Origin: Acidobacteriota bacterium
GTDB lineage: Bacteria > Acidobacteriota > Terriglobia > Terriglobales > Acidobacteriaceae
Direction of reading: 5' to 3'
Length of the DNA: 64,000 nt
Assembly (NCBI GenBank): GCA_021780315.1
Contig: JAJXYY010000010.1
Span: 1-64,000 of the forward strand
Under the pieces are notes generated by a model. It had not been told where the DNA came from and searched no databases. It saw nothing but the letters and a program-made list of their open reading frames with translations. The stretch's first letter is position 1. Each line of letters begins with the position of its first letter. The position numbers were made by a program, and so were the translations under genes. This document shows, piece after piece, positions 1 to 64,000 of this stretch.

Positions 1-1
1 G

Positions 2-118
2 CTTCACGCCTGGCTCAATACCTACAACTGGCATCGACCCCATGCTAGTCTCAACCAACATCCGCCCATCAGCCGCTCTGGCATCGATCGGAATAACCTG
101 TTGAGCCACCACACCTAG
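2..118 (+). mobile_element. Transposase C-terminal end (IS481/IS3 superfamily), entering from outside the window
   Basis: An open frame enters from the left edge and stops at the TAG at 116-118. Its 38 codons read LHAWLNTYNWHRPHASL and then a PPISR-type tail. This is the typical end of the DDE integrase core of IS481 and related transposases: a tryptophan-containing 'YN..RPH.SL' followed by a proline-rich tail. The element may be intact to the left, which cannot be seen here. The next reading frame begins immediately after the stop, so the insertion sequence appears to abut the truncated binding-protein gene at 121. No terminal inverted repeat or target duplication could be confirmed because the other end lies outside the window. 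Confidence 0.75.
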
Positions 119-120
119 CC

Positions 121-891
121 GCCGACCACCTGACCATCCTCCCGGACAGTTGGTCCTTCGATCACCCTGGCAACGATTACCCCGGCAACGATCATCCCAA
201 CAGCGCCCGCCCCAGCAACCTCGATCTACTCCACGCCACCCGCCCCGACCTCGTCCTCGCCAGCGTCCCCTACCGCCTCGAATCCCTGGCCGCAATCCTC
301 AAATCCGGCCTGCCCGTCCTCACCCTCGCCCCCCACTCCCTCGCCGATATCTACAACGACATCCGCCTCATCGCCGCCGTCTCCGCCGCCCCGGCCGCCG
401 GCCAGGCTCTCATCGACCACTTCACCCAAGCCATCGAAGCCACCCGCGCCGCCGCCATCTCCACTCACCCACCGCTCGTCTACTGCGAGGAGTGGGGCAA
501 GCCACTCATCCACTCCCAGCACTGGGTCGCCGAACTCGTAACCGCCGCCGGCGGACGCTTCGTTGGCGAACCCGGCTCTCACACCACCCCACAACAAATT
601 GCCGCCGCCAACCCGGACATCCTGCTCTTCGCCTGGTGTGGAGCAGGGAATCGAGTCCCCCTCGAAAAACTCATCGTCCAACGCAACTGGCAACACCTCA
701 CCGCCGTCCGCAATCGTCGCGTCTTCTGCATCCCCGACCAGTACCTCAACACCCCCGCCACCACACTTCTCGAAGGTCTGGCCTGCATCGCCACCGCCAT
801 CCACCCCACCCGCTTCCAACACGCCGAACTCATCTCTCTTCCAACCCACCCCACGGCGTTGACCCCAACCTCACCAATCGGTACACTCTAA
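121..891 (+). pseudogene. Truncated cobalamin-type ABC transporter substrate-binding protein (BtuF-like)
   Basis: The frame has no credible start codon: it opens directly after the transposase stop and ends at TAA 889-891. About 255 residues remain. They include ARPSNLDLLHATRPDLVLAS, LPVLTLAPHSLADIYNDI and a C-terminal NRRVFCIPDQYLNTPA segment. This fits the periplasmic-binding fold of vitamin B12/iron-siderophore binding proteins (PF01497), in which 'RPDLV' and the 'PHSL.DI..DIR' helix are characteristic. The N-terminal signal peptide and first strand-helix units are missing, so the gene is probably inactive. The remnant contains a small internal duplication (GND-P twice, near 175-205). The most economical cause is insertion of the element at 2-118. 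A divergent start just upstream cannot be excluded. Confidence 0.7.
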
Positions 892-944
892 AAGGCAGTC
901 AGCGAACAACATATTCGCGACCCGCAGCGGCACCATCCCTGCAT

Positions 945-1018
945 TGCCCCCTCGTTCAATGGTAGGACAGTCGGCTCTGAACCGATCAATCGGGGTTCGA
1001 ATCCCTGGGGGGCAACCA
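945..1018 (+). tRNA. tRNA-Gln (anticodon CUG)
   Basis: The sequence folds as a full cloverleaf. The 7-bp acceptor stem is TGCCCCC (945-951) with GGGGGCA (1008-1014). There is a short D-arm, and a 5-bp anticodon stem GTCGG/CCGAT around the loop CTCTGAA, which gives anticodon CTG. A T-arm CGGGG-TTCGAAT-CCCTG follows. The discriminator is A1015 and CCA is encoded at 1016-1018. Anticodon CUG reads CAG, so the product is glutamine tRNA. Insertion-sequence debris lies on both sides, suggesting that the neighbourhood is an insertion hot spot. Confidence 0.93.
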
Positions 1019-1092
1019 ACACTGCACTTCGTAGCACTTCTCTGAACCTTCCCGCACGCACAAACCTCCTATAGATCAATAATTTAGACGAT

Positions 1093-1506
1093 ATTTTGTC
1101 CAGAGATGAGCCCTGTACTCCGCCTGGAAGGTTCCGTTGCGACTTTCTACGAACACGTTGTCAGTCGGCTTGCCAGGCATTGAGAAGTCGATCTTCGGGC
1201 TGTTCTGATAGGCCCACAGGTCCATGGCATGACTGGGAACTCGCTGCCGTTGTCTCAGAACAACCCCTTAGGGACACCACGTTCGAGTTTCAGCTTGTTC
1301 AGCGTGTGCACTACATCGTAACCCTTCAAGCTCTGGCCAACTTCGATCACCACTGCCTCCAGGCCAGCGTACTTCGCCTTCCATCGGTAGAACGTCTGCT
1401 CGCTGATCCCAGCCTTACGGATCACCTCAGCCACAGGAACACCCACTTGAGCCTGTTTCAACACACCAGCAATCTGCTCCACAGAAAATCGCCTCTGTTT
1501 ACGCAA
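1093..1506 (-). pseudogene. Degenerate IS3-family (IS407-group-like) transposase remnant
   Basis: Read on the minus strand from a TTG at 1506, the frame begins RRFSVEQIAGVLKQAQVGVP and continues with EVIRKAGISEQTFYRWKAKY. This is the helix-turn-helix OrfA of IS3-family elements. The coiled-coil part of OrfA and most of OrfB are deleted. The frame runs instead into a short C-terminal OrfB segment with a TGA stop at 1255-1257 and then a frameshift. Beyond them the lost frame still reads DNGSEF, MDLWAYQNSPKIDFSMPGKP and TDNVFVESRNGTFQAEY, the catalytic tail of the integrase. The internal deletion, stop and frameshift show that the copy is dead. Confidence 0.85.
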
Positions 1507-1844
1507 AATCTCCTCTCAGATCTTGCCGATAACTAACATTTCAATGAGTCCCAACATTCCGGGGGCCGAAAATACCGCGCCTGTCATAAGCTTCGAATCT
1601 ACTTCTGTCTTCCTGTCAGCGATTATCTGACCTGCATCTCTGTCGCGGTGGACGTGGAATGGTGGTGAGGCGACTCCACGGTCCCTTTGGGCCATCTCGC
1701 GTCCTCCACGAAGAATGTAATAAACACGAGATAAATTGTGACGTTCTCACTTGAGAGGGAGCGTAGCCTCGAGCGCGTTTCGGTAGCTGCTTCGATCAAA
1801 TGAGTCTGAGGTTCTCTCCGGCTGGATCACGCATGTCCTCTGCA
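1507..1844. other. Intergenic stretch without a recognised gene
   Basis: This 338-bp stretch lies between the IS3 remnant and the end of the regulator gene. It is of mixed composition and contains short inverted segments (for example around 1735-1785), but no convincing coding frame, tRNA or terminator. It probably represents decayed DNA next to the dead insertion sequence. Confidence 0.4.
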
Positions 1845-3215
1845 TCACTCGATGCGAAAGGCGACCACTTGTGTGTTGGCAGCATTGGATTGAATGCTGG
1901 TCGATTGCAGCAGCACCTCAAAAGGACGAAGCTCACCATTCGTCTGTCTGGCTGCGCGCATCACCGGCCTCAGAGTTTCACCGTGCAGCAGCGCATCGGC
2001 GGCAGCCTGGGTTCCGGCTACGTCGAGTCCTTCGATCAAGAGCAGGTGCCCTGTCCCGGCAAGGTTGGGCTGATAAGCGATCACGGCATAGGTAGGATGG
2101 GCCGGTTCAGTCCACAGGCTCTCGTAATGGCTGGCTTCGCTCGGCTTCGGATTGATGTTATCCACCCACGCCTGTTGTCTCTCGATGCTGTAGGAGATTC
2201 GGAAGTTGAGGTTCCGCTGTACAAGCTCAGCCCACGGGTTACTCCCGATCGACCCAATCAGGACCGCATTCCCAGTCTTCAGGTCGTCCATCCGCAGATC
2301 ACGCGGGAAGCGTACAAACAGTCGCTGGGGGTCTACCTCCGGCAGCCGTGAGATCGCCGATACCACCTGCAAATCAACAAAACTGGTGAACTCCTGTGTC
2401 CGCAGATCCGCTTGGCTATGCTCATCCACCGCTGGCAGGGGCAGCGTCAGGTAATCCCCCTTCAGATAACTGCCAAGTCGAACCTGCCTCTGCGAAAGAT
2501 CTTCAAGGAGGTTGAAACCACTATCAGATGGCACCACAAAAGTGTTCAGAGGAGATCGAAAAAGAGAGGTCCACAAGGCAGAGGTCGGTTGCACCGCGCC
2601 ACGTGCCGGTTGGAAGTGCGCCAGAAGTGTAGCGGTGACTCCGACAAGCAAAACCGTATACATCGCCAGCATCGCAACCCGCACTACTTGGCCCGGCCAG
2701 ACCGAGTTCCGCTGAGTACTCAACGTCGAGGTCTCTATCAAAGGTGCAATTAAGGATGGCATCACCGTGCTGGATTCAATCATCGATGGCAGGACTGTAT
2801 GGCTCTCGGACGACGTCTCCTCCGTCCGGCACTGTGGTTCCTGCAACACAAACAGTGGTACATATCCGCCCAGTGGTATCTCAATCCGATACAGCTCGTC
2901 CCGTCCTTCATCGGCAGCGTACTCGGCTAACCTTCTCCGCAACTGCCGTGCGTAGTTCCGCACAATATTGTCTTCCACAGTGCGATAGTTTCGCGGTCGG
3001 TCAAAGACCTGCACCCCAATCTGATATTCGGTGATCTCAGCCTGACGGCCCTGTAGAGTTTCCGAGCAAACATGCATAAGAAAGCGTGTAAGCAAAGGTG
3101 CTCGTTGGAACCGTCGGCTTGCAACGATGCGCCCTACCAATTGCCAATGATCGGTCTCCTCGTTCTGAAGAGAGGGTAACTCCAAGGACGAAAAATCTTG
3201 TCGTCCGCTAATCAT
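1845..3215 (-). CDS. Membrane-anchored winged-helix-type regulator-like protein
   Basis: This 456-residue protein has three parts. Residues about 20-125 form a compact domain with FLMHVCSETLQGR, a 'TEYQIGVQVFDR' helix, EDNIVRNYARQLRRRLAEY and a GGYVPLF wing-like end. I recognise this pattern from acidobacterial DNA-binding-like proteins found beside TonB receptors and adenylate-cyclase-type regulators. One membrane segment follows at about 177-201. The C-terminal region (about 215-456) has no recognised domain and would lie in the periplasm. The ATG at 3213-3215 has a GGAG eight bases upstream. The gene diverges from the Oar receptor gene across 333 bp, so it may sense a periplasmic signal and control that receptor. 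That role is inferred from position and architecture only. Confidence 0.6.
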   Translation of the reverse strand: MISGRQDFSSLELPSLQNEETDHWQLVGRIVASRRFQRAPLLTRFLMHVCSETLQGRQAEITEYQIGVQVFDRPRNYRTVEDNIVRNYARQLRRRLAEYAADEGRDELYRIEIPLGGYVPLFVLQEPQCRTEETSSESHTVLPSMIESSTVMPSLIAPLIETSTLSTQRNSVWPGQVVRVAMLAMYTVLLVGVTATLLAHFQPARGAVQPTSALWTSLFRSPLNTFVVPSDSGFNLLEDLSQRQVRLGSYLKGDYLTLPLPAVDEHSQADLRTQEFTSFVDLQVVSAISRLPEVDPQRLFVRFPRDLRMDDLKTGNAVLIGSIGSNPWAELVQRNLNFRISYSIERQQAWVDNINPKPSEASHYESLWTEPAHPTYAVIAYQPNLAGTGHLLLIEGLDVAGTQAAADALLHGETLRPVMRAARQTNGELRPFEVLLQSTSIQSNAANTQVVAFRIE

Positions 3216-3548
3216 TAATGAAACTCCATAAGTTGAACGTGCAGGTCCAGCATCGTGCTGCCGGTAACGAAGAAGAAACGGAGACGGTCAATACGTGAGT
3301 TGTCGGTAGTGCGAGCCTATCGCTGGCATGTAAATCCTGAATGAATAGCGCTCGATACCAACTCGTCTCAAAGGCATTTCACCGACAATTCACAATGCTT
3401 CTATCCATAATCAAATCTATAGTTTCGACTGCACTCTACACAGGGGTATACCCCGGTTGCGGTAGGGTAAACCCTGTTGCCAAAGCTCGAGAAGCCCGAC
3501 CCTGTATCCAGCGAAGCGTCCCCGAGGATGCTCCGCAGGAGCGCCATC
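3216..3548. promoter_or_regulatory. Divergent promoter region with a perfect palindrome
   Basis: This 333-bp spacer separates the membrane-anchored regulator (minus) from the Oar receptor (plus) and must hold both promoters. The clearest feature is the perfect 12-base palindrome GGGGTATACCCC at 3443-3454, followed by a second imperfect repeat (AGGGTAAACCCT, about 3464-3475). They lie about 75-105 bp before the chosen receptor start, a reasonable place for an operator. No experimental or family evidence ties a particular protein to it. Confidence 0.35.
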
Positions 3549-6500
3549 ATGCAAACTGGTTCATCAGCAATGCCAAACCGTCCCGGCAGGCTGAACGCAG
3601 CAACTGGCTGCTCAAACTTTCCCTCTCTGTACTGGCTCTTGTGCTTCATGCTCGCGCTCTTCCTGCTTCCCCTCGGTGCGCTTGCCCAGGTGAACACCGG
3701 AAATCTCAGCGGTCTGATCACCGATCCCTCCGGCGCCGTCGTCCACAGTGCGACCGTCACCGTCATCGCGACCAGCACCGGATATTCGCGCACAGCGCAG
3801 AGCGGAACTGACGGTGCCTACATCTTTCCCGATCTGCCCATCGGCGGATACACCGTAACCGTTTCGTCCCCTGGATTCTCGACCATCAAGGAAACCGCAA
3901 CCATCAACGTCGGTGCTCACCTGCGCCGCGACTTCCGTGTCAAGGTCGGAGAGGCCAGTCAGACGGTGGAAGTGACGGCACCCGGCTCCGGCTTGTCGCG
4001 GGACGACGCCTCCATCAGCACCGTCATTACCGCGGACATTATCGCCAGCACCCCGCTCTTCCTCCGCAACTGGGACGATCTCCTCCGCACCGTTCCCGGT
4101 GTCCAGATCAATCGCTATACAAATCAGAGCGGAGCCACATCTGCTGGTCGTACTGGCGACTTCAATGTCAACGGCGTACATACCCTCCAGAACAACTTCA
4201 TCCTCGATGGCATCGACAACAACACATTCTCCGAGAATGTGCAGGAACTCAGCAGCGAAGCCGCCCACCCATCCGTCGACGTCATAGCCGAGTTCAATGT
4301 AATCACCAACCCATACTCCGCGGAGTACGGGCGCGCTCCTGGCGCCGTCGTGTCCGTCAACACCCGCAGCGGAACCAATAAATTTCACGGAACAGTCTAC
4401 GAGTTCGTCCGTAATCAGTACTTCGACGCATTCGATTACTTCTCCAAGCAGTCACAGGCCAAGAAAGCCGAGGACAACCAGAACCAGTTCGGCGGCAGCA
4501 TCGGCGGTCCCGTTCTGCACGACAAACTGTTCTTCTTCTTCAACTACGAAGCAACCCGCGTCAAGCAGGGAGTATCCCGTATCTCCACCGTTCCTCTCGA
4601 TAATGAACGCATCGGCGACTTCAGCACCGCAGCTGCTGCCAACGCTGGAATTTCACCCTATCCCACCGTTTACGATCCGCTCACCTGTGCCACGCCCTAC
4701 AACGTCAAAAGCGGTTGCACCGCATTTCAAAACAACCAGATTCCCAAAGATCGTATCGACGCAGCAGTCAGCAAGCTTATGGCGCTGTTTCCCGAGCCAA
4801 ACTTCAAAAATGGCGGCGCTAACTTTCCCGAACTCAACAACTACTCCCGCACAGGCGCTTTGACCGACTTCAACAGCAGCTACGATGCACGTGTCGATTG
4901 GACCCCGTCTTCCGCCGACACCGTCTTTACTCGTTTCAATTACTTCAATCGCACCCGCGATATCCCGGGCTTCTTCGGTGGCCTCGCGGACGGTACCGGA
5001 ACCTCTGCCTGGGGTAACCAGATTCTCAAGGGCGCCAGCGTAGTGCTCGGCTGGACCCACATCGTCAAGCCAACCATGGTCAACGACTTCCGCCTCGGGT
5101 GGGTCCGCGACTACTCCTATGCCCAGCAGCAGTCCTTCAGCCTGCCACAACTGGCCGGTAGCTTTGTACCCGGAATCCCAAACAATCCAGCAATCGGTGG
5201 CGGCGTGCCGCTCACCCAATTCAGCAATAAGACCTTTCTCGGATCACCGGACTATCTCCCCAAGAAGCAAGTGCCGATGCTCTATCAGTACAACGACACG
5301 CTCTCCTGGACCCGTGGAAACCACAACCTCAAATTCGGCGCCACCGTCTTTTTCCCCATGCGCAACGTCTTTCAGGATGAACCCGGAACCCGTGGCGACC
5401 TCAATTTCACCGGCATCTTTACCGGAGGCCTCTCGTACGCCGACGGATTGCTTGGAGCAACCCAGTACACCCAACTCACCAACGTATTCTTCGTCGACCA
5501 GCGCCTCTGGATGGCCTCCGGCTTTGTTGAAGATGACTGGAAGGTAAGTCCGAAGCTGACCCTCAACCTCGGTCTGCGTTATGACTTCGCCACCCCGGCA
5601 ACGGAAGCAAAAAATCGGATGGCAAACTTCAACCCAGCCGGCACCGGTTCCATGATCCTTGCCAAGGCGGGCTCACTCGGCGACCGCGCTCTGGTCAATC
5701 CCAACACCACCAACTTTGCACCACGAGTCGGCATCTCCTACAGTCTCAACGACAAGACCGTGCTTCACGGTGGCTATGGCATCTACTACACCTCGCTCGA
5801 GCGTATCGGCAGCGAAAATCAACTCGCGCTCAATCCGCCCAATCTGATCAACAAAACCATCGCCAGCAACGTCGCGCCTGTCCTCACGCCTGCTGTCGGC
5901 TTCCCCTCCAACTTCCTCGATCCCTCCACCGTCGATCTCACCCATCTGCAAAACTTTCACGTTCGCGCGGTCAATCCCAACATCGGCCCTCCAACGGTCC
6001 AGCAGTGGAGCGTTGGCTTCCAGCGTCAAATCACGCAGGCATGGCTGGGGCAGGTCGACTACGTTGGCACCCACTCCACCAACCTCGACGTGCTCCGCGA
6101 CTATAATCAGCCGCTGATCTCCGGCAATAAGGTGGTCACCAGTCCCTCTGCCCCTAGCGGAACCACACCCTACGCCAACTTCGGCCAGATCGAGTACCTC
6201 GATGCAGTCGGCCTGAGCAACTATCACGGCCTACAGGCCAGCCTTACGCGAGTCCTGCACAACGGCCTCAGCGTCCGTGCTGCCTATACCTACTCGCATT
6301 CACTCGACAACACACCGGAAGAACTGGAAAGCAACTCTGGTGGCGCACCCAATGGACGCAATCCCGGCGCCTGGTACGGCAATAGTGACTTCGACGTCCG
6401 TCACCGCATCGCTGCCAGCTACGTCTACCAGCTTCCCTTTGGCAAAGGAAAAGCCATGTTCCAATCCGGACCTGCATCCTGGGTTCTAGGCAATTGGACC

Positions 6501-6974
6501 ACCTCCGGTGTCTACACCTTCTACTCCGGTCATCCGTTCCAAGCTCAATGGGCCAGCGAAAACAGCCTGCTCGATGCCTACGGCTTCGCGGTAGCTCCAC
6601 CGAACCAGGTAGCACCGGTGCACTACCTCAAGCAGACCGGCTGCTGGTTCTACGCTTCCAACAACAAAAGCTGCGCGGCTGCCGGCAATGGCCTCGCCAC
6701 TCCATTCACAGACCCCGGTCAATACACGATCGGCAATGTGGGCCGTAACACGCTGCTCGGCCCACGCACACAGCTCTTCGACTTCGCTCTCTACAAGAAC
6801 ATCCTGTTCACCGAAGCCCTCAACGCAGAGCTTCGCTGGGAGGTCTTCAACGTCGCCAACCATCCCGTCTTCGGTCAACCCAGCGGCAACGTCAGCAACG
6901 GCAGTGCCGGTTCCATCACTTCACTCTCAGCCGATCCGCGCGTCATGCAATTCGCGGTTCGCTTCAACTGGTAA
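3549..6974 (+). CDS. Oar-like TonB-dependent outer-membrane receptor
   Basis: The product has about 1141 residues from ATG 3549, which has AGGAG seven bases upstream; a TTG at 3477 would add 24 residues without a ribosome site. A hydrophobic signal ends in GALAQ. It is followed by a carboxypeptidase-regulatory-like beta-sandwich (GNLSGLITDPSGAVV to about residue 135), a plug region with LDGIDNNTF and 'EYGRAPGAVVSVNTRSGTN', and then a long beta-barrel ending in FAVRFNW with the terminal aromatic typical of outer-membrane proteins. This is the Oar/TonB carboxypeptidase-regulatory architecture greatly expanded in Acidobacteria, used to import large or oligomeric ligands. The ligand is unknown. 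Neighbouring hydrolases for phosphoesters suggest, but do not prove, a phosphorylated substrate. Confidence 0.92.
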   Translation: MQTGSSAMPNRPGRLNAATGCSNFPSLYWLLCFMLALFLLPLGALAQVNTGNLSGLITDPSGAVVHSATVTVIATSTGYSRTAQSGTDGAYIFPDLPIGGYTVTVSSPGFSTIKETATINVGAHLRRDFRVKVGEASQTVEVTAPGSGLSRDDASISTVITADIIASTPLFLRNWDDLLRTVPGVQINRYTNQSGATSAGRTGDFNVNGVHTLQNNFILDGIDNNTFSENVQELSSEAAHPSVDVIAEFNVITNPYSAEYGRAPGAVVSVNTRSGTNKFHGTVYEFVRNQYFDAFDYFSKQSQAKKAEDNQNQFGGSIGGPVLHDKLFFFFNYEATRVKQGVSRISTVPLDNERIGDFSTAAAANAGISPYPTVYDPLTCATPYNVKSGCTAFQNNQIPKDRIDAAVSKLMALFPEPNFKNGGANFPELNNYSRTGALTDFNSSYDARVDWTPSSADTVFTRFNYFNRTRDIPGFFGGLADGTGTSAWGNQILKGASVVLGWTHIVKPTMVNDFRLGWVRDYSYAQQQSFSLPQLAGSFVPGIPNNPAIGGGVPLTQFSNKTFLGSPDYLPKKQVPMLYQYNDTLSWTRGNHNLKFGATVFFPMRNVFQDEPGTRGDLNFTGIFTGGLSYADGLLGATQYTQLTNVFFVDQRLWMASGFVEDDWKVSPKLTLNLGLRYDFATPATEAKNRMANFNPAGTGSMILAKAGSLGDRALVNPNTTNFAPRVGISYSLNDKTVLHGGYGIYYTSLERIGSENQLALNPPNLINKTIASNVAPVLTPAVGFPSNFLDPSTVDLTHLQNFHVRAVNPNIGPPTVQQWSVGFQRQITQAWLGQVDYVGTHSTNLDVLRDYNQPLISGNKVVTSPSAPSGTTPYANFGQIEYLDAVGLSNYHGLQASLTRVLHNGLSVRAAYTYSHSLDNTPEELESNSGGAPNGRNPGAWYGNSDFDVRHRIAASYVYQLPFGKGKAMFQSGPASWVLGNWTTSGVYTFYSGHPFQAQWASENSLLDAYGFAVAPPNQVAPVHYLKQTGCWFYASNNKSCAAAGNGLATPFTDPGQYTIGNVGRNTLLGPRTQLFDFALYKNILFTEALNAELRWEVFNVANHPVFGQPSGNVSNGSAGSITSLSADPRVMQFAVRFNW

Positions 6975-6989
6975 CGAACACACAACCAA

Positions 6990-7025
6990 CGGCTCGGAAG
7001 GTGCTGCATCGCACCTTCCGAGCCG
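6990..7025 (+). terminator. Hairpin after the Oar receptor
   Basis: A 15-bp perfect stem, CGGCTCGGAAGGTGC with GCACCTTCCGAGCCG, encloses a TGCATC loop 15 bp after the receptor stop and is followed by CCTCGTTTGC. There is no long T tract. It may therefore act as a weak terminator, or as an attenuator and mRNA stabiliser before the PHP gene, which begins only 25 bp later. Confidence 0.7.
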
Positions 7026-7050
7026 CCTCGTTTGCTAGGATTTGTCTGCG

Positions 7051-8532
7051 ATGAAGTTCCGTATATGGTCCGTCCTATGCCTTATCCTCACGCCGCTGCT
7101 TCGCGCTCAGTCTGCCCCGCCTTCTCTGGTTCTGGAAGGCACTGTCACCAGCGCACAAGATAAAACCTATCTCGATGTTCCGTTCCAGGTGCCGGACGGT
7201 ATCCACCGTATCAGTGTCGACTTCAGTTACACCGGCCACGAGCAACACACCACAATCGATCTGGGCATCGCCGACCCCTACCGCTTTCGAGGCGCCAGCG
7301 GCGGTAACAAAAGCCACTTTACCATCAGTGAAGCGGATGCCACACCATCCTATCTGCCAGGTGAAATCCCTCCGGGCCGTTGGAAGTTGCTCCTTTCTGT
7401 TCCGAATATTCGCACAGGTGTGCTCGCGCACTACCATGCAGAGATTCGTTTCAACGACCCCGCCGAAGACCACAGCTTTGCATCCCAACCTCTCGCGCAT
7501 GGTCAACGTTGGTATCGCGGTGATCTCCACGTGCACACCGCACACAGCGACGGAAGCTGCATCAGTCAGACCGGAACACGCGTTCCTTGTCCCGTCTTTC
7601 TCACCGTGCAGGCCGCAGCGACGCGCAACCTCGACTTCATCGCGGTCTCAGACCACAACACCACTTCGCAGTTTGATTCGTTGCGGGAACTACAGCCCTA
7701 CTTCGACAAGGTTCTCCTCATCCCGGCTCGCGAAATCACTACCTTCTGGGGACACCTCAACGTCTTAGGCACAACCCAGTTCATCGACTACCGCACCCAG
7801 AACCTCAACGGACGCGATATCAACGCACTCCTTCAGGACGTACGCTCCAACGGTGCCATCGCGTCCATCAATCACGGTGACGCACCCTCAGGCGAGTCCT
7901 GCATGGGCTGCGGATGGACTCCTCCATCCGAGGTAGATATGAGCCTCTTCACCGGTATCGAAGTAATCAACGGCGGCAGCATGCTCTTTTCGAGTGCGAA
8001 TCTCTGGGACAAGCAAATCGCAGCGGGCCATCACCTCACCGCCATTGGCGGTAGTGATAACCACAATGCTCTTATCCCTCCAGGCCAGCCGGGTGCCATC
8101 GGCAGACCCACGACCGTCGTCGCGGCAGAGGAACTCTCCGTGCCCGCCCTTCTCAACGCCATCCGCCAGGGCCGCGTCTTCATCGACCTCACCTCCTCAC
8201 ACGACAAGTTGCTCGATATGGAGGCCAGCACCGGCTCAAGCCACGCAAGAATGGGCGAAGACCTCACTGCTTCCAATGGAATGCCTGTCCAGATAAACAT
8301 GCATGTCGCTGCATGTACAGGCACTCAAGTTCACCTCCTCATCGACGGTCAGGAGTCTCCCACGCTCGCCCCCATCGATATCGCAGGCAGTGATGAAACA
8401 CTGCACGCGCAATGGTTGGCCAGCAGCGGCCGGCACTGGTTGCGGCCAGAAGTCCGCGACGCTCAGGGCCAACTGCTCCTGCTAGGCAATCCCATCTACA
8501 TCAACTTTCCCAGCCGCCAGCAGCCACAGTGA
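7051..8532 (+). CDS. PHP-domain phosphoesterase of the CehA/McbA type
   Basis: The protein has 493 residues from ATG 7051, which follows AGGA ten bases upstream, and a signal peptide ending near LLRAQS. An N-terminal beta-rich domain of about 150 residues precedes a PHP metallohydrolase domain. Metal-binding motifs are visible in order: GDLHVHTAHSDG, then VSDHN, INHGDAP and GGSDNHN. PHP enzymes bind two or three metals and hydrolyse phosphoester or related bonds. CehA/McbA relatives act on carbaryl-type esters, but the natural substrate of secreted versions is mostly unknown. It lies directly downstream of the Oar receptor and upstream of a second predicted phosphodiesterase, so it may be part of one uptake and degradation unit in the periplasm or outside the cell. 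Confidence 0.85.
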   Translation: MKFRIWSVLCLILTPLLRAQSAPPSLVLEGTVTSAQDKTYLDVPFQVPDGIHRISVDFSYTGHEQHTTIDLGIADPYRFRGASGGNKSHFTISEADATPSYLPGEIPPGRWKLLLSVPNIRTGVLAHYHAEIRFNDPAEDHSFASQPLAHGQRWYRGDLHVHTAHSDGSCISQTGTRVPCPVFLTVQAAATRNLDFIAVSDHNTTSQFDSLRELQPYFDKVLLIPAREITTFWGHLNVLGTTQFIDYRTQNLNGRDINALLQDVRSNGAIASINHGDAPSGESCMGCGWTPPSEVDMSLFTGIEVINGGSMLFSSANLWDKQIAAGHHLTAIGGSDNHNALIPPGQPGAIGRPTTVVAAEELSVPALLNAIRQGRVFIDLTSSHDKLLDMEASTGSSHARMGEDLTASNGMPVQINMHVAACTGTQVHLLIDGQESPTLAPIDIAGSDETLHAQWLASSGRHWLRPEVRDAQGQLLLLGNPIYINFPSRQQPQ

Positions 8533-8635
8533 TTGCAGCAAAAATGTCACGAATAATACGATCGCTCCAGGTTACAAATGCTGCTCGCCCTGCATGGTCT
8601 CAATCTCCAGCCGATGTCGAAGAAGGGTCTCAACC

Positions 8636-9706
8636 ATGATGCTTATGAAGCTGCTCTCGTTCTCTGCCGTAATCCTCCTCGCAGCCACGCTATCCACGGC
8701 ATCCGCTCAGGCACCCGATCTCGATCTCCTCAACCATAACCATCCAATACTCGATGCGCACAACTGTTATCCCTACGATGGCCGTTGGAATGACCGGTTA
8801 CAGCGCGCACTGCGATCAGGCTTTCCCGTCTCCATCGAACAGGACCTAGCCTGGTACGTAGACCCTCAAACCGGAAAAGGCCGTGTCGTCGTGTCGCACA
8901 CGCCCACACCCACTGGTGCAGAGCCCACCTTGAACGACTATTTCTTTCAGCAGGTAAGGCCCATCGTCGAAAAGGCAATCGCCCGGAACCAGCAAGATGA
9001 TTGGCCCATCATCGTACTTCACTTCGACTTCAAAGATAACCAGCCGGCGCTCCTGAATGCCGTCTGGCAACTCCTGGGAGAATATCAACCCTGGCTCTCC
9101 ACCGCCGTCAAGACCGCTGACCCCTTCCACATCTCGCACATCCAGAAGAAGCCCATCATGGTCATCACCGAGGCGTCTGACGAGCAGCAAAAGGTCTTCT
9201 ACGATCAACTGCCCATCGGTGCCAGACTCCGCCTCTTCGGCTCGGCCCACGATCCCGTCGTCCCTCAGAATTTGTCCGTGCAGCAACGCATGCATTGGGC
9301 CGTCTCAGCCTCACCGGACGAACTCCTCCACGAACGCCCCACCAACTATCGACGTTGGGCAAACAGCTCCTGGTACCCCGTGGAAGAGGCCGGGCAGAAT
9401 CACGCCGGAGTCTGGACCCAGGCGGACGACACACGCCTCAGAGCCCTGGTCGATCACGCTCATAAGTTGGGCTATTGGATTCGCTTCTATACTCTGGACG
9501 GATTTACTCCCGCTGCCGATCAGGGATGGGGGCAATACTACAACTTCGGATCGATGGAAGCAGTCGATCTACGCTGGAAGGCAGCGATCGCCGCAGGCGT
9601 CAACTTCATCGCCACCGATCAGTACGAGAACCTCGCACGCTACCTCCCGCAGAATTCGAATGACCTGCGTCCCAACCCAGCACCCCGATCAACTCCAGCC
9701 AAATGA
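8636..9706 (+). CDS. Secreted PLC-like phosphodiesterase (TIM-barrel)
   Basis: This 356-residue protein starts at ATG 8636, which has AGAAGGG about nine bases upstream. It has a signal peptide ending in TASAQA. The mature part begins with LDAHNCYPYDGRWNDRL and SIEQDLAW, which resemble the first active-site histidine and acidic metal ligands of the phosphatidylinositol-phospholipase C / glycerophosphodiesterase superfamily. It later has WPIIVLHFDFK, YWIRFYTLDG and a C-terminal GVNFIATDQYENLA strand-helix. These proteins cleave glycerophosphodiesters or inositol phosphodiesters. It is 103 bp downstream of the PHP gene on the same strand and probably co-transcribed. Substrate and whether it hydrolyses by a PLC or GDPD mechanism remain open. 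Confidence 0.75.
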   Translation: MMLMKLLSFSAVILLAATLSTASAQAPDLDLLNHNHPILDAHNCYPYDGRWNDRLQRALRSGFPVSIEQDLAWYVDPQTGKGRVVVSHTPTPTGAEPTLNDYFFQQVRPIVEKAIARNQQDDWPIIVLHFDFKDNQPALLNAVWQLLGEYQPWLSTAVKTADPFHISHIQKKPIMVITEASDEQQKVFYDQLPIGARLRLFGSAHDPVVPQNLSVQQRMHWAVSASPDELLHERPTNYRRWANSSWYPVEEAGQNHAGVWTQADDTRLRALVDHAHKLGYWIRFYTLDGFTPAADQGWGQYYNFGSMEAVDLRWKAAIAAGVNFIATDQYENLARYLPQNSNDLRPNPAPRSTPAK

Positions 9707-10010
9707 GATTCAACGTCATCCCTCATTCGCGCTCGCTCTGATTGCTGCAGGACCTCGAAGCGCCGTCAGCGCAGCATGGCCTCTTTTTCCATGGAGGCAT
9801 CCGCGCTTGCAAAGGGGGCATCACCAGACGCTGTGGACTGTGTTTTTGTGTTGGTGCCCGTCTCTTCCACTAAATCCGCCCTCCGTACAACCATTCCCCC
9901 CATCCGGCACTCTCATCACTTAGATCGCGCCCGAAGTCAGCAAGTGACTATCTATCAACATTTGCTACACCTGTCTCTGCCGGTCGCCACCTTCATCTCA
10001 AGGATCACTT
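9707..10010. other. Intergenic region before the PEP-CTERM gene
   Basis: These 304 bp contain no convincing gene. The last 60 bp are AT-richer and presumably hold the promoter and leader of the PEP-CTERM gene, with AAGGATC about eight bases before its ATG. No terminator with a T tract is evident after the phosphodiesterase gene. Confidence 0.4.
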
Positions 10011-10700
10011 ATGACGAAAATCCGTACCATCACCGCAGTTGCTCTATGTATCCTCGGCCTCCAGGCCGCCGCGAAAGCAGACACCATCCTGCTTTCTAGC
10101 TACGCTACCGGCACCACCAATCCCGGTGCAGGCAATACCGCTACGTTCTATGTTCCCACTGCCTCTACCGTCAACACCGCAGTAGACACCACCTACAACG
10201 TCAGCCCCGGAACCACCTGGCATCCAGCCATCGGCAACTCCAGCTACGTCTCCTACAATCCCAACACGGCTCCCGGCGGCTCCGTCGTCGCGCCCAACGG
10301 AGACTACGTCTACCGTTCCTACTTCGATCTCTCCGCCGAGCAGGCCGCCTCCAGCATGGGCACCATGACCGTGCTCGCAGACGATACCGTCGCCATCACC
10401 CTCAACGGTAACCTCATCCTTGCCGCTGCAGCCCCCATGGGACCAGCCGACTCGTACTCCCACTGTGCTGAGACTGGCCCCAACTGCCTCACGCCCACTA
10501 CCTTCGACTTCGCCGGACTCGTCGCAGGCCAGAACGTCCTCACCTTCGACGTCAAGCAAGTCAATCTCGTCAACGAGGGACTCGACTACTCTGGAGCTAT
10601 CTCCGCCGTTGCCGTCCCCGAGCCTGCCTCTATCGCTCTCCTTGGCTCCGGCCTGCTCGGCATCGCTGGCTTCTATCGCCGTCGACTCAACCTCAACTAG
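10011..10700 (+). CDS. PEP-CTERM sorting-domain protein
   Basis: This protein of 229 residues has an N-terminal signal (ITAVALCILGLQAAAKA) and a low-charge, Thr/Asn/Ser-rich beta-type body. Its C-terminus reads AVPEPASIALLGSGLLGIAG, then FYRRR. That is the PEP-CTERM tripartite signal: a VPEP motif, a hydrophobic helix and an arginine cluster. It is recognised by exosortase, cleaved and anchored or released at the outer surface, usually in exopolysaccharide-producing bacteria. No exosortase (xrtA/epsH) gene is in this window, so processing depends on a gene elsewhere. The body lacks any enzymatic motif I recognise and resembles lectin-like PEP-CTERM proteins. Confidence 0.88.
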   Translation: MTKIRTITAVALCILGLQAAAKADTILLSSYATGTTNPGAGNTATFYVPTASTVNTAVDTTYNVSPGTTWHPAIGNSSYVSYNPNTAPGGSVVAPNGDYVYRSYFDLSAEQAASSMGTMTVLADDTVAITLNGNLILAAAAPMGPADSYSHCAETGPNCLTPTTFDFAGLVAGQNVLTFDVKQVNLVNEGLDYSGAISAVAVPEPASIALLGSGLLGIAGFYRRRLNLN

Positions 10701-10727
10701 GTTCACTCTCTGCTTTGCTTCTCTTCG

Positions 10728-10747
10728 CGGGGGCCTTCGGGCTCCCG
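10728..10747 (+). terminator. GNRA/UUCG-type hairpin after the PEP-CTERM gene
   Basis: CGGGGGCC and GGCTCCCG pair around a TTCG tetraloop 28 bp after the stop codon, followed by TAGCTTTTGC. It is a short, stable hairpin with a modest T run and lies between convergent genes (the lipoprotein gene ends at 10758), so it may serve both. Confidence 0.6.
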
Positions 10748-10757
10748 TAGCTTTTGC

Positions 10758-12305
10758 TCACCGCAACGCCGCATCCCGCAGAAAATCGAAGCTGCCGCTC
10801 GCCCCCGGCCTCACCCCCACGACCCGCAGCGTATGTACCACTTCATTGTTCGGATTCCACAGCGGAAGCCCCGGCAAGTCCTGCGCCAACACCTCCTGCA
10901 CCTCCACATAATCTCTGTGCCGCTCCACCTCGCTGGTCGCCCCCGCCGCCTGCGCTAACAACCCATCCACACGCGCATTCGAGTACCGCCCACGGTTTCC
11001 GCCCCTTGGCGGAAAGCTCCCGGACCCATACGCGTACCGAAAGATATCCGGGTCCTCGTTACTCCCAATCCACCGCAGCACATACATCTGGAACGCACCC
11101 TTCGTTACATCTGCATAGAACGTCCCAAACTCCGACGAACGTATCTGTAGATCGATTCCCGCCGCGCGCAACTGCTGCTGCATCACCGCCGCCATCAGCC
11201 GAGTCGTCTCGTCAGTACTCGTCTTCAGCGTAATCCGCAGTCGCACCCCATCCTTGCCGGCAGGGAAGCCCGCTTCATCCAGTAGCCGCTTCGCCCGTCC
11301 CACATCATGCGGATACTGTGCCAACTCCCTCGCGCTCGCCGCCGCCCAGTGTCCCTCCGGCAAAAGCGTCTCCGCCAGCCGAGCTTCTCCTCGCCAGATC
11401 GCGTCCACCATGGCCTGTCGGTCCAGCGCACACGCCACCGCCTGCCGCACCCGCCGGTCCCGCAACACCGGATCCGTCACGTTGAACGTCGCATACACCA
11501 CCACCGAACTAGGCCCCGACTCCACCTTCAGCCCCGGCGTCCGCTTCAGTGTCTCCACCATATCCAGCGTCACTACGTTGCTCGCCACATCCACCGAGCC
11601 CTTCTTCAACTCCAGCGCCGTCGTTATCGCATCCGGAACCACGGCAAACCGCAACCGCTCAATCTTCGCCGCGCCCGCCCAGTACGCCGGATTCCGCTCC
11701 AAAACCACCTCTTTGTCCTGCACCGCGCTCACAAACCGAAACGCCCCCGACCCCACCGGATGCAGCCCAAACTCTCGCCCCGCTCCCTTCGGCACCACCC
11801 CAAACAACCCATCGCTCATATTGAACAGCAGCCCCGCATCCGGCCGCCGCAGCCGCACCCTCACCGTCAGCCGATCCACCGCCTCCACCCGATCTACCGC
11901 CGCGAACGCTCCACCCTTAGCCGTCATCAAACTCCCATCCATCATGCTCCGGATCGTCCACACCACGTCCTCCGACTCCAGCGGCCGCCCATCCTGAAAC
12001 CGCACCCCATCCCGCAGATGGAACACCCACGTCAAAGCATCTGGCTGCTCCCACCGCGTAGCCAGCCACGGCACCAGGTTGAAGTGTTCATCCTTCTTCA
12101 CCAGAGCATCGAAGATCAGCCCTCCCACCCGCTCACTCTGCGCATCCGTCCCCACCCGCAGATCCAGATTGTTCGGACTGCTCTCAATCGCCACCACCAC
12201 CGTCCGCGGATCTTCCACCCGCCCCCGGCACCCCACCATCCCGACGCAAACCACCGCCAAAATCAGCCCAAAAATCCGTGTGTCCCATCTTCGGCGCAGC
12301 TTCAT
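10758..12305 (-). CDS. Peptide/oligopeptide ABC transporter substrate-binding lipoprotein (SBP family 5)
   Basis: About 515 residues from ATG 12305: a basic n-region (KLRRRW), a hydrophobic stretch and the lipobox-like MVGC, so the mature protein is probably a lipoprotein. Family-5 solute-binding features follow: a DALVKKDEHFNLVPWLATRW segment, 'WTFHLRDGVRFQDG'-type and LESEDVVWTIRSM motifs, VGSGAFRF, and RQAVACALDRQAMVD. DppA/OppA relatives bind peptides or other solutes and hand them to an ABC permease. No permease or ATPase gene is adjacent. It is the last gene of mutS-anmK-SBP, and AnmK recycles cell-wall sugar, so a muropeptide ligand is possible but unproven. An earlier ATG at 12323 is also possible. 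Both starts lie within a dispersed repeat (12280-12356). Confidence 0.85.
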   Translation of the reverse strand: MKLRRRWDTRIFGLILAVVCVGMVGCRGRVEDPRTVVVAIESSPNNLDLRVGTDAQSERVGGLIFDALVKKDEHFNLVPWLATRWEQPDALTWVFHLRDGVRFQDGRPLESEDVVWTIRSMMDGSLMTAKGGAFAAVDRVEAVDRLTVRVRLRRPDAGLLFNMSDGLFGVVPKGAGREFGLHPVGSGAFRFVSAVQDKEVVLERNPAYWAGAAKIERLRFAVVPDAITTALELKKGSVDVASNVVTLDMVETLKRTPGLKVESGPSSVVVYATFNVTDPVLRDRRVRQAVACALDRQAMVDAIWRGEARLAETLLPEGHWAAASARELAQYPHDVGRAKRLLDEAGFPAGKDGVRLRITLKTSTDETTRLMAAVMQQQLRAAGIDLQIRSSEFGTFYADVTKGAFQMYVLRWIGSNEDPDIFRYAYGSGSFPPRGGNRGRYSNARVDGLLAQAAGATSEVERHRDYVEVQEVLAQDLPGLPLWNPNNEVVHTLRVVGVRPGASGSFDFLRDAALR

Positions 12306-12356
12306 CGCGCCTAAGGTGGGCATTCGCCAAGCGAACCGTCTTCCTCTCTCCGCCCC
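12280..12356. repeat. Dispersed repeat, copy C (overlaps start of the lipoprotein gene)
   Basis: The copy begins GTGTCCCATCTTCGGCGCAG and continues with CTAAGGTGGGCATT and an AACCGTCTTCCTCTC tail. It aligns over its whole length with two copies inside mutS (15051-15124 and 15867-15940). Read on the minus strand in the repeat's own frame it encodes ANAHLRRDEAAPKMGH, close to the peptide encoded in mutS. The lipoprotein gene uses a different frame of the same DNA for its start codon and the basic end of its signal peptide. Confidence 0.75.
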
Positions 12357-12361
12357 AACCC

Positions 12362-13558
12362 TCATCCGTACGTCACCTTCCCCAACACCACCGGCCTTCC
12401 CGCACCCGTAGCGCTCACCACGTTCCCCGGCACCTGATTCCACGTCAGCCAAGCCAGCAGCGCAAACGCCACCGCCTCCTTCGCCTGCGCCTCCACTCCC
12501 AACTCCTCCATCGCCCGAACCCGCACTCCCAGCGCCCCCATGTCCCGCCGCAACATCCCCATCAGCGTCGCATTCTTCACCCCACCTCCCGCCACCACCA
12601 ACTCCGTCTTCGCCAGCGGAGCCGCCATCCCCAGATGCCCCCACACAAACCGCCGATACCCCTCCATCACCGCCGCCGCCGTCAAACCCGTAGCCGTCGC
12701 CACCACATCCGGATCGCTCCCACCCGCATCCCGGCAGTCGTCGATAAACCGCCCCACGAACGCCGCTCCAAACTCCTCCCGCCCGCAACTCTTCGGCGGC
12801 AGAGCAGGGAAGTAGCCTCCCTCCAGCACCCGCGAAATCACCCCCTGCAGCACCACTCCTCGCCGCGCCACCGCCCCACCTCGGTCATACGTCTTCCCAA
12901 ACAGCCGTTGCATGCACCCGTCGATCACCATATTCCCCGGCCCCGTATCGAACGCCATCACCCCGTCCACGTCCGCCCCCGCCGGTATCGCCGTCAAATT
13001 CCCAATCCCCCCCAGGTTCTGCAGCACCCGGCTCACCGTCTCGCTCCGAAACATCACATAGTCCAGCATCGGCACCAGCGGCGCACCCTGCCCCCCCGCC
13101 GCCATATCCGCCGGACGAAAATCACTCACCACCGGCACCCGCAACCGCTCTGCAATCACGCTCGCCTCACCCATCTGCCACGTAGACCGCACCGCCCCAC
13201 CCAGAAACCTCTTCGCCACCGCCTCATGATGCACCGTCTGCCCATGACACCCCACCAACCCCACCCTCACCCCCAACTTGGCCTGCGCCTTCTCCACGCA
13301 ATCCGCATAAATCTCGCCCAACCGCCAATGCAACCGGCTCATCTCCCCTGCCGAAACCGCCTCGCCCTCCATCACCCGCAGCACCGCCGCCCGCACCGCC
13401 TTCGCATACCCAAACCCCACATGCCCCAGCACCTTCACCCGCGGTACCCCACCCCGCAGCCCCGGCATCACCCGGCACACCGCCACATCCACCCCATCCG
13501 CCGAGGTCCCACTCATCACCCCCGCCACCACCATCGACTTGCTCTTGGTCTGCTCCAT
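12362..13558 (-). CDS. anmK: Anhydro-N-acetylmuramic acid kinase
   Basis: The protein has 398 residues from ATG 13558, preceded by AGGAGG at a good distance; a longer frame to 13597 lacks this. It begins VVAGVMSGTSADGVDVAVC, the phosphate-binding loop characteristic of AnmK (MSGTSxDG). LVGCHGQTVHH, 'VVSDFRPADMAAGGQGAPLVP', LQNLGGIGNLT, FDTGPGNMVID and LVVAGGGVKN follow in the expected order. AnmK opens the 1,6-anhydro ring and phosphorylates 1,6-anhydro-MurNAc to MurNAc-6-phosphate in cytoplasmic murein recycling. It sits 46 bp downstream of mutS and 56 bp upstream of a solute-binding lipoprotein, all on the minus strand, probably one transcript. Confidence 0.95.
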   Translation of the reverse strand: MEQTKSKSMVVAGVMSGTSADGVDVAVCRVMPGLRGGVPRVKVLGHVGFGYAKAVRAAVLRVMEGEAVSAGEMSRLHWRLGEIYADCVEKAQAKLGVRVGLVGCHGQTVHHEAVAKRFLGGAVRSTWQMGEASVIAERLRVPVVSDFRPADMAAGGQGAPLVPMLDYVMFRSETVSRVLQNLGGIGNLTAIPAGADVDGVMAFDTGPGNMVIDGCMQRLFGKTYDRGGAVARRGVVLQGVISRVLEGGYFPALPPKSCGREEFGAAFVGRFIDDCRDAGGSDPDVVATATGLTAAAVMEGYRRFVWGHLGMAAPLAKTELVVAGGGVKNATLMGMLRRDMGALGVRVRAMEELGVEAQAKEAVAFALLAWLTWNQVPGNVVSATGAGRPVVLGKVTYG

Positions 13559-13604
13559 AAACCCCACCTCCTCTCCACGTTCTGCGCAGCAGAACACGCC
13601 TCTG

Positions 13605-16544
13605 CTACCCCCTGCCCTTCAACTCCCCCTGCAACTCCGCCAGCAGATTCAGCGCCTCACGCGGCGTCATCTCGTCTACATCCACCTCATCCAGCCTATC
13701 CACAATCCGTTGCGACAGCGGAGTAAACATCGTCATCTGCATCGGCCTCTCCACCTCACCCGTCCGCGCTCCCCCCAGCGTCGAAGCCACCTGCTGCGTC
13801 TCTGCTCGCTCATGCACCTTCAATACCTCACGCGCCCGCGCAATCACCGCCGAAGGCAGACCGGCCAGCTTCGCCACTTCAATCCCGTAGCTCTTGCTCG
13901 CCGGCCCCGCCTCCACCGTATGCAGAAACACAATCCCCCCCGCCGTCTCCTTCACCGTCACCCGCAGATTCGTCAGTCGCTCCAGCCGCTCCGCCAGCAG
14001 CGTCAACTCGTGATAATGCGTCGCAAACAGCGTCCGTGCCCCGATCCGGTCATGCAGATGCTCCACCGTAGCCCACGCCAGTGAAAGTCCATCGTATGTT
14101 GCAGTTCCACGTCCCATCTCATCCAGTAGTACAAGGCTGCGAGCCGTCGCCGTATTCAAAATCGCCGCCGTCTCCGTCATCTCAACCATGAACGTCGACC
14201 GCCCCCGCGCCACATTGTCGCTCGCTCCGATCCGCGTGTAAATCCGGTCCACCAGCCCTAGCCGCATCCCTTCCGCCGGCACAAAACTCCCACACTGCGC
14301 CATCACCACCAGCAGCGCCGCCATCCGCAGATACGTACTCTTGCCCCCCATGTTCGGCCCCGTAATCAGCAGCACCGCCGGGCCCGCATTCGCATCCAGA
14401 TACACATTGTTCGGCACAAACCGCCCGCCGCCGCTCTCTTCCAGCCGCCGCTCTACCACCGGATGCCGCGCCTTCACAAACTCCAGCACCCCGCTGTCTT
14501 CCATCTCCGGCTTCACCCAGCCCCGCAACGCCGCCAGGTGCGCAAAGTTCGCCAGCAGATCGATCTCTGCCACCCGCCGCGCCGTCGCCCGTATCCGCCC
14601 CGCACCCGCCAGCAGCGCCTGCCGCAACTCCGCAAAGATCCGTCGCTCAATCTCCCCGCTCCGCTCCTGCGCCGTCAGAATCTTGGTCTCATACTCCTTC
14701 AACTCCGGCGTCGTAAACCGCTCCGCATTCACCAGCGTCTGCTTCCGCTCATAGTCCGCCGGAACCGCCTTTGCATTCGCCTTCGTCACCTCCAGGTAGT
14801 ACCCAAACACGCTGTTGAACCGGACCTTCAAGCTCCCAATCCCGGTGCGCGCCCGTTCCCGCTCCTCGATCGCCACCAACGCCTGCCGCCCACTCCTGCT
14901 CAACGCCCGCAGCTCATCCAACTCCGCGTCCACCCCCGTGCGAATCACCCCGCCATCGGCAAAACTCACCGGCGGCTCCTCCGCAATCGTCCCCACAATC
15001 CTCGCGTGCAAATCCTCCATCGCATCAAACCCACCCGCCAAAGAACCCGGGTGCCCCATCTTCGCGACAGTCTCATCGTCGCTAAGGTGGGCATCGTGCA
15101 ACGCACGACCGCTCTCTTTGCCCAACGACAAACGCTCGGGTGCCCCATGTCCCGCATCTGGGACATGGGATGAATCACTCTCCCCAGTCATCCCCCCCAA
15201 CTCCCGCCACCGCTTCGCCTCAAACCTCCCCACCGCCTCCACCAACCCCGGCAGACACCCCAACGTCCCCGCCAGCGCCATCACCTCCCGCGGCCCCGCC
15301 GAATCCACCGCCACCCGCGCCAGCAACCTCTCCAGGTCCAGCACCCCATCCATCGCCCGCCGCAAACCCTCCCGCCGCCGCAGATCACCCGCCGCCTCGC
15401 CCACTGCCTCCAGCCGCGCAGTTATCTCCTCCAGCGAGTTCGAAGGCCGCAACAGCGTCGCCCGTAACAACCGCTTGCCCATCGGCGTACAACACGCATC
15501 CAGCGTATGGAACAGCGTCGTCTGCATCGACTCGCCCGAAAACAGCGGCTCCACCAACTCCAGGTTCCGAACACTTACCGCATCCAGTTCCAGACAAGTC
15601 GACCGCTCGTAGTACCGCACCCCATCCACATGCTCCAACCCACCCTGCTTGGTCTTCTGCAGATAGTGAACCAGCGCGCCCGCCGCCACCGCCGCAGCCT
15701 CATGCCCCCCCAGTCCCATCCCATCCAGTGAGTGGACGCGAAAGTGGTTCCGCAGCAAAGGCACCGCATACTCGGCCGTAAACACCCAGGCCTCCACCGC
15801 CGTCTTCGTCCGAATCCCATCCAGCCCACCCGTCTCCTCAACCTCCGGCGGAGCCACAGAAACCGGCTGCCCCATCTTCGCCACAGCCTTATCGTCGCTT
15901 ACGGGTGCGTCGTGCGCAGCACGACCGTTCTCCTTTCCCAACCCTAACCTTCCACTCTCACCCACCCCACCCAGCAAACCCTCTCCATACAACAACTCCA
16001 CAGGGCGCACCCGCCCAATCTCATCCACCACCGCCGCCCAACCGCCCGCCCCCACAAACTCTGTAGCCCGAAACTCCCCCGTAGACAGATCCACCAGCGC
16101 CAACCCAGCCCGCGCCCCGGCACCCACCCCCGTCACCACCACACTCGCCAGATAATTGCTTTGGTCCGCTCCCAGCGTCGGGTCCATCGCCGTCCCCGGC
16201 GTCAGTACTCGCGTCACCTCCCGCCGCACAATCGTCTTGGTCTGCTTCGGGTCCTCCATCTGCTCACACAGTGCAATCCGGTAACCCATCCGCAGCAACC
16301 GCTGCAGATACACCTCCGCCGCATGGTACGGAACCCCGCACATCGGCTGCTTCTTCTCTTTGTCCCGGGCCGTAAGCGTCAGTTGCAACTCCCGCGCCAC
16401 CAGGATCGCATCCTCATAAAACAGCTCGTAGAAGTCCCCAATCCGACAGAACATCAGGCAGTCCGGATACTGCTCCTTCGCAGCAAAATACTGCCGCATC
16501 ACCGGAGTCAACACACTTGCATCACTTGTAGTTTCTTTGCTCAC
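13605..16544 (-). CDS. mutS: DNA mismatch repair protein MutS (with two repeat-encoded insertions)
   Basis: About 979 residues from GTG 16544; a TTG at 16574 would add ten, and neither start has a strong ribosome site. The mismatch-reading domain is present with DCLMFCRIGDFYELFYEDA (Phe-X-Glu), then connector, lever and clamp regions. The ATPase has Walker A GPNMGGKSTYLRM, LLDEMGRGTATYDGLSLAWA and THYHELTLLAERL. It recognises mispairs and starts repair with MutL, which is not in this window. The protein is longer than the usual 850-900 residues. Two extra segments, near residues 200-225 and 457-500, encode GKENGRAAHDAPVSDDKAVA and GKESGRALHDAHLSDDETVA. Both come from copies of one dispersed repeat. 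The catalytic core is intact, so the protein is probably functional. Confidence 0.96.
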   Translation of the reverse strand: MSKETTSDASVLTPVMRQYFAAKEQYPDCLMFCRIGDFYELFYEDAILVARELQLTLTARDKEKKQPMCGVPYHAAEVYLQRLLRMGYRIALCEQMEDPKQTKTIVRREVTRVLTPGTAMDPTLGADQSNYLASVVVTGVGAGARAGLALVDLSTGEFRATEFVGAGGWAAVVDEIGRVRPVELLYGEGLLGGVGESGRLGLGKENGRAAHDAPVSDDKAVAKMGQPVSVAPPEVEETGGLDGIRTKTAVEAWVFTAEYAVPLLRNHFRVHSLDGMGLGGHEAAAVAAGALVHYLQKTKQGGLEHVDGVRYYERSTCLELDAVSVRNLELVEPLFSGESMQTTLFHTLDACCTPMGKRLLRATLLRPSNSLEEITARLEAVGEAAGDLRRREGLRRAMDGVLDLERLLARVAVDSAGPREVMALAGTLGCLPGLVEAVGRFEAKRWRELGGMTGESDSSHVPDAGHGAPERLSLGKESGRALHDAHLSDDETVAKMGHPGSLAGGFDAMEDLHARIVGTIAEEPPVSFADGGVIRTGVDAELDELRALSRSGRQALVAIEERERARTGIGSLKVRFNSVFGYYLEVTKANAKAVPADYERKQTLVNAERFTTPELKEYETKILTAQERSGEIERRIFAELRQALLAGAGRIRATARRVAEIDLLANFAHLAALRGWVKPEMEDSGVLEFVKARHPVVERRLEESGGGRFVPNNVYLDANAGPAVLLITGPNMGGKSTYLRMAALLVVMAQCGSFVPAEGMRLGLVDRIYTRIGASDNVARGRSTFMVEMTETAAILNTATARSLVLLDEMGRGTATYDGLSLAWATVEHLHDRIGARTLFATHYHELTLLAERLERLTNLRVTVKETAGGIVFLHTVEAGPASKSYGIEVAKLAGLPSAVIARAREVLKVHERAETQQVASTLGGARTGEVERPMQMTMFTPLSQRIVDRLDEVDVDEMTPREALNLLAELQGELKGRG
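15051..15124. repeat. Dispersed repeat, copy A (inside mutS)
   Basis: The copy starts GTGCCCCATCTTCGCGACAG, contains CTAAGGTGGGCATCGTGCA and ends CTCTCTTTGCCCA. It matches copies B (15867-15940) and C (12280-12356). It is in frame with mutS and adds GKESGRALHDAHLSDDETVA plus KMGH. A second small repeat-like hairpin follows 19 bp later, so the insertion is composite. Confidence 0.85.
15144..15169. repeat. Perfect hairpin CCCATGTCCC-N6-GGGACATGGG inside mutS
   Basis: CCCATGTCCC (15144-15153) and GGGACATGGG (15160-15169) form a 10-bp stem around GCATCT. It lies within the extra segment of mutS next to repeat copy A and is translated as part of SSHVPDAGHGAP. It looks like a REP/MITE-type unit rather than a terminator, because it is in the middle of an open frame. 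Confidence 0.7.
15867..15940. repeat. Dispersed repeat, copy B (inside mutS)
   Basis: The copy starts CTGCCCCATCTTCGCCACAG, continues TTATCGTCGCTTACGGGTG and ends TCTCCTTTCCCA. It is in frame with mutS and adds GKENGRAAHDAPVSDDKAVA plus KMGQP in the connector region. It is in the same orientation and the same translation frame as copy A, about 740 bp away. Confidence 0.85.
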
Positions 16545-16645
16545 AGGAGTGCCCAGAATACCGCACCTTGCCACCCGCCTCCCCCGCCATCTCTACGGCA
16601 CCCTCGCCATATCTGTTGCCACAGACAAAGTCGCAACTAAAACGT

Positions 16646-16735
16646 TGTTTGTTTTTTAGTTGTCATCCTTCGCGAAGCGGATGATCTGCTGTTTGTCGTT
16701 GCTGTTGCCTTTGCCCCTTCCTCCTCCAAACGAAT
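16646..16735. repeat. REP-like intergenic element
   Basis: A T-rich flank (TTGTTTGTTTTTTAGTTG) is followed by CATCCTTCGCGAAGCGGATG, which folds into a short hairpin, and then CTGCTGTTTGTCGTTGCTGTT. Elements of this kind, with a stem of variable sequence between fixed CTGCTGTTTG-type flanks, are familiar from acidobacterial intergenic DNA. Only one copy is visible here, so the assignment rests on memory of that pattern. Confidence 0.4.
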
Positions 16736-16793
16736 CCCCACCCTTGACACCCACCCCCCGCCCATCACCCCCCCTCATTTAAACCAGCAACAT

Positions 16794-16870
16794 CAAGTCC
16801 ACCCCTAAACCCTCTCCTTCGAAGACTTTGACCACTTTTGCCGGGGGAGGGGGGTGCCCAAGTTATACTG
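16794..16870 (+). repeat. Shared upstream element, copy X (before hemX-like/hemA)
   Basis: The stretch from CAAGTCCACCCCTAAACC through CTTCGAAGACTTTGACC, TTTTGCCGGGGG and GTTATACTG matches 43399-43476 closely. Both copies lie on the plus strand immediately before a plus-strand gene. The GTTATACT end resembles a -10 hexamer, so the repeat may carry promoter activity. Confidence 0.75.
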
Positions 16871-16911
16871 ATATTTAGCGATGCAGCCGCACCCGCCACT
16901 GAAAGAAATAC

Positions 16912-17727
16912 ATGCCCGTCTTCTGGCTCAAACTCGCGGTTCTGCTCTACGGTGTCGCCTCGCTTGCCGTCCTCCCCGCAGCCCTCTTTGACCGGCCCCG
17001 CTGGCGCCACATCGCCATCCCCACCGCCTTCACCGCGCTCTTCTTCCACTTCGTCGCCCTCGCGGAGATGCTCAACGCCGCCCACCACACCCTCCCCGTA
17101 GACCGGCACGAAACCCAATCCCTGCTTGCACTTCTGCTCGTCGCCGCCTTCCTCATCGTCTACGCCAGCTATCGCACCGTCGCTCTCGGCATCTTCATCC
17201 TGCCCATCGCCGTCCTGCTCACCCTCGGCCCCGCCTTCAGCCCCTCCCAGGAGACCATCCTCCTGCCCCACTCCGGCTGGATCTTCCTCCATATCGCCCT
17301 GCTCCTCGCCGCCTACGCCGCCCTCTTTCTCTCCCTCCTCGCCAGCCTCCTCTACCTCATTCAGGAGCGCCGTCTCAAGTCCAAGCTGCCCGCCATCCGC
17401 TTCGTCGCCTACTTCGAAACTCCCCTCGATCTCCTCGACCAGATCGCTACCAAAACCCTCATCTTCGGCCTCCCCTGCATGACCGCAGGGCTCCTCATCG
17501 GCTCCGCCCTCGCCGAGCAGACCATCGGCCCCAGCTACTTCCTCGACCCCAAGATTCTCCTCGCCTTCGCCATGTGGGTCGCCTACGTCGCCATGATCTT
17601 CATCCGCCGCAGCTCCGGCCTCCGCGGACGCCGCGCCGTCTATCTCTCCAGCTTCATCTTCCTCGTCATCCTCACCGTCTGGGCAGCCAACCAGCTCTCC
17701 TCCGTCCACAGGTTCACTGCCCCATGA
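16912..17727 (+). CDS. CcsA/HemX-type integral membrane cytochrome-c-assembly-like protein
   Basis: This 271-residue protein is almost entirely hydrophobic, with about eight predicted membrane helices. These include FWLKLAVLLYGVASLAVLPA, LLALLLVAAFLIVYAS, a GWIFLHIALLLAAYAALFL segment and a final FIFLVILTVWAA. The pattern matches the cytochrome c assembly (PF01578) family, whose short members next to hemA are called HemX/YpjD. CcsA proteins handle haem for cytochrome c maturation, while HemX in Bacillus influences HemA abundance. The stop codon overlaps the hemA start (ATGA at 17724-17727), so the two are translationally coupled. This linkage favours the HemX-like assignment over a dedicated haem lyase. 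Confidence 0.8.
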   Translation: MPVFWLKLAVLLYGVASLAVLPAALFDRPRWRHIAIPTAFTALFFHFVALAEMLNAAHHTLPVDRHETQSLLALLLVAAFLIVYASYRTVALGIFILPIAVLLTLGPAFSPSQETILLPHSGWIFLHIALLLAAYAALFLSLLASLLYLIQERRLKSKLPAIRFVAYFETPLDLLDQIATKTLIFGLPCMTAGLLIGSALAEQTIGPSYFLDPKILLAFAMWVAYVAMIFIRRSSGLRGRRAVYLSSFIFLVILTVWAANQLSSVHRFTAP

Positions 17728-19004
17728 GCGATCACAACAGCCCCACTCCGGGCCATAAACTCGTCCTCCTCGGCATCAACCACAACACCGCGCCACTCGA
17801 TGTGCGGGAGCGCCTCGCCATCCCCGCCGGGCGTCTCGCCGACGCCACCCGCACCCTCGTCCATCAGCCAGGTATCCGCGAAGGCCTCATCCTCTCCACC
17901 TGCAACCGCGTCGAGATCCTCACCCTTCAGGAAGACGCCCCCGCCGCCGATAACCACACCCCTGCCGATCTCCCCCGCTTCCTCCACGAGTACTTCAGCG
18001 TCACCCCCGCCGCCCTCCAGCCCCACCTCTACGAATTCCGCGAACGGGAAGCCATCCGCCACCTCTTCCGCGTCGCCTCCTCGCTCGACTCCATGGTCCT
18101 CGGCGAGCCCCAAATCCTCGGCCAGGTCAAAGAGTCCTACACCGTCGCCCGCGAAGTCGGTGCCGTTCAGTCCAACCTCGAAGCCCTCCTCCAGCGCACC
18201 TTCACCGTAGCCAAGCGTGTCCGCACCGAAACCCACATCGGCTCCAGCTCCGTCTCGATCGCCTCAGTAGCCGTGGACCTGGCCCGCAAGATCTTCGGTA
18301 GCCTCCAGGGCAAGACCGTCCTCATCGTCGGTGCCGGCAAGATGGCCGATCTCGCCGCCCGTCATCTCATCCAGCAGGGTGCTACCTCCATCCTCGTCGC
18401 CAACCGCACCGAGTCCCGCGCCCAGCAGATCGCCGACGAGTTCCGCAGCCCCACCTGCACCACCGCCGTCATCCCCTTCGACTCCCTCTACGATCAGGCT
18501 GAACGCGCCGACATCGTCATCACCTCCACCGGCTCCCCCCAGAAGATCTTCTCCCGCTCCCACGGCCAGCACTTCCTCCAGCGCCGTCGCAGCCGCCCCA
18601 TGTTCTTCATCGATATCGCCGTTCCCCGCGACGTCGACCCCAGCATGAATCAGGTCGAGGGCTGCTTCGTCTACGACATCGACGACCTCCAGCAGGTCGC
18701 CGCCTCCCATCTCGCCGACCGTAGCCGCGAGGCCGAAGCCGCCGAGAACATCATCACCAACGAGGTAGCCAAATACCAGCAGCGCCTCATCTCCCGCGAC
18801 GCCGTCCCCGCCATCCTCGCCCTCCAGCAGGCGGCCGAAGCTATTCGCGAGGCCGAACTCGCCCGCGCCGCCAAACGCCTCGGAAACCTAACCCCCGAGC
18901 AGCAGGCCGCCATCGACGCACTCACCCGCTCCCTCACCGCCAAACTCCTCCACCCCCAGCTAACCGCCCTCCGACAATCCGCCCGCAACCACGACGAGGA
19001 CTAA
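17724..19004 (+). CDS. hemA: Glutamyl-tRNA reductase
   Basis: The protein has 426 residues from ATG 17724. The N-terminal catalytic domain has LLGINHNTAPLDVRERLAI and the nucleophile cysteine in LILSTCNRVEIL. The middle has SSLDSMVLGEPQILGQVK. The NAD(P)-binding fold shows VLIVGAGKMADLAARHL, and a helical dimerisation domain ends the protein. It reduces glutamyl-tRNA(Glu) to glutamate-1-semialdehyde, the first step of the C5 route to haem. The gene overlaps the HemX-like gene by four bases. hemC lies 3.1 kb downstream, separated by a peptidase gene. Confidence 0.97.
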   Translation: MSDHNSPTPGHKLVLLGINHNTAPLDVRERLAIPAGRLADATRTLVHQPGIREGLILSTCNRVEILTLQEDAPAADNHTPADLPRFLHEYFSVTPAALQPHLYEFREREAIRHLFRVASSLDSMVLGEPQILGQVKESYTVAREVGAVQSNLEALLQRTFTVAKRVRTETHIGSSSVSIASVAVDLARKIFGSLQGKTVLIVGAGKMADLAARHLIQQGATSILVANRTESRAQQIADEFRSPTCTTAVIPFDSLYDQAERADIVITSTGSPQKIFSRSHGQHFLQRRRSRPMFFIDIAVPRDVDPSMNQVEGCFVYDIDDLQQVAASHLADRSREAEAAENIITNEVAKYQQRLISRDAVPAILALQQAAEAIREAELARAAKRLGNLTPEQQAAIDALTRSLTAKLLHPQLTALRQSARNHDED

Positions 19005-19048
19005 ACCCGCATCCGCCCACATCTCTCCGCCGAAGTTACACTCGTTAC

Positions 19049-21103
19049 ATGAGCACTCTGCAAACCCCGGCTATCCCCCCAGCCTCCCTCCCCGCCTCCA
19101 ATCCCTTCGCCGCTCCCAGCAACCTCCCCTTCCAGGCCCCGCCCTTCCACCTCATCCAGGACGCGCATTACCTCCCCGCCATCCAGGCTGGCATGGCCCA
19201 GCAGCGCGCCGAGATCGACACCATCGCCAACAACCCCGCGCCCCCCACCTTCGACAACACCCTCGTCGCCATGGAGCGCTCCGGCAGTCTCCTCACCCGC
19301 ACCCTCGCCGCCTTCAGCGCCGTCACCGGAGCCAACACCAACCCCACCCTCCAGGACATCAAGACCCAGGTGGCCCCCCAACTCGCCGCTCACAGCGACG
19401 CCATTTATCTCAACACCAGCCTCTTTCAGCGCGTCTCCGCCATCTACCAGCAGCGCTCCGGCCTCAACCTCGATCCCGAGTCGCTCCGCCTACTCGAAAC
19501 CTCTTACGAAGGCTTCGTCCACGCTGGCTCCAACCTCTCCGACACCGAAAAATCCCGCCTCAAGCAGCTCAACGAAGAGGCCTCTACCCTCTCCACCGCC
19601 TTCCTCAACAAAGTCCTCTCCGCAGCCAAAGAATCCCTCTTCACCACTACCGACCCCACCGCGCTCGCAGGCCTCAGCGAATCCCAGTTAGCCGCTGCCG
19701 CCGAACTGGCAACCTCGCGCAACCTTCCGGGCTGGGCACTCCCCATCCAGAACACCACCCAGCAGGACTTCTTCGACGCCCTCACCAATCGCGACACCCG
19801 CAAATCCCTCTTCGATCTCGCCTGGTCCCGCACCCACAGCGGTGGCCCCAACGACACCACCGCCATCATCTCCCGCCTCGCCCAGCTCCGTGCCGAGCGC
19901 GCCCGCCTCCTCGGCTTCGCTACCTATGCCGACTGGAAGCTCCACGACCAGATGGCCAAAACCTCCCAGGCTGCCCGCGAATTCCTCGCCAATCTCGTCC
20001 CCAAAGCCACCACCCGCATCGCCGCCGAAGCCGCTGACCTGCAATCCCTCATCAACGACCAAAACCCCACCCAGCCCTTCGCACTCCAGCCCTGGGACTG
20101 GGCCTTCTACGCCGAGCAACTCCGCAAAGCCCGCTATGACCTCGACGAAGAAGCCATCAAGCCCTACTTCGAACTCAACAGCGTCCTCGAAAAAGGTGTC
20201 TTCTTCGCCGCCTCCAAGCTCTACGGCATCTCCTTCACCCAGCGCCACGATATCCCCGTCTACCACCCCACCGTCAGCGTCTTCGAGCTAACCGACGCCA
20301 ATGGACATCCCCTCGCCCTCTTCTACTCCGACCCCTTCAAGCGCGACAACAAGAACGGCGGTGCCTGGATGTCGTCACTCGTCCACCAGTCCCGCCTACT
20401 CGGCCAGCTACCCGTCATATACAACGTGGGCAACGTCCCGCCGCCCGCCGCCAGCCAGCCCGCACTCCTCACCCTCGATCAGGTCATCACCTTCTTCCAC
20501 GAGTTCGGCCACGCGCTCCACGGCATCTTCTCCACCGCACAATACCCCTCGCTCTCCGGCACCGCCGTAGCCCGCGACTTCGTAGAATTCCCCTCGCAGT
20601 TCAACGAGTACTGGGCCACCTACCCCGCCGTCTTCACCAACTACGCCCGCCACCACGCCACCGGCGAACCCATGCCCGCCGACCTCGCCGAAAAGATCCG
20701 CAGCACCAAGGAGTTCAACAAGGGCTACCACCTCACCGAAGTCCTCGCCGCTTCGCTCATCGACATGCACTGGCACACCCTTCCACCCGAAGCCCCCCTC
20801 CAGGACCCCGACACCCTCGAAGCCCAGGCCCTCACCACCGCCGGTCTCAACCTCCCCTACGCCCCACCCCGCTACCGCTCCACTTACTTCGCCCACATCT
20901 GGGGTGGTGGCTATGCCGCCGGATACTACGCCTACCAGTGGGCCGAAACCCTCGAAAACCAGGCCATCGAATGGTTCGAATCCCACGGCGGCCTCACTCG
21001 CGCCAACGGCGACCGCCTCCGCCAAATGGTCCTCTCCCGCGGCAACACCGAAGACCTGGCCCAGATGTTCGCCAACTGGATAAGCGACCACCCCGCCTCC
21101 TGA
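19049..21103 (+). CDS. M3-family metallopeptidase (peptidyl-dipeptidase Dcp / oligopeptidase A type)
   Basis: This 684-residue protein has no evident signal peptide, so it is probably cytoplasmic. The zinc site is FFHEFGHALHGIF (HEFGH plus a downstream glutamate in the FVEFPSQFNEYW region). The C-terminal lobe has HIWGGGYAAGYYAYQWAE, typical of M3 enzymes. The long helical N-terminal half (about residues 30-430) forms the channel wall. These enzymes remove dipeptides or cut short peptides during protein turnover and signal-peptide clearance. It lies 44 bp after hemA and may be read from the same promoter. Dcp and PrlC cannot be separated by eye; the overall form favours Dcp. Confidence 0.9.
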   Translation: MSTLQTPAIPPASLPASNPFAAPSNLPFQAPPFHLIQDAHYLPAIQAGMAQQRAEIDTIANNPAPPTFDNTLVAMERSGSLLTRTLAAFSAVTGANTNPTLQDIKTQVAPQLAAHSDAIYLNTSLFQRVSAIYQQRSGLNLDPESLRLLETSYEGFVHAGSNLSDTEKSRLKQLNEEASTLSTAFLNKVLSAAKESLFTTTDPTALAGLSESQLAAAAELATSRNLPGWALPIQNTTQQDFFDALTNRDTRKSLFDLAWSRTHSGGPNDTTAIISRLAQLRAERARLLGFATYADWKLHDQMAKTSQAAREFLANLVPKATTRIAAEAADLQSLINDQNPTQPFALQPWDWAFYAEQLRKARYDLDEEAIKPYFELNSVLEKGVFFAASKLYGISFTQRHDIPVYHPTVSVFELTDANGHPLALFYSDPFKRDNKNGGAWMSSLVHQSRLLGQLPVIYNVGNVPPPAASQPALLTLDQVITFFHEFGHALHGIFSTAQYPSLSGTAVARDFVEFPSQFNEYWATYPAVFTNYARHHATGEPMPADLAEKIRSTKEFNKGYHLTEVLAASLIDMHWHTLPPEAPLQDPDTLEAQALTTAGLNLPYAPPRYRSTYFAHIWGGGYAAGYYAYQWAETLENQAIEWFESHGGLTRANGDRLRQMVLSRGNTEDLAQMFANWISDHPAS

Positions 21104-21491
21104 CAACCCAATGCCAATCCTCGCAGCCAGGCAATGAAAAGCAAATCAAACAATCAGCGATTACTCCGCGTCCATATCGCCATTCCCAACAACCAACCCG
21201 AATCGTATCCCTCGCAAGCCTGCACCAGGGCTCGCTGAATGACTTGGTGTTTTTTAATGGGACAGTGTGAGATAACAACAACTTGAAGTTGCGGCAAACA
21301 CCATTGTTAGCGCACAAGATAAGGCACTGACTGAACTAGGCCTGGTCCGCGACTCGTTCTACACCTTGATACGCCGCGCATGGCCTTGCGAGAAAAGTCA
21401 ATCCATAGGGTGTTCTTACAGTTCATTCCCGACAAGTTTCCATAGCTTGTCGAGTCAACGTCGCCATCAACCTCGATGTTGATGTTTTGCC
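21104..21491. other. Intergenic stretch, no gene recognised
   Basis: This 388-bp stretch lies between the peptidase (plus) and a small secreted protein (minus). A minus-strand frame of 62 codons (21307-21495) overlaps the stop of the small protein but shows no family resemblance. CAACTT-G-AAGTTG at about 21280 is a small inverted repeat. I see no convincing terminator. Confidence 0.35.
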
Positions 21492-21827
21492 TCACTCAGA
21501 TTCGCCCCCGACTTCGTACTGTGCCGTCTTTTCATCGGGGAAGATGATCTCATAACGTCGCTCATACTGCCCGGCCGGAATCGCCCGATCCACAATAATG
21601 CGTGCCTGATAGTCGCCTATCCGCAGCGCCCATGGCTTTGAGCCAAGTCCTATTAGCTGATATTTCTTCCCATCGATAACCACCCGGAGGACCTGCAGAT
21701 CTGCATAACTATATAACTCCGATGAACTTACATGCACCTTGATTGGATAATCCTTCGCAGCTCCCTTCTGCGCATCGCCTCCCAAAGAAGCAGAAAGAAA
21801 AAAACAATACAGAATCACAGATTTCAT
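21492..21827 (-). CDS. Small secreted protein of unknown function
   Basis: 111 residues. A short signal peptide (VILYCFFLSASLGGDA) precedes a compact beta-rich domain with YPIKVHVSSSELY, VLRVVIDGKKYQL, ALRIGDYQARIIV and YEIIFPDEKTAQYEV. I recall similar small acidobacterial proteins with 'VHVSSS...VIDGKKYEL...LxPGDYKAKL...LFPDxKTRKF', but none has a known function. It is transcribed convergently with the peptidase gene. The gene stands alone, and its G+C is lower than that of its neighbours. Confidence 0.65.
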   Translation of the reverse strand: MKSVILYCFFLSASLGGDAQKGAAKDYPIKVHVSSSELYSYADLQVLRVVIDGKKYQLIGLGSKPWALRIGDYQARIIVDRAIPAGQYERRYEIIFPDEKTAQYEVGGESE

Positions 21828-22121
21828 CTCACGTTCCTCCGGCTTAGATTATTCCATTCTTCCCACCGAAGCCGAGCCGAGCTATTGCATTTCCTAAGGG
21901 AGGAGTTCATTGAATCTCGCATGTGCCTTGTGACCTGGAACTGTCAGGCCCTCGTCCGGGGTTCGTCGATGCTCTCGCAAGCCCAATCTCCATGAGACTG
22001 TAGAAGCAGCGGCACCGAGGCATAACGCTCTGTACCGTCTCCCAGCCATCTCCCGTAATCACAACCAATCGCCGCCAAATCCGGCACTCCAAAACACAAG
22101 CCTCACACTGCCGTATTCTGT
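21828..22121. promoter_or_regulatory. Divergent upstream region of hemC and the small secreted protein
   Basis: 294 bp between diverging genes, so both promoters should be here. The 60 bp after 21827 are AT-richer and probably hold the minus-strand promoter. Upstream of hemC the sequence CCGTATTCTGTATGTG lacks a strong ribosome site. No conserved operator was recognised. Confidence 0.35.
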
Positions 22122-23102
22122 ATGTGTATGAACAATCCCCGCAATCCCATCCGCATCGGCTCTCGCGGCTCGCAACTCGCCCTCTGGCAGGCCAACCACA
22201 TCCTGTATGCCCTCCGCGACGCCGGCTACCACGTTGAGCTTCAGGTCATCCGCACCACAGGCGACCGCATGCAGCAGCCCGGCTTCGTCCCTCCGCCCAA
22301 CCTCGACGGCAAGGGCATCTTCATCAAGGAGATCGAAGAAGCCCTCGAAGAAGGCCGTATCGACCTCGCCGTCCACTCCCTCAAGGACCTCCCCACCAAG
22401 CTCGCTCCGCAGTTCACTCTCGCCGCCATCCCTAAACGCGTCGACGCCCGCGACGTCTGGGTCTGCGAGCCGTACTGGTCCCTAAACACCCTGCCGATGG
22501 GCGGAACCATCGGCACCACCAGCCCTCGTCGCCGCGCGCAACTCCTCGCCCTCCGCCCCGATGTCAACTTCGTCGAGATCCGCGGCAACATCGACACCCG
22601 TCTCAAGAAGCTCAACGACGGCAAATGCGACGCACTCGTCCTCGCCGCCGCCGGCCTCGATCGCCTCAAGCGCACGGAATCTGTCCACTATCGCTTTACG
22701 CCGGAAGAACTCTGCCCCGCGCCCGGACAAGGTGCCCTCGGTCTCGAAACCCGCGCGCCCGGCTACCCCGCCTCCTTGGAGCCCGACGAAGACCGCGACG
22801 CATACATCCGCAACGCCATCGCCTTCCTCGAACACCCACACACCCGCTTCTGTGTCGAAGCCGAACGCATCACCCTTGACGCCCTTGGCGGCGGCTGCCA
22901 GCTTCCTATCGGAGCCCACTGCCAGCCAACCGCCACCGGCGGATGGCACATGATCGCCCAGGTCGTCGCACCCGATGGCGATACCGTCATTCAGGTCGTC
23001 ACTGAAACCGGTCCCGAAGCCTCCACCCAATCCCTCGGCCTCGCCGTGGCCGAAGAACTCAAAGCGAAAGGCGCTCTCGAACTACTCACCGCGGCCGTCT
23101 AG
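22122..23102 (+). CDS. hemC: Hydroxymethylbilane synthase (porphobilinogen deaminase)
   Basis: 326 residues from ATG 22122 (a second ATG at 22128 is equally possible). Family markers appear in order: IRIGSRGSQLALWQANHI, DGKGIFIKEIEEALEEGRID, AVHSLKDLPT, IGTTSPRRRAQLL, VEIRGNIDTRL, ALVLAAAGLDRL and PAPGQGALGLE. The dipyrromethane cofactor cysteine is in LDALGGGCQLPIG. It joins four porphobilinogens into hydroxymethylbilane for haem. The gene ends in a hairpin that overlaps its stop codon and faces the convergent ANTAR gene 17 bp away. Confidence 0.96.
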   Translation: MCMNNPRNPIRIGSRGSQLALWQANHILYALRDAGYHVELQVIRTTGDRMQQPGFVPPPNLDGKGIFIKEIEEALEEGRIDLAVHSLKDLPTKLAPQFTLAAIPKRVDARDVWVCEPYWSLNTLPMGGTIGTTSPRRRAQLLALRPDVNFVEIRGNIDTRLKKLNDGKCDALVLAAAGLDRLKRTESVHYRFTPEELCPAPGQGALGLETRAPGYPASLEPDEDRDAYIRNAIAFLEHPHTRFCVEAERITLDALGGGCQLPIGAHCQPTATGGWHMIAQVVAPDGDTVIQVVTETGPEASTQSLGLAVAEELKAKGALELLTAAV

Positions 23103-23117
23103 CAAACGGCCGCGGTG
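23087..23117. terminator. Stem-loop shared by convergent hemC and ANTAR genes
   Basis: CACCGCGGCCGT (23087-23098) and ACGGCCGCGGTG (23106-23117) form a perfect 12-bp stem over CTAGCAA, which contains the hemC stop codon. It is followed by no T run on either side. As it sits exactly between two convergent stops, a bidirectional transcription block or 3'-end stabiliser is likely. Confidence 0.7.
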
Positions 23118-23119
23118 CC

Positions 23120-23833
23120 CTACACCCCTGCCCGTAACTCTTCACCCAGAATGATCGCCTCGGCGATCTCCCGCATCGGCTTCCGCTTCTGACGGCTCAA
23201 CTTCTGCATCGTCAGGTACGCATTCTCTTCATCAAGATTCAACTGCCGTTGCAGAATCCCCTTCGCCCGCTCCATCAGCTTGCGCATCTCCAACTGCCGC
23301 TGCATCTCCGCTTTCTCCGTCTCAATGCGGGCCAGCTCCAGCTCCGCACCCACCAGAAACCCTATCGTGGAGATCAACCGAATCTCGCGCTCCGTATGGT
23401 GATGGGGCTGCCGATGCTGCAGATTGATCACGCCCACAATCCGGCCCCGCGATAGAATCGGCACCGAAAGAAACGCTTCAAACAAGTCCTCTGGCAGATC
23501 GTTGAACCGTCGAAACCGCGGATCGCTCGATGCATTCGATGGAATCGCCACCGCCTCGCGATGTTCTGCCACCCACCCCGTAATACCTTGGCCCACCGCA
23601 ATCTCCAGCTTGTGCAGCAGGTCCGTGTGCGGGTTCTTCGACGCACTCAATACCAACTGATCGTTCTGCTGGATATACACAAAACACGAGTCGCAACGCA
23701 CCAGGTCGGAGATAAACTGCAAAATCCGCTGCAGGATCGAGTCCAACGAATCGGCCGCAGCCATCCGGCTGCCAATCTCATGCAGAAAATCAACTTCCTG
23801 CCAGCTCTCGGGGTTTTTCAACATGGAATCCAT
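23120..23833 (-). CDS. GAF-ANTAR domain RNA-binding antiterminator-like regulator
   Basis: 237 residues. A GAF domain at about 15-170 contains SCFVYIQQNDQLVLSAS, VGQGITGWVAEHREAVAIP and AFLSVPILSRGRIVGVINLQ. A short coiled coil (ELARIETEKAEMQRQLE) follows. The C-terminal ANTAR helices read LMERAKGILQRQLNLDEENA and YLTMQKLSRQKRKPMREIAEA. ANTAR proteins bind paired hexaloop hairpins in nascent RNA and prevent termination; a GAF domain would sense a small molecule. No partner kinase is nearby. It lies between hemC and gcvP, 168 bp downstream of gcvP on the same strand. Its RNA target is not evident from position. Confidence 0.88.
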   Translation of the reverse strand: MDSMLKNPESWQEVDFLHEIGSRMAAADSLDSILQRILQFISDLVRCDSCFVYIQQNDQLVLSASKNPHTDLLHKLEIAVGQGITGWVAEHREAVAIPSNASSDPRFRRFNDLPEDLFEAFLSVPILSRGRIVGVINLQHRQPHHHTEREIRLISTIGFLVGAELELARIETEKAEMQRQLEMRKLMERAKGILQRQLNLDEENAYLTMQKLSRQKRKPMREIAEAIILGEELRAGV

Positions 23834-24001
23834 TCAGCACTCTCCTCACGCTTTAAAAAGGCATTCGCCTTCACTCATCAGGTCGAGCCATCGACGTATG
23901 CACGCTGGTTCTCCGCCATAAATCGATGGCCGGAGAGGGAAGCAGAAACACTCTGATCCCTCTCCTCGAAACGCTCCGTGTGCATGATCGACATGGATCA
24001 C

Positions 24002-26878
24002 TTATTCAGAAACAACCTCGCAATACTCCGCCGTCGGAGGACACGAGCAAAACAGGTTCCTATCCCCGTACGCATTGTCGATTCGGTTCACCGGGGCCCA
24101 GTACTTATCGTTCTTCCGCGAAGTAGCAGGGAAGCATCCCTGCGCTCGTGTATAACGCCGATCCCAGTTCTCCTCCGCAAGGTCGAAGACAGTATGTGGT
24201 GCAAAGTGCAAAGGGCTTTCTTCAATCGTATACGCTCCGGCCTCAATCTCGCCAATCTCGTGCCGCATCGCAATCATCGCCTCGCAGAATCGATCAATCT
24301 CCGCCTTGGACTCCGACTCCGTAGGCTCGATCATCAACGTGCCCACCACAGGAAAACTCATCGTCGGCGCATGGAATCCATAGTCGATCAACCGCTTCGC
24401 AATATCGTCCACACTTACCCCGCACGAAACCTTCAGCGGACGCGTATCCAGAATGCACTCATGCGCCACCCGTCCATGTTCGTTCTTGTACAGCACCGGA
24501 TAGTGCGGGTCCAGACGTTTCGCAATGTAGTTTGCATTCAGAATCGCAACCTCCGTTGCCTTCGTCAGCCCCACGCCGCCCATCAGCAGCATGTACGCCC
24601 ACGAGATCGGCAGAATCGAAGCCGATCCATACGGCGCAGCCGAAACCGGCCCCACCACGCTCTCGGTCCCCAGCTCAGGATGCCCCGGCAGGAAAGGCGC
24701 CAGATGCGCACGCAAACCAACCGGCCCAACTCCCGGACCACCCCCGCCATGAGGAATGCAGAACGTCTTATGCAGATTCAGATGGCTCACATCCGCACCA
24801 AACTTGCCCGGATACACCACGCCTACCTGCGCATTAAGATTCGCCCCATCCAGATACACCTGGCCGCCGCACGCATGCACAATCTCGCAGATCTCCCGCA
24901 CCTTCTCTTCAAACACGCCATGCGTCGAGGGATACGTAATCATCACCGCCGCCAGTATGTCTGCATAGTGCGTCGCCTTGGCCCGCAGATCTTCAACATC
25001 CACGTTCCCGTCCTCATCGCACTTCACCCCCACCACTTCCATCGCCGCCATCTGCGCCGACGCAGGATTCGTCCCATGTGCCGAAGCCGGTATCAGGCAG
25101 ATCTTCCGGTGGCCTTCGCCGCGGCTCGCATGGTACGCACCAATCGCCAGCAGTCCGGCATACTCACCCTGCGCTCCCGAGTTCGGCTGGAACGAGAACG
25201 CGTCATACCCCGTCACCTCGCACAAACGCTTCTCCAACTCTCCCAGCATCTCCGCATAGCCCAGCGCCTGGTCCGCCGGCACAAACGGGTGCAGACTCCC
25301 AAACTCCGGCCACGTCACCGGCAGCATCTCCGTCGTCGCATTCAGCTTCATCGTGCACGAGCCCAGCGGAATCATCGCCCGGTCCAACGCCAGATCTCGA
25401 TCCGCCAGCCGCCGCATATACCGCAGCATCTCCGTCTCCGAGTGGTACTGGTGGAACACCGGATGCTGCAGAAACTCGCTCGTCCGCTGCAGCCCCGACG
25501 GAATCGCCACCCGCTCCTGCACCTCGGCAAACTTTGGAGCAACCCTAAAGCAGCCCCACACCGCCTCGACAATCGCCACCGTCGTCGTCTCATCCAGGCT
25601 GATCCCAATCCGGTCCGCCGCCACCCGCCGCAGATTTATCCCCGCAGCCACCGCCGCCTGATGGATCGCCTCCGTCCGCTCGCCTGTCCGTACCGTAATC
25701 GTGTCGAAGTAAGCCTCAGGCTCGACCGCAAATCCCATCCCGGTCAGGCCAGCCGCCAGCTTGCCGGTCATCCCATGCACCCGCCGCGCAATCGCCTTCA
25801 AACCCTCCGGCCCGTGATACACCGCATACATCCCGGCCATCACCGCCAGCAGCACCTGCGCCGTGCAAATATTGCTGGTCGCCTTCTCCCGCCGAATATG
25901 CTGCTCCCGCGTCTGCAAAGCCAACCGGTAAGCCTGCGCACCTCGCGCATCGATCGACACGCCCACCAACCGCCCCGGCAGCGACCGCTTGAACTCATCC
26001 TTCGTCGCCAGAAACGCCGCATGTGGCCCGCCATATCCCATCGGCACACCAAACCGCTGCGTCGAACCCACCGCCATATCCGCATCCAACTCGCCCGGCG
26101 AAGTCAGCAGCGTCAGCGCCAGCGGATCGGTCGCCATCACCGCAATCGCACCCTCCGCGTGCAGATCCGAAATCACCCGGCGATAGTCCACCACCTCGCC
26201 CAGCGTCCCCGGATACTGGAAGATCGCCCCAAATACCTCCGCGGCCTTCAACTCCGTCGCCGCATCGCCGATCACCAACTCCCACCCCAGCGGCTTCGAC
26301 CGCGTCTGCAGCACTGCAATCGTCTGTGGATGACAGTTCTTGTCCACAAAAAAACGGTTCTGCTTCGACTTCGCCCCACGCTTCGCCATCGCCATCGCCT
26401 CGGCCGCGGCTGTAGCCTCATCCAGCAGGGAAGCGTTCGCGATATCCAGTCCCGTCAGGTCGCACACCATCGTCTGGAAGTTGATCACCGCCTCCAGTCG
26501 CCCCTGGCTGATCTCCGGCTGGTACGGTGTGTACGCCGTATACCACGCGGGATTCTCCAGAATGTTCCGCTGAATCACCGCTGGCACAATCGTCCCGTAG
26601 TACCCCTGCCCAATCAGCGAAGTCATCACCTTGTTCTTCGCCGCCACCTGCCGCAGAAACGCAATCGCCTCCGTCTCCGACAACGCCGGTCCAAACGTCA
26701 GCTTGCCCGGATCAAGAATCGACGCCGGCACCGCCTCCGCAATCAGCCCATCCAGGCTCTCCGCTCCCACCGTCTCCAGCATCACAGCGATGTCGCTGTC
26801 CGATGGTCCAATGTGCCGCTCGGCAAATACTTCGTTGGTGTTCCACTCACCTGCGCTCTGCTTCGTCATCGTCGTCAT
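24002..26878 (-). CDS. gcvP: Glycine dehydrogenase (aminomethyl-transferring), single-chain P-protein
   Basis: About 958 residues from ATG 26878, which follows AAGGATTTGAGG; an upstream frame to 26935 has no ribosome site. It begins with [17 protein letters not shown], has GYYGT and [19 protein letters not shown] in the first half, and the pyridoxal-phosphate lysine in [17 protein letters not shown]1 and P2 halves are fused, as in E. coli GcvP. The enzyme decarboxylates glycine and passes the aminomethyl group to the lipoyl H-protein. gcvT and gcvH are not in this window. Expression is probably glycine-dependent through the riboswitch at 27145-27299. Confidence 0.97.
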
Positions 26879-27144
26879 CCTCAAATCCTTCAAAGATCCT
26901 TCAAAAATCGTCCTGTCCAACTCACTGCATTTCAATCAGGCACACCCATCCCACACCCCGTGCCTGCCAGCGTCAATACCGGCAAACGCACTGCGGCCGC
27001 TGCAGGGAAGTCCCCGCGCAGCACCAGCCAGCGCACACAACACACATCTCCGTGGGATTGGTGGCTGCAACTCGTCGTGTCGTCATCGCAGAACTCAGCG
27101 CGCACTCCTCATTCGCTGACATCAGTCAGCTCCTTCGTGCGCCC

Positions 27145-27299
27145 CTTCTGTCTCTTTGCCTGAGAGAATTATCCCGTCGGCGGACACCGCAAAGGTGCCT
27201 CTCTCCAGAAGTCTGGTTCAGCGTGTCGCGGTCCTTTTGCCTGAGAGTTTCCGGGGCGGTTGCTCCTTCGGCGTCGATCCTTCCGATCTCTCCCGCGAC
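27145..27299 (-). ncRNA. Tandem glycine riboswitch upstream of gcvP
   Basis: On the minus strand the first aptamer (27299-27225) reads GTCGCGGGAGAGATCGG, then CGCCGAAGGAGCAA, ACTCTCAGGCAAAAGGACCG and a closing P1 strand. The second (about 27216-27145) reads CAGACTTCTGGAGAGAGGCA, GCCGACGGGATAA, CTCTCAGGCAAAGAGACAGA. The paired GGAGAGA / CTCTCAGGCAAA signatures are diagnostic of the gcvT-type glycine aptamer. A linker of roughly nine bases separates the two. Cooperative glycine binding normally turns on glycine cleavage genes. The leader from aptamer 2 to the gcvP start is about 265 bases, long enough to hold an expression platform that I could not resolve by eye. Confidence 0.95.
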
Positions 27300-27506
27300 A
27301 GCACAAACATTGCAGCCTATAGCTACACCAAACCCGGGCCGCAGCCACGTTGTCCAATGCAACTATCTCTACCTTCAATCTAGCGGTATTACCCGCCACA
27401 CGCAAATAACCCGCCAAAACCAGACAACCCCAAACCAGCAAATAGCCCCAGTCCCTCCCACTCCAGTACTCTGGTCACAAACCACCCGCACCGACGAGGA
27501 AAATCC
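27300..27506. promoter_or_regulatory. Divergent promoter region of gcvP leader and metallophosphoesterase
   Basis: These 207 bp separate the riboswitch from the plus-strand metallophosphoesterase. The minus-strand promoter for the riboswitch transcript should lie at about 27310-27380, an AT-richer stretch with TATAGCTAC and TTCAATCTAGCGG. On the plus side, GAGGAAAATCC provides a ribosome site just before ATG 27507. Confidence 0.45.
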
Positions 27507-29024
27507 ATGTCCATCCCCATCCCCGGTATCCGTCCTACCCTCCGTCTCTCCCTCCGGACCCTCTTCGCCGCTGCAACCCTGCTGCTCGCCGTCGCCGCAC
27601 CCGCGCAAGATAAAACCATCCCCGCTCTCTTCCTCAGCGACATCCACTTCGATCCCTTCCACGATCCCGCCAAAGCCCCCCAGCTCGCCGACGCCCCCGT
27701 CGCCGAATGGAACGCCATCCTCAGCGCTCCCGCCTCCCCCGATCAGCCCCAGGCCTTCGCTCGCCTCCAGCAGACCTGCGCGTCGCGCGGCGACGACACC
27801 CCCTACGCACTGCTCCAATCCAGCCTGCAGGCCATCCGCGCCAACGCCGCCGATGTCCGCTTCACCACCCTCAGCGGAGACCTCCTCGCCCACGCCTTCC
27901 ACTGCCGCTACACCGCCACCATCCCCAACTCCACGCCCGACGCCTACAACCACTTCCTTGCCAAAACCATCCGCTACCTCGTCACCCAGCTCCAATCCGC
28001 CCTCCCCGGCAAGCCTCTCTACCTCGCCCTCGGCAACAACGACACCAACTGCGGCGACTACCAACTCGATCCCGGCGGCTCCTTCCTTGCCCTCACCCGC
28101 GACAGCATCGCCGCCGCCCTCCCGCCCAGCCCCTCCCGCCGCCGCGCCCTCACCGACTTCACCGCCATGGGCAACTACAGCATCACCCTCCCACCACCTC
28201 TCCACCGCGCCCGCCTCATCGTCCTCGACGACATCTTCCTCTCCCGCCGCTACTCCAGTTGCGCCAGCCAGCCCAACCCCGCCGCTGCCACCCAGCAACT
28301 CAACTGGCTCCGTACCCAACTCGCCCAGGCCCGCAAACTCCACCAGAACGTCTGGGTCCTCGGCCACATCCCTCCCGGCGTAGACTTCTACGCCTCCTTC
28401 CGCAAGCTGCTCAACCTCTGCAACGGAGCCCAACCCGTCACCTTCCTCTCCTCCGACCAGCTCCCCGACACCCTCGTCGACAACGCCGATATCGTTCGTC
28501 TCGCCATCTTCGGCCACACCCACATGGACGAGCTACGCCTCTTCGCCCCCGAACCCGGCCAACCCCACTCCCCCCACGCCGGCCCCGTCCCCATCAAAAT
28601 GGTCGCCTCCATCTCCCCCGTCAACGGCAACCTTCCCACCTTCACCCTCGCCCACATCGACCCCGCCACCGCCACTCTCGTCAACTACCAGGTCATCTCC
28701 GCCTCCAATCTCACCGGTGTCGATGCCATCTGGTCTCCCCAATACACCTTCACCGAAGCCCACCACCAGCCCACCTTCTCTCCCGCGCCCCTCGCCGAAC
28801 TCCTCCATCTCTTCAGCGCCGATCCCGACGCCAAAACCGACTCCAGCCAGGCCTACATCCGCAACTACTTCCCCGGAGATCGCTCCGCCCTCATCAAGCC
28901 CCTCTGGCCCCAGTACACCTGCAGCCTCGCCCACTACACCGCCCAGGCCTTCACCGCCTGTGCCTGCGCACAACCGAAGCAGCCTGCCTCTCCACCTACC
29001 AGCTCAACCGCAGCAGGGAAGTAG
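27507..29024 (+). CDS. Secreted metallophosphoesterase (acid-sphingomyelinase-like)
   Basis: 505 residues with a signal peptide (LFAAATLLLAVAAPAQ). Calcineurin-like metal motifs are LFLSDIHFDPF, TTLSGDLLAHAF, LALGNNDTNCGDY, WVLGHIPPG and IFGHTHMDEL. The spacing and the long C-terminal region, with paired cysteines near YTCSLAHYTAQAFTACAC, resemble acid sphingomyelinase-like phosphodiesterases rather than plain phosphatases. It probably hydrolyses a phosphodiester or phosphomonoester outside the cytoplasm. The stop codon overlaps the convergent GH39 gene by 29 bp. The octamer GCAGGGAA lies in that overlap. Confidence 0.82.
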   Translation: MSIPIPGIRPTLRLSLRTLFAAATLLLAVAAPAQDKTIPALFLSDIHFDPFHDPAKAPQLADAPVAEWNAILSAPASPDQPQAFARLQQTCASRGDDTPYALLQSSLQAIRANAADVRFTTLSGDLLAHAFHCRYTATIPNSTPDAYNHFLAKTIRYLVTQLQSALPGKPLYLALGNNDTNCGDYQLDPGGSFLALTRDSIAAALPPSPSRRRALTDFTAMGNYSITLPPPLHRARLIVLDDIFLSRRYSSCASQPNPAAATQQLNWLRTQLAQARKLHQNVWVLGHIPPGVDFYASFRKLLNLCNGAQPVTFLSSDQLPDTLVDNADIVRLAIFGHTHMDELRLFAPEPGQPHSPHAGPVPIKMVASISPVNGNLPTFTLAHIDPATATLVNYQVISASNLTGVDAIWSPQYTFTEAHHQPTFSPAPLAELLHLFSADPDAKTDSSQAYIRNYFPGDRSALIKPLWPQYTCSLAHYTAQAFTACACAQPKQPASPPTSSTAAGK

Positions 29025-30666
29025 CCTGCCGAGGCAACTCCATCCCCACCTGAACCACCCCATCCTTCACCTCCAGCCACTCCGGCGAACCCAGCAGTTG
29101 CAACTGTCCCGCCGCCTTCAGCCGTGCATACTGCTCCGGCGTCGGACTCTGCGGCGAACCCATCGCCTTCCACGCCGTGTAGGCATTGCTATGCTCCGCA
29201 TCAATCCGGTAGTGCTCCAGCAGCACCCGCTGCACCCCCGCCGGTACTCCCCCAATCCTTACCTGCACTGCCGCGTCCGCTGCCGGAAGATCGTCATCAT
29301 GGTAGTTCCACACCATCACCGCAGCCTCCCGCGCCCCCTTCGTCGCCAGCGCATCCACATCCGCGTTCTCCCGCACCCCGGCCTTCAAAATCTCCCCGAT
29401 CCCCACCTGGCCCGTGCTTGTCGTCTTCACCCGGTCCCCGCTCATCAGCCCTGCCATTCGAAACACATTCATCACCGGCTTATCGATTCCATTTGTCGCC
29501 AGCGAACGAAACCCTTCAAAATAATCCTTGCCTTCAAACTCAAACGACCAGCTCAGCATCGAAATCAGGTTCACCTGGTGCCGGTCCTGCAGCTCGAACA
29601 GTCCCTTCATCGCCGCCGCCGTATACACCGGATACATCGTCCCATTCCGGTAGTTATTCGAAGGATTCACCTTCGACGAACACGCCGCGCACCCCTCTGG
29701 ATCAGCCTCGCTCAAAATAATCGGTAGGCCCTTGAACTTCGGATACTGCGCCACCAGTGCAAATCCCCGGTCCGCATCGATCATCTCCTTGTCCAGCCCC
29801 ATCTGCACATGCGTCCCCACCACCTTCGGTTGGCCCTTCACATGGAACGAGATAAAATCCAGCGGCACCGCCTTGCCTGTCGCCGCACTCCGTCCCGTAT
29901 CCACATGCTTCAAAAATCCATCCAGAAACACCGCTGCCTTATCCCATCCCGGCCCCGTACTCGCCGGGCCTCCAACAATCGCTCCCGGCAACGCCGCCCG
30001 CACGCCTGCCACCGCATAGTCGTATAGCTTGTAGTACTCCTCCGGCGTCCCATGCCAATACGGAATATTCGGCTCGTTCCACACCTCGAAGTACCACGTA
30101 CTGGTCTCCGCCTTCCCATATCGCTCCACCAGATGCTCCGTCACCCGCCGCACCAACTCTCCCCACACGGCATAATCCTTCGGCGGATTGTTTGACCCAC
30201 CTAGAATCGTGTTCCCCGGATAGTGCACCTGGTACGGCTCAGGATTCACCGCCAGATCCCGCGGCATAAATCCCAACTCCACCATCGGACGAACTCCCGC
30301 CGCCTTGTACGCATCAAAAATTCCGTCCAGCAGCTTGAAGTCGTACACCGGCTTACCCTGCGCATCCACCGTGTGCACATTTGTGGAGCTCCACTTCAGC
30401 TCCGCCACCCCATCACCCGACGTCAACAGATGATGTGCACGAATGTACACCGGCACCGGGCTAAGATCATGCAACTCGCCCAGCAACTGCCGCCCATACT
30501 TCATCGTCGTGTAGTTCGCCTCGTCATACCCGAACCAGCTGTAGATCGGCTTGTAACTCCCCACCGGCGTCTCCAGGTCTACATCGATCGCAACCGGCGT
30601 CTGCGCCAGCCCCTGCAACGTCACACCAACCAATACAGCCAATAGAGCTCCCCGCACCGTCGTCAT
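28996..30666 (-). CDS. Glycoside hydrolase family 39 (beta-xylosidase-like)
   Basis: About 556 residues from ATG 30666 (GTG at 30672 also possible). A signal peptide ends near LQGLAQT. The TIM-barrel has the acid/base glutamate in TWYFEVWNEPNIPYWHG and the likely nucleophile glutamate in LPIILSEADPEGCAA. VRPMVELGFMPRDLA and FISFHVKGQPK are also typical of GH39. Members cleave beta-xylosides, alpha-L-iduronides or related sugars. A small beta-sandwich follows in the C-terminal 150 residues. The protein is probably periplasmic and fits a plant-polysaccharide-degrading soil bacterium. Its 3' end overlaps the convergent metallophosphoesterase gene. Confidence 0.88.
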   Translation of the reverse strand: MTTVRGALLAVLVGVTLQGLAQTPVAIDVDLETPVGSYKPIYSWFGYDEANYTTMKYGRQLLGELHDLSPVPVYIRAHHLLTSGDGVAELKWSSTNVHTVDAQGKPVYDFKLLDGIFDAYKAAGVRPMVELGFMPRDLAVNPEPYQVHYPGNTILGGSNNPPKDYAVWGELVRRVTEHLVERYGKAETSTWYFEVWNEPNIPYWHGTPEEYYKLYDYAVAGVRAALPGAIVGGPASTGPGWDKAAVFLDGFLKHVDTGRSAATGKAVPLDFISFHVKGQPKVVGTHVQMGLDKEMIDADRGFALVAQYPKFKGLPIILSEADPEGCAACSSKVNPSNNYRNGTMYPVYTAAAMKGLFELQDRHQVNLISMLSWSFEFEGKDYFEGFRSLATNGIDKPVMNVFRMAGLMSGDRVKTTSTGQVGIGEILKAGVRENADVDALATKGAREAAVMVWNYHDDDLPAADAAVQVRIGGVPAGVQRVLLEHYRIDAEHSNAYTAWKAMGSPQSPTPEQYARLKAAGQLQLLGSPEWLEVKDGVVQVGMELPRQATSLLRLSW

Positions 30667-30856
30667 CTTCACTTGTCCATCACCCTAGTCGGTCGTTGCC
30701 GTACCTTCCATCTGTCTAACGCAGCGCCCTCAGCATACCGCCTCGCCACCTCTGCCCGCCGCCAACCCAAAATATAACCTCGGAAACAGTTAGACTAATC
30801 TCGCCTGCAGCGTATCGGACTTATCCGCGAGCGCCAGCAGCAGAAAGGTTCTCCCC

Positions 30857-31891
30857 GTGAAGGCTCTCGTAAAATCCCGCGCAGAACGCGGCCTCTGGCT
30901 GCAGGACGTCCCCGAACCAGAGATTGGCATCAACGACGTAAAAATCCGTGTTCTATACACCGGCATCTGCGGCACCGACCTCCACATCTACGAGTGGGAT
31001 TCCTGGGCCAGCACCACCATCCAGCAGGGTCTAACCATCGGCCACGAGTTCGTCGGCGAAGTCGTCGCCATCGGCTCCAATGTCGAAGATCTCGCCATCG
31101 GTCAGATCGTCAGCGGCGAAGGTCACGTCGTCTGTGGGCGCTGCCGCAACTGCCTCGCCGGACGCCGCCACCTCTGCGCCCACACCATGGGCGTCGGCGT
31201 CAATCGCAACGGCGCCTTCGCCGAGTTCATCGTCCTGCCCATGTCCAACATCTGGCAGCACTCCCCCGGCATCTCTCTCGAAATCGCCTCCATCTTCGAT
31301 CCCCTTGGCAACGCCGTCCACACCGCCCTCGCCTTCCCCGTCCTCGGTGAAGACGTCCTCGTCACCGGTGCCGGCCCCATCGGCATCATGGCCGCAGCCG
31401 TCGCCCGCCACGCCGGTGCCCGACACGTCGTCATCTCCGATCCCAACGAGTACCGCCGCGCCCTCGCAGAAAAGGTAGGGGTCACCCGCGCCGTCGATCC
31501 CCGCGCCACCTCCCTCAAAGACCTCCAGCAGCAACTCCGCATGCAGGAAGGCTTCGACGTAGGCCTCGAAATGTCCGGAAATCCCAACGCCTTCCGCGAC
31601 ATGCTCGCCAATATGAGCCACGGCGGCAAAATCGCCATGCTCGGCATCCCCTCAGAAGACATCTCCATCAACTGGAACCAGGTCGTCTTCAACCAACTCA
31701 CCATCCGCGGAATCTACGGCCGCGAAATGTACGAGACCTGGTACATGATGACCGTCATGCTCGAAACCGGCCTCGACATCTCCGGCGTCATTACCCACCG
31801 CATGAACTGGCGAGACTACGAGCAGGGATTCGCCGCCATGCGCTCCGGCAACTCCGGCAAAGTCATCCTCGACTGGCGCGACATCGGCTAA
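30857..31891 (+). CDS. tdh: Zinc-dependent L-threonine 3-dehydrogenase
   Basis: 344 residues from a GTG start. Catalytic zinc ligands are in [12 protein letters not shown] and [11 protein letters not shown]. The structural zinc lobe is [15 protein letters not shown]. The Rossmann fold has [39 protein letters not shown] and [20 protein letters not shown] fit threonine dehydrogenase better than other medium-chain alcohol dehydrogenases. It oxidises threonine to 2-amino-3-ketobutyrate, which Kbl would split to glycine and acetyl-CoA. kbl is not here, but gcvP, 4 kb away, would use the glycine. The gene is divergent from the GH39 gene. Confidence 0.92.
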
Positions 31892-32049
31892 CCACGCCAA
31901 TCCCTCCACAGGGCGGTGCAGCCACTCATGCACCGTCCGCCCCGCCTCACCCAAATCATTTAGAAATCCTATCCACATCTACAGCGCATCTTAAGGTTCA
32001 CAAGCTACCATTAGCTTCCAAGTAACCCAGATTGCGTCACGGGATATAC

Positions 32050-33549
32050 ATGCATCCAATCAGCATCCGTCACCTCAACACCCAAGTCACGCTGCCGTCC
32101 TCGCTCTTCCGGCCCCTCCGCACCACCCTCCGCACCTCCTGCGCGTTGTTCCTGGCCCTCGCTGCTGCCGCCATCGCCGCCCCGTCCCTTGCCGCTTCGG
32201 TGCCCGCTCAGCAGCCCGACGCTCCGTCCGTCGTGGTGGCCCAGTCTACCGCTCAGTCAACCGTCCCATCTTCCACCCAGCCAACCTCCCAGCCTTTGGC
32301 CATCTCCCTCGACGAAGCTATCGCCCGCGCCCGTGCCAACGAGCCCACCTTCGCCGCAGCCTACGCTGCCAGCCGTGTCGCCGGTATCGACCGCTCCATC
32401 GCCCGCGCAGCCCTCCTGCCCACCGCCATCTATCACAACCAGTATCTCTACACCCAGCCCTCCCAGCTCGCTGGCATCGTCTCCACCACCAACCCCGCCG
32501 TCGTCACCACCACCCCCCGCTTCATCGCCAACAACTCCGTCCACGAATACACCAGCCAGGCCGTCGTCAATGAGACCATCGGCTTCCAGCAAATCACCGC
32601 CGTCGCTCGTGCCGATGCCTTCGCCGCCCTCGCCTCCGCTGAGCTGGAACTCGCCCGCCGCGGCCTCGTCGCCACCGTCGTCAGCCTCTACTACGGCTCC
32701 CTCGCCGCTGACCACAAGCTCACCGTAGCCCAACGCGCTGCCGCCGAAGCGGCCTCCTTCACCACCCTCACCCAGCAGCGTGAGACCGCCCGCGAAAGCG
32801 CCCACGCCGACGTAGTCAAAGCCCAGCTCCAGCAGCAGCAGCGAGAGCGCGATCTCGCCGACGCCACTCTCCAGGTCCAGAAGTCCCACCTCGAACTCGG
32901 CGTCCTCCTCTTCCCGGACCCGCGCTCGCCCTTCACCCTCTCCGTCCCCACCATCCCCCCGCCGCTCGCCACCCGCGACGAGGTCGAACTCGCTGCCGCC
33001 AAGCTCAACCCCGAGCTCCAGAGCGCCACCTCCGCCCTCCGCGTCAGCAACCTCGACGTCACCTCCGCCAAGCAGGCCTACCTCCCCGACCTCGGCCTCA
33101 ACTTCGCCTACGGTATTGACGCCGCACAGTTCGCCGTCAACAGTCCCGACGGCTACCGCAACCTCGGCTACTCCGCCGCTGCCACCCTCGACATCCCCAT
33201 CTGGGACTGGTTCACCACCCAGCACAAGATCCGTCAGGCACAGATCATCCGCGACTCCGCACGCGTCAACCTCTCCGCCACCCAGCGCCGCCTCATCGCC
33301 CAGCTCGACGAGTACTACGCCGAGGCCGCCGCCTCCCGCGACCAGCTCCAATCCCTCGACCTCAGCGTACAGACCGCGCAGGAAAGCCTCCACCTCACCC
33401 GCCTCCGCTACACCGCCGGTGAGGCCACCGTCCTCGAAGTCGTCGACGCCCAGAACTCCCTGACCCTCGCGGAAATTGCCCGCGAAGACGGTGCCATCCG
33501 TTACCAGACTGCTTTGGCCAACCTCCAGATACTCACAGGAACGATCTAA
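32050..33549 (+). CDS. TolC-family outer-membrane efflux channel
   Basis: 499 residues from ATG 32050 (a TTG at 32032 is in frame but less likely). A signal region (CALFLALAAAAIAAPSLAAS) is followed by two outer-membrane efflux repeats rich in helices: LDEAIARARANEPTFAAAYA, SAELELARRGLVATVVSLYY and LTRLRYTAGEATVLEVVDAQ. The last of these is the hallmark end of TolC/NodT proteins. It forms the trimeric exit duct for a tripartite pump. The adaptor gene begins three bases after its stop and the RND pump follows, so all three form one operon. Confidence 0.93.
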   Translation: MHPISIRHLNTQVTLPSSLFRPLRTTLRTSCALFLALAAAAIAAPSLAASVPAQQPDAPSVVVAQSTAQSTVPSSTQPTSQPLAISLDEAIARARANEPTFAAAYAASRVAGIDRSIARAALLPTAIYHNQYLYTQPSQLAGIVSTTNPAVVTTTPRFIANNSVHEYTSQAVVNETIGFQQITAVARADAFAALASAELELARRGLVATVVSLYYGSLAADHKLTVAQRAAAEAASFTTLTQQRETARESAHADVVKAQLQQQQRERDLADATLQVQKSHLELGVLLFPDPRSPFTLSVPTIPPPLATRDEVELAAAKLNPELQSATSALRVSNLDVTSAKQAYLPDLGLNFAYGIDAAQFAVNSPDGYRNLGYSAAATLDIPIWDWFTTQHKIRQAQIIRDSARVNLSATQRRLIAQLDEYYAEAAASRDQLQSLDLSVQTAQESLHLTRLRYTAGEATVLEVVDAQNSLTLAEIAREDGAIRYQTALANLQILTGTI

Positions 33550-33552
33550 CCC

Positions 33553-34875
33553 ATGACCGCTACCCTCATCGCTGCTCGATCGCCCCGTCCTCTCCTGCTG
33601 CTCCTCTGTGCCGCCGTTCTCGCCACCGGCTGCGAAAAAAAGGAAGCTACTCCCACCCCCGAGGTCTACGTCCAGGCAGCCCACCCGCAGCAGGGAAGCA
33701 TCTCCGAGCAGATCGCCGCCGACGCCATCCTCACCCCGCTCGCCCAGGCCGCCATCTCGCCCAAGGTCACCGCACCGGTCAAAAAATTCTTCGTCCAGCG
33801 CGGAGCCCACGTCAAGGCAGGACAACTCCTCGCCACCCTGGAGAACTCGGACCTCGCCGCCGCCGCCCTTGACAACAAAGGTTCCTACACCGCAGCCCAG
33901 GCCACCTACGAGACCGCCACCCGCTCCACCGTCCCCGAGGACTTCACCAAATCCCAGCTCGACCTCGCCCAGGCCAAAGCCAATCTCGACCTCAACCAGA
34001 GCATCGTCAACGCCCGCACTCAGCTCTTTGCCCAGGGAGCCATCCCCGGCCGCGACCTCGACACTGCCAAGGCCACCCTCCTCCAGGCCCAGTCCGCCTA
34101 CGACATCGCCAAACTCCACTTCGACGCCGTTCAGAAGTTCAGCAACAAGGCCGCCATCACCAACGCTCAGGGCCAGCTTGCCTCCGCCCAGGGCAAGTAC
34201 CTCGGCGCAGAAGCCCAGCTCAGCTACACCGAAATCCGCAGCCCCATCAACGGAGTCGTCACCGACCGCCCCCTCTTTGCAGGCGAAACCGCCGCCGCCG
34301 GGACCCCCCTCCTCACCGTCATGGACACCTCCGCCCTCATCGCCAAGCTCCACATCGCCCAAAGTCAGGCACAGCAACTCGCCGTCGGAGCCCCCGCTAC
34401 CATCACCGTCCCCGGCATGGCCGAGCCCGTTCCCGCCAAAGTCTCCCTCGTCAGCCCCGCTCTCGACCCCGGCAGCACCACCGTCGAGGTTTGGCTCCGC
34501 GTAGAAAACGCCAAAGGCACCCTCAAACCCGGAACCCCGGTCCACGCCTCCATCACCGGACGGACCGTCAACAACGCCCTCATCGTTCCTGCCGACGCCA
34601 TCCAGGCCGCACCCGACGCCTCCCACTTCGTCATGCTCATGGCCGCCGACAACACCGCCCACAAACACCCCGTAACCCTCGGCGTCGTCACCCCGGACTC
34701 CGCCCAGATCCTCACCGGCGTCGGCCCCAACGATATGGTCATCTCCACCGGCGGCTACGGCCTCGACGACAACACCAAGGTCAAAATCGGCACCCCTCCT
34801 GCCGATGGCAAAGACTCCGATGACGCCAAGCCTGCAGCCGGCAAGTCCGCCGCAAAAGACGGAGACGATAAATGA
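33553..34875 (+). CDS. RND efflux periplasmic adaptor (membrane fusion lipoprotein)
   Basis: 440 residues. A hydrophobic N-terminus ends in the lipobox LATGC, so the protein is probably lipid-anchored. A barrel-sandwich half (APVKKFFVQRGAHVKAGQLL), an alpha-hairpin of about 100 residues, the second half-barrel (LSYTEIRSPINGVVTDRPLF) and a beta-barrel domain follow. The C-terminus is low-complexity and charged. The adaptor links the RND pump to the TolC duct. It lies three bases after the TolC gene, and its last four bases (ATGA) overlap the pump start. Confidence 0.93.
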   Translation: MTATLIAARSPRPLLLLLCAAVLATGCEKKEATPTPEVYVQAAHPQQGSISEQIAADAILTPLAQAAISPKVTAPVKKFFVQRGAHVKAGQLLATLENSDLAAAALDNKGSYTAAQATYETATRSTVPEDFTKSQLDLAQAKANLDLNQSIVNARTQLFAQGAIPGRDLDTAKATLLQAQSAYDIAKLHFDAVQKFSNKAAITNAQGQLASAQGKYLGAEAQLSYTEIRSPINGVVTDRPLFAGETAAAGTPLLTVMDTSALIAKLHIAQSQAQQLAVGAPATITVPGMAEPVPAKVSLVSPALDPGSTTVEVWLRVENAKGTLKPGTPVHASITGRTVNNALIVPADAIQAAPDASHFVMLMAADNTAHKHPVTLGVVTPDSAQILTGVGPNDMVISTGGYGLDDNTKVKIGTPPADGKDSDDAKPAAGKSAAKDGDDK

Positions 34876-37800
34876 GCACCGCCTCCACTCCCGGCCCACA
34901 CTCCCAGTCGGATCTCCAGTCCAGCTTCTGGCTCTCCCGCGCCTCCAAAACCATCTTCTTCTTCCTCATCGTCCTCACCCTCGCCGGTGTCTACGGTGCC
35001 TTCCAGGTACCCATCTCCGTCTTCCCGGAGACCAACTTCCCCCGCGTCGTCATCGGCGTCGACAACGGTGTCATGCCCGTCGAGCAGATGCAGGTCACCA
35101 TCACCAAGCCCATCGAGGACGCCGTCAACAGCGTCCCCGGACTCCTCACCGTCCGCAGCACCACCTCCCGAGGCTCTGCCGAAGTCAGTCTCTTCTTCGA
35201 CTGGAACGTCGACATGTACCGCACCCTCCAGCTCGCCGACGCCGCCCTCTCCAAGGTCTCCCAAACTCTCCCTGCCACTGCCCACATCACCACCAATCGG
35301 CTCACCTTCGCCACCTTCCCCATCCTCGGCTACGCCCTCTCCGCAGACGACCGCGGCCCCGCCACCGTCTCCCCCACCCGCCTCTGGGAGATCGCCACCT
35401 ACGACCTCAAGCCACCCCTAAACCGCGTCAACGGCGTCAGCACCGTCCTCGTCCAAGGTGGGCAGGTCCCCGAATACCACATCATCCCCAATCTCGCCCG
35501 CCTCCAGTCCTCCGGAGTCACGCTCACCGACCTCGTCAACGCCGTCCAGGCCTCCAACATCATCGACTCCCCCGGCCTCTACGAAGCCAACCACGAGCTC
35601 ATCCTTGGCCTCATCGGTGCCCAGGCCCACGACACCAGCCAACTCGCCAATCTCGTCGTCAAGACCACCCCCGGTGGTGCTCCCGTCCGCGTCGCCGACG
35701 TCGCCTCCGTCCAGCCCGCCACCCTCCCCGTCTACACCCGCGTCACCGCCGACGGCAAGCCCTCCGTCCTGCTCAACATCTCCCGCCAGCCCGCCTCCAA
35801 CACCGTTCAGGTCGCCGACGCCGTTGCCATCAAGGTCGCCGAACTTCAGGCCAAACTCCCGCCCGGCGTCCGCCTCGTACCCTTCTACGATCAGTCCCAG
35901 CTCGTCCGCGAATCCATCGCCAGCGTCCGCGATGCCATCCTCATCGGCCTCGTCCTCGCCTGCATCATCCTCTTCCTCTTCCTCCGCGACTGGACCTCCT
36001 CCGTCATCGCCGGCCTCGTCATTCCTGTAACCGTATCCGTTACAATCCTCTTTCTCTGGATCATCGGCCAGTCCTTCAACCTCATGACCCTCGGCGGGCT
36101 CGCCGCCGCCATCGGTCTCGTCATCGACGATGCCATCGTCGTCGTTGAAAACATCGTCGTCCATCGCGACGCAGGACAATCACGCACCGAGGCCATACGC
36201 AGCGCGCTCAGCGAAATCACCACCCCGCTCGTCTTCTCCACCCTCACCCCCGTCGTCGTCTTCCTCCCCCTCATCTCCGTCACCGGAGTCACCGGCAGCT
36301 TCTTCCGCGCCCTCGCCATCACCATGACGGCCGCGCTCCTCACCTCGCTCGCCCTCGCCCTCACCTTCACTCCGGCCCTTAGCCTCTTCCTGCTCAGTCA
36401 CGCCCCCGCAAAAAAATCCTCCCCCGACCAAGACCTGTCCGCAAGCCCTTCCGAGCACCCCGCCGAGCACGCTGCCGGACACGAAGACGGCCCGATCATG
36501 CGGCGCATCCTCCACGTGCACGCACGCGTCCTCAACTTCGCGCTCGCCAGGCCGATCGCCCTCGCCGCCGCCTGCCTCCTGCTCGTCGTCGCCGGCTACT
36601 TCAGCTACAACGCCCTCGGCTCCGACCTCCTCCCCGCCATGGACGAAGGCGCTTTCGTCCTCGATTACCTCACCCCCGCCGGCACCTCCCTCACCGAGAC
36701 CAACCGCATCCTTGAGCACGTCGAGCAGATTCTCCACAACACCCCCGAAGTCGAAATCACCTCCCGCCGCACCGGCCTCCAGATGGGCCTCGCCGCCGTC
36801 ACCGAGGCCAATTCCGGAGACTTCACCGTCCGCCTCAAATCCAAACGCTCCCGCTCCATCGAAGACATCATGGCCGACATCCGCGCCCAGATCAAACGCA
36901 CCGAGCCTGCCCTCGACATCGAGTTCACCCAGGTTCTTCAGGACATGATCGGCGACCTATCCAACTCACCCGAGCCCATCCAGGTCAAGCTCTTCGCCAA
37001 CGACCAGGCTCTCCTCAACGACCTCGGCCCCAAGGTCCAGGCCGCCATCAGCAAAATCCCCGGCGTCGTCGATACCCAGAACGGCGTTGACAACACCATC
37101 AGCGGTCCCGCCACCAGCTTCCAGATCGATCCCGTCGTCGCCGCCCGCCTCGGCTTCACCCCCACCGAAGTGGCCGAAGACGCCACCGCCATCCTCGACG
37201 GTCTCCCCACCAACGATCCCATGATCGTCAACGGCCGCCCCTACACCATCCGCGTCCGCCTCCCCGAAGACAACCGAGCCTCCCTCGATGCCATAGAGAA
37301 CACAGTCTTCAACTCCAGCACCGGACACACCGCAACTCTCGCCTCCCTCGCCCAAGTCACCCAACTGCCACCGCAAAACGAAATCCGCAAAGAGAACCTA
37401 CAACAACTCATCGTCGCCAGCGGGCGTCTGGAAGGCTCTGACCTCGGCACCGCCATGGCCCAGGTCCGCTCCACCGTCGATGGACTACACCTGCCCTCCA
37501 CCGTCCGCGTCGAATACGGCGGTACCTACCAGGAGCAGCAGAAATCCTTCCACGATCTCGCCCGTGTCCTCATCCTCGCCCTGGCCCTGGTCTTCGGCGT
37601 CCTCCTCGCCGAGTTCCGCAACTTCTCCGCTCCCATCGCCATCCTCACCAGCTCCATCCTCTCCATTACCGGCGTCGTTCTGGCCCTGCTCATCACCCAG
37701 ACCGACTTCAACGTCGCCAGCTTCATGGGCCTCATCATGGTCATCGGCATCGTCGCCAAAAACGGCATCCTCCTCCTCGACGCCGACGAGAAATTCCGTC

Positions 37801-38108
37801 ACGAAGCCGAAGCCAAACGCATCGCCGACTTCGCCGCCACCGGCCTCGTCCCCACCGTCGATCCCGACCACGACCCCGCCCGGGAGGCCATGCTTCACGC
37901 CGCCCAGCGTCGTCTCCGTCCCATCGTCATGACCGCCATCGCTGCCGTCTGCGGCATGCTTCCACTCGCCTTCGCCCTCGGTGCCGGCTCCCAGATGCTC
38001 CAACCCCTCGCCATCGCCGTCATCGGAGGCCTCTTCATCTCCGTGGCTCTCTCCCTCATCGTCACCCCGGTCATCTACTACCGCCTCACCCGCAACCGCC
38101 ACGCCTGA
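34872..38108 (+). CDS. RND-family inner-membrane efflux pump
   Basis: 1078 residues. The first helix is KTIFFFLIVLTLAGVYGAFQ, followed by the porter motif VPISVFPETNFPRVVIGVD. TM4 carries the proton-relay aspartates in GLVIDDAIVVVENIVVHRDA. The second half repeats the fold with SFMGLIMVIGIVAKNGILLL. Twelve membrane segments and two large periplasmic loops fit the AcrB/CzcA superfamily. Between the halves is a polar linker of about 40 residues. The sequence does not show whether drugs or metals are exported. The absence of His/Met-rich segments makes a metal role less obvious. It completes the TolC-adaptor-pump operon. Confidence 0.94.
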   Translation: MSTASTPGPHSQSDLQSSFWLSRASKTIFFFLIVLTLAGVYGAFQVPISVFPETNFPRVVIGVDNGVMPVEQMQVTITKPIEDAVNSVPGLLTVRSTTSRGSAEVSLFFDWNVDMYRTLQLADAALSKVSQTLPATAHITTNRLTFATFPILGYALSADDRGPATVSPTRLWEIATYDLKPPLNRVNGVSTVLVQGGQVPEYHIIPNLARLQSSGVTLTDLVNAVQASNIIDSPGLYEANHELILGLIGAQAHDTSQLANLVVKTTPGGAPVRVADVASVQPATLPVYTRVTADGKPSVLLNISRQPASNTVQVADAVAIKVAELQAKLPPGVRLVPFYDQSQLVRESIASVRDAILIGLVLACIILFLFLRDWTSSVIAGLVIPVTVSVTILFLWIIGQSFNLMTLGGLAAAIGLVIDDAIVVVENIVVHRDAGQSRTEAIRSALSEITTPLVFSTLTPVVVFLPLISVTGVTGSFFRALAITMTAALLTSLALALTFTPALSLFLLSHAPAKKSSPDQDLSASPSEHPAEHAAGHEDGPIMRRILHVHARVLNFALARPIALAAACLLLVVAGYFSYNALGSDLLPAMDEGAFVLDYLTPAGTSLTETNRILEHVEQILHNTPEVEITSRRTGLQMGLAAVTEANSGDFTVRLKSKRSRSIEDIMADIRAQIKRTEPALDIEFTQVLQDMIGDLSNSPEPIQVKLFANDQALLNDLGPKVQAAISKIPGVVDTQNGVDNTISGPATSFQIDPVVAARLGFTPTEVAEDATAILDGLPTNDPMIVNGRPYTIRVRLPEDNRASLDAIENTVFNSSTGHTATLASLAQVTQLPPQNEIRKENLQQLIVASGRLEGSDLGTAMAQVRSTVDGLHLPSTVRVEYGGTYQEQQKSFHDLARVLILALALVFGVLLAEFRNFSAPIAILTSSILSITGVVLALLITQTDFNVASFMGLIMVIGIVAKNGILLLDADEKFRHEAEAKRIADFAATGLVPTVDPDHDPAREAMLHAAQRRLRPIVMTAIAAVCGMLPLAFALGAGSQMLQPLAIAVIGGLFISVALSLIVTPVIYYRLTRNRHA

Positions 38109-38344
38109 TCCGCACTGGCGCAAGCCCCCACCAACTCTGCCCTTGGCCTGTGTGCCAAGGGCAGTCATTTCATTTGTCCGGATGCACCGCACACGCACCC
38201 GTGATTAAAGTCACAGACCACCCCCTTCGCCCAGCACAAACTGGAACACATGGAGGTGACACGGTCCAGCAAGCCCGTCTGCAATCTTTGCTGCTTGCTC
38301 TCGACACAAGCTCACGAAGTCACTCCAGCGAAGGGATCAAAATC

Positions 38345-39001
38345 ATGGATACAGCCATTCAAGAAAAAGTGCACAGCACCTTCCCGCGTCTCAATCAACC
38401 TGCTCCCACCTTTGAGGTCGAGACCACGCACGGCACTCTGCGCCTCGAAGACTTTCAAGGCAGTTGGGTCATCCTCTTCTCGCATCCCGCAGACTTTACC
38501 CCCGTCTGTACTACCGAGTTCGTCGCCTTTGCGCAAATCGCACCCGAACTCAAAAGACGTGGCGTCGAACTCCTCGGCCTCAGCATCGACAGCACCTACT
38601 CCCACATCGCCTGGGTCAGAAACATCGAGAAAAACTTCGACGTCAAGATTCCCTTTCCCATCATCGCCGACCTCAACAAGGACGTGGCAACCCTCTACGG
38701 CATGGTTATGCCCGGCGAAAGCAAAACCGAGACCAGTCGCTGTGTCTTTGTCATCGATCCCAAGGGCCTCATCCGCGCGATGATCTACTACCCCCTCACC
38801 ACAGGCCGCAACACTCAGGAGATTCTCCGCCTCATCGACGCCTTGCAGACCAGCGACAAGCACTCCGTCGCCACCCCCGCAAACTGGAAACCAGGAGAAA
38901 AAGTCATCGTCCCCCCACCAAAAACCACCGAAGAGGCAGAGATTCGCATGACCGCCGGGTACGAAACCCCCGACTGGTACTTCTCGAAGAAGTCTCTCTA
39001 A
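38345..39001 (+). CDS. 1-Cys peroxiredoxin (Prx6 type)
   Basis: 218 residues from ATG 38345, with AAGGGATC upstream; the frame continues upstream without a better start. The peroxidatic cysteine lies in SHPADFTPVCTTEFVAFAQ, the Prx6 motif. The C-terminal part has LTTGRNTQEILRLIDALQ and GYETPDWYF, the extended tail of 1-Cys enzymes. There is another cysteine (SRCVFVIDP), but no typical resolving-Cys motif. It reduces hydrogen peroxide and lipid or organic peroxides. A small winged-helix gene follows after 29 bp, and the two are probably co-transcribed. Confidence 0.93.
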   Translation: MDTAIQEKVHSTFPRLNQPAPTFEVETTHGTLRLEDFQGSWVILFSHPADFTPVCTTEFVAFAQIAPELKRRGVELLGLSIDSTYSHIAWVRNIEKNFDVKIPFPIIADLNKDVATLYGMVMPGESKTETSRCVFVIDPKGLIRAMIYYPLTTGRNTQEILRLIDALQTSDKHSVATPANWKPGEKVIVPPPKTTEEAEIRMTAGYETPDWYFSKKSL

Positions 39002-39030
39002 GCCATCAAGTCACTGCGGAGGTTTCCATC

Positions 39031-39288
39031 ATGGCCTGCATCAACAGCACTGGCGAGATCAACGACATGGCAAGAAAAATCCTCGCTGCCATCACCCAGC
39101 CCGCATCACTCGAGCAGGTCGCACTGCTCTCGGGAACACCTCTCTACCGCATCCGCAGTGGCGTCAGAGAGCTGCTGCAGGCCGGGCTAGTCGAGCAAAA
39201 GGACCAGCTCTATCTGGCCACCGCAGCAGGCTTCGCTGCCCACAGTAAACCGGTCTCGAACAACCCTGCTGCGTCTCCTGCCAAATAA
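39031..39288 (+). CDS. Small winged-helix DNA-binding-like protein
   Basis: 85 residues from ATG 39031, preceded by GCGGAGG. The body is one winged-helix unit: MARKILAAITQPASLEQVAL, LSGTPLYRIRSGVRELLQAG and LVEQKDQLYLATAAG. No sensor domain or metal-binding cysteine cluster is visible. The N-terminal MACIN holds a single cysteine, which could be redox-sensitive. Its position directly after a peroxiredoxin suggests a local regulator of the peroxide response. That function is inferred only from context. Confidence 0.7.
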   Translation: MACINSTGEINDMARKILAAITQPASLEQVALLSGTPLYRIRSGVRELLQAGLVEQKDQLYLATAAGFAAHSKPVSNNPAASPAK

Positions 39289-39381
39289 ATGAACATGGCC
39301 ATCTGACGAATACAAGCTCATCTCTGCCTTGGCATACTGGGCCTGCTCTGACCGAACTCTACAAAATCTCCAGAGGTCGCT

Positions 39382-40008
39382 ATGAACAAATATGCAATGG
39401 AATTCATTGGCACATTCTTTCTGGTACTCACCATCGGCATGACCGTCATCGCCGGTGGTGACGGCGTCATTCCCCAACTCGCCATCGGTGCCATCCTCAT
39501 GGTCATGATCTACGCCGGCGGCCATATCTCCGGAGGCCATTACAACCCAGCAGTCACCCTCGGCGTTTGGATTCGCGGCCGCTGTCCTGGCTCCGATGTT
39601 CTGCCCTACATCCTCGTTCAGGTACTCGGCGCCATCCTGGCATCGTTCGTGGTTCGCTACCTCACCCCCGGCATCCCGGTCCATACCCGCGACCTGCCCA
39701 TCGCACCGGAACTCCTCGCAGAGTTCCTCTTCACCTTTGCCTTGGTCTTCGTCGTCCTCAACACAGCCACATCCAAGGACAACGCAGGCAACTCGTTCTA
39801 CGGAATCGCCATCGGCTTCACGGTATTGGTCGGTGCGTTCGCCGTCGGCGGAGTTGCAAGTGCTGCCTTCAATCCAGCAGTCGCCATCGGTATCTCCAAC
39901 ATGGGCCTGGTCGCCTGGAGCAGGCTCTGGATCTACCTACTCGCCAACTTCTCCGGCGGAGCAATAGCAGCTCTCTCCTTCAAACTCCTCTGTCCGGAAG
40001 ACCAATAG
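39382..40008 (+). CDS. MIP-family aquaporin / glycerol-facilitator-like channel
   Basis: 208 residues with six membrane helices. The two pore half-helices carry the signature NPA boxes in GGHYNPAVTLGV and SAAFNPAVAIGI. The N-terminus MNKYAMEFIGTFFLVLTIG is typical of bacterial MIP channels. The region before the second NPA and the short loops favour water over glycerol transport, but selectivity cannot be decided by eye. It lies 94 bp after the winged-helix gene on the same strand and is followed by a strong hairpin. Confidence 0.9.
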   Translation: MNKYAMEFIGTFFLVLTIGMTVIAGGDGVIPQLAIGAILMVMIYAGGHISGGHYNPAVTLGVWIRGRCPGSDVLPYILVQVLGAILASFVVRYLTPGIPVHTRDLPIAPELLAEFLFTFALVFVVLNTATSKDNAGNSFYGIAIGFTVLVGAFAVGGVASAAFNPAVAIGISNMGLVAWSRLWIYLLANFSGGAIAALSFKLLCPEDQ

Positions 40009-40019
40009 ACCAATTGCAA

Positions 40020-40049
40020 AACCTGCCGGTGCTTAAACACCGGCAGGTT
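40020..40049 (+). terminator. Rho-independent-like hairpin after the aquaporin gene
   Basis: AACCTGCCGGTG and CACCGGCAGGTT pair perfectly around CTTAAA, 12 bp after the stop codon. The tail is TTCATAATG rather than a T run, but position and stability make a terminator likely. Confidence 0.8.
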
Positions 40050-40140
40050 CATAATGAGCGCATCCCAACTCCAGTCAACAGCTTCCAGCCACTAAAACCT
40101 TCAAGCTCCCCGCAACTCCGCATCGTTACCGCCACACAAC

Positions 40141-40170
40141 AAACGACGCACCCATATGGGTGCGTCGTTT
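40141..40170. terminator. Perfect 30-base palindrome between convergent genes
   Basis: AAACGACGCACCCAT and ATGGGTGCGTCGTTT are perfect reverse complements with no spacer. The palindrome lies 31 bp from the end of the minus-strand secreted protein gene (40202). On the plus side it is followed by GCATGCTGCTCTTCTTTT. It can terminate transcription from either direction. Confidence 0.75.
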
Positions 40171-40201
40171 GCATGCTGCTCTTCTTTTCAGGCGTATCGC
40201 A

Positions 40202-41863
40202 TTACTGGCAACCATTCACCTTGAACGACCCAATACGCGTATGCCAGTTGAACGTACCGTTCGCCGCAAGATACTCGTTCGTGTACCACATCGTGCAGTC
40301 GTCCACCGGGTCCACAGACATCGCACTGTAGTCGCCCCAGCGGTTTAGTGTCCTCTGCTGGGCTCCCGCTCCAGACAACAGCAGTTGTTCCGATCCCATC
40401 TTGCCCAGAGGATCGGATGGTGTCCGGTACGAGTAGCGGATGGAAGGATACGCCGTGCCGCTCGAGGTGCTGTATCCCAGTGCCAGATTGCCCACCTTGT
40501 CCGATGCAATCGACCCCATCCATCGGCTCAAACCGTCCGCCGGCGCATACGTCGACTGCTGATAGACCGTCACGCCCGTGCTCCCGCCACTCGCTGGTCG
40601 CAACTCATACCACCGCGACCCGGATGCCACAGAGCCAGGATTTACAGAGTGATTCACAAACAACGCCTCATGCCCGTCCGCAAAGTGCCGGTAAGACAAC
40701 CGGTACATCAAACGGTCGGCCAGAGAGTCCAGTTGCTGCCGGGTCCCGGGCTGCGGAATGCATGTTCCTCCGCCGCAGGCTTCCGCAAACGTCGCTACCG
40801 TCGTGCTGTACGGTCCGGAAAGAGTACTGTTCGCACTATTCGTGAAGTCCACATGAAACCTCCAGGTGTTCAACAAATTCGTGCCGAAGTTCACAAAGTA
40901 TTCGCTGTCTCCGCTCGGTGGCGCTGTCACGCCGTCTACGTCGCCGGGCAACACCCCGCCGTAGCTCGTCGAAAGCTGAAAGCACTGTTCCGCCGCCGCA
41001 CCACCGGCCCGCATTGCAGCACCGTCATACGCACACAGTCGCGCACCGGCAAAGCTGTTCCCGCTGAACATGTTGTACGTCGCAAAGTAAACGCCGTTGA
41101 ATACCCCAAACTTCGGGTAATCATTGAAGTTCGGTTGGCGGTACGCATACACGTTGTACGCGCCCGTCGCATCGCTCGTCTGCGACACCGCGACACACTG
41201 CCAGTAGCCGATTGTGCCCCCATTCGTTACCGAGAACTGCGTCAGAATCCAGCGATTATTCGCCTTGTCATACTGCGCGATCGGATCACCGTCATTGTTC
41301 ACCGCACACGGATGCGTGCTCCCCAAAGACTGGAAAAGCTGATTGCCGGCAATTGGTCCGGCCACCGCGTTGCCCGTGCTTTTGTTGAAGACCGCAAACG
41401 ACTCATTCACCCACTGCACATACTGCGTCGCACCCACTGCCCCATTCGTATCCGGCGGAGCAGAATTCACCGTAAAGCCAGGAAACCCGTTCCCCAGGCC
41501 TTCAAGATTGTAGTTCGGTGCCAGTGTCCCAACACTCGTATACGCACTGCTTTGTACCACGGGATCACTCGTCCCTCCACCGCCACCTCCCGGCTTCGAC
41601 GATCCACCACCCTTGAACTGACGAAGTGGCTTATCCACCTTCGGTCCGTTCTCCTGCCCAACACGCATCCCATGCACCGGCGTACTCGCTGAGCCTGCGC
41701 CATAGCTCACCGATGGATTGCTCATCACCACAGGGGTTGAAGTAGCATTAGGGTTCTGGGCATGCAGGGTACAGCTCGTACCGGCAAGCAGAACCATGGC
41801 CGACCCGGCACACATATACCGGGAAAACTTCGTGAGAGTGAAGGTGAAAACGTCTCTTTGCAA
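40202..41863 (-). CDS. Large secreted protein of unknown function, probably beta-propeller-like
   Basis: About 553 residues from a TTG at 41863, which has AGGAG six bases upstream; an ATG at 41815 would begin inside the signal peptide. A signal peptide (MCAGSAMVLLAGTSCTLHAQ region) is followed by a glycine-rich linker (KGGGSSKPGGGGGGTSDP). The mature body has repeated beta-type segments such as PPDTNGAVGATQYVQWVNES, NRWILTQFSV, DYPKFGVFNGVYFATYNMF and LADRLMYRLSYRHFADGHEA. The 'PPDTNGAVGxxxYVQxVN' start is familiar from large bacterial exported proteins of unknown role. No catalytic motif is evident. It is monocistronic, with a palindrome at its 3' end. Confidence 0.7.
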   Translation of the reverse strand: MQRDVFTFTLTKFSRYMCAGSAMVLLAGTSCTLHAQNPNATSTPVVMSNPSVSYGAGSASTPVHGMRVGQENGPKVDKPLRQFKGGGSSKPGGGGGGTSDPVVQSSAYTSVGTLAPNYNLEGLGNGFPGFTVNSAPPDTNGAVGATQYVQWVNESFAVFNKSTGNAVAGPIAGNQLFQSLGSTHPCAVNNDGDPIAQYDKANNRWILTQFSVTNGGTIGYWQCVAVSQTSDATGAYNVYAYRQPNFNDYPKFGVFNGVYFATYNMFSGNSFAGARLCAYDGAAMRAGGAAAEQCFQLSTSYGGVLPGDVDGVTAPPSGDSEYFVNFGTNLLNTWRFHVDFTNSANSTLSGPYSTTVATFAEACGGGTCIPQPGTRQQLDSLADRLMYRLSYRHFADGHEALFVNHSVNPGSVASGSRWYELRPASGGSTGVTVYQQSTYAPADGLSRWMGSIASDKVGNLALGYSTSSGTAYPSIRYSYRTPSDPLGKMGSEQLLLSGAGAQQRTLNRWGDYSAMSVDPVDDCTMWYTNEYLAANGTFNWHTRIGSFKVNGCQ

Positions 41864-42095
41864 GGGTTGCTCCTGATTGGGGGGAGTGGCTCTAATCCCA
41901 GCTACCAACGATTACATCACCGGTATCAAAGTGGCTACACCTTACGCTGTCAATCCATCAAAATCAATCGCAGTTTCACCACTATCGTCAGAATCTTCCG
42001 CCAACCCATCCCATCAATAGGCTTGTTCACTTCACTTCATCCCTTCATAATCGGGACCAGAGAACCCGTCTCAGCCACAAGACTTAAAACAGCAA

Positions 42096-42124
42096 GGCCC
42101 GGTCTGACTCACTCAGACCGGGCC
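42096..42124 (-). terminator. Terminator hairpin after the YncE-like gene
   Basis: GGCCCGGTCTGA and TCAGACCGGGCC form a perfect 12-bp stem over CTCAC, 20 bp beyond the minus-strand stop at 42145. The minus-strand continuation is TTGCTGTTTTAAG, which gives a modest U tract. It is the best-formed intrinsic terminator in this part of the window. Confidence 0.85.
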
Positions 42125-42144
42125 CCACTTGCCATGCCTTCCAG

Positions 42145-43191
42145 CTACTTCTTCGTAACCACCAACACCTTGAAGCTACCCGGAACAACCGATGGACGTG
42201 GCCGTGGATTCTCCGCCGTCGCCGCCGGTTTCGGTCCAAACTCCGCCGCCACCACATACGCCTTGCCCGTCACATCGTCGAACGTCATCGTCCGCCCAGA
42301 CTTCTGTGTCGCCACCGTCTGAACCACGCTGTCCGCATCGCCCTTCACATTCACGATCGTCAGTGTCCCATCGCCATTCGAGCTGAACACCAACTGGTCC
42401 TTGGCGTCATAGTCCACCGCATCCGGTCCATCGCCAATCGCCACCAGCTTCAGCTCCTTGCCCGTAGTGGAATTCACTACCGCCATCACCTTGCCGTCGC
42501 ACACCGAATACAGCCGCTCATGCGTCGTATCCAGCGCCAGACCGCTCGGAGACTCGCACCCCTTCAGCGGCCACTCCGCCGTCTGCTTCAGCGTCTTCGC
42601 ATCCAGCCGTGCAATCGAGTTCTTCGTCTCGATATTCACAAACACCGTGCCCTTGCCATCCGCCTGCGCAAACTCCGGCTTGCCCGACAACTTGATCGTC
42701 GCCACCACCTTCTGCGTCGCGGTATCGATCACCGTAGCATCCTGGCTCCGTCCGTTGAACGCCCACACCGTCTTCGTCGCCGGCTCAAACAGCAGCCCGT
42801 CCGGATTCGTCCCCGCTGCAATCGAGCCCACCTTCGCATACGTCGTCCGGTCGAACACCACCACCTCGTTCGCCCCACCGTCACTGATGTATCCCAGCTT
42901 CCCATCCGTATCCAGCACCACGCCGTGCGTGCCCTTCAGACCGGTAATGGCGCCCACCGACTTGCCCGTATTCAGGTCCAGAACCTCAACCCGAGGTCCA
43001 TGCGTCACATACAGCACATGCATACTCGGATCGGCCAGCAAATAGTCCCAGCCGCCTTCGCCGCCAATCGTCCACTTGTCGGTAACAGCATACGGGCCAC
43101 TCGCCGCAGCCTGCGCCGCCACACTCGAGATCATCGGCAGCATCACACACGCCACCACGGGAAGAAAACGGACTACTTGCTTCAAACGCAT
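42145..43191 (-). CDS. Secreted YncE-type beta-propeller protein
   Basis: 348 residues. The signal peptide ends near SSVAAQAAA. Repeating blade sequences follow: LYVTHGPRVEVLDLNTGKSV, GYISDGGANEVVVFDRTTY, TVWAFNGRSQDATVIDTATQ, TVFVNIETKNSIARLDAKTL and LYSVCDGKVMAVVNSTTGKE. They match the NHL/YVTN-like propeller of YncE and surface-layer proteins. These bind ligands or DNA, or act as exported scaffolds, and the function here is unknown. The gene stands alone with its own terminator. Confidence 0.82.
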   Translation of the reverse strand: MRLKQVVRFLPVVACVMLPMISSVAAQAAASGPYAVTDKWTIGGEGGWDYLLADPSMHVLYVTHGPRVEVLDLNTGKSVGAITGLKGTHGVVLDTDGKLGYISDGGANEVVVFDRTTYAKVGSIAAGTNPDGLLFEPATKTVWAFNGRSQDATVIDTATQKVVATIKLSGKPEFAQADGKGTVFVNIETKNSIARLDAKTLKQTAEWPLKGCESPSGLALDTTHERLYSVCDGKVMAVVNSTTGKELKLVAIGDGPDAVDYDAKDQLVFSSNGDGTLTIVNVKGDADSVVQTVATQKSGRTMTFDDVTGKAYVVAAEFGPKPAATAENPRPRPSVVPGSFKVLVVTKK

Positions 43192-43501
43192 ATCGCACTA
43201 CTCCTTCATTGGAATGACTCTCCACCCACCATATCGCCCCAACCTGAGCTTTCGCTTAAGAATCCGACAACACCTTACATCCCATCCAACATCTTCCGTA
43301 AATGTTCATACAACCCACTCCGTAACTCCTCGACCACCCACGCCAGCATCCCTCGCCTCACCCATAACCGCCACAAATAAAAGTGCCTCTCAAAAATTCA
43401 AGTCCAGACCTAAACCTCCTGCTTCGAAGACTTTGACACGTTTTGCCGGGGTGGGGGTCCACCCTCCCGTTATACTCATCAGGCAACAGGAGACAACCAC
43501 T
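43192..43501. promoter_or_regulatory. Divergent region before the AIM24 gene, containing shared element Y
   Basis: These 310 bp separate the YncE-like gene (minus) from the AIM24 gene (plus). The first 200 bp show no gene or clear operator. The rest is the shared element at 43399-43476, ending in GTTATACTCATC, then an AGGAG ribosome site before ATG 43502. Confidence 0.5.
43399..43476 (+). repeat. Shared upstream element, copy Y (before the AIM24 gene)
   Basis: CAAGTCCAGACCTAAACC, CTTCGAAGACTTTGACA, TTTTGCCGGGGTGGGGG and GTTATACT repeat the order and spacing of 16794-16870. The end is 25 bp before ATG 43502. The two host genes are unrelated, so the element is a mobile or selected regulatory unit and not part of a gene duplication. 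Confidence 0.75.
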
Positions 43502-44257
43502 ATGAACCATCGCATCGTCGGCACCACCATGCCCGTCCTCGAGTTCGCCCTCGACCACAACGACGCCATCATCTCCGAGGCTGGCGAACTTTCCTGGATG
43601 TCCGCCTCCATCCAGATGACCACCCACACCCAGCACGCCGGTGGCGGCGGTTTCTTCGGAGCCATCAAGCGTGTCGCCGGTGGCGGAACCCTCTTCATGA
43701 CCGAGTACCGCGCCTACGGTGCCCCCGGCGAAGTCGCCTTCGCCACCCGCGTCCCCGGCCAGATCCTCCCTGTCCCCGTTGGCAACGGCTACGAATATCT
43801 CATCCACCGCCACGGCTTTCTCTGTGCCACCGACGGCATCGAACTCGGCGTAGGCTTCCAGCAATCCCTCGGCGCCGGCATCTTCGGTGGTGACGGCTTC
43901 CTCCTCCAGAAGCTCTCCGGGCAGGGAACCGCATGGCTCGAACTCTCCGGCGAAGTCGTCATCAAAGACCTCGCCCCTGGCGAAACCCTCCGCGTGCATC
44001 CCGGCCACGTCGGCGCCTTCCAGTCCAGCGTCGGCTTCCAGATCACCCGCGTCCCCGGCATCCGCAACATGATCTTCGGTGGCGACGGCATCTTCCTCGC
44101 CGCCCTCACCGGCCCCGGACGAGTCTGGCTCCAGACCCTCCCCATCGCCCGTCTCGCCCATCAACTCCAGGAGTACATGCCTCAGGCCCGCGCCGAACAG
44201 ACCACCGAAGGCGGTGTCGTCGGTGGCATCGTAGGCTCCATCCTCAAAGGCATGTAG
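43502..44257 (+). CDS. AIM24 / TIGR00266 family protein
   Basis: 251 residues from ATG 43502, with AGGAG upstream. Features are the opening VLEFALDHNDAIISEAGELS, GGGTLFMTEYRA, the glycine-rich GFLCATDGIELGVGFQQSLG, GIFGGDGFLLQKLSGQGTAW and a C-terminal GGVVGGIVGSILKG. The protein should form the beta-barrel-like double-stranded helix fold of the AIM24 family. The yeast member supports mitochondrial inner-membrane organisation, whereas bacterial roles are poorly defined. The gene carries shared element Y as its likely promoter. A P450 gene follows 103 bp later on the same strand. Confidence 0.88.
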   Translation: MNHRIVGTTMPVLEFALDHNDAIISEAGELSWMSASIQMTTHTQHAGGGGFFGAIKRVAGGGTLFMTEYRAYGAPGEVAFATRVPGQILPVPVGNGYEYLIHRHGFLCATDGIELGVGFQQSLGAGIFGGDGFLLQKLSGQGTAWLELSGEVVIKDLAPGETLRVHPGHVGAFQSSVGFQITRVPGIRNMIFGGDGIFLAALTGPGRVWLQTLPIARLAHQLQEYMPQARAEQTTEGGVVGGIVGSILKGM

Positions 44258-44360
44258 CCCTCCGGTAGCCCCATCAACAATCACCCCTCGGATGTGAGTC
44301 CCAGCCAAGGCCAGCACCCTCCCCGCTTGCCACTCGTCTAAACTCACACCGAGGGCTTCC

Positions 44361-45761
44361 ATGAACACTGCCACCACCACCGTCCCAGTCGACATCCGCC
44401 CCGGCAAATCCAACGCCTACCCTCCCGGCCCACCCTTCCTGCCCCGCCTCCTCTCCGGACGTCTCTTCACCGGTACCCCCACCACCAACATGACCGCCGC
44501 CGCCCGCGAATTCGGCGACCTTGTTCACTTCAAAGTCTTCGACCGCCACATCTACCAGTTCAACCATCCCGATCTCGTCGAAGACCTCCTCATCAAGGAC
44601 GCGGCCAAACACTCCCGCGGCATCGTCATGCAGCGCGCCAAGGTCGTCCTCGGTGAGGGCCTCCTCACCAGCGAAGAGCCGCTCCACATGCGCCAGCGCC
44701 GCCTCATGCAGCCAGCCTTCCTCCGCCAGCGCATCGCCGCCTACGGCGAAGTCATCGGCCAAAACGCCGCCGACATCTCCACCAACTGGCGCTCCGGAAC
44801 CGTCATCGACCTCCACACCGAGATGCTCGAACTCGCCCTGCGCATCGTAGGCAAGTGTCTCTTCGACCTCGACGTACAGTCCCGCGAAGAGGTCCTCAAG
44901 ATCTCCGCCGCCGTCGATGCCTTCATGGGCTTCCTGCCCCTCGCGCTCCTGCCCTTCTCCACCCTCATCCAGCGCCTGCCGCTCCCCGCCATGCGGCGCA
45001 TCCACTCAGGCAAGGCCCAACTCGACTCCCTCATCTACTCCATGATCCGCGAGCGCCGCGCCGCCCCCGGAGATCGTGGCGACCTGCTCTCCATGCTCCT
45101 CAACGCCACCGACACCGAGGGCAACAGCGGCAGCATGACCGACCAGCAGGTACATGACGAGTGCCTCACCATCATGCTCGCTGGCCACGAAACCACCGCC
45201 AACGCCCTCAGCTTCGCCCTCGGGCTCATCGCCCAGCATCCCGACATACAGCAGCGCCTCCACCTGGAGGCTGCCGCCGTCCTCGGCTCCCGCACGCCCA
45301 CCGCCGACGACTACCCGCGCCTCCCCTACGCCCACGCCGTCTTCGCCGAGGCCATGCGCCTCTACCCACCCGTCTGGGTCACCGCCCGCACCTGCGAAGT
45401 CCCCTACCAGGTCGCCGGCTTCGACATCCCCAAAGGAGCAGTCCTGCTCGCTCCCCAGTTCGTCATCCACCGCGACCCTCGCTTCTGGCCAGACCCACTC
45501 CGCTTCGACCCCCAACGCTTCACGCCCGAAGGCAAGGACCCCGCCCGCCCTCGCTTCGCCTACTACCCCTTCGCTGCTGGCTCTCGCCAGTGCATCGGCG
45601 AAGGCCTCGCCTGGATGGAAGGCGCCCTCTCCCTCGCCACTATCGCCCGCGACTGGCTCCTCACCCCCACCCCTAACGCCCCCACCAACATCCCCATCAA
45701 CCCAGCTATCAGCCTCCGCCCCAAAAACGGAGTACCTCTCCAGGTCCACCGCCGCCCCTGA
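44361..45761 (+). CDS. Cytochrome P450
   Basis: 466 residues with no membrane anchor, so it is soluble. The oxygen-binding I-helix is LAGHETTANALSFALGLIAQ, the K-helix ExxR is EAMRLYPPVW, and the haem-ligand cysteine is in FAAGSRQCIGEGLAW. PYQVAGFDIPKGAVLL and HRDPRFWPDPLRFDPQRF are the usual beta and meander regions. The length and the LYPPVW motif resemble class-II-like fatty-acid or terpenoid hydroxylases more than typical 400-residue bacterial P450s. No ferredoxin or reductase gene is adjacent, so electrons must come from partners elsewhere. The substrate is unknown. Confidence 0.95.
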   Translation: MNTATTTVPVDIRPGKSNAYPPGPPFLPRLLSGRLFTGTPTTNMTAAAREFGDLVHFKVFDRHIYQFNHPDLVEDLLIKDAAKHSRGIVMQRAKVVLGEGLLTSEEPLHMRQRRLMQPAFLRQRIAAYGEVIGQNAADISTNWRSGTVIDLHTEMLELALRIVGKCLFDLDVQSREEVLKISAAVDAFMGFLPLALLPFSTLIQRLPLPAMRRIHSGKAQLDSLIYSMIRERRAAPGDRGDLLSMLLNATDTEGNSGSMTDQQVHDECLTIMLAGHETTANALSFALGLIAQHPDIQQRLHLEAAAVLGSRTPTADDYPRLPYAHAVFAEAMRLYPPVWVTARTCEVPYQVAGFDIPKGAVLLAPQFVIHRDPRFWPDPLRFDPQRFTPEGKDPARPRFAYYPFAAGSRQCIGEGLAWMEGALSLATIARDWLLTPTPNAPTNIPINPAISLRPKNGVPLQVHRRP

Positions 45762-45911
45762 TCAAGGTAAAAGCCTCCAGAAATGATGAGTTTCCTTCCA
45801 TTAACTAATCATTGATGCGGCTGTAATCTGTGGCCTCTACGTTGAGACCATCGAGCGATGCAAGGATGCAGGGCATCGCAGATAGTCCACAACATTTAAG
45901 AGGTGAAGCAC

Positions 45912-47210
45912 ATGTTTATCAAGAAAGTTGCCGCAGCAGGCCTCTCTATGGCTCTGCTCTCTGCTCCCCTTACCGCTCAGGAAGCTGCTGTTCCCGAAGG
46001 AGTCCCCCATCTCAACCATGTCTTCATGATCATGATGGAGAACCACAGCTACAGCGAGGTTCTCAACAATCCCAACGCTCCCTTCATCAACCAGCTTGCC
46101 CATTCGGCCAACATTGGTACCAGCTACTTTGGTGTGGCCCACCCCAGCTTCACCAACTACATTGAAGTACTGGGCGGATCCAACTTCGGCCTTCTCAACG
46201 ACCACACCCCCGACTGGCACAGCACCACCTGCACTCCCAACATCATCAGCGGCATCACCGCGTTCGATACCTCGGCAACCCCGCCAAACTGCCCCATCTA
46301 CGGTAAAGGTACCGATGCCGCCACCCCGGCCATCGATTACACCAATGAGGCTTCCTCTCCGGCAGGTGTGTTTAACATTGATGGAATCCAGTCCATTCCC
46401 GCCAGCCACGAAATCGTTGGTAAATCGATCGGTCATCAACTCGTCGCCGCTGGCCTAAGCTGGAAGAGCTACCAGGAATCTCTCCCAATCACCGGTGCTG
46501 ACAAGGTCAACTTCAGCGACGGTGTCTTTACCGATGCAACGAATTTTGCGGCCATCAAGCCCACCCTCAACCCTGCGCTTACCTCCAACGATCTGGTTGA
46601 TCTCTATGCGGCAAAGCACAATCCATTCGTATACTTCCGCGATATCGAGGAAGGCTACGATCCGAACAACAGCCTTCGCAACATCGTCAGCTTCGAAGGG
46701 CAGCGCGGCCTCTTTGCTGACCTCGCCACCGGTCATGTCCCGTCCTTCTCCTTCATCGCCCCCAACCAGTGCAACGACCAGCACGGTCGTGGTAACGCGG
46801 GTGCGTTCTGCAACTACGATCCCAACTCCAACGGCACGCAGGCTGGACTCAACCCCGCTCTTATCAAGCGCGGTGACGTAGAAGTGGAGCGTATCGTAAA
46901 GGCCATCAAAGCGTCCCCAGCCTGGAGAGAGGGCCGCAATGCCATCGTCATTCTCTGGGACGAGAACGACTACTCCGCTGCTCCCGAAACCAACCAGGTA
47001 CTGCTCATCGTCGACACCAACTACGGTTCGCGTGGCATGCAGAGCAACGTTCACTACACCCACTACTCCCTGCTTCGCTCAATCGAGGCGGGCTTTGGAA
47101 TCCCTTGCCTCAATCACGCCTGTGACAGCAACGTCAAAGTGATGACGGACCTGTTCTCCGGCAATGATAAGCATGTCAACAATGACAACGACGACAACGA
47201 CGGCAACTAG
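45912..47210 (+). CDS. Secreted phosphoesterase (PF04185; phospholipase C / acid phosphatase type)
   Basis: 432 residues from ATG 45912, with AAGAGGTG upstream. The signal peptide is KVAAAGLSMALLSAPLTAQ. The core has HVFMIMMENHSYSEVL (metal and catalytic region), GVAHPSFTNYIEVLGG, FSFIAPNQCNDQHGRGNA and AIVILWDENDYS. The order fits the alkaline-phosphatase-like phosphoesterase family that includes bacterial phospholipase C and AcpA. Substrates are phospholipids or phosphomonoesters outside the cytoplasm. The C-terminus is an unusual Asn/Asp run (NNDNDDNDGN) of unknown role. A strong hairpin follows the stop. Confidence 0.88.
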   Translation: MFIKKVAAAGLSMALLSAPLTAQEAAVPEGVPHLNHVFMIMMENHSYSEVLNNPNAPFINQLAHSANIGTSYFGVAHPSFTNYIEVLGGSNFGLLNDHTPDWHSTTCTPNIISGITAFDTSATPPNCPIYGKGTDAATPAIDYTNEASSPAGVFNIDGIQSIPASHEIVGKSIGHQLVAAGLSWKSYQESLPITGADKVNFSDGVFTDATNFAAIKPTLNPALTSNDLVDLYAAKHNPFVYFRDIEEGYDPNNSLRNIVSFEGQRGLFADLATGHVPSFSFIAPNQCNDQHGRGNAGAFCNYDPNSNGTQAGLNPALIKRGDVEVERIVKAIKASPAWREGRNAIVILWDENDYSAAPETNQVLLIVDTNYGSRGMQSNVHYTHYSLLRSIEAGFGIPCLNHACDSNVKVMTDLFSGNDKHVNNDNDDNDGN

Positions 47211-47233
47211 TCGACCAGCAGTAGCCTGACCTC

Positions 47234-47260
47234 ACGAGGAGAGCCATCGGCTCTCCTCGT
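47234..47260 (+). terminator. Terminator hairpin after the PF04185 phosphoesterase
   Basis: ACGAGGAGAGCC and GGCTCTCCTCGT form a perfect 12-bp stem over an ATC loop, 23 bp after the stop codon, followed by CTTCGTTC. Its position makes an intrinsic terminator likely. Confidence 0.82.
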
Positions 47261-47386
47261 CTTCGTTCAGAAGCAATCTATTCCTCATTAATCCTGAGAT
47301 CCCCGCCAAATATTGCATCATCTCTCCATAGCTCCGAGATATGCTCTCCCACTGCAATCCCGGTGAAAGCATTTACTCTGAAGTGC

Positions 47387-48163
47387 ATGGCCAATTTTCT
47401 TCACCTGCAGCATGTGAACGTAGCCCGTGGCAACGCCACCGTACTCCATGACATCAACCTGCAGATCAACGCCGGCGAGCACATCGCCATCCTTGGCCCT
47501 AACGGCTGCGGCAAATCTACTCTCATCAAAACCATCACCTGCGAGTGCTACCCGCTCGCCCAGCCCGAAACCAGGGTCAGCATCTTCGGACGGGAGCGCT
47601 GGGATCTCACCGAACTCAAAAAGCGTTTAGGTGTCGTCTCGTCTGATCTCCCCGGCAAGCCGTTCCTGCAAACTACTGGGGTCGACGCCATCCTCACCGG
47701 CTTCTTCTCCAGTTCCACCCTCTGGCCCAATCTCACCGTAACCTCCGACATGCGCGCTCGCGCCACCGAAGTGCTCCATCAGATTGATGCGGCCAGCCTC
47801 GCTGCCAAACCCGTTGGCGAAATGTCCGCAGGCCAGCAGCGCCGCATCATGATAGGCCGTGCCTTGGCAGCCTCCGCCGGCATGCTCCTCCTCGACGAAC
47901 CCTCCAACGCACTGGACCTGGCAGCCCAGACCGATCTGCGCAACCTGCTACGCAAACTCGCCCAGCAGGGAACTGGCATCCTGCTCATCACCCACCACAT
48001 CGCCGATATCATCCCGGAGATCGACCGCATCCTCATGATGCAAAACGGACGCATCACCGCCGATGGTCCAAAGTCCCACCTGCTCAACGCTGCCACTCTC
48101 AGCGATCTCTTCCAGACCCACGTAGACCTCGCGCAGCGAGCAGGGTACTTCCACGCCTGGTAA
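47387..48163 (+). CDS. ABC transporter ATP-binding subunit (orphan)
   Basis: 258 residues from ATG 47387; a GTG at 47363 would add eight residues. It is a complete nucleotide-binding domain: Walker A ILGPNGCGKSTLIKT, signature VGEMSAGQQRRIMIGRAL, Walker B GMLLLDEPSNALDL and switch histidine LLITHHIADIIPEIDRI. The length and 'HHIADIIPEIDRI' resemble ABC subunits for metal or cofactor import, or the ABC-F-independent YhaQ-like class. No membrane subunit or binding protein is next to it. The next genes belong to the arginine operon on the opposite strand. The substrate is unknown. Confidence 0.85.
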   Translation: MANFLHLQHVNVARGNATVLHDINLQINAGEHIAILGPNGCGKSTLIKTITCECYPLAQPETRVSIFGRERWDLTELKKRLGVVSSDLPGKPFLQTTGVDAILTGFFSSSTLWPNLTVTSDMRARATEVLHQIDAASLAAKPVGEMSAGQQRRIMIGRALAASAGMLLLDEPSNALDLAAQTDLRNLLRKLAQQGTGILLITHHIADIIPEIDRILMMQNGRITADGPKSHLLNAATLSDLFQTHVDLAQRAGYFHAW

Positions 48164-48258
48164 TGCCCAATCTGCAATCCATCGCGAAACTGACCGGCTT
48201 TGCCACACAAAAAGCCACATCATGCAGCCATTTAACCATTGGAAATTACGAAAAAACC

Positions 48259-48870
48259 CTACTTCGTCCCCGTAATCGTACCAGTCTGCAGCTTAACCAA
48301 TTCAGGCTCAGGTATCTTGTTTGGCCCTAAAACCGCCATTTTCGGCACCAATCCCCGCACCATCGCGACTTCATCGCAAGCATACAACCGAGGACAAGTC
48401 TGGCAATCCTTGTAAATCTTGTCCGGAAGCACAGTCCGATCCACCACTCTGAAGCCAAAATGAAAGAAAAAGTCAGGAATACGCGTAAAAAGGCAGACTC
48501 CGCTTACACCTTGTGATTCAGCTTCATCCAGCAGCGACCGTAGCAGTTTGCCCCCCGCACCCTGCCCCTTCGCTTCAGGTCTGACAACGATGGAGCGCAC
48601 TTCTGCAAGGTGAGGTCCATACAGATGAAGCGCACCACAACCCAGGAAAACGCCGTTTTCAGACTCTGCAATAGTAAAATCACGGACGTTCTCGCAGATC
48701 TCAGCGTAGCTCCGTCGCAGCAAAGTGCCATCCCCAGATAGCGAGTTGACTAACTCGAATATGCTTACCGCATCCTGTAGCTTGGCCTTTCTCACTAAGG
48801 CTCCACCGACTCGTGCCCGAGACGAGGAGGTGGATTCGCTCACCGGGCTCAATTGGCTAGGTGTTGGCAT
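48259..48870 (-). CDS. argA: N-acetylglutamate synthase, short GNAT type
   Basis: 203 residues from ATG 48870; the frame extends to 48921 but that part overlaps argH. The GNAT acetyl-CoA site is AEVRSIVVRPEAKGQGAGGK, followed by CLFTRIPDFFFHFGF. The C-terminal CPRLYACDEVAMVRG is characteristic of the short stand-alone N-acetylglutamate synthase. It acetylates glutamate, the first committed step to ornithine. The start overlaps the end of argH by 14 bp, so it is the last gene of the arg operon and translationally coupled. Being separate from the argB kinase, it is the single-domain form and not the classical ArgA with an inactive kinase domain. Confidence 0.85.
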   Translation of the reverse strand: MPTPSQLSPVSESTSSSRARVGGALVRKAKLQDAVSIFELVNSLSGDGTLLRRSYAEICENVRDFTIAESENGVFLGCGALHLYGPHLAEVRSIVVRPEAKGQGAGGKLLRSLLDEAESQGVSGVCLFTRIPDFFFHFGFRVVDRTVLPDKIYKDCQTCPRLYACDEVAMVRGLVPKMAVLGPNKIPEPELVKLQTGTITGTK

Positions 48871-50284
48871 GAGATTTTCCTGTGTACTGCCTTGCAAGCA
48901 CCTCAACTCGCTCTCTCGCAATGGCTAGTGCCGTCTGGACGCGATGACGCGCGGTCCCGCCGATCACATCATGACAATCAAGCGTAGCCTCTATCGTAAT
49001 AGCGGAGTAGAAATCTTCGCCAAACTCTTCACCAAACTGACGTAATTCGAGCAAGCTCAGATCAGATAGTTCACGACCTGTCTCAAGGCCTAATCGAACG
49101 GCATTACCTATTTTTTCATGTGCCTTGCGGAAAGGAATTCCTTTGTGAACGAGGTAAGTCGCCGCTGCCATGGCATTTAGATAGCCAGTTCCGCAGGCTG
49201 CTCGCATTCGCTCTAGTTTAAAACTTAGCGCGTTCGTAAATCTCCCGAGTAAAACAATCATTTGTATCGATTGTGATGATGCCGAAAATACCGGCTCTTG
49301 AGTCTCCTGCATGTCCTTGTTATAAGCCAGCGGTAACCCTTTTAGAAGGAGGGTGACCGTTTCAGTAGCTCCATGAATCCTGCCAACTTTTGCACGGACT
49401 AGCTCGGTAAGATCAGGATTCTTCTTTTGTGGCATTGCACTTGAACCTGTAGAAAAAGCCTCCGGAAGCTCAACAAAACCGAACTCGGCTGTAGCGAAGA
49501 GCGTAATCTCTTCCGAGAAACGGCTTGCATGTAGTCCAATCAGCGTTAAACATTGAAGATATTCCAAAACAAAATCACGGTCACTTGTGGCATCAATGCT
49601 GTTCGCAGTGGGACTTGCAAAGCCTAAACTGGTCGAGGTGATGATTCGATCAAGAGCTAAAGTTGCTCCCGCGACTGCACCTGAACCAAGTGGACAACGG
49701 TTGAGTCGGGTCGCACAATCAGAAAGCCGTGACACATCGCGGAGAATCATCTCTACATAAGCTAGAAGCCACTGCGCTACCAAGACTGGTTCTGCACGTT
49801 GCAGGTGCGTATAGGCCGGCATCACCGCCTCGTCTGCGGTGCTAGCCTGTTTCAATAAACTTAAAGCCCAAGTAGTTAGCGCATGGTTTAGAACGTTGAT
49901 GCGATCACGTATGAACAAGCGAAGATCAGTTGCAATCTGCTCGTTACGGCTACGACCTGTATGTAGCTTTAATCCAAGATCGCCTACATGTTTCACAAGT
50001 TGCCGCTCAACAAAATGATGGATGTCTTCGGCATATGTATCCGATGTTACCCAGAGACGCCCGCCATCGGAGCCTAAGTAAGATGACTTGATCGATTCGA
50101 GAGCTATGGATATTTGAGACAACTCTTCAGAACTTAGGATTCCAGAGGCAGCTAAAGTCTGCGCGTGAGCCTGACTGGCAGCTACTTCATATGGAAGTAG
50201 CTGCCAGTCAAAAGCTAGAGAACGTTGCCAGAGATCGAACCCTTCGTCAAGAGGTTCACGAAATCGACCAGCCCACATCTTCAC
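48857..50284 (-). CDS. argH: Argininosuccinate lyase
   Basis: 475 residues. MWAGRFREPLDEGFDLWQRS, the catalytic HTGRSRNEQIATDLRLFI and the fumarase-superfamily signature GSSAMPQKKNPDLTELVRAK are all present. The enzyme splits argininosuccinate into arginine and fumarate. Its start overlaps the end of argG by four bases. The third codon positions are less GC-rich than in the neighbouring housekeeping genes (visible A/T-ending codons), in line with the rest of the arg cluster. Confidence 0.97.
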   Translation of the reverse strand: MKMWAGRFREPLDEGFDLWQRSLAFDWQLLPYEVAASQAHAQTLAASGILSSEELSQISIALESIKSSYLGSDGGRLWVTSDTYAEDIHHFVERQLVKHVGDLGLKLHTGRSRNEQIATDLRLFIRDRINVLNHALTTWALSLLKQASTADEAVMPAYTHLQRAEPVLVAQWLLAYVEMILRDVSRLSDCATRLNRCPLGSGAVAGATLALDRIITSTSLGFASPTANSIDATSDRDFVLEYLQCLTLIGLHASRFSEEITLFATAEFGFVELPEAFSTGSSAMPQKKNPDLTELVRAKVGRIHGATETVTLLLKGLPLAYNKDMQETQEPVFSASSQSIQMIVLLGRFTNALSFKLERMRAACGTGYLNAMAAATYLVHKGIPFRKAHEKIGNAVRLGLETGRELSDLSLLELRQFGEEFGEDFYSAITIEATLDCHDVIGGTARHRVQTALAIARERVEVLARQYTGKSHANT

Positions 50285-51495
50285 TTGAGGCCCTCTTTCA
50301 CTTTATTCATTAGGCGTGCCCGTGTTCTTGCTGGAAGTCCCAGTATTTTGATGAACCCCGCTGCATCTTTTTGATCGTAGGACTCCCCCATTGTGAAAGA
50401 TGATAGATCCGTAGAGTACAAGGAGAAGTCGCTATTTCTTGAGATGATCGCTATGTTGCCCTTGTAGAGAGATAACTTTACTGAGCCTGAGACATTGTTT
50501 TGAGTTGAACTTACAAAGGCATCCAGTGATTCGCGTAGTGGAGTAAACCACAGGCCAAAGTAAACCAGTTCTGCATATTTTAGAGCTACTGCCTCTTTGA
50601 AATGTGATAGGTCTCGATCTAAAACTAATGCTTCAAGTTCGCGATGAGCACTCAGAATCAGTGTTCCACCAGGAGTTTCGTAACAGCCCCGGCTCTTCAT
50701 ACCAACAAAACGATTCTCGACCAGATCAATACGACCGATTGCATTGCGTGAGCCAATTTCATTCAAAAGCTCGACAAGTTTTACAGGTGCCATAGGTTGA
50801 CCGTTGACTGAAACTGGCACGCCATGCTCGAAACCAATCTCAACGATCTCCTCCCGATCTGGTGCCTCTTGGGGTGAACGTGTCATTGTCCATGTCGTCG
50901 ACAAAGGTGCATTGCTGATTGATTCTAGTTCGCCACCCTCATGAGAAACATGCCAGAGATTGCGATCACGTGAGTGAATCTTAGTTCGGCTAGCCTCGAC
51001 AGCTATGCCATGTGCCTCTGCATAATCAAGGCAATCTTCTCGTGATGTCAGTGTCCATTCTCGCCACGGAGCAATTACCTTGATATCGGGTGCGAGTGCC
51101 TGAAAGCAATGCTCAAATCGAACCTGATCATTTCCTTTACCAGTACATCCATGAGCTAACGCAGTCGCTCCTTCTTCGAGAGCTACCTGGACTTGATATT
51201 TAGCGATGATCGGTCGAGCAATGGATGTACCAAGCAAATATTTGTGTTCGTACACCGCGCCGGCGCGAACAGTCGGAAAAACGTACTCCCTCAGGAACTC
51301 ATCACGAAGATCTTTGACTATTGCCTTCTTGGCCCCGGTGGCGTAAGCCTTCGCAACAACCGCATCAATATCATCGCCTTGTCCTACATCCGCTATAAAT
51401 GCGATGACATCATAACCATAATTTTCATTGAGCCAAGGGATAATAATTGATGTGTCAAGACCACCGGAGTATGCGAGTACCACTTTTTCTGCCAT
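50281..51495 (-). CDS. argG: Argininosuccinate synthase
   Basis: 404 residues from ATG 51495, with GAAGGA close upstream; a second ATG at 51510 is possible. The ATP-pyrophosphatase loop is KVVLAYSGGLDTSIIIPWL. Substrate sites include AHGCTGKGNDQVRFE and PLSTTWTMTRSPQEAPD. It joins citrulline and aspartate using ATP. The gap from argF is 39 bp, the largest in the operon, while its stop overlaps the argH start by four bases. Confidence 0.97.
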   Translation of the reverse strand: MAEKVVLAYSGGLDTSIIIPWLNENYGYDVIAFIADVGQGDDIDAVVAKAYATGAKKAIVKDLRDEFLREYVFPTVRAGAVYEHKYLLGTSIARPIIAKYQVQVALEEGATALAHGCTGKGNDQVRFEHCFQALAPDIKVIAPWREWTLTSREDCLDYAEAHGIAVEASRTKIHSRDRNLWHVSHEGGELESISNAPLSTTWTMTRSPQEAPDREEIVEIGFEHGVPVSVNGQPMAPVKLVELLNEIGSRNAIGRIDLVENRFVGMKSRGCYETPGGTLILSAHRELEALVLDRDLSHFKEAVALKYAELVYFGLWFTPLRESLDAFVSSTQNNVSGSVKLSLYKGNIAIISRNSDFSLYSTDLSSFTMGESYDQKDAAGFIKILGLPARTRARLMNKVKEGLK

Positions 51496-51534
51496 GATTC
51501 CTTCTTTCATTCGAAGTGCTTATTATCGCTAGTG

Positions 51535-52647
51535 TTAGTTTTGTGTAGGGCGTTTACGGGCTTGTATACCACGGTTTCTACTGTTTGAGATCCGCTTCGC
51601 TCCACCAAGCAGCATCAAGAGGAGCGCTTTTTGGGCATGCATCCTGTTTTCTGCTTGATCAAAGACCACAGATTGTGGTCCGTCCAGCACTGCATCAGTG
51701 ACTTCTGCATTCCTATGTGCTGGGAGGCAGTGCATAAACACAGCATCTGGTTGCGCATGTGACATCAATGCTTCATTTACTTGATAAGGTTTGAAGATAG
51801 GTGCGCGCTTCGTAGCTTCATGCTCTGAACCCATACTTGTGCATACATCGGTATATACAGCATCTGCGCCACTTACAGCTTTGACTGGGTCATTTAAGAG
51901 AGTCACACTCCCACCAGTGGTTTCGCTAATCTCTATTGCTTTATGAATAATTTCGAGCTTGGGAGCAAATCCTTTCGGAGAAGCAATCGTGCAGTGTGCG
52001 CCAAGCTGTGACGCAGCAAGCATAAGAGAGTGACATACATTATTTCCGTCGCCAATATACGTAAAGCGAAGACCTTCTACAGAACCAAACCGCTCTTCAA
52101 GCGTGAAGAAATCAGCGATAGCTTGGCACGGATGTTCCAGATCGGAAAGTGCATTAATGACTGGGATCTTTGAGCAGGCCGCCATTTCAGTAATGGTTTC
52201 GTGTGCGTAAGTACGGAGCACTATAACGCTCATCCAGCGCTCGAGGTTTCGGGCCATATCGGCCAAGGACTCACGTTCTCCCAGAGGAGATTGTGTTTGA
52301 TCGACAAAAGTTGCATTCCCCCCCAGCGTGTTGATAGCTGTTTCAAAGGTCAGTCGCGTGCGCAAGGACGCTTTTTCAAAGAACATTACCATTTGTCTCG
52401 CATCAAGCGCATGCAAAAAATCCTCGGGATGACTTTTCACGGCATGAGTTAACTCCATGATTGCAGCCATTTCTTGCACCGTGAGGTCGGCAATTGAGCA
52501 TAGGTCCCGTCCAGACAAACGCTTTGATGCTTCACTGAACGCTGTATCTGACTGGATTCCTAATGTTGAAGTTTGCTTGGTTGCTGGGCTCTCATCAGCA
52601 ACTGATTCTGTCGCACGTGGACCGATGACAATCGTTTTGCTACCCAT
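51535..52647 (-). CDS. argF: Ornithine carbamoyltransferase
   Basis: 370 residues from ATG 52647, with AGGAG nine bases upstream. The carbamoyl-phosphate site is FFEKASLRTRLTFETAI, followed by VLRTYAHETITEM, DLEHPCQAIADFFTL, the SMG loop (TDVCTSMGSEHE) and HCLPAHRNAEVTDAVLDGPQ. It makes citrulline. It is longer than the usual 300-330 residues because of an N-terminal extension of about 45 polar residues before the first conserved helix. SLRTR replaces the common STRTR. The first eight bases overlap argD. The HCLPAHR motif and SMG loop support ornithine over acetylornithine or succinylornithine as substrate. Confidence 0.94.
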   Translation of the reverse strand: MGSKTIVIGPRATESVADESPATKQTSTLGIQSDTAFSEASKRLSGRDLCSIADLTVQEMAAIMELTHAVKSHPEDFLHALDARQMVMFFEKASLRTRLTFETAINTLGGNATFVDQTQSPLGERESLADMARNLERWMSVIVLRTYAHETITEMAACSKIPVINALSDLEHPCQAIADFFTLEERFGSVEGLRFTYIGDGNNVCHSLMLAASQLGAHCTIASPKGFAPKLEIIHKAIEISETTGGSVTLLNDPVKAVSGADAVYTDVCTSMGSEHEATKRAPIFKPYQVNEALMSHAQPDAVFMHCLPAHRNAEVTDAVLDGPQSVVFDQAENRMHAQKALLLMLLGGAKRISNSRNRGIQARKRPTQN

Positions 52648-53887
52648 GTATTTGTTCTCCTGTAGGCGGCTTGCCTGCCTGTGTCAGCAATGCTAAAGTT
52701 CTGTCCAAAGAGTTGATCGCGATATCGACATGGTTACGTTCGAGTATGTAAGGAGGTAGAAATCTCAAGACTTTATCACTTGTTCTGTTGATAATTACTC
52801 TCTCTTCCATCATTTGAGCTGAAACAAAGCTTGCATTTTCTGAAGAGTCGAGTTCAACCCCTATCATGAGTCCTAATCCTCGAATGGCAACTATGGAATG
52901 ATGCTGTTCTGCAAGCAATGTGAGTTGCTCCTTAAAATACGAACCAACGTCTGCGACATGCTTGAGAAGACGATCGCGTCGTATCGTATCAAGAACTGCT
53001 ATTGCAACAGCACATGCAAGTGGTCCGCCGCCAAAGGTAGTGCCATGCATACCCGGAGTAAACGAAAGTGCAGCTGACTCGGTGCAGAGCATAGCGCCCA
53101 TGGGGATGCCATTAGCTATTGGCTTTGCAATAGTCGTAACATCTGGAAGAATTCCGTAGTGCTGATAAGCAAACCACTCTCCAGTACGTCCTAAACCACT
53201 TTGGATTTCATCGGCAATGAGGAGTGCCCCAGTCGAATTACATAACTCTCGAGCCGCCGCAAAAAAATCTTGTGAAACTGGATTAATCCCTCCTTCACCC
53301 TGAATAGGCTCAATACAGATAGCACATATTTCATCAGAAAACATTTCACGCAGATGCCCGATATCGTTAAACCGGACAAATTTTACTCCGGGCATGACAG
53401 GCTCGAAAGGATCGCGGTACTTTGCTTTATGGGTTGTGGCGATCGATCCCATAGTACGGCCATGAAAACTGTGTTCTAGTGCCAAAAATGTGACTCCGCA
53501 CTGCTTCCCTTCGGATCGTAGACGACCGGCGTTGGCTCGAGCCAGCTTCAGCGCTGCTTCCCAGGCTTCCGTACCACTATTGCAAAAGAAGACACGATCA
53601 AGGCCGCTTATCTCCGTCAAGCGGAGAGCCAATTCGACCGTGCGCTCGTGGAAGAAAAGGTTGGAAGTGTGCAAGAGGTGTCTGGACTGATCCTGAATTG
53701 CGTCTTGTACCGCTGGATGTCCGTAGCCTAAAGCGCTTACACCAATACCACTCAATAGATCTAGATAGTCGTTACCTTGATCATCTGTAATATATACATC
53801 GTGTCCACCGACGAAAAGATAAGGATTTCGCTCGTAAGTGTGAAGTAGGAGTTTGCTTTCAGCAGCCTGTAGAGATGCTAGTTTCAT
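52640..53887 (-). CDS. argD: Acetylornithine aminotransferase
   Basis: 415 residues. The class-III aminotransferase pattern is clear: DLLSGIGVSALGYGHPAVQ, FFCNSGTEAWEAALKLARA, LEHSFHGRTMGS, ICIEPIQGEGGINPV, LLIADEIQSGLGRTGEWFAY and the pyridoxal-phosphate lysine in TTIAKPIANGIPMGA. It converts N-acetylglutamate-5-semialdehyde to N-acetylornithine. The ATG overlaps the argB stop by four bases. The partner argC is not in the operon. Confidence 0.95.
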   Translation of the reverse strand: MKLASLQAAESKLLLHTYERNPYLFVGGHDVYITDDQGNDYLDLLSGIGVSALGYGHPAVQDAIQDQSRHLLHTSNLFFHERTVELALRLTEISGLDRVFFCNSGTEAWEAALKLARANAGRLRSEGKQCGVTFLALEHSFHGRTMGSIATTHKAKYRDPFEPVMPGVKFVRFNDIGHLREMFSDEICAICIEPIQGEGGINPVSQDFFAAARELCNSTGALLIADEIQSGLGRTGEWFAYQHYGILPDVTTIAKPIANGIPMGAMLCTESAALSFTPGMHGTTFGGGPLACAVAIAVLDTIRRDRLLKHVADVGSYFKEQLTLLAEQHHSIVAIRGLGLMIGVELDSSENASFVSAQMMEERVIINRTSDKVLRFLPPYILERNHVDIAINSLDRTLALLTQAGKPPTGEQIHG

Positions 53888-54666
53888 GCGACCATAACCT
53901 CTGTGCCATCACTGACACGTGTTGTACAAATATCCGGCAGTAATGATGCTGACTCTGCTGGCAGTATACGAACCCGCTTCACTCCATGGAGTAGTGCACT
54001 GCGGCACGCGTTCAGTTTGGGCAACATACCGCCTGAAATGACGCGTTGCTTCTCTAGGAGAGGAATTTCGGCAATTGTTAGCCACCGCATAACACGTCCA
54101 TCTGCTCCTTTTACCCCAGGAACGTCTGTCAGAAATACAAGCGTGTCCGCCTTGGTACAGATGGCACATGCAGCGGCCATTTCATCTGCATTAATATTGT
54201 AGTATTCGCCATCAAAGCCCAGTGCTATGGATGAAATCACGGGAACGGCACCCATCTTCCAAATAGCGTCTAGCCATCTGGGATCAGTCGCTGCAATCTC
54301 GCCTACAAATCCTAGATCGGGAGTCGTCTTCTTCTTCCTGGCACGAAAAACGTGACCGTCACCCCCAGATAGGCCGACCGCTGCCTGACCGTGCGATGCG
54401 AGAGCAGCAACCAGAGACTTGTTTACGCGTCCAGCTAAAACCATCAGTGCTGCATCACGGGTCTCTGCGTCAGTAATCCGTAAGCCGGACACGAACTCGC
54501 TCTTCTTCCCCAATTGGGCAAGAGTTTTGGTAAGCTGCACACCGCCACCATGTACCACCGCAACTTGATTTCCATCGGCAACCAGTTCTGCAATTGCTTT
54601 ACCGCATTGGTGTAACAAATCTTTGTCTTCTAAAGCTGCACCGCCTAACTTGACGACGAACTTCAT
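53884..54666 (-). CDS. argB: Acetylglutamate kinase
   Basis: 260 residues from ATG 54666, with GGAGG upstream. The amino-acid-kinase motifs are FVVKLGGAALEDKDLL, VAVVHGGGVQLTKTLAQLGK, YYNINADEMAAACAI and VFLTDVPGVKGADGRV. It phosphorylates N-acetylglutamate. It lacks the extended N-terminal helix of arginine-inhibited hexameric kinases, so feedback inhibition may act elsewhere, perhaps on ArgA, with ArgR repressing transcription. It lies 48 bp after argR. Confidence 0.95.
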   Translation of the reverse strand: MKFVVKLGGAALEDKDLLHQCGKAIAELVADGNQVAVVHGGGVQLTKTLAQLGKKSEFVSGLRITDAETRDAALMVLAGRVNKSLVAALASHGQAAVGLSGGDGHVFRARKKKTTPDLGFVGEIAATDPRWLDAIWKMGAVPVISSIALGFDGEYYNINADEMAAACAICTKADTLVFLTDVPGVKGADGRVMRWLTIAEIPLLEKQRVISGGMLPKLNACRSALLHGVKRVRILPAESASLLPDICTTRVSDGTEVMVA

Positions 54667-54714
54667 ACTAGGGCCTCCGAATCAAGCTCAGATATAACTC
54701 TGAAATTATGTAAG

Positions 54715-55173
54715 TTAGCCGATATATTCATCTATGCGTGCCTTCAGCAATTGGGCTTGGTGTTCGTCTTGGCAGATGATAAGGACTGTGTCATCCCCAG
54801 CAATAGTGCCTACTACTTCATGCCAGTCTTCGTAATCGATTCCAGCTGCGATTGGTTGTGCGCCTCCAGTGGTTGTCATCAAGACGAGGAGGTTGAGCGC
54901 TTGGCGTACTTCCAGTCCGAAGCTCTTGAGTACTTCTTTAATCTGTGGGAGAGAAGACTCATCATCGTCTTCAGAGCCAGGCAGTGCGTAACCTGAGTGC
55001 CCCTTGGAAAGACGTAATTCGTGTATGTCACGGGAGAGGGTGGCCTGCGTGACATGGAAACCTTTGCTGGCCAATCGTTTCCGTAACTCATCCTGACTCG
55101 CAATTGCGGTCGTGACCAAAAGTTCGCGGATTGCCTGATGGCGTTGTTGCTTCATAAGGGGGCAAACATCCAT
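54715..55173 (-). CDS. argR: Arginine repressor
   Basis: 152 residues from ATG 55173 (ATG 55155 is equally plausible). The N-terminal winged helix is IRELLVTTAIASQDELRKRL with the recognition helix in VTQATLSRDIHELRLSKG. The C-terminal core has ALNLLVLMTTTGGAQPIAAG and VGTIAGDDTVLIICQDE, the arginine-binding hexamer interface. It is the first gene of the operon, 60 bp from a tandem ARG box at 55231-55265. It therefore probably represses itself and the whole arg cluster when arginine is plentiful. Confidence 0.95.
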   Translation of the reverse strand: MDVCPLMKQQRHQAIRELLVTTAIASQDELRKRLASKGFHVTQATLSRDIHELRLSKGHSGYALPGSEDDDESSLPQIKEVLKSFGLEVRQALNLLVLMTTTGGAQPIAAGIDYEDWHEVVGTIAGDDTVLIICQDEHQAQLLKARIDEYIG

Positions 55174-55230
55174 TCAACTGTTTTAAATGCAATTAAAAGA
55201 CTAGACTGAGACTTACCGAAAACAACTCTA

Positions 55231-55265
55231 CGCATATTTATACATTATTGATGTATAAATATCCA
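55231..55265. promoter_or_regulatory. Tandem ARG boxes (ArgR operator) between argR and gltB
   Basis: The core TGTATAAATATCCA (55252-55265) fits TGNATWWWWATNCA at every position. The inverted neighbour CGCATATTTATACA (55231-55244) fits at all but one. Their centres are 21 bp apart, exactly the spacing of paired ARG boxes bound by one ArgR hexamer. The inner part is also a perfect 12-bp inverted repeat (55234-55245 with 55251-55262). The site lies 58 bp from the argR start and 84 bp from the gltB start, so both divergent promoters could be controlled. Confidence 0.85.
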
Positions 55266-55348
55266 TATGCAGTAGATTTTGCAATTGGTTTCCAAACTCA
55301 GGAAAGATGAGACGAGTTTTCTTCGTTCGTCCAGACGCAAAGTGAATT

Positions 55349-58300
55349 ATGGATTCGATAAAAGGTGAAACACGTGTTGCACCCTTCACGAGGTCTCCGT
55401 TGACCTCGAAACCATCTTACTCGCTGCTCGATGAGCGTTTTGACCATGATTCTTGCGGTGTAGGCTTCGTTGCTACCGTCGATGCCGTTCCTTCGCACAC
55501 TATATTGCAGCAGGCGCTGACCGCATTGGGCAGACTGGCGCATCGTGGCGCTACGGCTGCGGATGGCAAGAGCAGTGATGGCGTCGGCGTCATGACTGCG
55601 GTGCCGCGTTCTTTGTTGGTGCGTGAGGCTGCACTTTCGATCCAACCGGATCAGGTTCTGGGTGTTGGCATGTTGCTTCTTCCCAAAGAAGAGAGCCGCG
55701 TCGAGCCATTGCTGGAACGGTGCCTGGTATCACATGATCTCCAGGTTTTAAGCTGGCGAGATGTACCAGTGGAGCCTGGATGTCTAGGAGAAATTGCCCT
55801 GAGTACCATGCCAAGGGTTCGTCAGGTGCTGGTTGTAGATTCGCCAAATGCCGACCATGAGACGATGGAGCGGCGTCTTTATCTTGCCCGTAAGCAGTTT
55901 GAACGCGCCCATGAGCGCGGCGATGTCACGGGATATATCTGTTCGCTTTCGACCCAGACGATCATTTACAAGGCGATGTGCTCCGGCAATCTGCTCGCTG
56001 AGTTCTATTCGGATCTTGCGTCAAAAGACTACGTAACGCCGTTTGCGGTGTTTCATCAGCGATATGCAACAAATACGCTGCCGACGTGGCATCGCGCTCA
56101 GCCGGGAAGAAAGATCGCCCATAATGGTGAAATCAACACTGTGTGGGGTAATCGGTCGCGCATGGCTGCTCGCGACTCAACGCTACCTGTAGAGTGCAAG
56201 CCTGTTCTAACGCAGGGTGGTACCGATTCTACAAGTCTTGACGAAGCTATTGAGCTGATCTCACAGAACGGACGCAGCCTGTCCGAAGCCATCCGCATGC
56301 TGTTACCTCCAGCTACGGTCGGGCATCAGACGTCGCCATTTCTTCGATATCACACCGATTGTGCCGAGCCATGGGATGGACCGGCAGCGATTGCTTTCAG
56401 CGATGGAAGGGTTGTTGGTGCCGTGCTGGACCGGAACGGTTTGCGTCCGTGCCGCTTTGCAATTACGAGCACAGGACTGGTAGTGGCAGGTTCGGAGGCA
56501 GGACTGGTTGACCTTGATCCAGACCAGGTGACACATAGTGGACGATTAGGCCCCGGGCAGATGCTGGTCGTCGATCTTGTAGATCATAAGATTTATGAGG
56601 ATGATGAACTGCTGCGGTTGTTCGACGCTGGGGCAACCTACGCGAAGCTGGTTGAGGATGCACCCCTTGTGCCCGTTATGGCTCACTCTGCGGCAGGGCC
56701 TGAAGCATTTGCAGCAACCCAGCGCGGGTTCGGCTACACCCGCGAAGATGTGAAGATGATCTTGCAGCCAATGGCCATCGAGGGTAAAGATGCCGTCTGG
56801 TCGATGGGTGATGATACGCCATTGGCCTTTCTGGCACGGTCTCCGCGACCTTTATATGCCTATTTCCGGCAGCGATTTGCCCAGGTGACTAATCCCGCTA
56901 TCGATCCTCTTCGGGAAGCGTGTGTCGTCTCCTTGCATACGAGACTTGGGCCCTGGCCACACATTCTGGACAAAAATGCGTCATTGCCAGGTCTGTCGCT
57001 GCCGTCACCTTTTCTGTCGTTAGGACAGGTAGAGGCCTTGCGGACGCGTCAACATGCTCATGTCGATGAGCTTCGGTTTGCGGAGTTGGCTTGCGTCTTC
57101 CGTGCGGATATTTCCTTGCAGCAGGCTTTGGACGAGCTGTGCATGAAGGCCATCGAACTGGTAAGGAATGGTGGAAGAATTCTGCTGCTGTCTGACCGTT
57201 CGGCAAGTGCCGAACGTCTTCCAATTCCAATGGCGATGGCGACTGGTGCGGTTCATCAGGCGCTGGTGTCGGCTGGCCTGCGCACCCTGGCTGGTATTGC
57301 CGTAGAAGCCGGTGATTGCAGGGATATCCACCATGCTGCGGTACTGATTGGTTATGGTGCAGGAGCAGTATGTCCATGGCTTGCGCTTGAGACTGCGATG
57401 CGTCTGGCTCCAGCTGGAACCGATGCCGTGGAGTGCGAACGAAAGATGCTGAAGGCTTTGGACGCCGGTCTCGCCAAGGTGATGTCGAAGATGGGCATCT
57501 CGGTGGTGGACAGTTATCGTGGTGCCCACTTATTTGACATTCTGGGCCTGCATTCCAGTGTGGTTGATCGTTGTTTCACGGGGACTCCCGCACCTTTGTC
57601 TGGCATTGGATTTGCTGAAATTGAGCGGCATCTGCGTCAGACATGGCAGGCTTCCTCGTCTGATGCTCCGGTATCTTTGGATCTTCCAGATTACGGTTGG
57701 GTTCGATTTCGGAAAGCTGATGTTTCTGAGCCCCACGCCTGGCAGCCGCCTACCGTTAAAGCACTACAGTCCGTGGTTGGAAGTGCGCGAGGTGTTGCCC
57801 AGCCGACGGATCAGGCTGGTGCTTTTGCGATCTATACCCGTGATGTCATTGCGCGCGACCCCGCAGTTTTACGTGATCTGCTGGAGATTCGCCCAGCTGG
57901 ACCGGAGTTGCCGATTGCAGATGTAGAAGATTCGAGAAGCCTGTGCAAGAAGTTTGTCGCGAGCGCGATGTCCCTGGGTTCATTGAGCCCGGAGGCACAC
58001 CAGACGATCACGCTTGCTATGAACATGCTTGGTGGGCGCTCAAATACTGGCGAAGGTGGCGAGGACCCACAGGTTTATCGTTCCCAGTTGGTGGAACAGC
58101 CGCTTGCTACGAATGGCGCTGATACTGCTTTGCAGGCAAACGGGGCCGTGGGTACAGTTTTGGCTGAACCGGTAACCTCTGCACCTGCGGTACATGTTTC
58201 TTTGAACAACAAGATCAAGCAGGTCGCATCGGGCCGCTTTGGCGTGACGGCTGAGTATCTTGCTCACGCGGAAGAGATTGAGATCAAGGTTGCTCAGGGA

Positions 58301-59884
58301 GCCAAGCCGGGCGAGGGTGGTCAACTACCCGGACACAAGGTAAGTGGACTCATCGCCAGGTTGCGTCATGCTCAACCTGGTGTATCGCTGATCTCTCCTC
58401 CTCCACACCATGATATTTACTCAATTGAGGACCTTGCCCAGCTGATTTATGACCTGAAGCGGATCAATCCCAAGGCAGCCGTTGGCGTCAAGCTGGTCTC
58501 CAGTTGTGGGGTTGGCACGGTGGCAGCAGGGGTTGCGAAGGCGTACGCGGATTACATCGTGATAGCTGGCAACACGGGCGGAACTGGGGCTGCAGCCCTA
58601 TCCAGCATCAAGTATGCCGGCAATCCATGGGAACTGGGGCTTGCAGAAGCGCAGCAGGTACTGATGCAGAACGGTATGCGTGGCCGCGTTCGTCTGAGGA
58701 CGGACGGCGGATTGGCGACAGCACGGGACGTTTTGGTTGCGGCGCTTCTGGGTGCCGACGAGTATGCCTTCGGAACAGCGATTCTGGTGGTTTTGGGGTG
58801 CGATATGGCACGTCAATGCCATCTGAATACGTGTCCCACGGGTATTGCGACGCAGAAGCCGGAGTTGCGCGCTAAATTTCGCGGTAAACCAGAGCATGTA
58901 GTGCGGTTCTTTGATGAACTGTCGTCCGACTTGCAGCATCTGCTGGCGCGTTACGGTTTGCCATCACTGGAAGCGGCGGTTGGGCGCACGGATTTGCTGG
59001 AGCAGGTGCGTTTTGATGGCAATCTTGACCTACAGCCCATGCTGGCAAAGGTCTCGGACGGGCCGAGCCGGTGGATGGGCATCAGGAACGATCAGCCTGT
59101 TTCGGCACCACCGGTTGATGAAGCATGGGTCGTTCCTGCGCTTGAGGCTATTGCGGAAGGTAAGCCTTATGTCGTTGATTCCAGGATCAATAACAGTGAT
59201 CGAGCCATTGGCGCGCGACTATCCGGGGAGATTGCATCGCAGCGGTCCCAGCATGATGTGCCTGTCGATGTCACATTGAATCTCGATGGAATTGCGGGAC
59301 AGAGCTTTGGTGCGTTTACGGTTGAGGGCGTGAAGCTAGTGCTCACTGGTCAGGCGAATGACTTTGTGGGTAAAGGCTTGTCTGGAGGCGAGATTGTGAT
59401 TCGCGCCCGTGGTCTCGCGGCCAAGGATAGCGGTCAGCATGTAATTCTTGGCAACGTAGCTTTGTACGGTGCGACGGCTGGTCAACTGTATGCCGCCGGG
59501 CGCGCCGGTGAGCGTTTCGCGGTGCGGAATTCTGGCGCAAATGCTGTTGTGGAAGGGGTTGGCGATCACGGCTGTGAGTACATGACAGGCGGCACCGTGG
59601 TGGTCACGGGAGTTGCGGGCATGAACTTCGGCGCGGGTATGACGGGCGGACTGGCGTGGGTTTATGACGCGGACGGAACGTTTGTCTCGGGGCAGCGTTA
59701 TCACCCTGATTTCGTTCTTCCTGAGGCCTTTAGCGAGGTGGATGAGGCTGCGCAGGAGGCTTTGCGTGGGCTGTTGGCGGCCCATGCGGAGCGGGCGGAG
59801 AGCAGTCTGTCGCATACGATGCTGGCCGATTGGAAGAAGAGTTCGGCAGCGTTTGTTCGCCTGACTCCGAAGCCGCAGGTCTAG
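55349..59884 (+). CDS. gltB: Glutamate synthase large subunit
   Basis: 1511 residues. The glutaminase domain begins after a propeptide of about 35 residues at the nucleophile cysteine in FDHDSCGVGFVAT, with HQRYATNTLPTWHRAQPGRK and IAHNGEINTVWGNR. The central and FMN domains include GEGGEDPQVYRS and KPGEGGQLPGHKV. The Fe-S cysteines are in CDMARQCHLNTCPTGIATQ. The C-terminal beta-helix has GVGDHGCEYMTGGTVVVTG. It converts glutamine and 2-oxoglutarate to two glutamates. The small subunit gltD is not adjacent. The gene diverges from argR across a tandem ARG box, linking glutamate supply to arginine synthesis. G+C is intermediate between the arg cluster and the rest. Confidence 0.97.
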   Translation: MDSIKGETRVAPFTRSPLTSKPSYSLLDERFDHDSCGVGFVATVDAVPSHTILQQALTALGRLAHRGATAADGKSSDGVGVMTAVPRSLLVREAALSIQPDQVLGVGMLLLPKEESRVEPLLERCLVSHDLQVLSWRDVPVEPGCLGEIALSTMPRVRQVLVVDSPNADHETMERRLYLARKQFERAHERGDVTGYICSLSTQTIIYKAMCSGNLLAEFYSDLASKDYVTPFAVFHQRYATNTLPTWHRAQPGRKIAHNGEINTVWGNRSRMAARDSTLPVECKPVLTQGGTDSTSLDEAIELISQNGRSLSEAIRMLLPPATVGHQTSPFLRYHTDCAEPWDGPAAIAFSDGRVVGAVLDRNGLRPCRFAITSTGLVVAGSEAGLVDLDPDQVTHSGRLGPGQMLVVDLVDHKIYEDDELLRLFDAGATYAKLVEDAPLVPVMAHSAAGPEAFAATQRGFGYTREDVKMILQPMAIEGKDAVWSMGDDTPLAFLARSPRPLYAYFRQRFAQVTNPAIDPLREACVVSLHTRLGPWPHILDKNASLPGLSLPSPFLSLGQVEALRTRQHAHVDELRFAELACVFRADISLQQALDELCMKAIELVRNGGRILLLSDRSASAERLPIPMAMATGAVHQALVSAGLRTLAGIAVEAGDCRDIHHAAVLIGYGAGAVCPWLALETAMRLAPAGTDAVECERKMLKALDAGLAKVMSKMGISVVDSYRGAHLFDILGLHSSVVDRCFTGTPAPLSGIGFAEIERHLRQTWQASSSDAPVSLDLPDYGWVRFRKADVSEPHAWQPPTVKALQSVVGSARGVAQPTDQAGAFAIYTRDVIARDPAVLRDLLEIRPAGPELPIADVEDSRSLCKKFVASAMSLGSLSPEAHQTITLAMNMLGGRSNTGEGGEDPQVYRSQLVEQPLATNGADTALQANGAVGTVLAEPVTSAPAVHVSLNNKIKQVASGRFGVTAEYLAHAEEIEIKVAQGAKPGEGGQLPGHKVSGLIARLRHAQPGVSLISPPPHHDIYSIEDLAQLIYDLKRINPKAAVGVKLVSSCGVGTVAAGVAKAYADYIVIAGNTGGTGAAALSSIKYAGNPWELGLAEAQQVLMQNGMRGRVRLRTDGGLATARDVLVAALLGADEYAFGTAILVVLGCDMARQCHLNTCPTGIATQKPELRAKFRGKPEHVVRFFDELSSDLQHLLARYGLPSLEAAVGRTDLLEQVRFDGNLDLQPMLAKVSDGPSRWMGIRNDQPVSAPPVDEAWVVPALEAIAEGKPYVVDSRINNSDRAIGARLSGEIASQRSQHDVPVDVTLNLDGIAGQSFGAFTVEGVKLVLTGQANDFVGKGLSGGEIVIRARGLAAKDSGQHVILGNVALYGATAGQLYAAGRAGERFAVRNSGANAVVEGVGDHGCEYMTGGTVVVTGVAGMNFGAGMTGGLAWVYDADGTFVSGQRYHPDFVLPEAFSEVDEAAQEALRGLLAAHAERAESSLSHTMLADWKKSSAAFVRLTPKPQV

Positions 59885-59898
59885 TAAAAAAAGATGGT

Positions 59899-59935
59899 GT
59901 TTGTCAGACATTTCGTGGAGAAATGTCTGGCAAAC
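59899..59935 (+). terminator. Hairpin after gltB
   Basis: GTTTGTCAGACATTT and AAATGTCTGGCAAAC form a 15-bp stem with one G-T pair around CGTGGAG, 15 bp after the stop codon. It is preceded by an A run and followed by ATGGTCTTTGG rather than a T run. It probably ends or stabilises the gltB transcript. Confidence 0.75.
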
Positions 59936-60039
59936 ATGGTCTTTGGATCTGTGTGTTTGATTTTCAGGATTTGCCGGGGCTGTGCGGCTTGAAATGTCCG
60001 TGCCGGATGGTGTTTCTTCCTCAGTAGTGACCCAGGGAA

Positions 60040-60083
60040 TGTATAAAAATTCATTTTTAGGTGAGTGAATCAATATTCATTGT
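60040..60083 (+). promoter_or_regulatory. Pair of operator-like sites before the TetR regulator
   Basis: TGTATAAAAATTCATTTT (60040-60057) and TGAATCAATATTCATTGT (60066-60083) resemble the Bacillus FadR operator TGAATGAMTANTCATTCA at 13 and 15 of 18 positions. The same cores also fit the ARG-box pattern TGNATNNNNATNCA, but their centres are 26 bp apart instead of 21. As the adjacent gene encodes a FadR-like TetR protein, autoregulation is the simpler reading. The sites overlap the GTG at 60065, so the true start of the regulator lies further downstream. Confidence 0.6.
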
Positions 60084-60166
60084 TGGCAAAGCCCTTTGGT
60101 TTGATTAGAGTGACGGCACTGGAGTTTTCCAGGGTGAGGTCGGGACTGAAACGCAAAGCGAGTTCG

Positions 60167-60811
60167 ATGGGGGCTGGTAGTACAAAGAGTGGGTCAACGG
60201 TGACGGTGCCTGCGACGGGGCCGGGGAGTGAAAAGTACCAGCGGATTTTGGATGCTGCTGTTGAGGTGATTGCCGAGAACGGCTATTTCAACTCTCCGGT
60301 GAGCGCGATTGCGGCGCGGGCGGGTGTTGCCGACGGGACGATCTACCTGTACTTCAAGAGCAAAGATGATGTGTTGCGGACGGCGATCGATACGACATTT
60401 GATCGATTTCATCGTCAGGTGGGGGAGCAGTTTGAGACGCTGCAGGGGCCGCGCGAGCAGTTGGAGTACATTGCGCAGGTTCATTTGGAGAGCCATGCGG
60501 TGAACCGGAGCATGGCGATCCTTATGCAGACGGAGGTGCGGCAGAGCGCCAAGTTTATTGCGGAGTTCTCGCATCATCACCTGGTGAAGTACATCTCGGT
60601 GGTGCGCGAGGTGATTCGCCGGGGGCAGAAGGAGGGGATCTTCCGGCAGGATGTCTCGGACGGGGTGGTGGCGCACTGCATGTTTGGAGCGATTGATGAG
60701 TTGCTCAGTTCTGCGGTGTTTACCGGCCGTGTTTATGATGCGAAGGCGACGGCGGCGCAGGTGATTGACGTGCTATTGAATGGCATCAAGGCTGGGAGCG
60801 CGAAATCTTAG
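60167..60811 (+). CDS. TetR-family transcriptional regulator (FadR-like)
   Basis: About 214 residues from ATG 60167; GTG at 60134, with GGAG upstream, or GTG at 60065 are alternatives. The helix-turn-helix at about residues 20-65 reads KYQRILDAAVEVIAENGYFN, VSAIAARAGVADGTIYLYFK and SKDDVLRTAID. The C-terminal ligand domain (FDRFHRQVGEQFETL to DVLLNGIKAG) resembles Bacillus FadR/YsiA, which releases DNA on binding long-chain acyl-CoA. An acyl-CoA synthetase gene follows 72 bp downstream. That context supports control of fatty-acid activation or degradation. Third codon positions are G-rich, unlike the C-rich plus-strand genes before 48 kb. Confidence 0.85.
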   Translation: MGAGSTKSGSTVTVPATGPGSEKYQRILDAAVEVIAENGYFNSPVSAIAARAGVADGTIYLYFKSKDDVLRTAIDTTFDRFHRQVGEQFETLQGPREQLEYIAQVHLESHAVNRSMAILMQTEVRQSAKFIAEFSHHHLVKYISVVREVIRRGQKEGIFRQDVSDGVVAHCMFGAIDELLSSAVFTGRVYDAKATAAQVIDVLLNGIKAGSAKS

Positions 60812-60883
60812 GGTGAAACGCGTTAGAGTGTGGAGGGGCGGGACTGAGTCCACGCTGCTGCGGAACTCAAAGTGGAGTGTTGC

Positions 60884-62668
60884 ATGTTTGATTTGAAGAC
60901 GTTGAACGATGTCCTGGTGCAGGTAACCAGCCGCGGTGGCCGTACGGTGATGCAATGGCAGGACCGTAGCGGGGCGTGGCTGCCGATCAGTTCCGAGGTC
61001 TTGTATGGTCGCGTGGTGGCCGTGGCGAAGGCGCTGCAGGGGTGGGGGGTGGTGAAGGGGGATCGGGTTGCGATCCTCTCGGAGAACCGGTGGGAGTGGG
61101 CGGTGACCGATCTGGCGGTGTTGGCTTTGGGTGCGGTGGATGTTCCTTTGTATCCGACACTGACGCCGGAGCAGGTGGGATACATGCTGCGGGACTCCGG
61201 TGCGAAGGTCGCGGTGCTGTCTTCCGGGGAGCAGTATGACAAGTTGATGGACGCCGGGGACCTGCCTGATCTGGAGCGGGTGGTGGTGATGGATGAGGGC
61301 GACTTTGAAGATGCAAACAGCTTTGCGGGATTGATCAAATCGGCGCGTGTGGGCGAGCGGGATGCGGCGTTCGATGCGATGGCGGCAGCGGTGGTGGGAG
61401 AGGATCTAGCGACGATTATCTATACGTCGGGGACGACGGGCGAGTCGAAGGGAGTGATGTTGACGCATGGGAACCTGGCGAGCAATATCAACTACTCGAC
61501 GGCAGAGATTGGGTTTGGTGCGGAGGATTGCTGCATCTCGTTTTTGCCGCTGTCGCATGTGACGGCCCGGCATGTGGACTATGCGTTGATGTGCCATGGG
61601 GCGGTACTGGCGTATTGTCCGAAGTTCGACCAACTGGTTGGGGCGATGAAGGCGGTTCGTCCGACGATATTTGTGGCGGTACCCCGGGTGTACGAGAAGA
61701 TTCGACAGGCGGTGGAGGCAAAGTCGGCTGCATCTCCAGTGAAGCGACGGATACTGAGTTGGGCGTTGGGGGTGGGCAAGGCGCATCGCGGTGAGACGCT
61801 GGTGGGCAAGACGCCGGGAGGGTTGGGTTGGAAGCTGGCGGAGAAGCTGGTGTTCTGGAAGATACGGGAGGCGTTTGGAGGGCGGGCCAAGGTGTTTATC
61901 TCCGGCGGTGCTCCACTGGGGATGGATACGGCTGGATGGTTTGCGGATGCGGGGATACGGATCTTCGAGGGCTATGGACTGACGGAGACTTCGCCGGTGA
62001 TTGCAATCAATACTCCGACGGCGCACCGGATTGGCACGGTTGGTCGAGCGTTACCGAATATGTACTGCCGGTTTGCCGAGGATGGTGAGTTGGAGGTGAC
62101 TGGGCCTGCGGTGTTTCACGGCTACTGGAACAAGCCGAAGGATACGGCGGATGCGTTTACGGCTGATGGCTGGTTCAAGACCGGGGACATCGGGATTATC
62201 GATGCGGATGGATTCCTGTCGATCACGGACCGCAAGAAGGAGTTGCTAAAGACGAGCGGGGGCAAGCTGATTGCTCCGCAGCCGATCGAGAACAAGCTGA
62301 AGGCGAATGTGCTGGTGGGAAATGCCGCGCTGGTGGGGGACAAGCACAAGTTTGCGTGTGTGCTGATTTCGCCTAACTTTGCAGCACTGGAGGGTTGGGC
62401 ATCGGCGCAGGGGATCGATACGAAAGACCATGCGGCGCTGGTGAAGGATGCGCGAGTGGTGAAGGCATACCAGGAGATTGTGGAGCAGGTGAATGCCGGG
62501 CTGGCGCACTTTGAGAGCATGAAGCGGGTGCGGGTGGTGCCGGAGGAGTGGTCGGTGGAGGAGGGAACGCTGACGCCGAGCATGAAGTTGAAGCGCCGAG
62601 TGGTGGAGCAGAAGTATGCGAAGGAGATCGCGGAGTTTTATTCGGATGAAGCAGTGTCTCGCGCTTAG
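60884..62668 (+). CDS. AMP-forming long-chain acyl-CoA synthetase
   Basis: 594 residues from ATG 60884, with GTGGAG upstream; the frame start at 60872 is less likely. The ATP-binding P-loop is TIIYTSGTTGESKGVMLTHG. IRIFEGYGLTETSPVIAINT, the GWFKTGDIGIIDADGFLSIT hinge region and KELLKTSGGKLIAPQPIENK complete the adenylating-enzyme core. It belongs to the FadD15-like long-chain fatty-acid-CoA ligases. It activates fatty acids for beta-oxidation or lipid synthesis in the cytoplasm. The FadR-like gene immediately upstream probably regulates it through acyl-CoA feedback. Confidence 0.92.
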   Translation: MFDLKTLNDVLVQVTSRGGRTVMQWQDRSGAWLPISSEVLYGRVVAVAKALQGWGVVKGDRVAILSENRWEWAVTDLAVLALGAVDVPLYPTLTPEQVGYMLRDSGAKVAVLSSGEQYDKLMDAGDLPDLERVVVMDEGDFEDANSFAGLIKSARVGERDAAFDAMAAAVVGEDLATIIYTSGTTGESKGVMLTHGNLASNINYSTAEIGFGAEDCCISFLPLSHVTARHVDYALMCHGAVLAYCPKFDQLVGAMKAVRPTIFVAVPRVYEKIRQAVEAKSAASPVKRRILSWALGVGKAHRGETLVGKTPGGLGWKLAEKLVFWKIREAFGGRAKVFISGGAPLGMDTAGWFADAGIRIFEGYGLTETSPVIAINTPTAHRIGTVGRALPNMYCRFAEDGELEVTGPAVFHGYWNKPKDTADAFTADGWFKTGDIGIIDADGFLSITDRKKELLKTSGGKLIAPQPIENKLKANVLVGNAALVGDKHKFACVLISPNFAALEGWASAQGIDTKDHAALVKDARVVKAYQEIVEQVNAGLAHFESMKRVRVVPEEWSVEEGTLTPSMKLKRRVVEQKYAKEIAEFYSDEAVSRA

Positions 62669-62709
62669 GTTGGTTGCACATATCCGGTAGTAGGAGGCAT
62701 CCAATCCGT

Positions 62710-63738
62710 ATGATGACGGCGACGAAGTTGAAACGGGCGGAGATGGTGGGGCGGAAGTTTGTGAATCCGGTGCCGACGGGGGTGGGTGAGCCGGGGATGA
62801 TGTGGAAGATCCTGCCGCTGTACTGGCGGAATCGGGAAGAGAAGGTTCCGAAGCAGCGGCTGGGGCCGTTTATGACGGACTCCAGGGTGTATGAGACGGC
62901 TCCGGCGAGTGGATTGCGGGTAACGTGGATGGGGCACTCGTCGACGCTGGTGGAGATCGATGGGGTGCGGGTGCTGATTGATCCGGTGTGGGATCAGCGT
63001 GCTTCTCCAGTGCAGTGGGCGGGGCCGAAGCGGTTCTTTGACGCTCCGTTGAAGCTGGAGGATATGCCTGCGGTGGATGTGGTGATTGTGTCGCACGACC
63101 ACTATGACCATCTGGGGAAGGCCACGATCCAGCGGTTGAGCCGACTGCCGGCGATGGTGGGGGCGCGCTGGGTGACTTCGGTTGGGGTGGGGGAGATACT
63201 GTGTGGGTTTGGGGTGGCGCGGGAGCGGGTGGCGGAGTTGCACTGGACCGAGAGCGTGACGATTACGGGAGCAGGTGGGGAGGCGCTGGAGGTGACGGCG
63301 TTGCCAGCGCGGCACTTTTCTGGGCGGGGGATGACGCGGTTTGAGACGCTGTGGAGCTCATTTGTGCTGCGGGGGCGGGAGCATCGAATTTATTTTGGAG
63401 CGGACTCGGGGTGGTGGGAGGGGTATACGGAGATTGGTGCGGCGTATGGGCCGTTTGATTTGACGATGTTGGAGATTGGAGCCTTCCATGAGTTGTGGCA
63501 GGACATACATCTGGGGCCGGATGGGGCGGTGCGGGCGTATGAGGCGATGGGTGGTACGGGGTTGCTGATGCCTATCCACTGGGGGCTGTTCGACCTGGCG
63601 CTGCATGGGTGGCGGCAGCCGATGGAGCGCTTGACGGAGTTGGCCGCGGAGCGTGGGTTGCGGGTGTGGGCTCCGGAGCCGGGATGTCCGACGGATGTGG
63701 AGCGGGGCGCGGCGTTTCAGTCGGATTGGTGGCGTTGA
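62710..63738 (+). CDS. Metallo-beta-lactamase-fold hydrolase (NAPE-PLD/UlaG-like)
   Basis: 342 residues from ATG 62710, which is 12 bases after AGGAGG; an ATG at 62713 is also possible. Metal ligands are VIVSHDHYDHLGKATI (HxHxDH), ALPARHFSGRGM, RIYFGADSGWWEGY and MPIHWGLFDLALHGW. VTWMGHSSTLVEIDGVRVLI and DPVWDQRASPVQWAGPKRF match the N-acyl-phosphatidylethanolamine phospholipase D-like group (COG2220). It may act on a phosphodiester or lipid. It follows the acyl-CoA synthetase by 41 bp, which suggests a lipid-related role. Confidence 0.85.
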   Translation: MMTATKLKRAEMVGRKFVNPVPTGVGEPGMMWKILPLYWRNREEKVPKQRLGPFMTDSRVYETAPASGLRVTWMGHSSTLVEIDGVRVLIDPVWDQRASPVQWAGPKRFFDAPLKLEDMPAVDVVIVSHDHYDHLGKATIQRLSRLPAMVGARWVTSVGVGEILCGFGVARERVAELHWTESVTITGAGGEALEVTALPARHFSGRGMTRFETLWSSFVLRGREHRIYFGADSGWWEGYTEIGAAYGPFDLTMLEIGAFHELWQDIHLGPDGAVRAYEAMGGTGLLMPIHWGLFDLALHGWRQPMERLTELAAERGLRVWAPEPGCPTDVERGAAFQSDWWR

Positions 63739-63788
63739 GAATTGACGCAGTAAGAGTATGATTCTCATGGTGTTTTCAGGAGGCTTTT

Positions 63789-64000
63789 ATGCGTATTGGA
63801 CTGTTGACCGGCGGCGGAGACTGCCCTGGTTTGAATGCTGTGATTCGTGCGGTTGTTCGCAAGGGAATACTGCACCACGGCGATGAGTTTGTTGGATTCA
63901 TGGAAGGGTGGCGGGGCGTTCTGGACGATGTGACAATGCCACTGACGCTGGAGACGACCTCGGGGATTCTGCACCGTGGCGGTACGATTCTGCGGTCTTC
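63789..64000 (+). CDS. pfkA: 6-phosphofructokinase, N-terminal part (cut by window edge)
   Basis: 71 codons are visible from ATG 63789, with AGGAGG about seven bases upstream. The protein begins MRIGLLTGGGDCPGLNAVIR and has FVGFMEGWRGVLDD and GILHRGGTILRSS. The GGGDCPGLNAVIRAVV loop is the phosphate-binding start of phosphofructokinases, in the variant common in actinobacterial and mixed ATP/PPi enzymes. The residues that decide ATP or pyrophosphate use lie beyond the edge. It phosphorylates fructose-6-phosphate in glycolysis. The gene starts 50 bp after the metallo-beta-lactamase-fold gene on the same strand. Confidence 0.92.
   Translation, partial: MRIGLLTGGGDCPGLNAVIRAVVRKGILHHGDEFVGFMEGWRGVLDDVTMPLTLETTSGILHRGGTILRS

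Follow-up and report, generated by a model that had tools for sequence, protein, structure and literature searches.

The closest described systems are the REP/RAYT/TnpA_REP pairs ("REPtrons"), in which short palindromes, each bearing an unpaired head of fixed sequence, are present in more than 100 copies, mostly between genes, occur both singly and as composites, and flank an HUH Y1 transposase; the repeats described here share these traits. The passages of PMC3733652 drawn on here report REPs within genes for repair, replication, tRNA synthetases, and RNA processing, the same classes that are struck in the present case, and two Xanthomonas recB genes with insertions at roughly one place. REPs within repair genes have been published before; what is new here is the head, the clade, the mutS gene, and the recurrence. 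Those passages give common-site insertions for recB only, whereas here three mutS loops have received several REP types across a whole clade, and the main-text passages of that paper do not name mutS. Neither the GTAG nor the CGTC tag that, by the definition given in the same passages, marks one end of the corresponding REP superfamilies was found at the end of our elements, which carries GGGTGCCCCA; a further difference is that one of the modules found here, M1, is about 64 nt long with two hairpins. The Rickettsia palindromic elements (RPE) are likewise palindromic repeats lying in frame in protein genes, a likeness of principle only (PMC10969869 and PMC3733652, each in part), and differ in being described as about 150 bp long. 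The class 3 REPtron-like elements of Acidobacteria (PMC6006769) also combine a Y1 transposase with high-copy secondary structures (about 600 in Solibacter), but they form another class by that paper's scheme, and the part of it used here describes no in-gene insertion. Among the open-licence papers listed in literature searches, no title or abstract start reported REPs in mutS or in Granulicella/Edaphobacter genes.

The repeats studied here lie in an acidobacterial mutS gene within a 64-kb window (the whole stretch of DNA that was analysed), with the following features.

13605..16574, minus strand: mutS, encoding the DNA mismatch repair protein MutS (989 aa); from ORF, Pfam, E. coli alignment, and AF2 model.
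14373..14411, minus strand: MutS site C, preceding Walker A (GPNMGGKST), at about residues 722-734; unfilled in this gene, with REPs in 7 of 57 clade sequences.
15036..15182, minus strand: MutS site A loop, residues 465-513, in the core domain before the clamp; pLDDT < 50.
15046..15173, plus strand: composite insert A, consisting of REP M1, a spacer, and REP M2, antisense to mutS; from sequence search and ssDNA fold.
15049..15112, plus strand: REP module 1 (M1), copy A, with head GGGTGCCCCAT and two hairpins; minus-strand reading GRALHDAHLSDDETVAKMGHP.
15138..15169, plus strand: REP module 2 (M2) of composite A; minus-strand reading SHVPDAGHGAP.
15837..15968, minus strand: MutS site B loop, residues 203-246, in the connector domain; pLDDT < 50.
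15865..15928, plus strand: REP module 1 (M1), copy B, decayed, with head GGCTGCCCCAT; minus-strand reading GRAAHDAPVSDDKAVAKMGQP.

Both mutS copies lie inside the minus-strand ORF in one common frame and are translated as GKESGRALHDAHLSDDETVAKMGHP and GKENGRAAHDAPVSDDKAVAKMGQP. The sequence-only reading had taken them for two in-frame copies of a dispersed repeat, a proposal at odds with a unit found nowhere else in the genome, and it held: a 128-bp query from copy A matched 63 places in this genome, and the head GGGTGCCCCAT occurred 141 times in its 4.06 Mb, against 0 occurrences of a reversed control, which excludes chance. A search of the whole window found no copy of the repeat beyond A and B. 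Of the head places, 100 of the 141 were listed individually and 140 were placed relative to genes; 58 of the latter were M2 and 38 were M1. The suggested comparison of coding with intergenic copies put 119 of the 140 placed heads between genes, with in-frame copies in about nine Pfam-supported genes, mutS among them (gene calls came from a home-made codon-score finder, used also for the mutS and neighbor counts below, with a Pfam check for ten genes only). REPs in genes of this genome other than mutS are read in the other orientation and in other frames, and of the six frames of the M1 consensus forms, two or three contain stops. Together with the intergenic majority, this gives no support to the idea that selection keeps the repeat itself open in one frame, and we rejected a single, globally selected frame; the accompanying suggestion, that only such insertions survived, fits better.

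The M1 palindrome is kept as a structure. Across the stems of 28 copies, 97.1% of the cells were paired, with a covariation of 0.242 versus 0.107 in shuffled data and 44 doubly changed cells versus 15.9 (0/500 shuffles in each case); further pair types in these stems numbered 9, not above shuffles (9.2). M1 copies carry an unpaired GGGTG foot at the 5′ base of the hairpin, and the conservation of the head is due in part to selection of the copies, since they were found through it. Judged from sequence, the repeats look like the REPs of RAYTs, that is, single-stranded DNA hairpins with a common head, GGGTGCCCCA. Composite A has a predicted ssDNA fold of −32.4 kcal/mol (z = −4.0), and the nearly full 128-bp composite recurs in this genome at C22:82759, C34:402796, and C16:676881, 677969, and 264835. 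The perfect hairpin at 15144-15169, described earlier as accompanying copy A, is set off from it by a spacer and is a separate and different REP, the M2 of the composite. In copy B the head is a variant and the first stem has decayed, and its fold stands out less (z = −1.3 versus −4.0 for A).

Of 18 Y1 genes with the HUH motif MPEH (17) or MPNH (1), 15 had a strict REP head just upstream and on their own strand, versus 0 of 24 other Y1 loci (Fisher 8e-9; the grouping by motif was made after the motifs had been seen, and the 42 loci were the 30 best-scoring ones, the one from this genome, and 11 hand-picked ones). The exceptions among the 18 were a gene with no head (L188), one with a head downstream only (L198), and one with a variant head (L203); among the other 24, L197 and L249 had stray heads downstream. 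REPs and RAYT genes are thus associated, and it is probably the RAYT that transposes REPs in vivo. The only Y1 (RAYT-like) gene found in this genome is flanked by three M2 REPs and carries an in-frame TAG. An M1 REP lies upstream of a Y1 gene in G036 (L254), so that the likely RAYT of M1 is known from another species only, and an M2-like REP is present at Y1 locus L256. Against the NCBIfam cut-off of 80 bits for NF047646 (REP_Tyr_transpos), domain fragments, the only material scored, gave 72.0-77.9 for four MPEH-type sequences (103-112 aa), 46.4 for one of 70 aa, and 81.2 for the MPDH-type L193; for the IS200-like L178 the figures were 25.8 with NF047646 versus 144.8. RPE are not known to be paired with a RAYT.

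mutS is a mismatch-repair gene and is dispensable for growth, and its earlier description as essential does not agree with this general knowledge. Pfam matched MutS_I to V in the product, the frame is unbroken, and Walker A and the catalytic motifs are intact; the AF2 model aligned with 3k0s over 750 residues (Z 43.1, rmsd 3.6). MutS seems, from its sequence, to keep its function despite the REP-coded loops. The alignment with E. coli MutS covers residues 21-212, 253-444, and 516-981 and leaves out the insert regions, and site A has just 3 residues in 72 of 86 acidobacterial sequences, in agreement with the claim that both inserts, in the connector and before the clamp, are absent from typical MutS. 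As for their being surface loops, the model is compatible with flexible segments: residues 203-246 and 465-513 are, with 928-950, the internal stretches with pLDDT < 50, a low value that is partly built in for the inserts because few rows align there.

REPs occupied site A, B, or C in 18 of 57 MutS sequences of the Granulicella/Edaphobacter clade, and gain or loss at the three loops took at least 24 state changes (at least 7 + 10 + 7) on a quick tree in which 49 of 78 inner branches were starred. REP types were assigned to this tree by self-written peptide patterns, L052 and L150 counting as M3 without a strict DNA head. From the MutS set, L159, L171, and L172 had no usable ORF, six other-phylum sequences were left out of the 86-row alignment, and the 81-row tree omits a further five, which were fragments. 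Different REP types occupy the three loops, of which A and B are filled here and C is not. The sequence-only reading had regarded homologous inserts of unrelated DNA in distant relatives as evidence against insertion. The same sites do hold different DNA in relatives, but many of these inserts belong to further REP types that share the head, and this adds weight to the insertion reading. The family is open in frame in mutS and recurs at fixed sites. With several of its types found in three homologous loops of one conserved repair protein in many lineages, it amounts to a natural repeated experiment and makes testable the question, taken from the passages of PMC3733652 used here, of whether repair genes are struck by chance, through tolerance, by targeting, or because weak repair is favored.

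We consider it very probable that RAYT-spread REPs were retained at points where the protein has a flexible linker that can take up a peptide in frame and free of stops. The RAYTs in this clade of Acidobacteria would spread REPs, most landing between genes and a few in genes, and the in-gene survivors would be those that lie in a flexible linker, keep the frame, bring no stop, and in most cases encode a short hydrophilic peptide. The mutS linkers (in the connector, in the core before the clamp, and just before Walker A) would repeatedly have taken different REP types in different lineages, and MutS would carry the peptides, presumably translated with the rest of the protein, as disordered loops while seeming to keep its function; the palindrome may decay later while the coding insert stays, as in copy B. 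Agreement in frame and orientation could also reflect a tandem or internal duplication within mutS, without any mobile element, but the chance of this is negligible: copy B ranks 20th among the matches to the query from A (81% identity), and 13 of the 18 other copies ranking above it are 84-98% identical to that query. Because copies elsewhere are closer to A than B is, A and B look like separate insertions, and we rejected duplication on this ranking; moreover, L102 has M1 at site B alone and L103 has it at site A alone. Insertion might instead be site directed, the RAYT machinery or single-stranded replication intermediates preferring targets in mutS and mnmG, so that targeting and not tolerance would explain the recurrence and the fixed frame. 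The gene bias is strong (26 heads in 164 kb of mutS versus 1 in 115 kb of three neighbors, anmK, ccmC, and hemA, a preference measured on the gene that had drawn attention), 25 of the 26 mutS heads are antisense to the gene, and the frame is constant within each REP type at sites A and B (19/19 heads), even though three antisense frames are open in the M2 consensus. We nevertheless think targeting unlikely, as the same loops are taken by different REP types and by non-REP repeats ("LRSAQ" fills site A in 1 row and site B in 3, and "STGIST" fills site A in 6) and visual inspection of those insert flanks that were displayed showed no common target motif.

The MutS core is under purifying selection, as expected of a protein that keeps its function, with a mean dN/dS of 0.125 in 8 REP-carrying pairs versus 0.055 in 11 pairs (all hand-picked and not independent, the REP pairs being mostly less diverged in pS, which can inflate dN/dS). 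This difference, and the presence of repair and replication genes among the targets (mutS and holA), would suit the mutator hypothesis, which the passages of PMC3733652 used here put forward for other repair genes and by which a REP insertion makes mismatch repair less effective and spreads by hitchhiking with beneficial mutations. The neighbors, however, rise likewise in REP-carrying versus other lineages (anmK, 0.293/0.142; ccmC, 0.304/0.087; hemA, 0.282/0.115), so the rise is not mutS specific, and we rejected a mutS-specific relaxation of selection; since the catalytic motifs are intact, old inserts such as copy B persist, and mnmG, rnr, nnr, asnS, and membrane proteins were also struck, a mutator role is very improbable. 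These controls favor tolerance, in lineages where purifying selection is weaker overall and the REP inserts themselves would be nearly neutral. It is quite doubtful that some REP-coded loops are now useful parts of MutS under selection. The orthologue of copy B in L102 differs from it at Sd 7 of 15.3 and Nd 5 of 56.7 sites, giving a dN/dS of 0.133, similar to the rest of MutS (0.159); with 5 of 12 changes altering an amino acid, below the neutral expectation (binomial P 0.006), this speaks against plain neutrality. Yet it is one pair of 24 codons, the insert pair L051/L104, perhaps not orthologous, gives 0.37, close relatives differ freely in whether they have the loops and in what sequence these carry, and the modeled structure of the loops is of low confidence. 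We also hold improbable a lasting relation of REPs and RAYTs with mutS, mnmG, rnr, holA, and asnS, in which REPs would land preferentially in the MutS loops, always in one reading phase, and some peptides would have become selected parts; if it were true, mobile palindromes would supply repair proteins with new linker modules.

Elsewhere in this genome, Pfam domains flank or surround the REP in mnmG, rnr, nnr, asnS, and holA, as in mutS; two PMT-like transferases hold an in-frame REP with a Pfam domain on one side only, and an SSF/beta-lactamase-fold ORF also holds one. tyrS was rejected as a target, its M4 lying upstream of the likely start codon. The REP-coded peptides are mostly short and hydrophilic, without Cys or Trp, and offer a route for noncoding mobile DNA to become protein sequence; annotators should be aware that such peptides recur in unrelated proteins. 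Statements on mnmG rest on 26 of 31 loci (five were lost to a motif filter), judged by peptide and by eye. Among twelve loci in which long ORFs matched the M1 peptide, L240 (ispE by eye) and L210 (mnmG) look truly in-gene in the frame of that peptide, and the remainder were set aside by eye as N-terminal extensions or antisense ORFs. The ORF of L244 is antisense to a PMT-like gene of this genome, and that gene holds the REP in its own frame.

The genome of the window (4.06 Mb in 47 contigs) belongs, to judge from its named MutS relatives, to the Granulicella/Edaphobacter clade. The two repeat copies that the sequence-only reading had claimed within mutS are real, and it was right to read them as insertions. 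Both consist of REPs, short dispersed palindromes with a shared head, of which we distinguish types M1 to M5. Copy A is a portion of a plus-strand composite in the order M1 (a two-hairpin module), spacer, M2, and copy B is an M1 with a variant head.

13605-16574, minus strand: mutS, ORF of 989 aa
15049-15112, plus strand: REP module 1 (M1) of the copy A composite
15138-15169, plus strand: REP module 2 (M2) of the copy A composite, the perfect hairpin of the sequence-only reading
15865-15928: copy B, M1 with the variant head GGCTGCCCCAT

Folded as single-stranded DNA, the copy A composite gave -32.4 kcal/mol and its shuffles -20.3, a z of -4.0; at a z of only -1.3, copy B has decayed. A 128-bp query found 63 matches in the same genome (E up to 10), some spanning nearly the whole composite, and the head GGGTGCCCCAT occurred 141 times (reversed control, 0). 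Sixty stretches (343,832 bases) around the listed places, pooled with the window, held at least 140 heads of the form GGGTGCCCCA[TC], which are most, not all, of those in the genome: 58 of M2, 38 of M1, 24 of M5, 14 of M4 and 6 others. Across 28 M1 copies, 97.1% of the cells of the proposed stems were paired and 44 stem cells were doubly changed, compared with 15.9 in shuffles (0 of 500 shuffles); the number of further pair types in these stems was not above shuffles.

REPs occupy three loops of MutS: site A (in the core before the clamp), site B (in the connector) and site C (just before Walker A). Site A is three residues long in 72 of 86 aligned acidobacterial MutS proteins, and site B, in proteins with no recognisable repeat peptide there, ranges from 14 to about 50 residues, longer versions mostly holding one. 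By peptide pattern, M1 to M4 were present at site A in 8 and at site B in 13 of the 81 rows of the MutS tree, and site C, which is empty in the mutS of the window, held REPs in 7 rows. REPs were carried by 18 of the 57 clade sequences and, by the same peptide patterns, by 0 of the 24 MutS sequences outside the clade. The tree requires at least 7 type changes at site A, 10 at site B and 7 at site C, counts in which gains and losses are indistinguishable. Two non-REP repeats also occupy these loops. One, of the GGTCCTTCGCTCCGCTCAGGATGACA type and read in frame as LRSAQDD, lies at site B of three loci (L103, L134 and L118) and at site A of a fourth (L054), and a similar peptide is found in some mnmG genes; the other is a short-period repeat whose ATTTCCACAGG units translate as STGIST and which occupies site A of one sub-clade (L053, L084, L111, L112, L150 and L052).

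The 140 placed heads comprised 119 in intergenic DNA, 4 across a gene end and 17 within predicted genes, although coding sequence makes up 79% of these stretches. Ten REP-bearing genes were tested with Pfam, and in nine we take the REP to lie within the protein; tyrS was set aside.

Pfam-tested genes in which we take a REP to lie within the protein
mutS: REP in the protein
mnmG: two M2
RNase R (rnr): four consecutive M2-type peptides, three with a head
nnr/YjeF: M2
asnS: M1-like
holA: M4
Two PMT-like glycosyltransferases: M2 and M1 in one, two M4 and M1 in the other; Pfam match on one side of the REP only
ORF with SSF and beta-lactamase-fold domains: REP in the protein

The four RNase R peptides (THVSEARHGAP-like; L009, G000:C20:15948-17381) follow one another after the cold-shock and before the RNB domain, an in-frame amplification of a REP inside the gene. 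REPs are antisense in mutS, mnmG, rnr and nnr and sense in the remaining genes, and thus several frames are used. Most are hydrophilic frames without Cys or Trp, the exceptions being the sense M2 of one transferase (Cys), the head-bearing REP of the SSF ORF (Cys) and the REP of holA (Trp). At sites A and B of MutS, the phase is constant for each type: M1 reads ..KMG(H/Q)P in 5 of 5 cases and the other types read ..GAP in 14 of 14, some of these being tandem copies. The suggestion that the repeat is selected to be open in one frame holds only in part: each type keeps its phase at these two sites, but several frames are used across genes.

The 57 clade mutS ORFs contained 27 heads, one of them within an N-terminal extension. 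In the comparison by locus, mutS held 26 heads in 164 kb, in 16 loci (25 of 26 antisense), the flanking predicted genes 4 in 221 kb (three sharing one locus, one un-REP-like) and intergenic DNA 18 in 44 kb, plus 1 at an edge. Among the neighbours, where found, anmK had 1 head in 43 loci, ccmC 0 in 35 and hemA 0 in 33, so that insertions into mutS, or its tolerance of them, exceed what these neighbours show. Nor is mutS the sole target; mnmG stands beside it. The mnmG gene (L040, G000:C16:883163-884998; relatives L298-L327) is the second recurrent target, with varied REP-like peptides at two sites in about 10 of 26 relatives (judged by eye, peptides only).

Aligned with E. coli MutS, the protein of the window left residues 213-252 and 445-515 unaligned. 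Its AF2 model (mean pLDDT 77.1, pTM 0.74) had pLDDT below 50 at residues 1-16, 203-246, 465-513 and 928-950, the low values in the inserts arising partly from the shallow alignment there, which by itself depresses pLDDT; the rest matched the E. coli MutS structure 3k0s with a Z of 43.1 over 750 residues (rmsd 3.6). Mean dN/dS of the MutS core was 0.125 for the 8 pairs that carry REPs, compared with 0.055 for 11 others, but the neighbours rose as well: anmK, 0.293 (6 REP-carrying pairs) versus 0.142 (9); ccmC, 0.304 (4) versus 0.087 (6); hemA, 0.282 (4) versus 0.115 (5). This suggests that REP-carrying lineages are under weaker selection, rather than that MutS function was lost. Between insert B and its orthologue in locus L102, 7 changes were synonymous and 5 non-synonymous over 24 codons, which speaks against plain neutrality (binomial P 0.006); the insert pair with locus L104 gave a dN/dS of 0.37.

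Intragenic REPs have precedents. PMC3733652 describes REPs within genes, many of which serve replication and repair, among them uvrABCD, recBCD, polymerase I, dnaE2 and ligase, and speculates on mutators; the Rickettsia RPEs (PMC10969869) are the earlier example of in-frame palindromes and share that principle with the mutS REPs. Granulicella aggregans is listed in a table of PMC12306157. As far as the open-licence literature searched shows, the GGGTGCCCCA-headed REPs with their subtype of RAYT (REP-associated tyrosine transposase), mutS as a REP target, the repeated colonisation of three MutS loops by differing REP types and the phase that each type keeps at sites A and B are new. The finding is well suited to the question, raised in PMC3733652, of why REPs hit repair genes.

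According to PMC8266576, TnpA_REP acts on single-stranded REP. Y1 transposases (PF01797) were present in 49 of 60 genus genomes, and we examined 42 loci, namely the 30 best-scoring loci from those genomes, that of the window's genome and 11 of our choosing. A same-strand head lay within 260 bases upstream at 15 of the 42: at 15 of the 18 genes whose HUH motif is MPEH (17) or MPNH (1) versus 0 of 24 others (Fisher 8e-9, with the grouping defined post hoc, the motifs already seen). Of the three remaining MPEH/MPNH genes, L203 had a variant head, L198 a downstream head only and L188 none; stray heads lay downstream of L197 and L249, both in the other group. REP type varied from RAYT to RAYT, and the types resident in mutS occur among the adjacent ones: CCTTCGC-type REPs at L190, L192 and L196, TCATCGC-type at L191, M1 at L254, M2-like at L256 and M2 at the locus of the window's genome. 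With REP_Tyr_transpos (cut-off 80), one of seven domain fragments scored above the cut-off (L193, of MPDH type); four of MPEH type scored 72.0-77.9 and one short fragment 46.4. The M2 population of the window's genome may no longer have an active transposase there. The one PF01797 match of this genome (L081, G000:C13 about 56505-59723, minus strand) is preceded by one M2 REP and followed by two, each oriented like the gene. This is the only RAYT-like gene found there, and it has an in-frame TAG, while at least 58 M2 heads were placed.

Three records titled Verrucomicrobia or Rhodanobacteraceae (L125, L146 and L169) carry a mutS of the Acidobacteria clade, with 66-71% identity to that of the window, and their bin labels are probably wrong.
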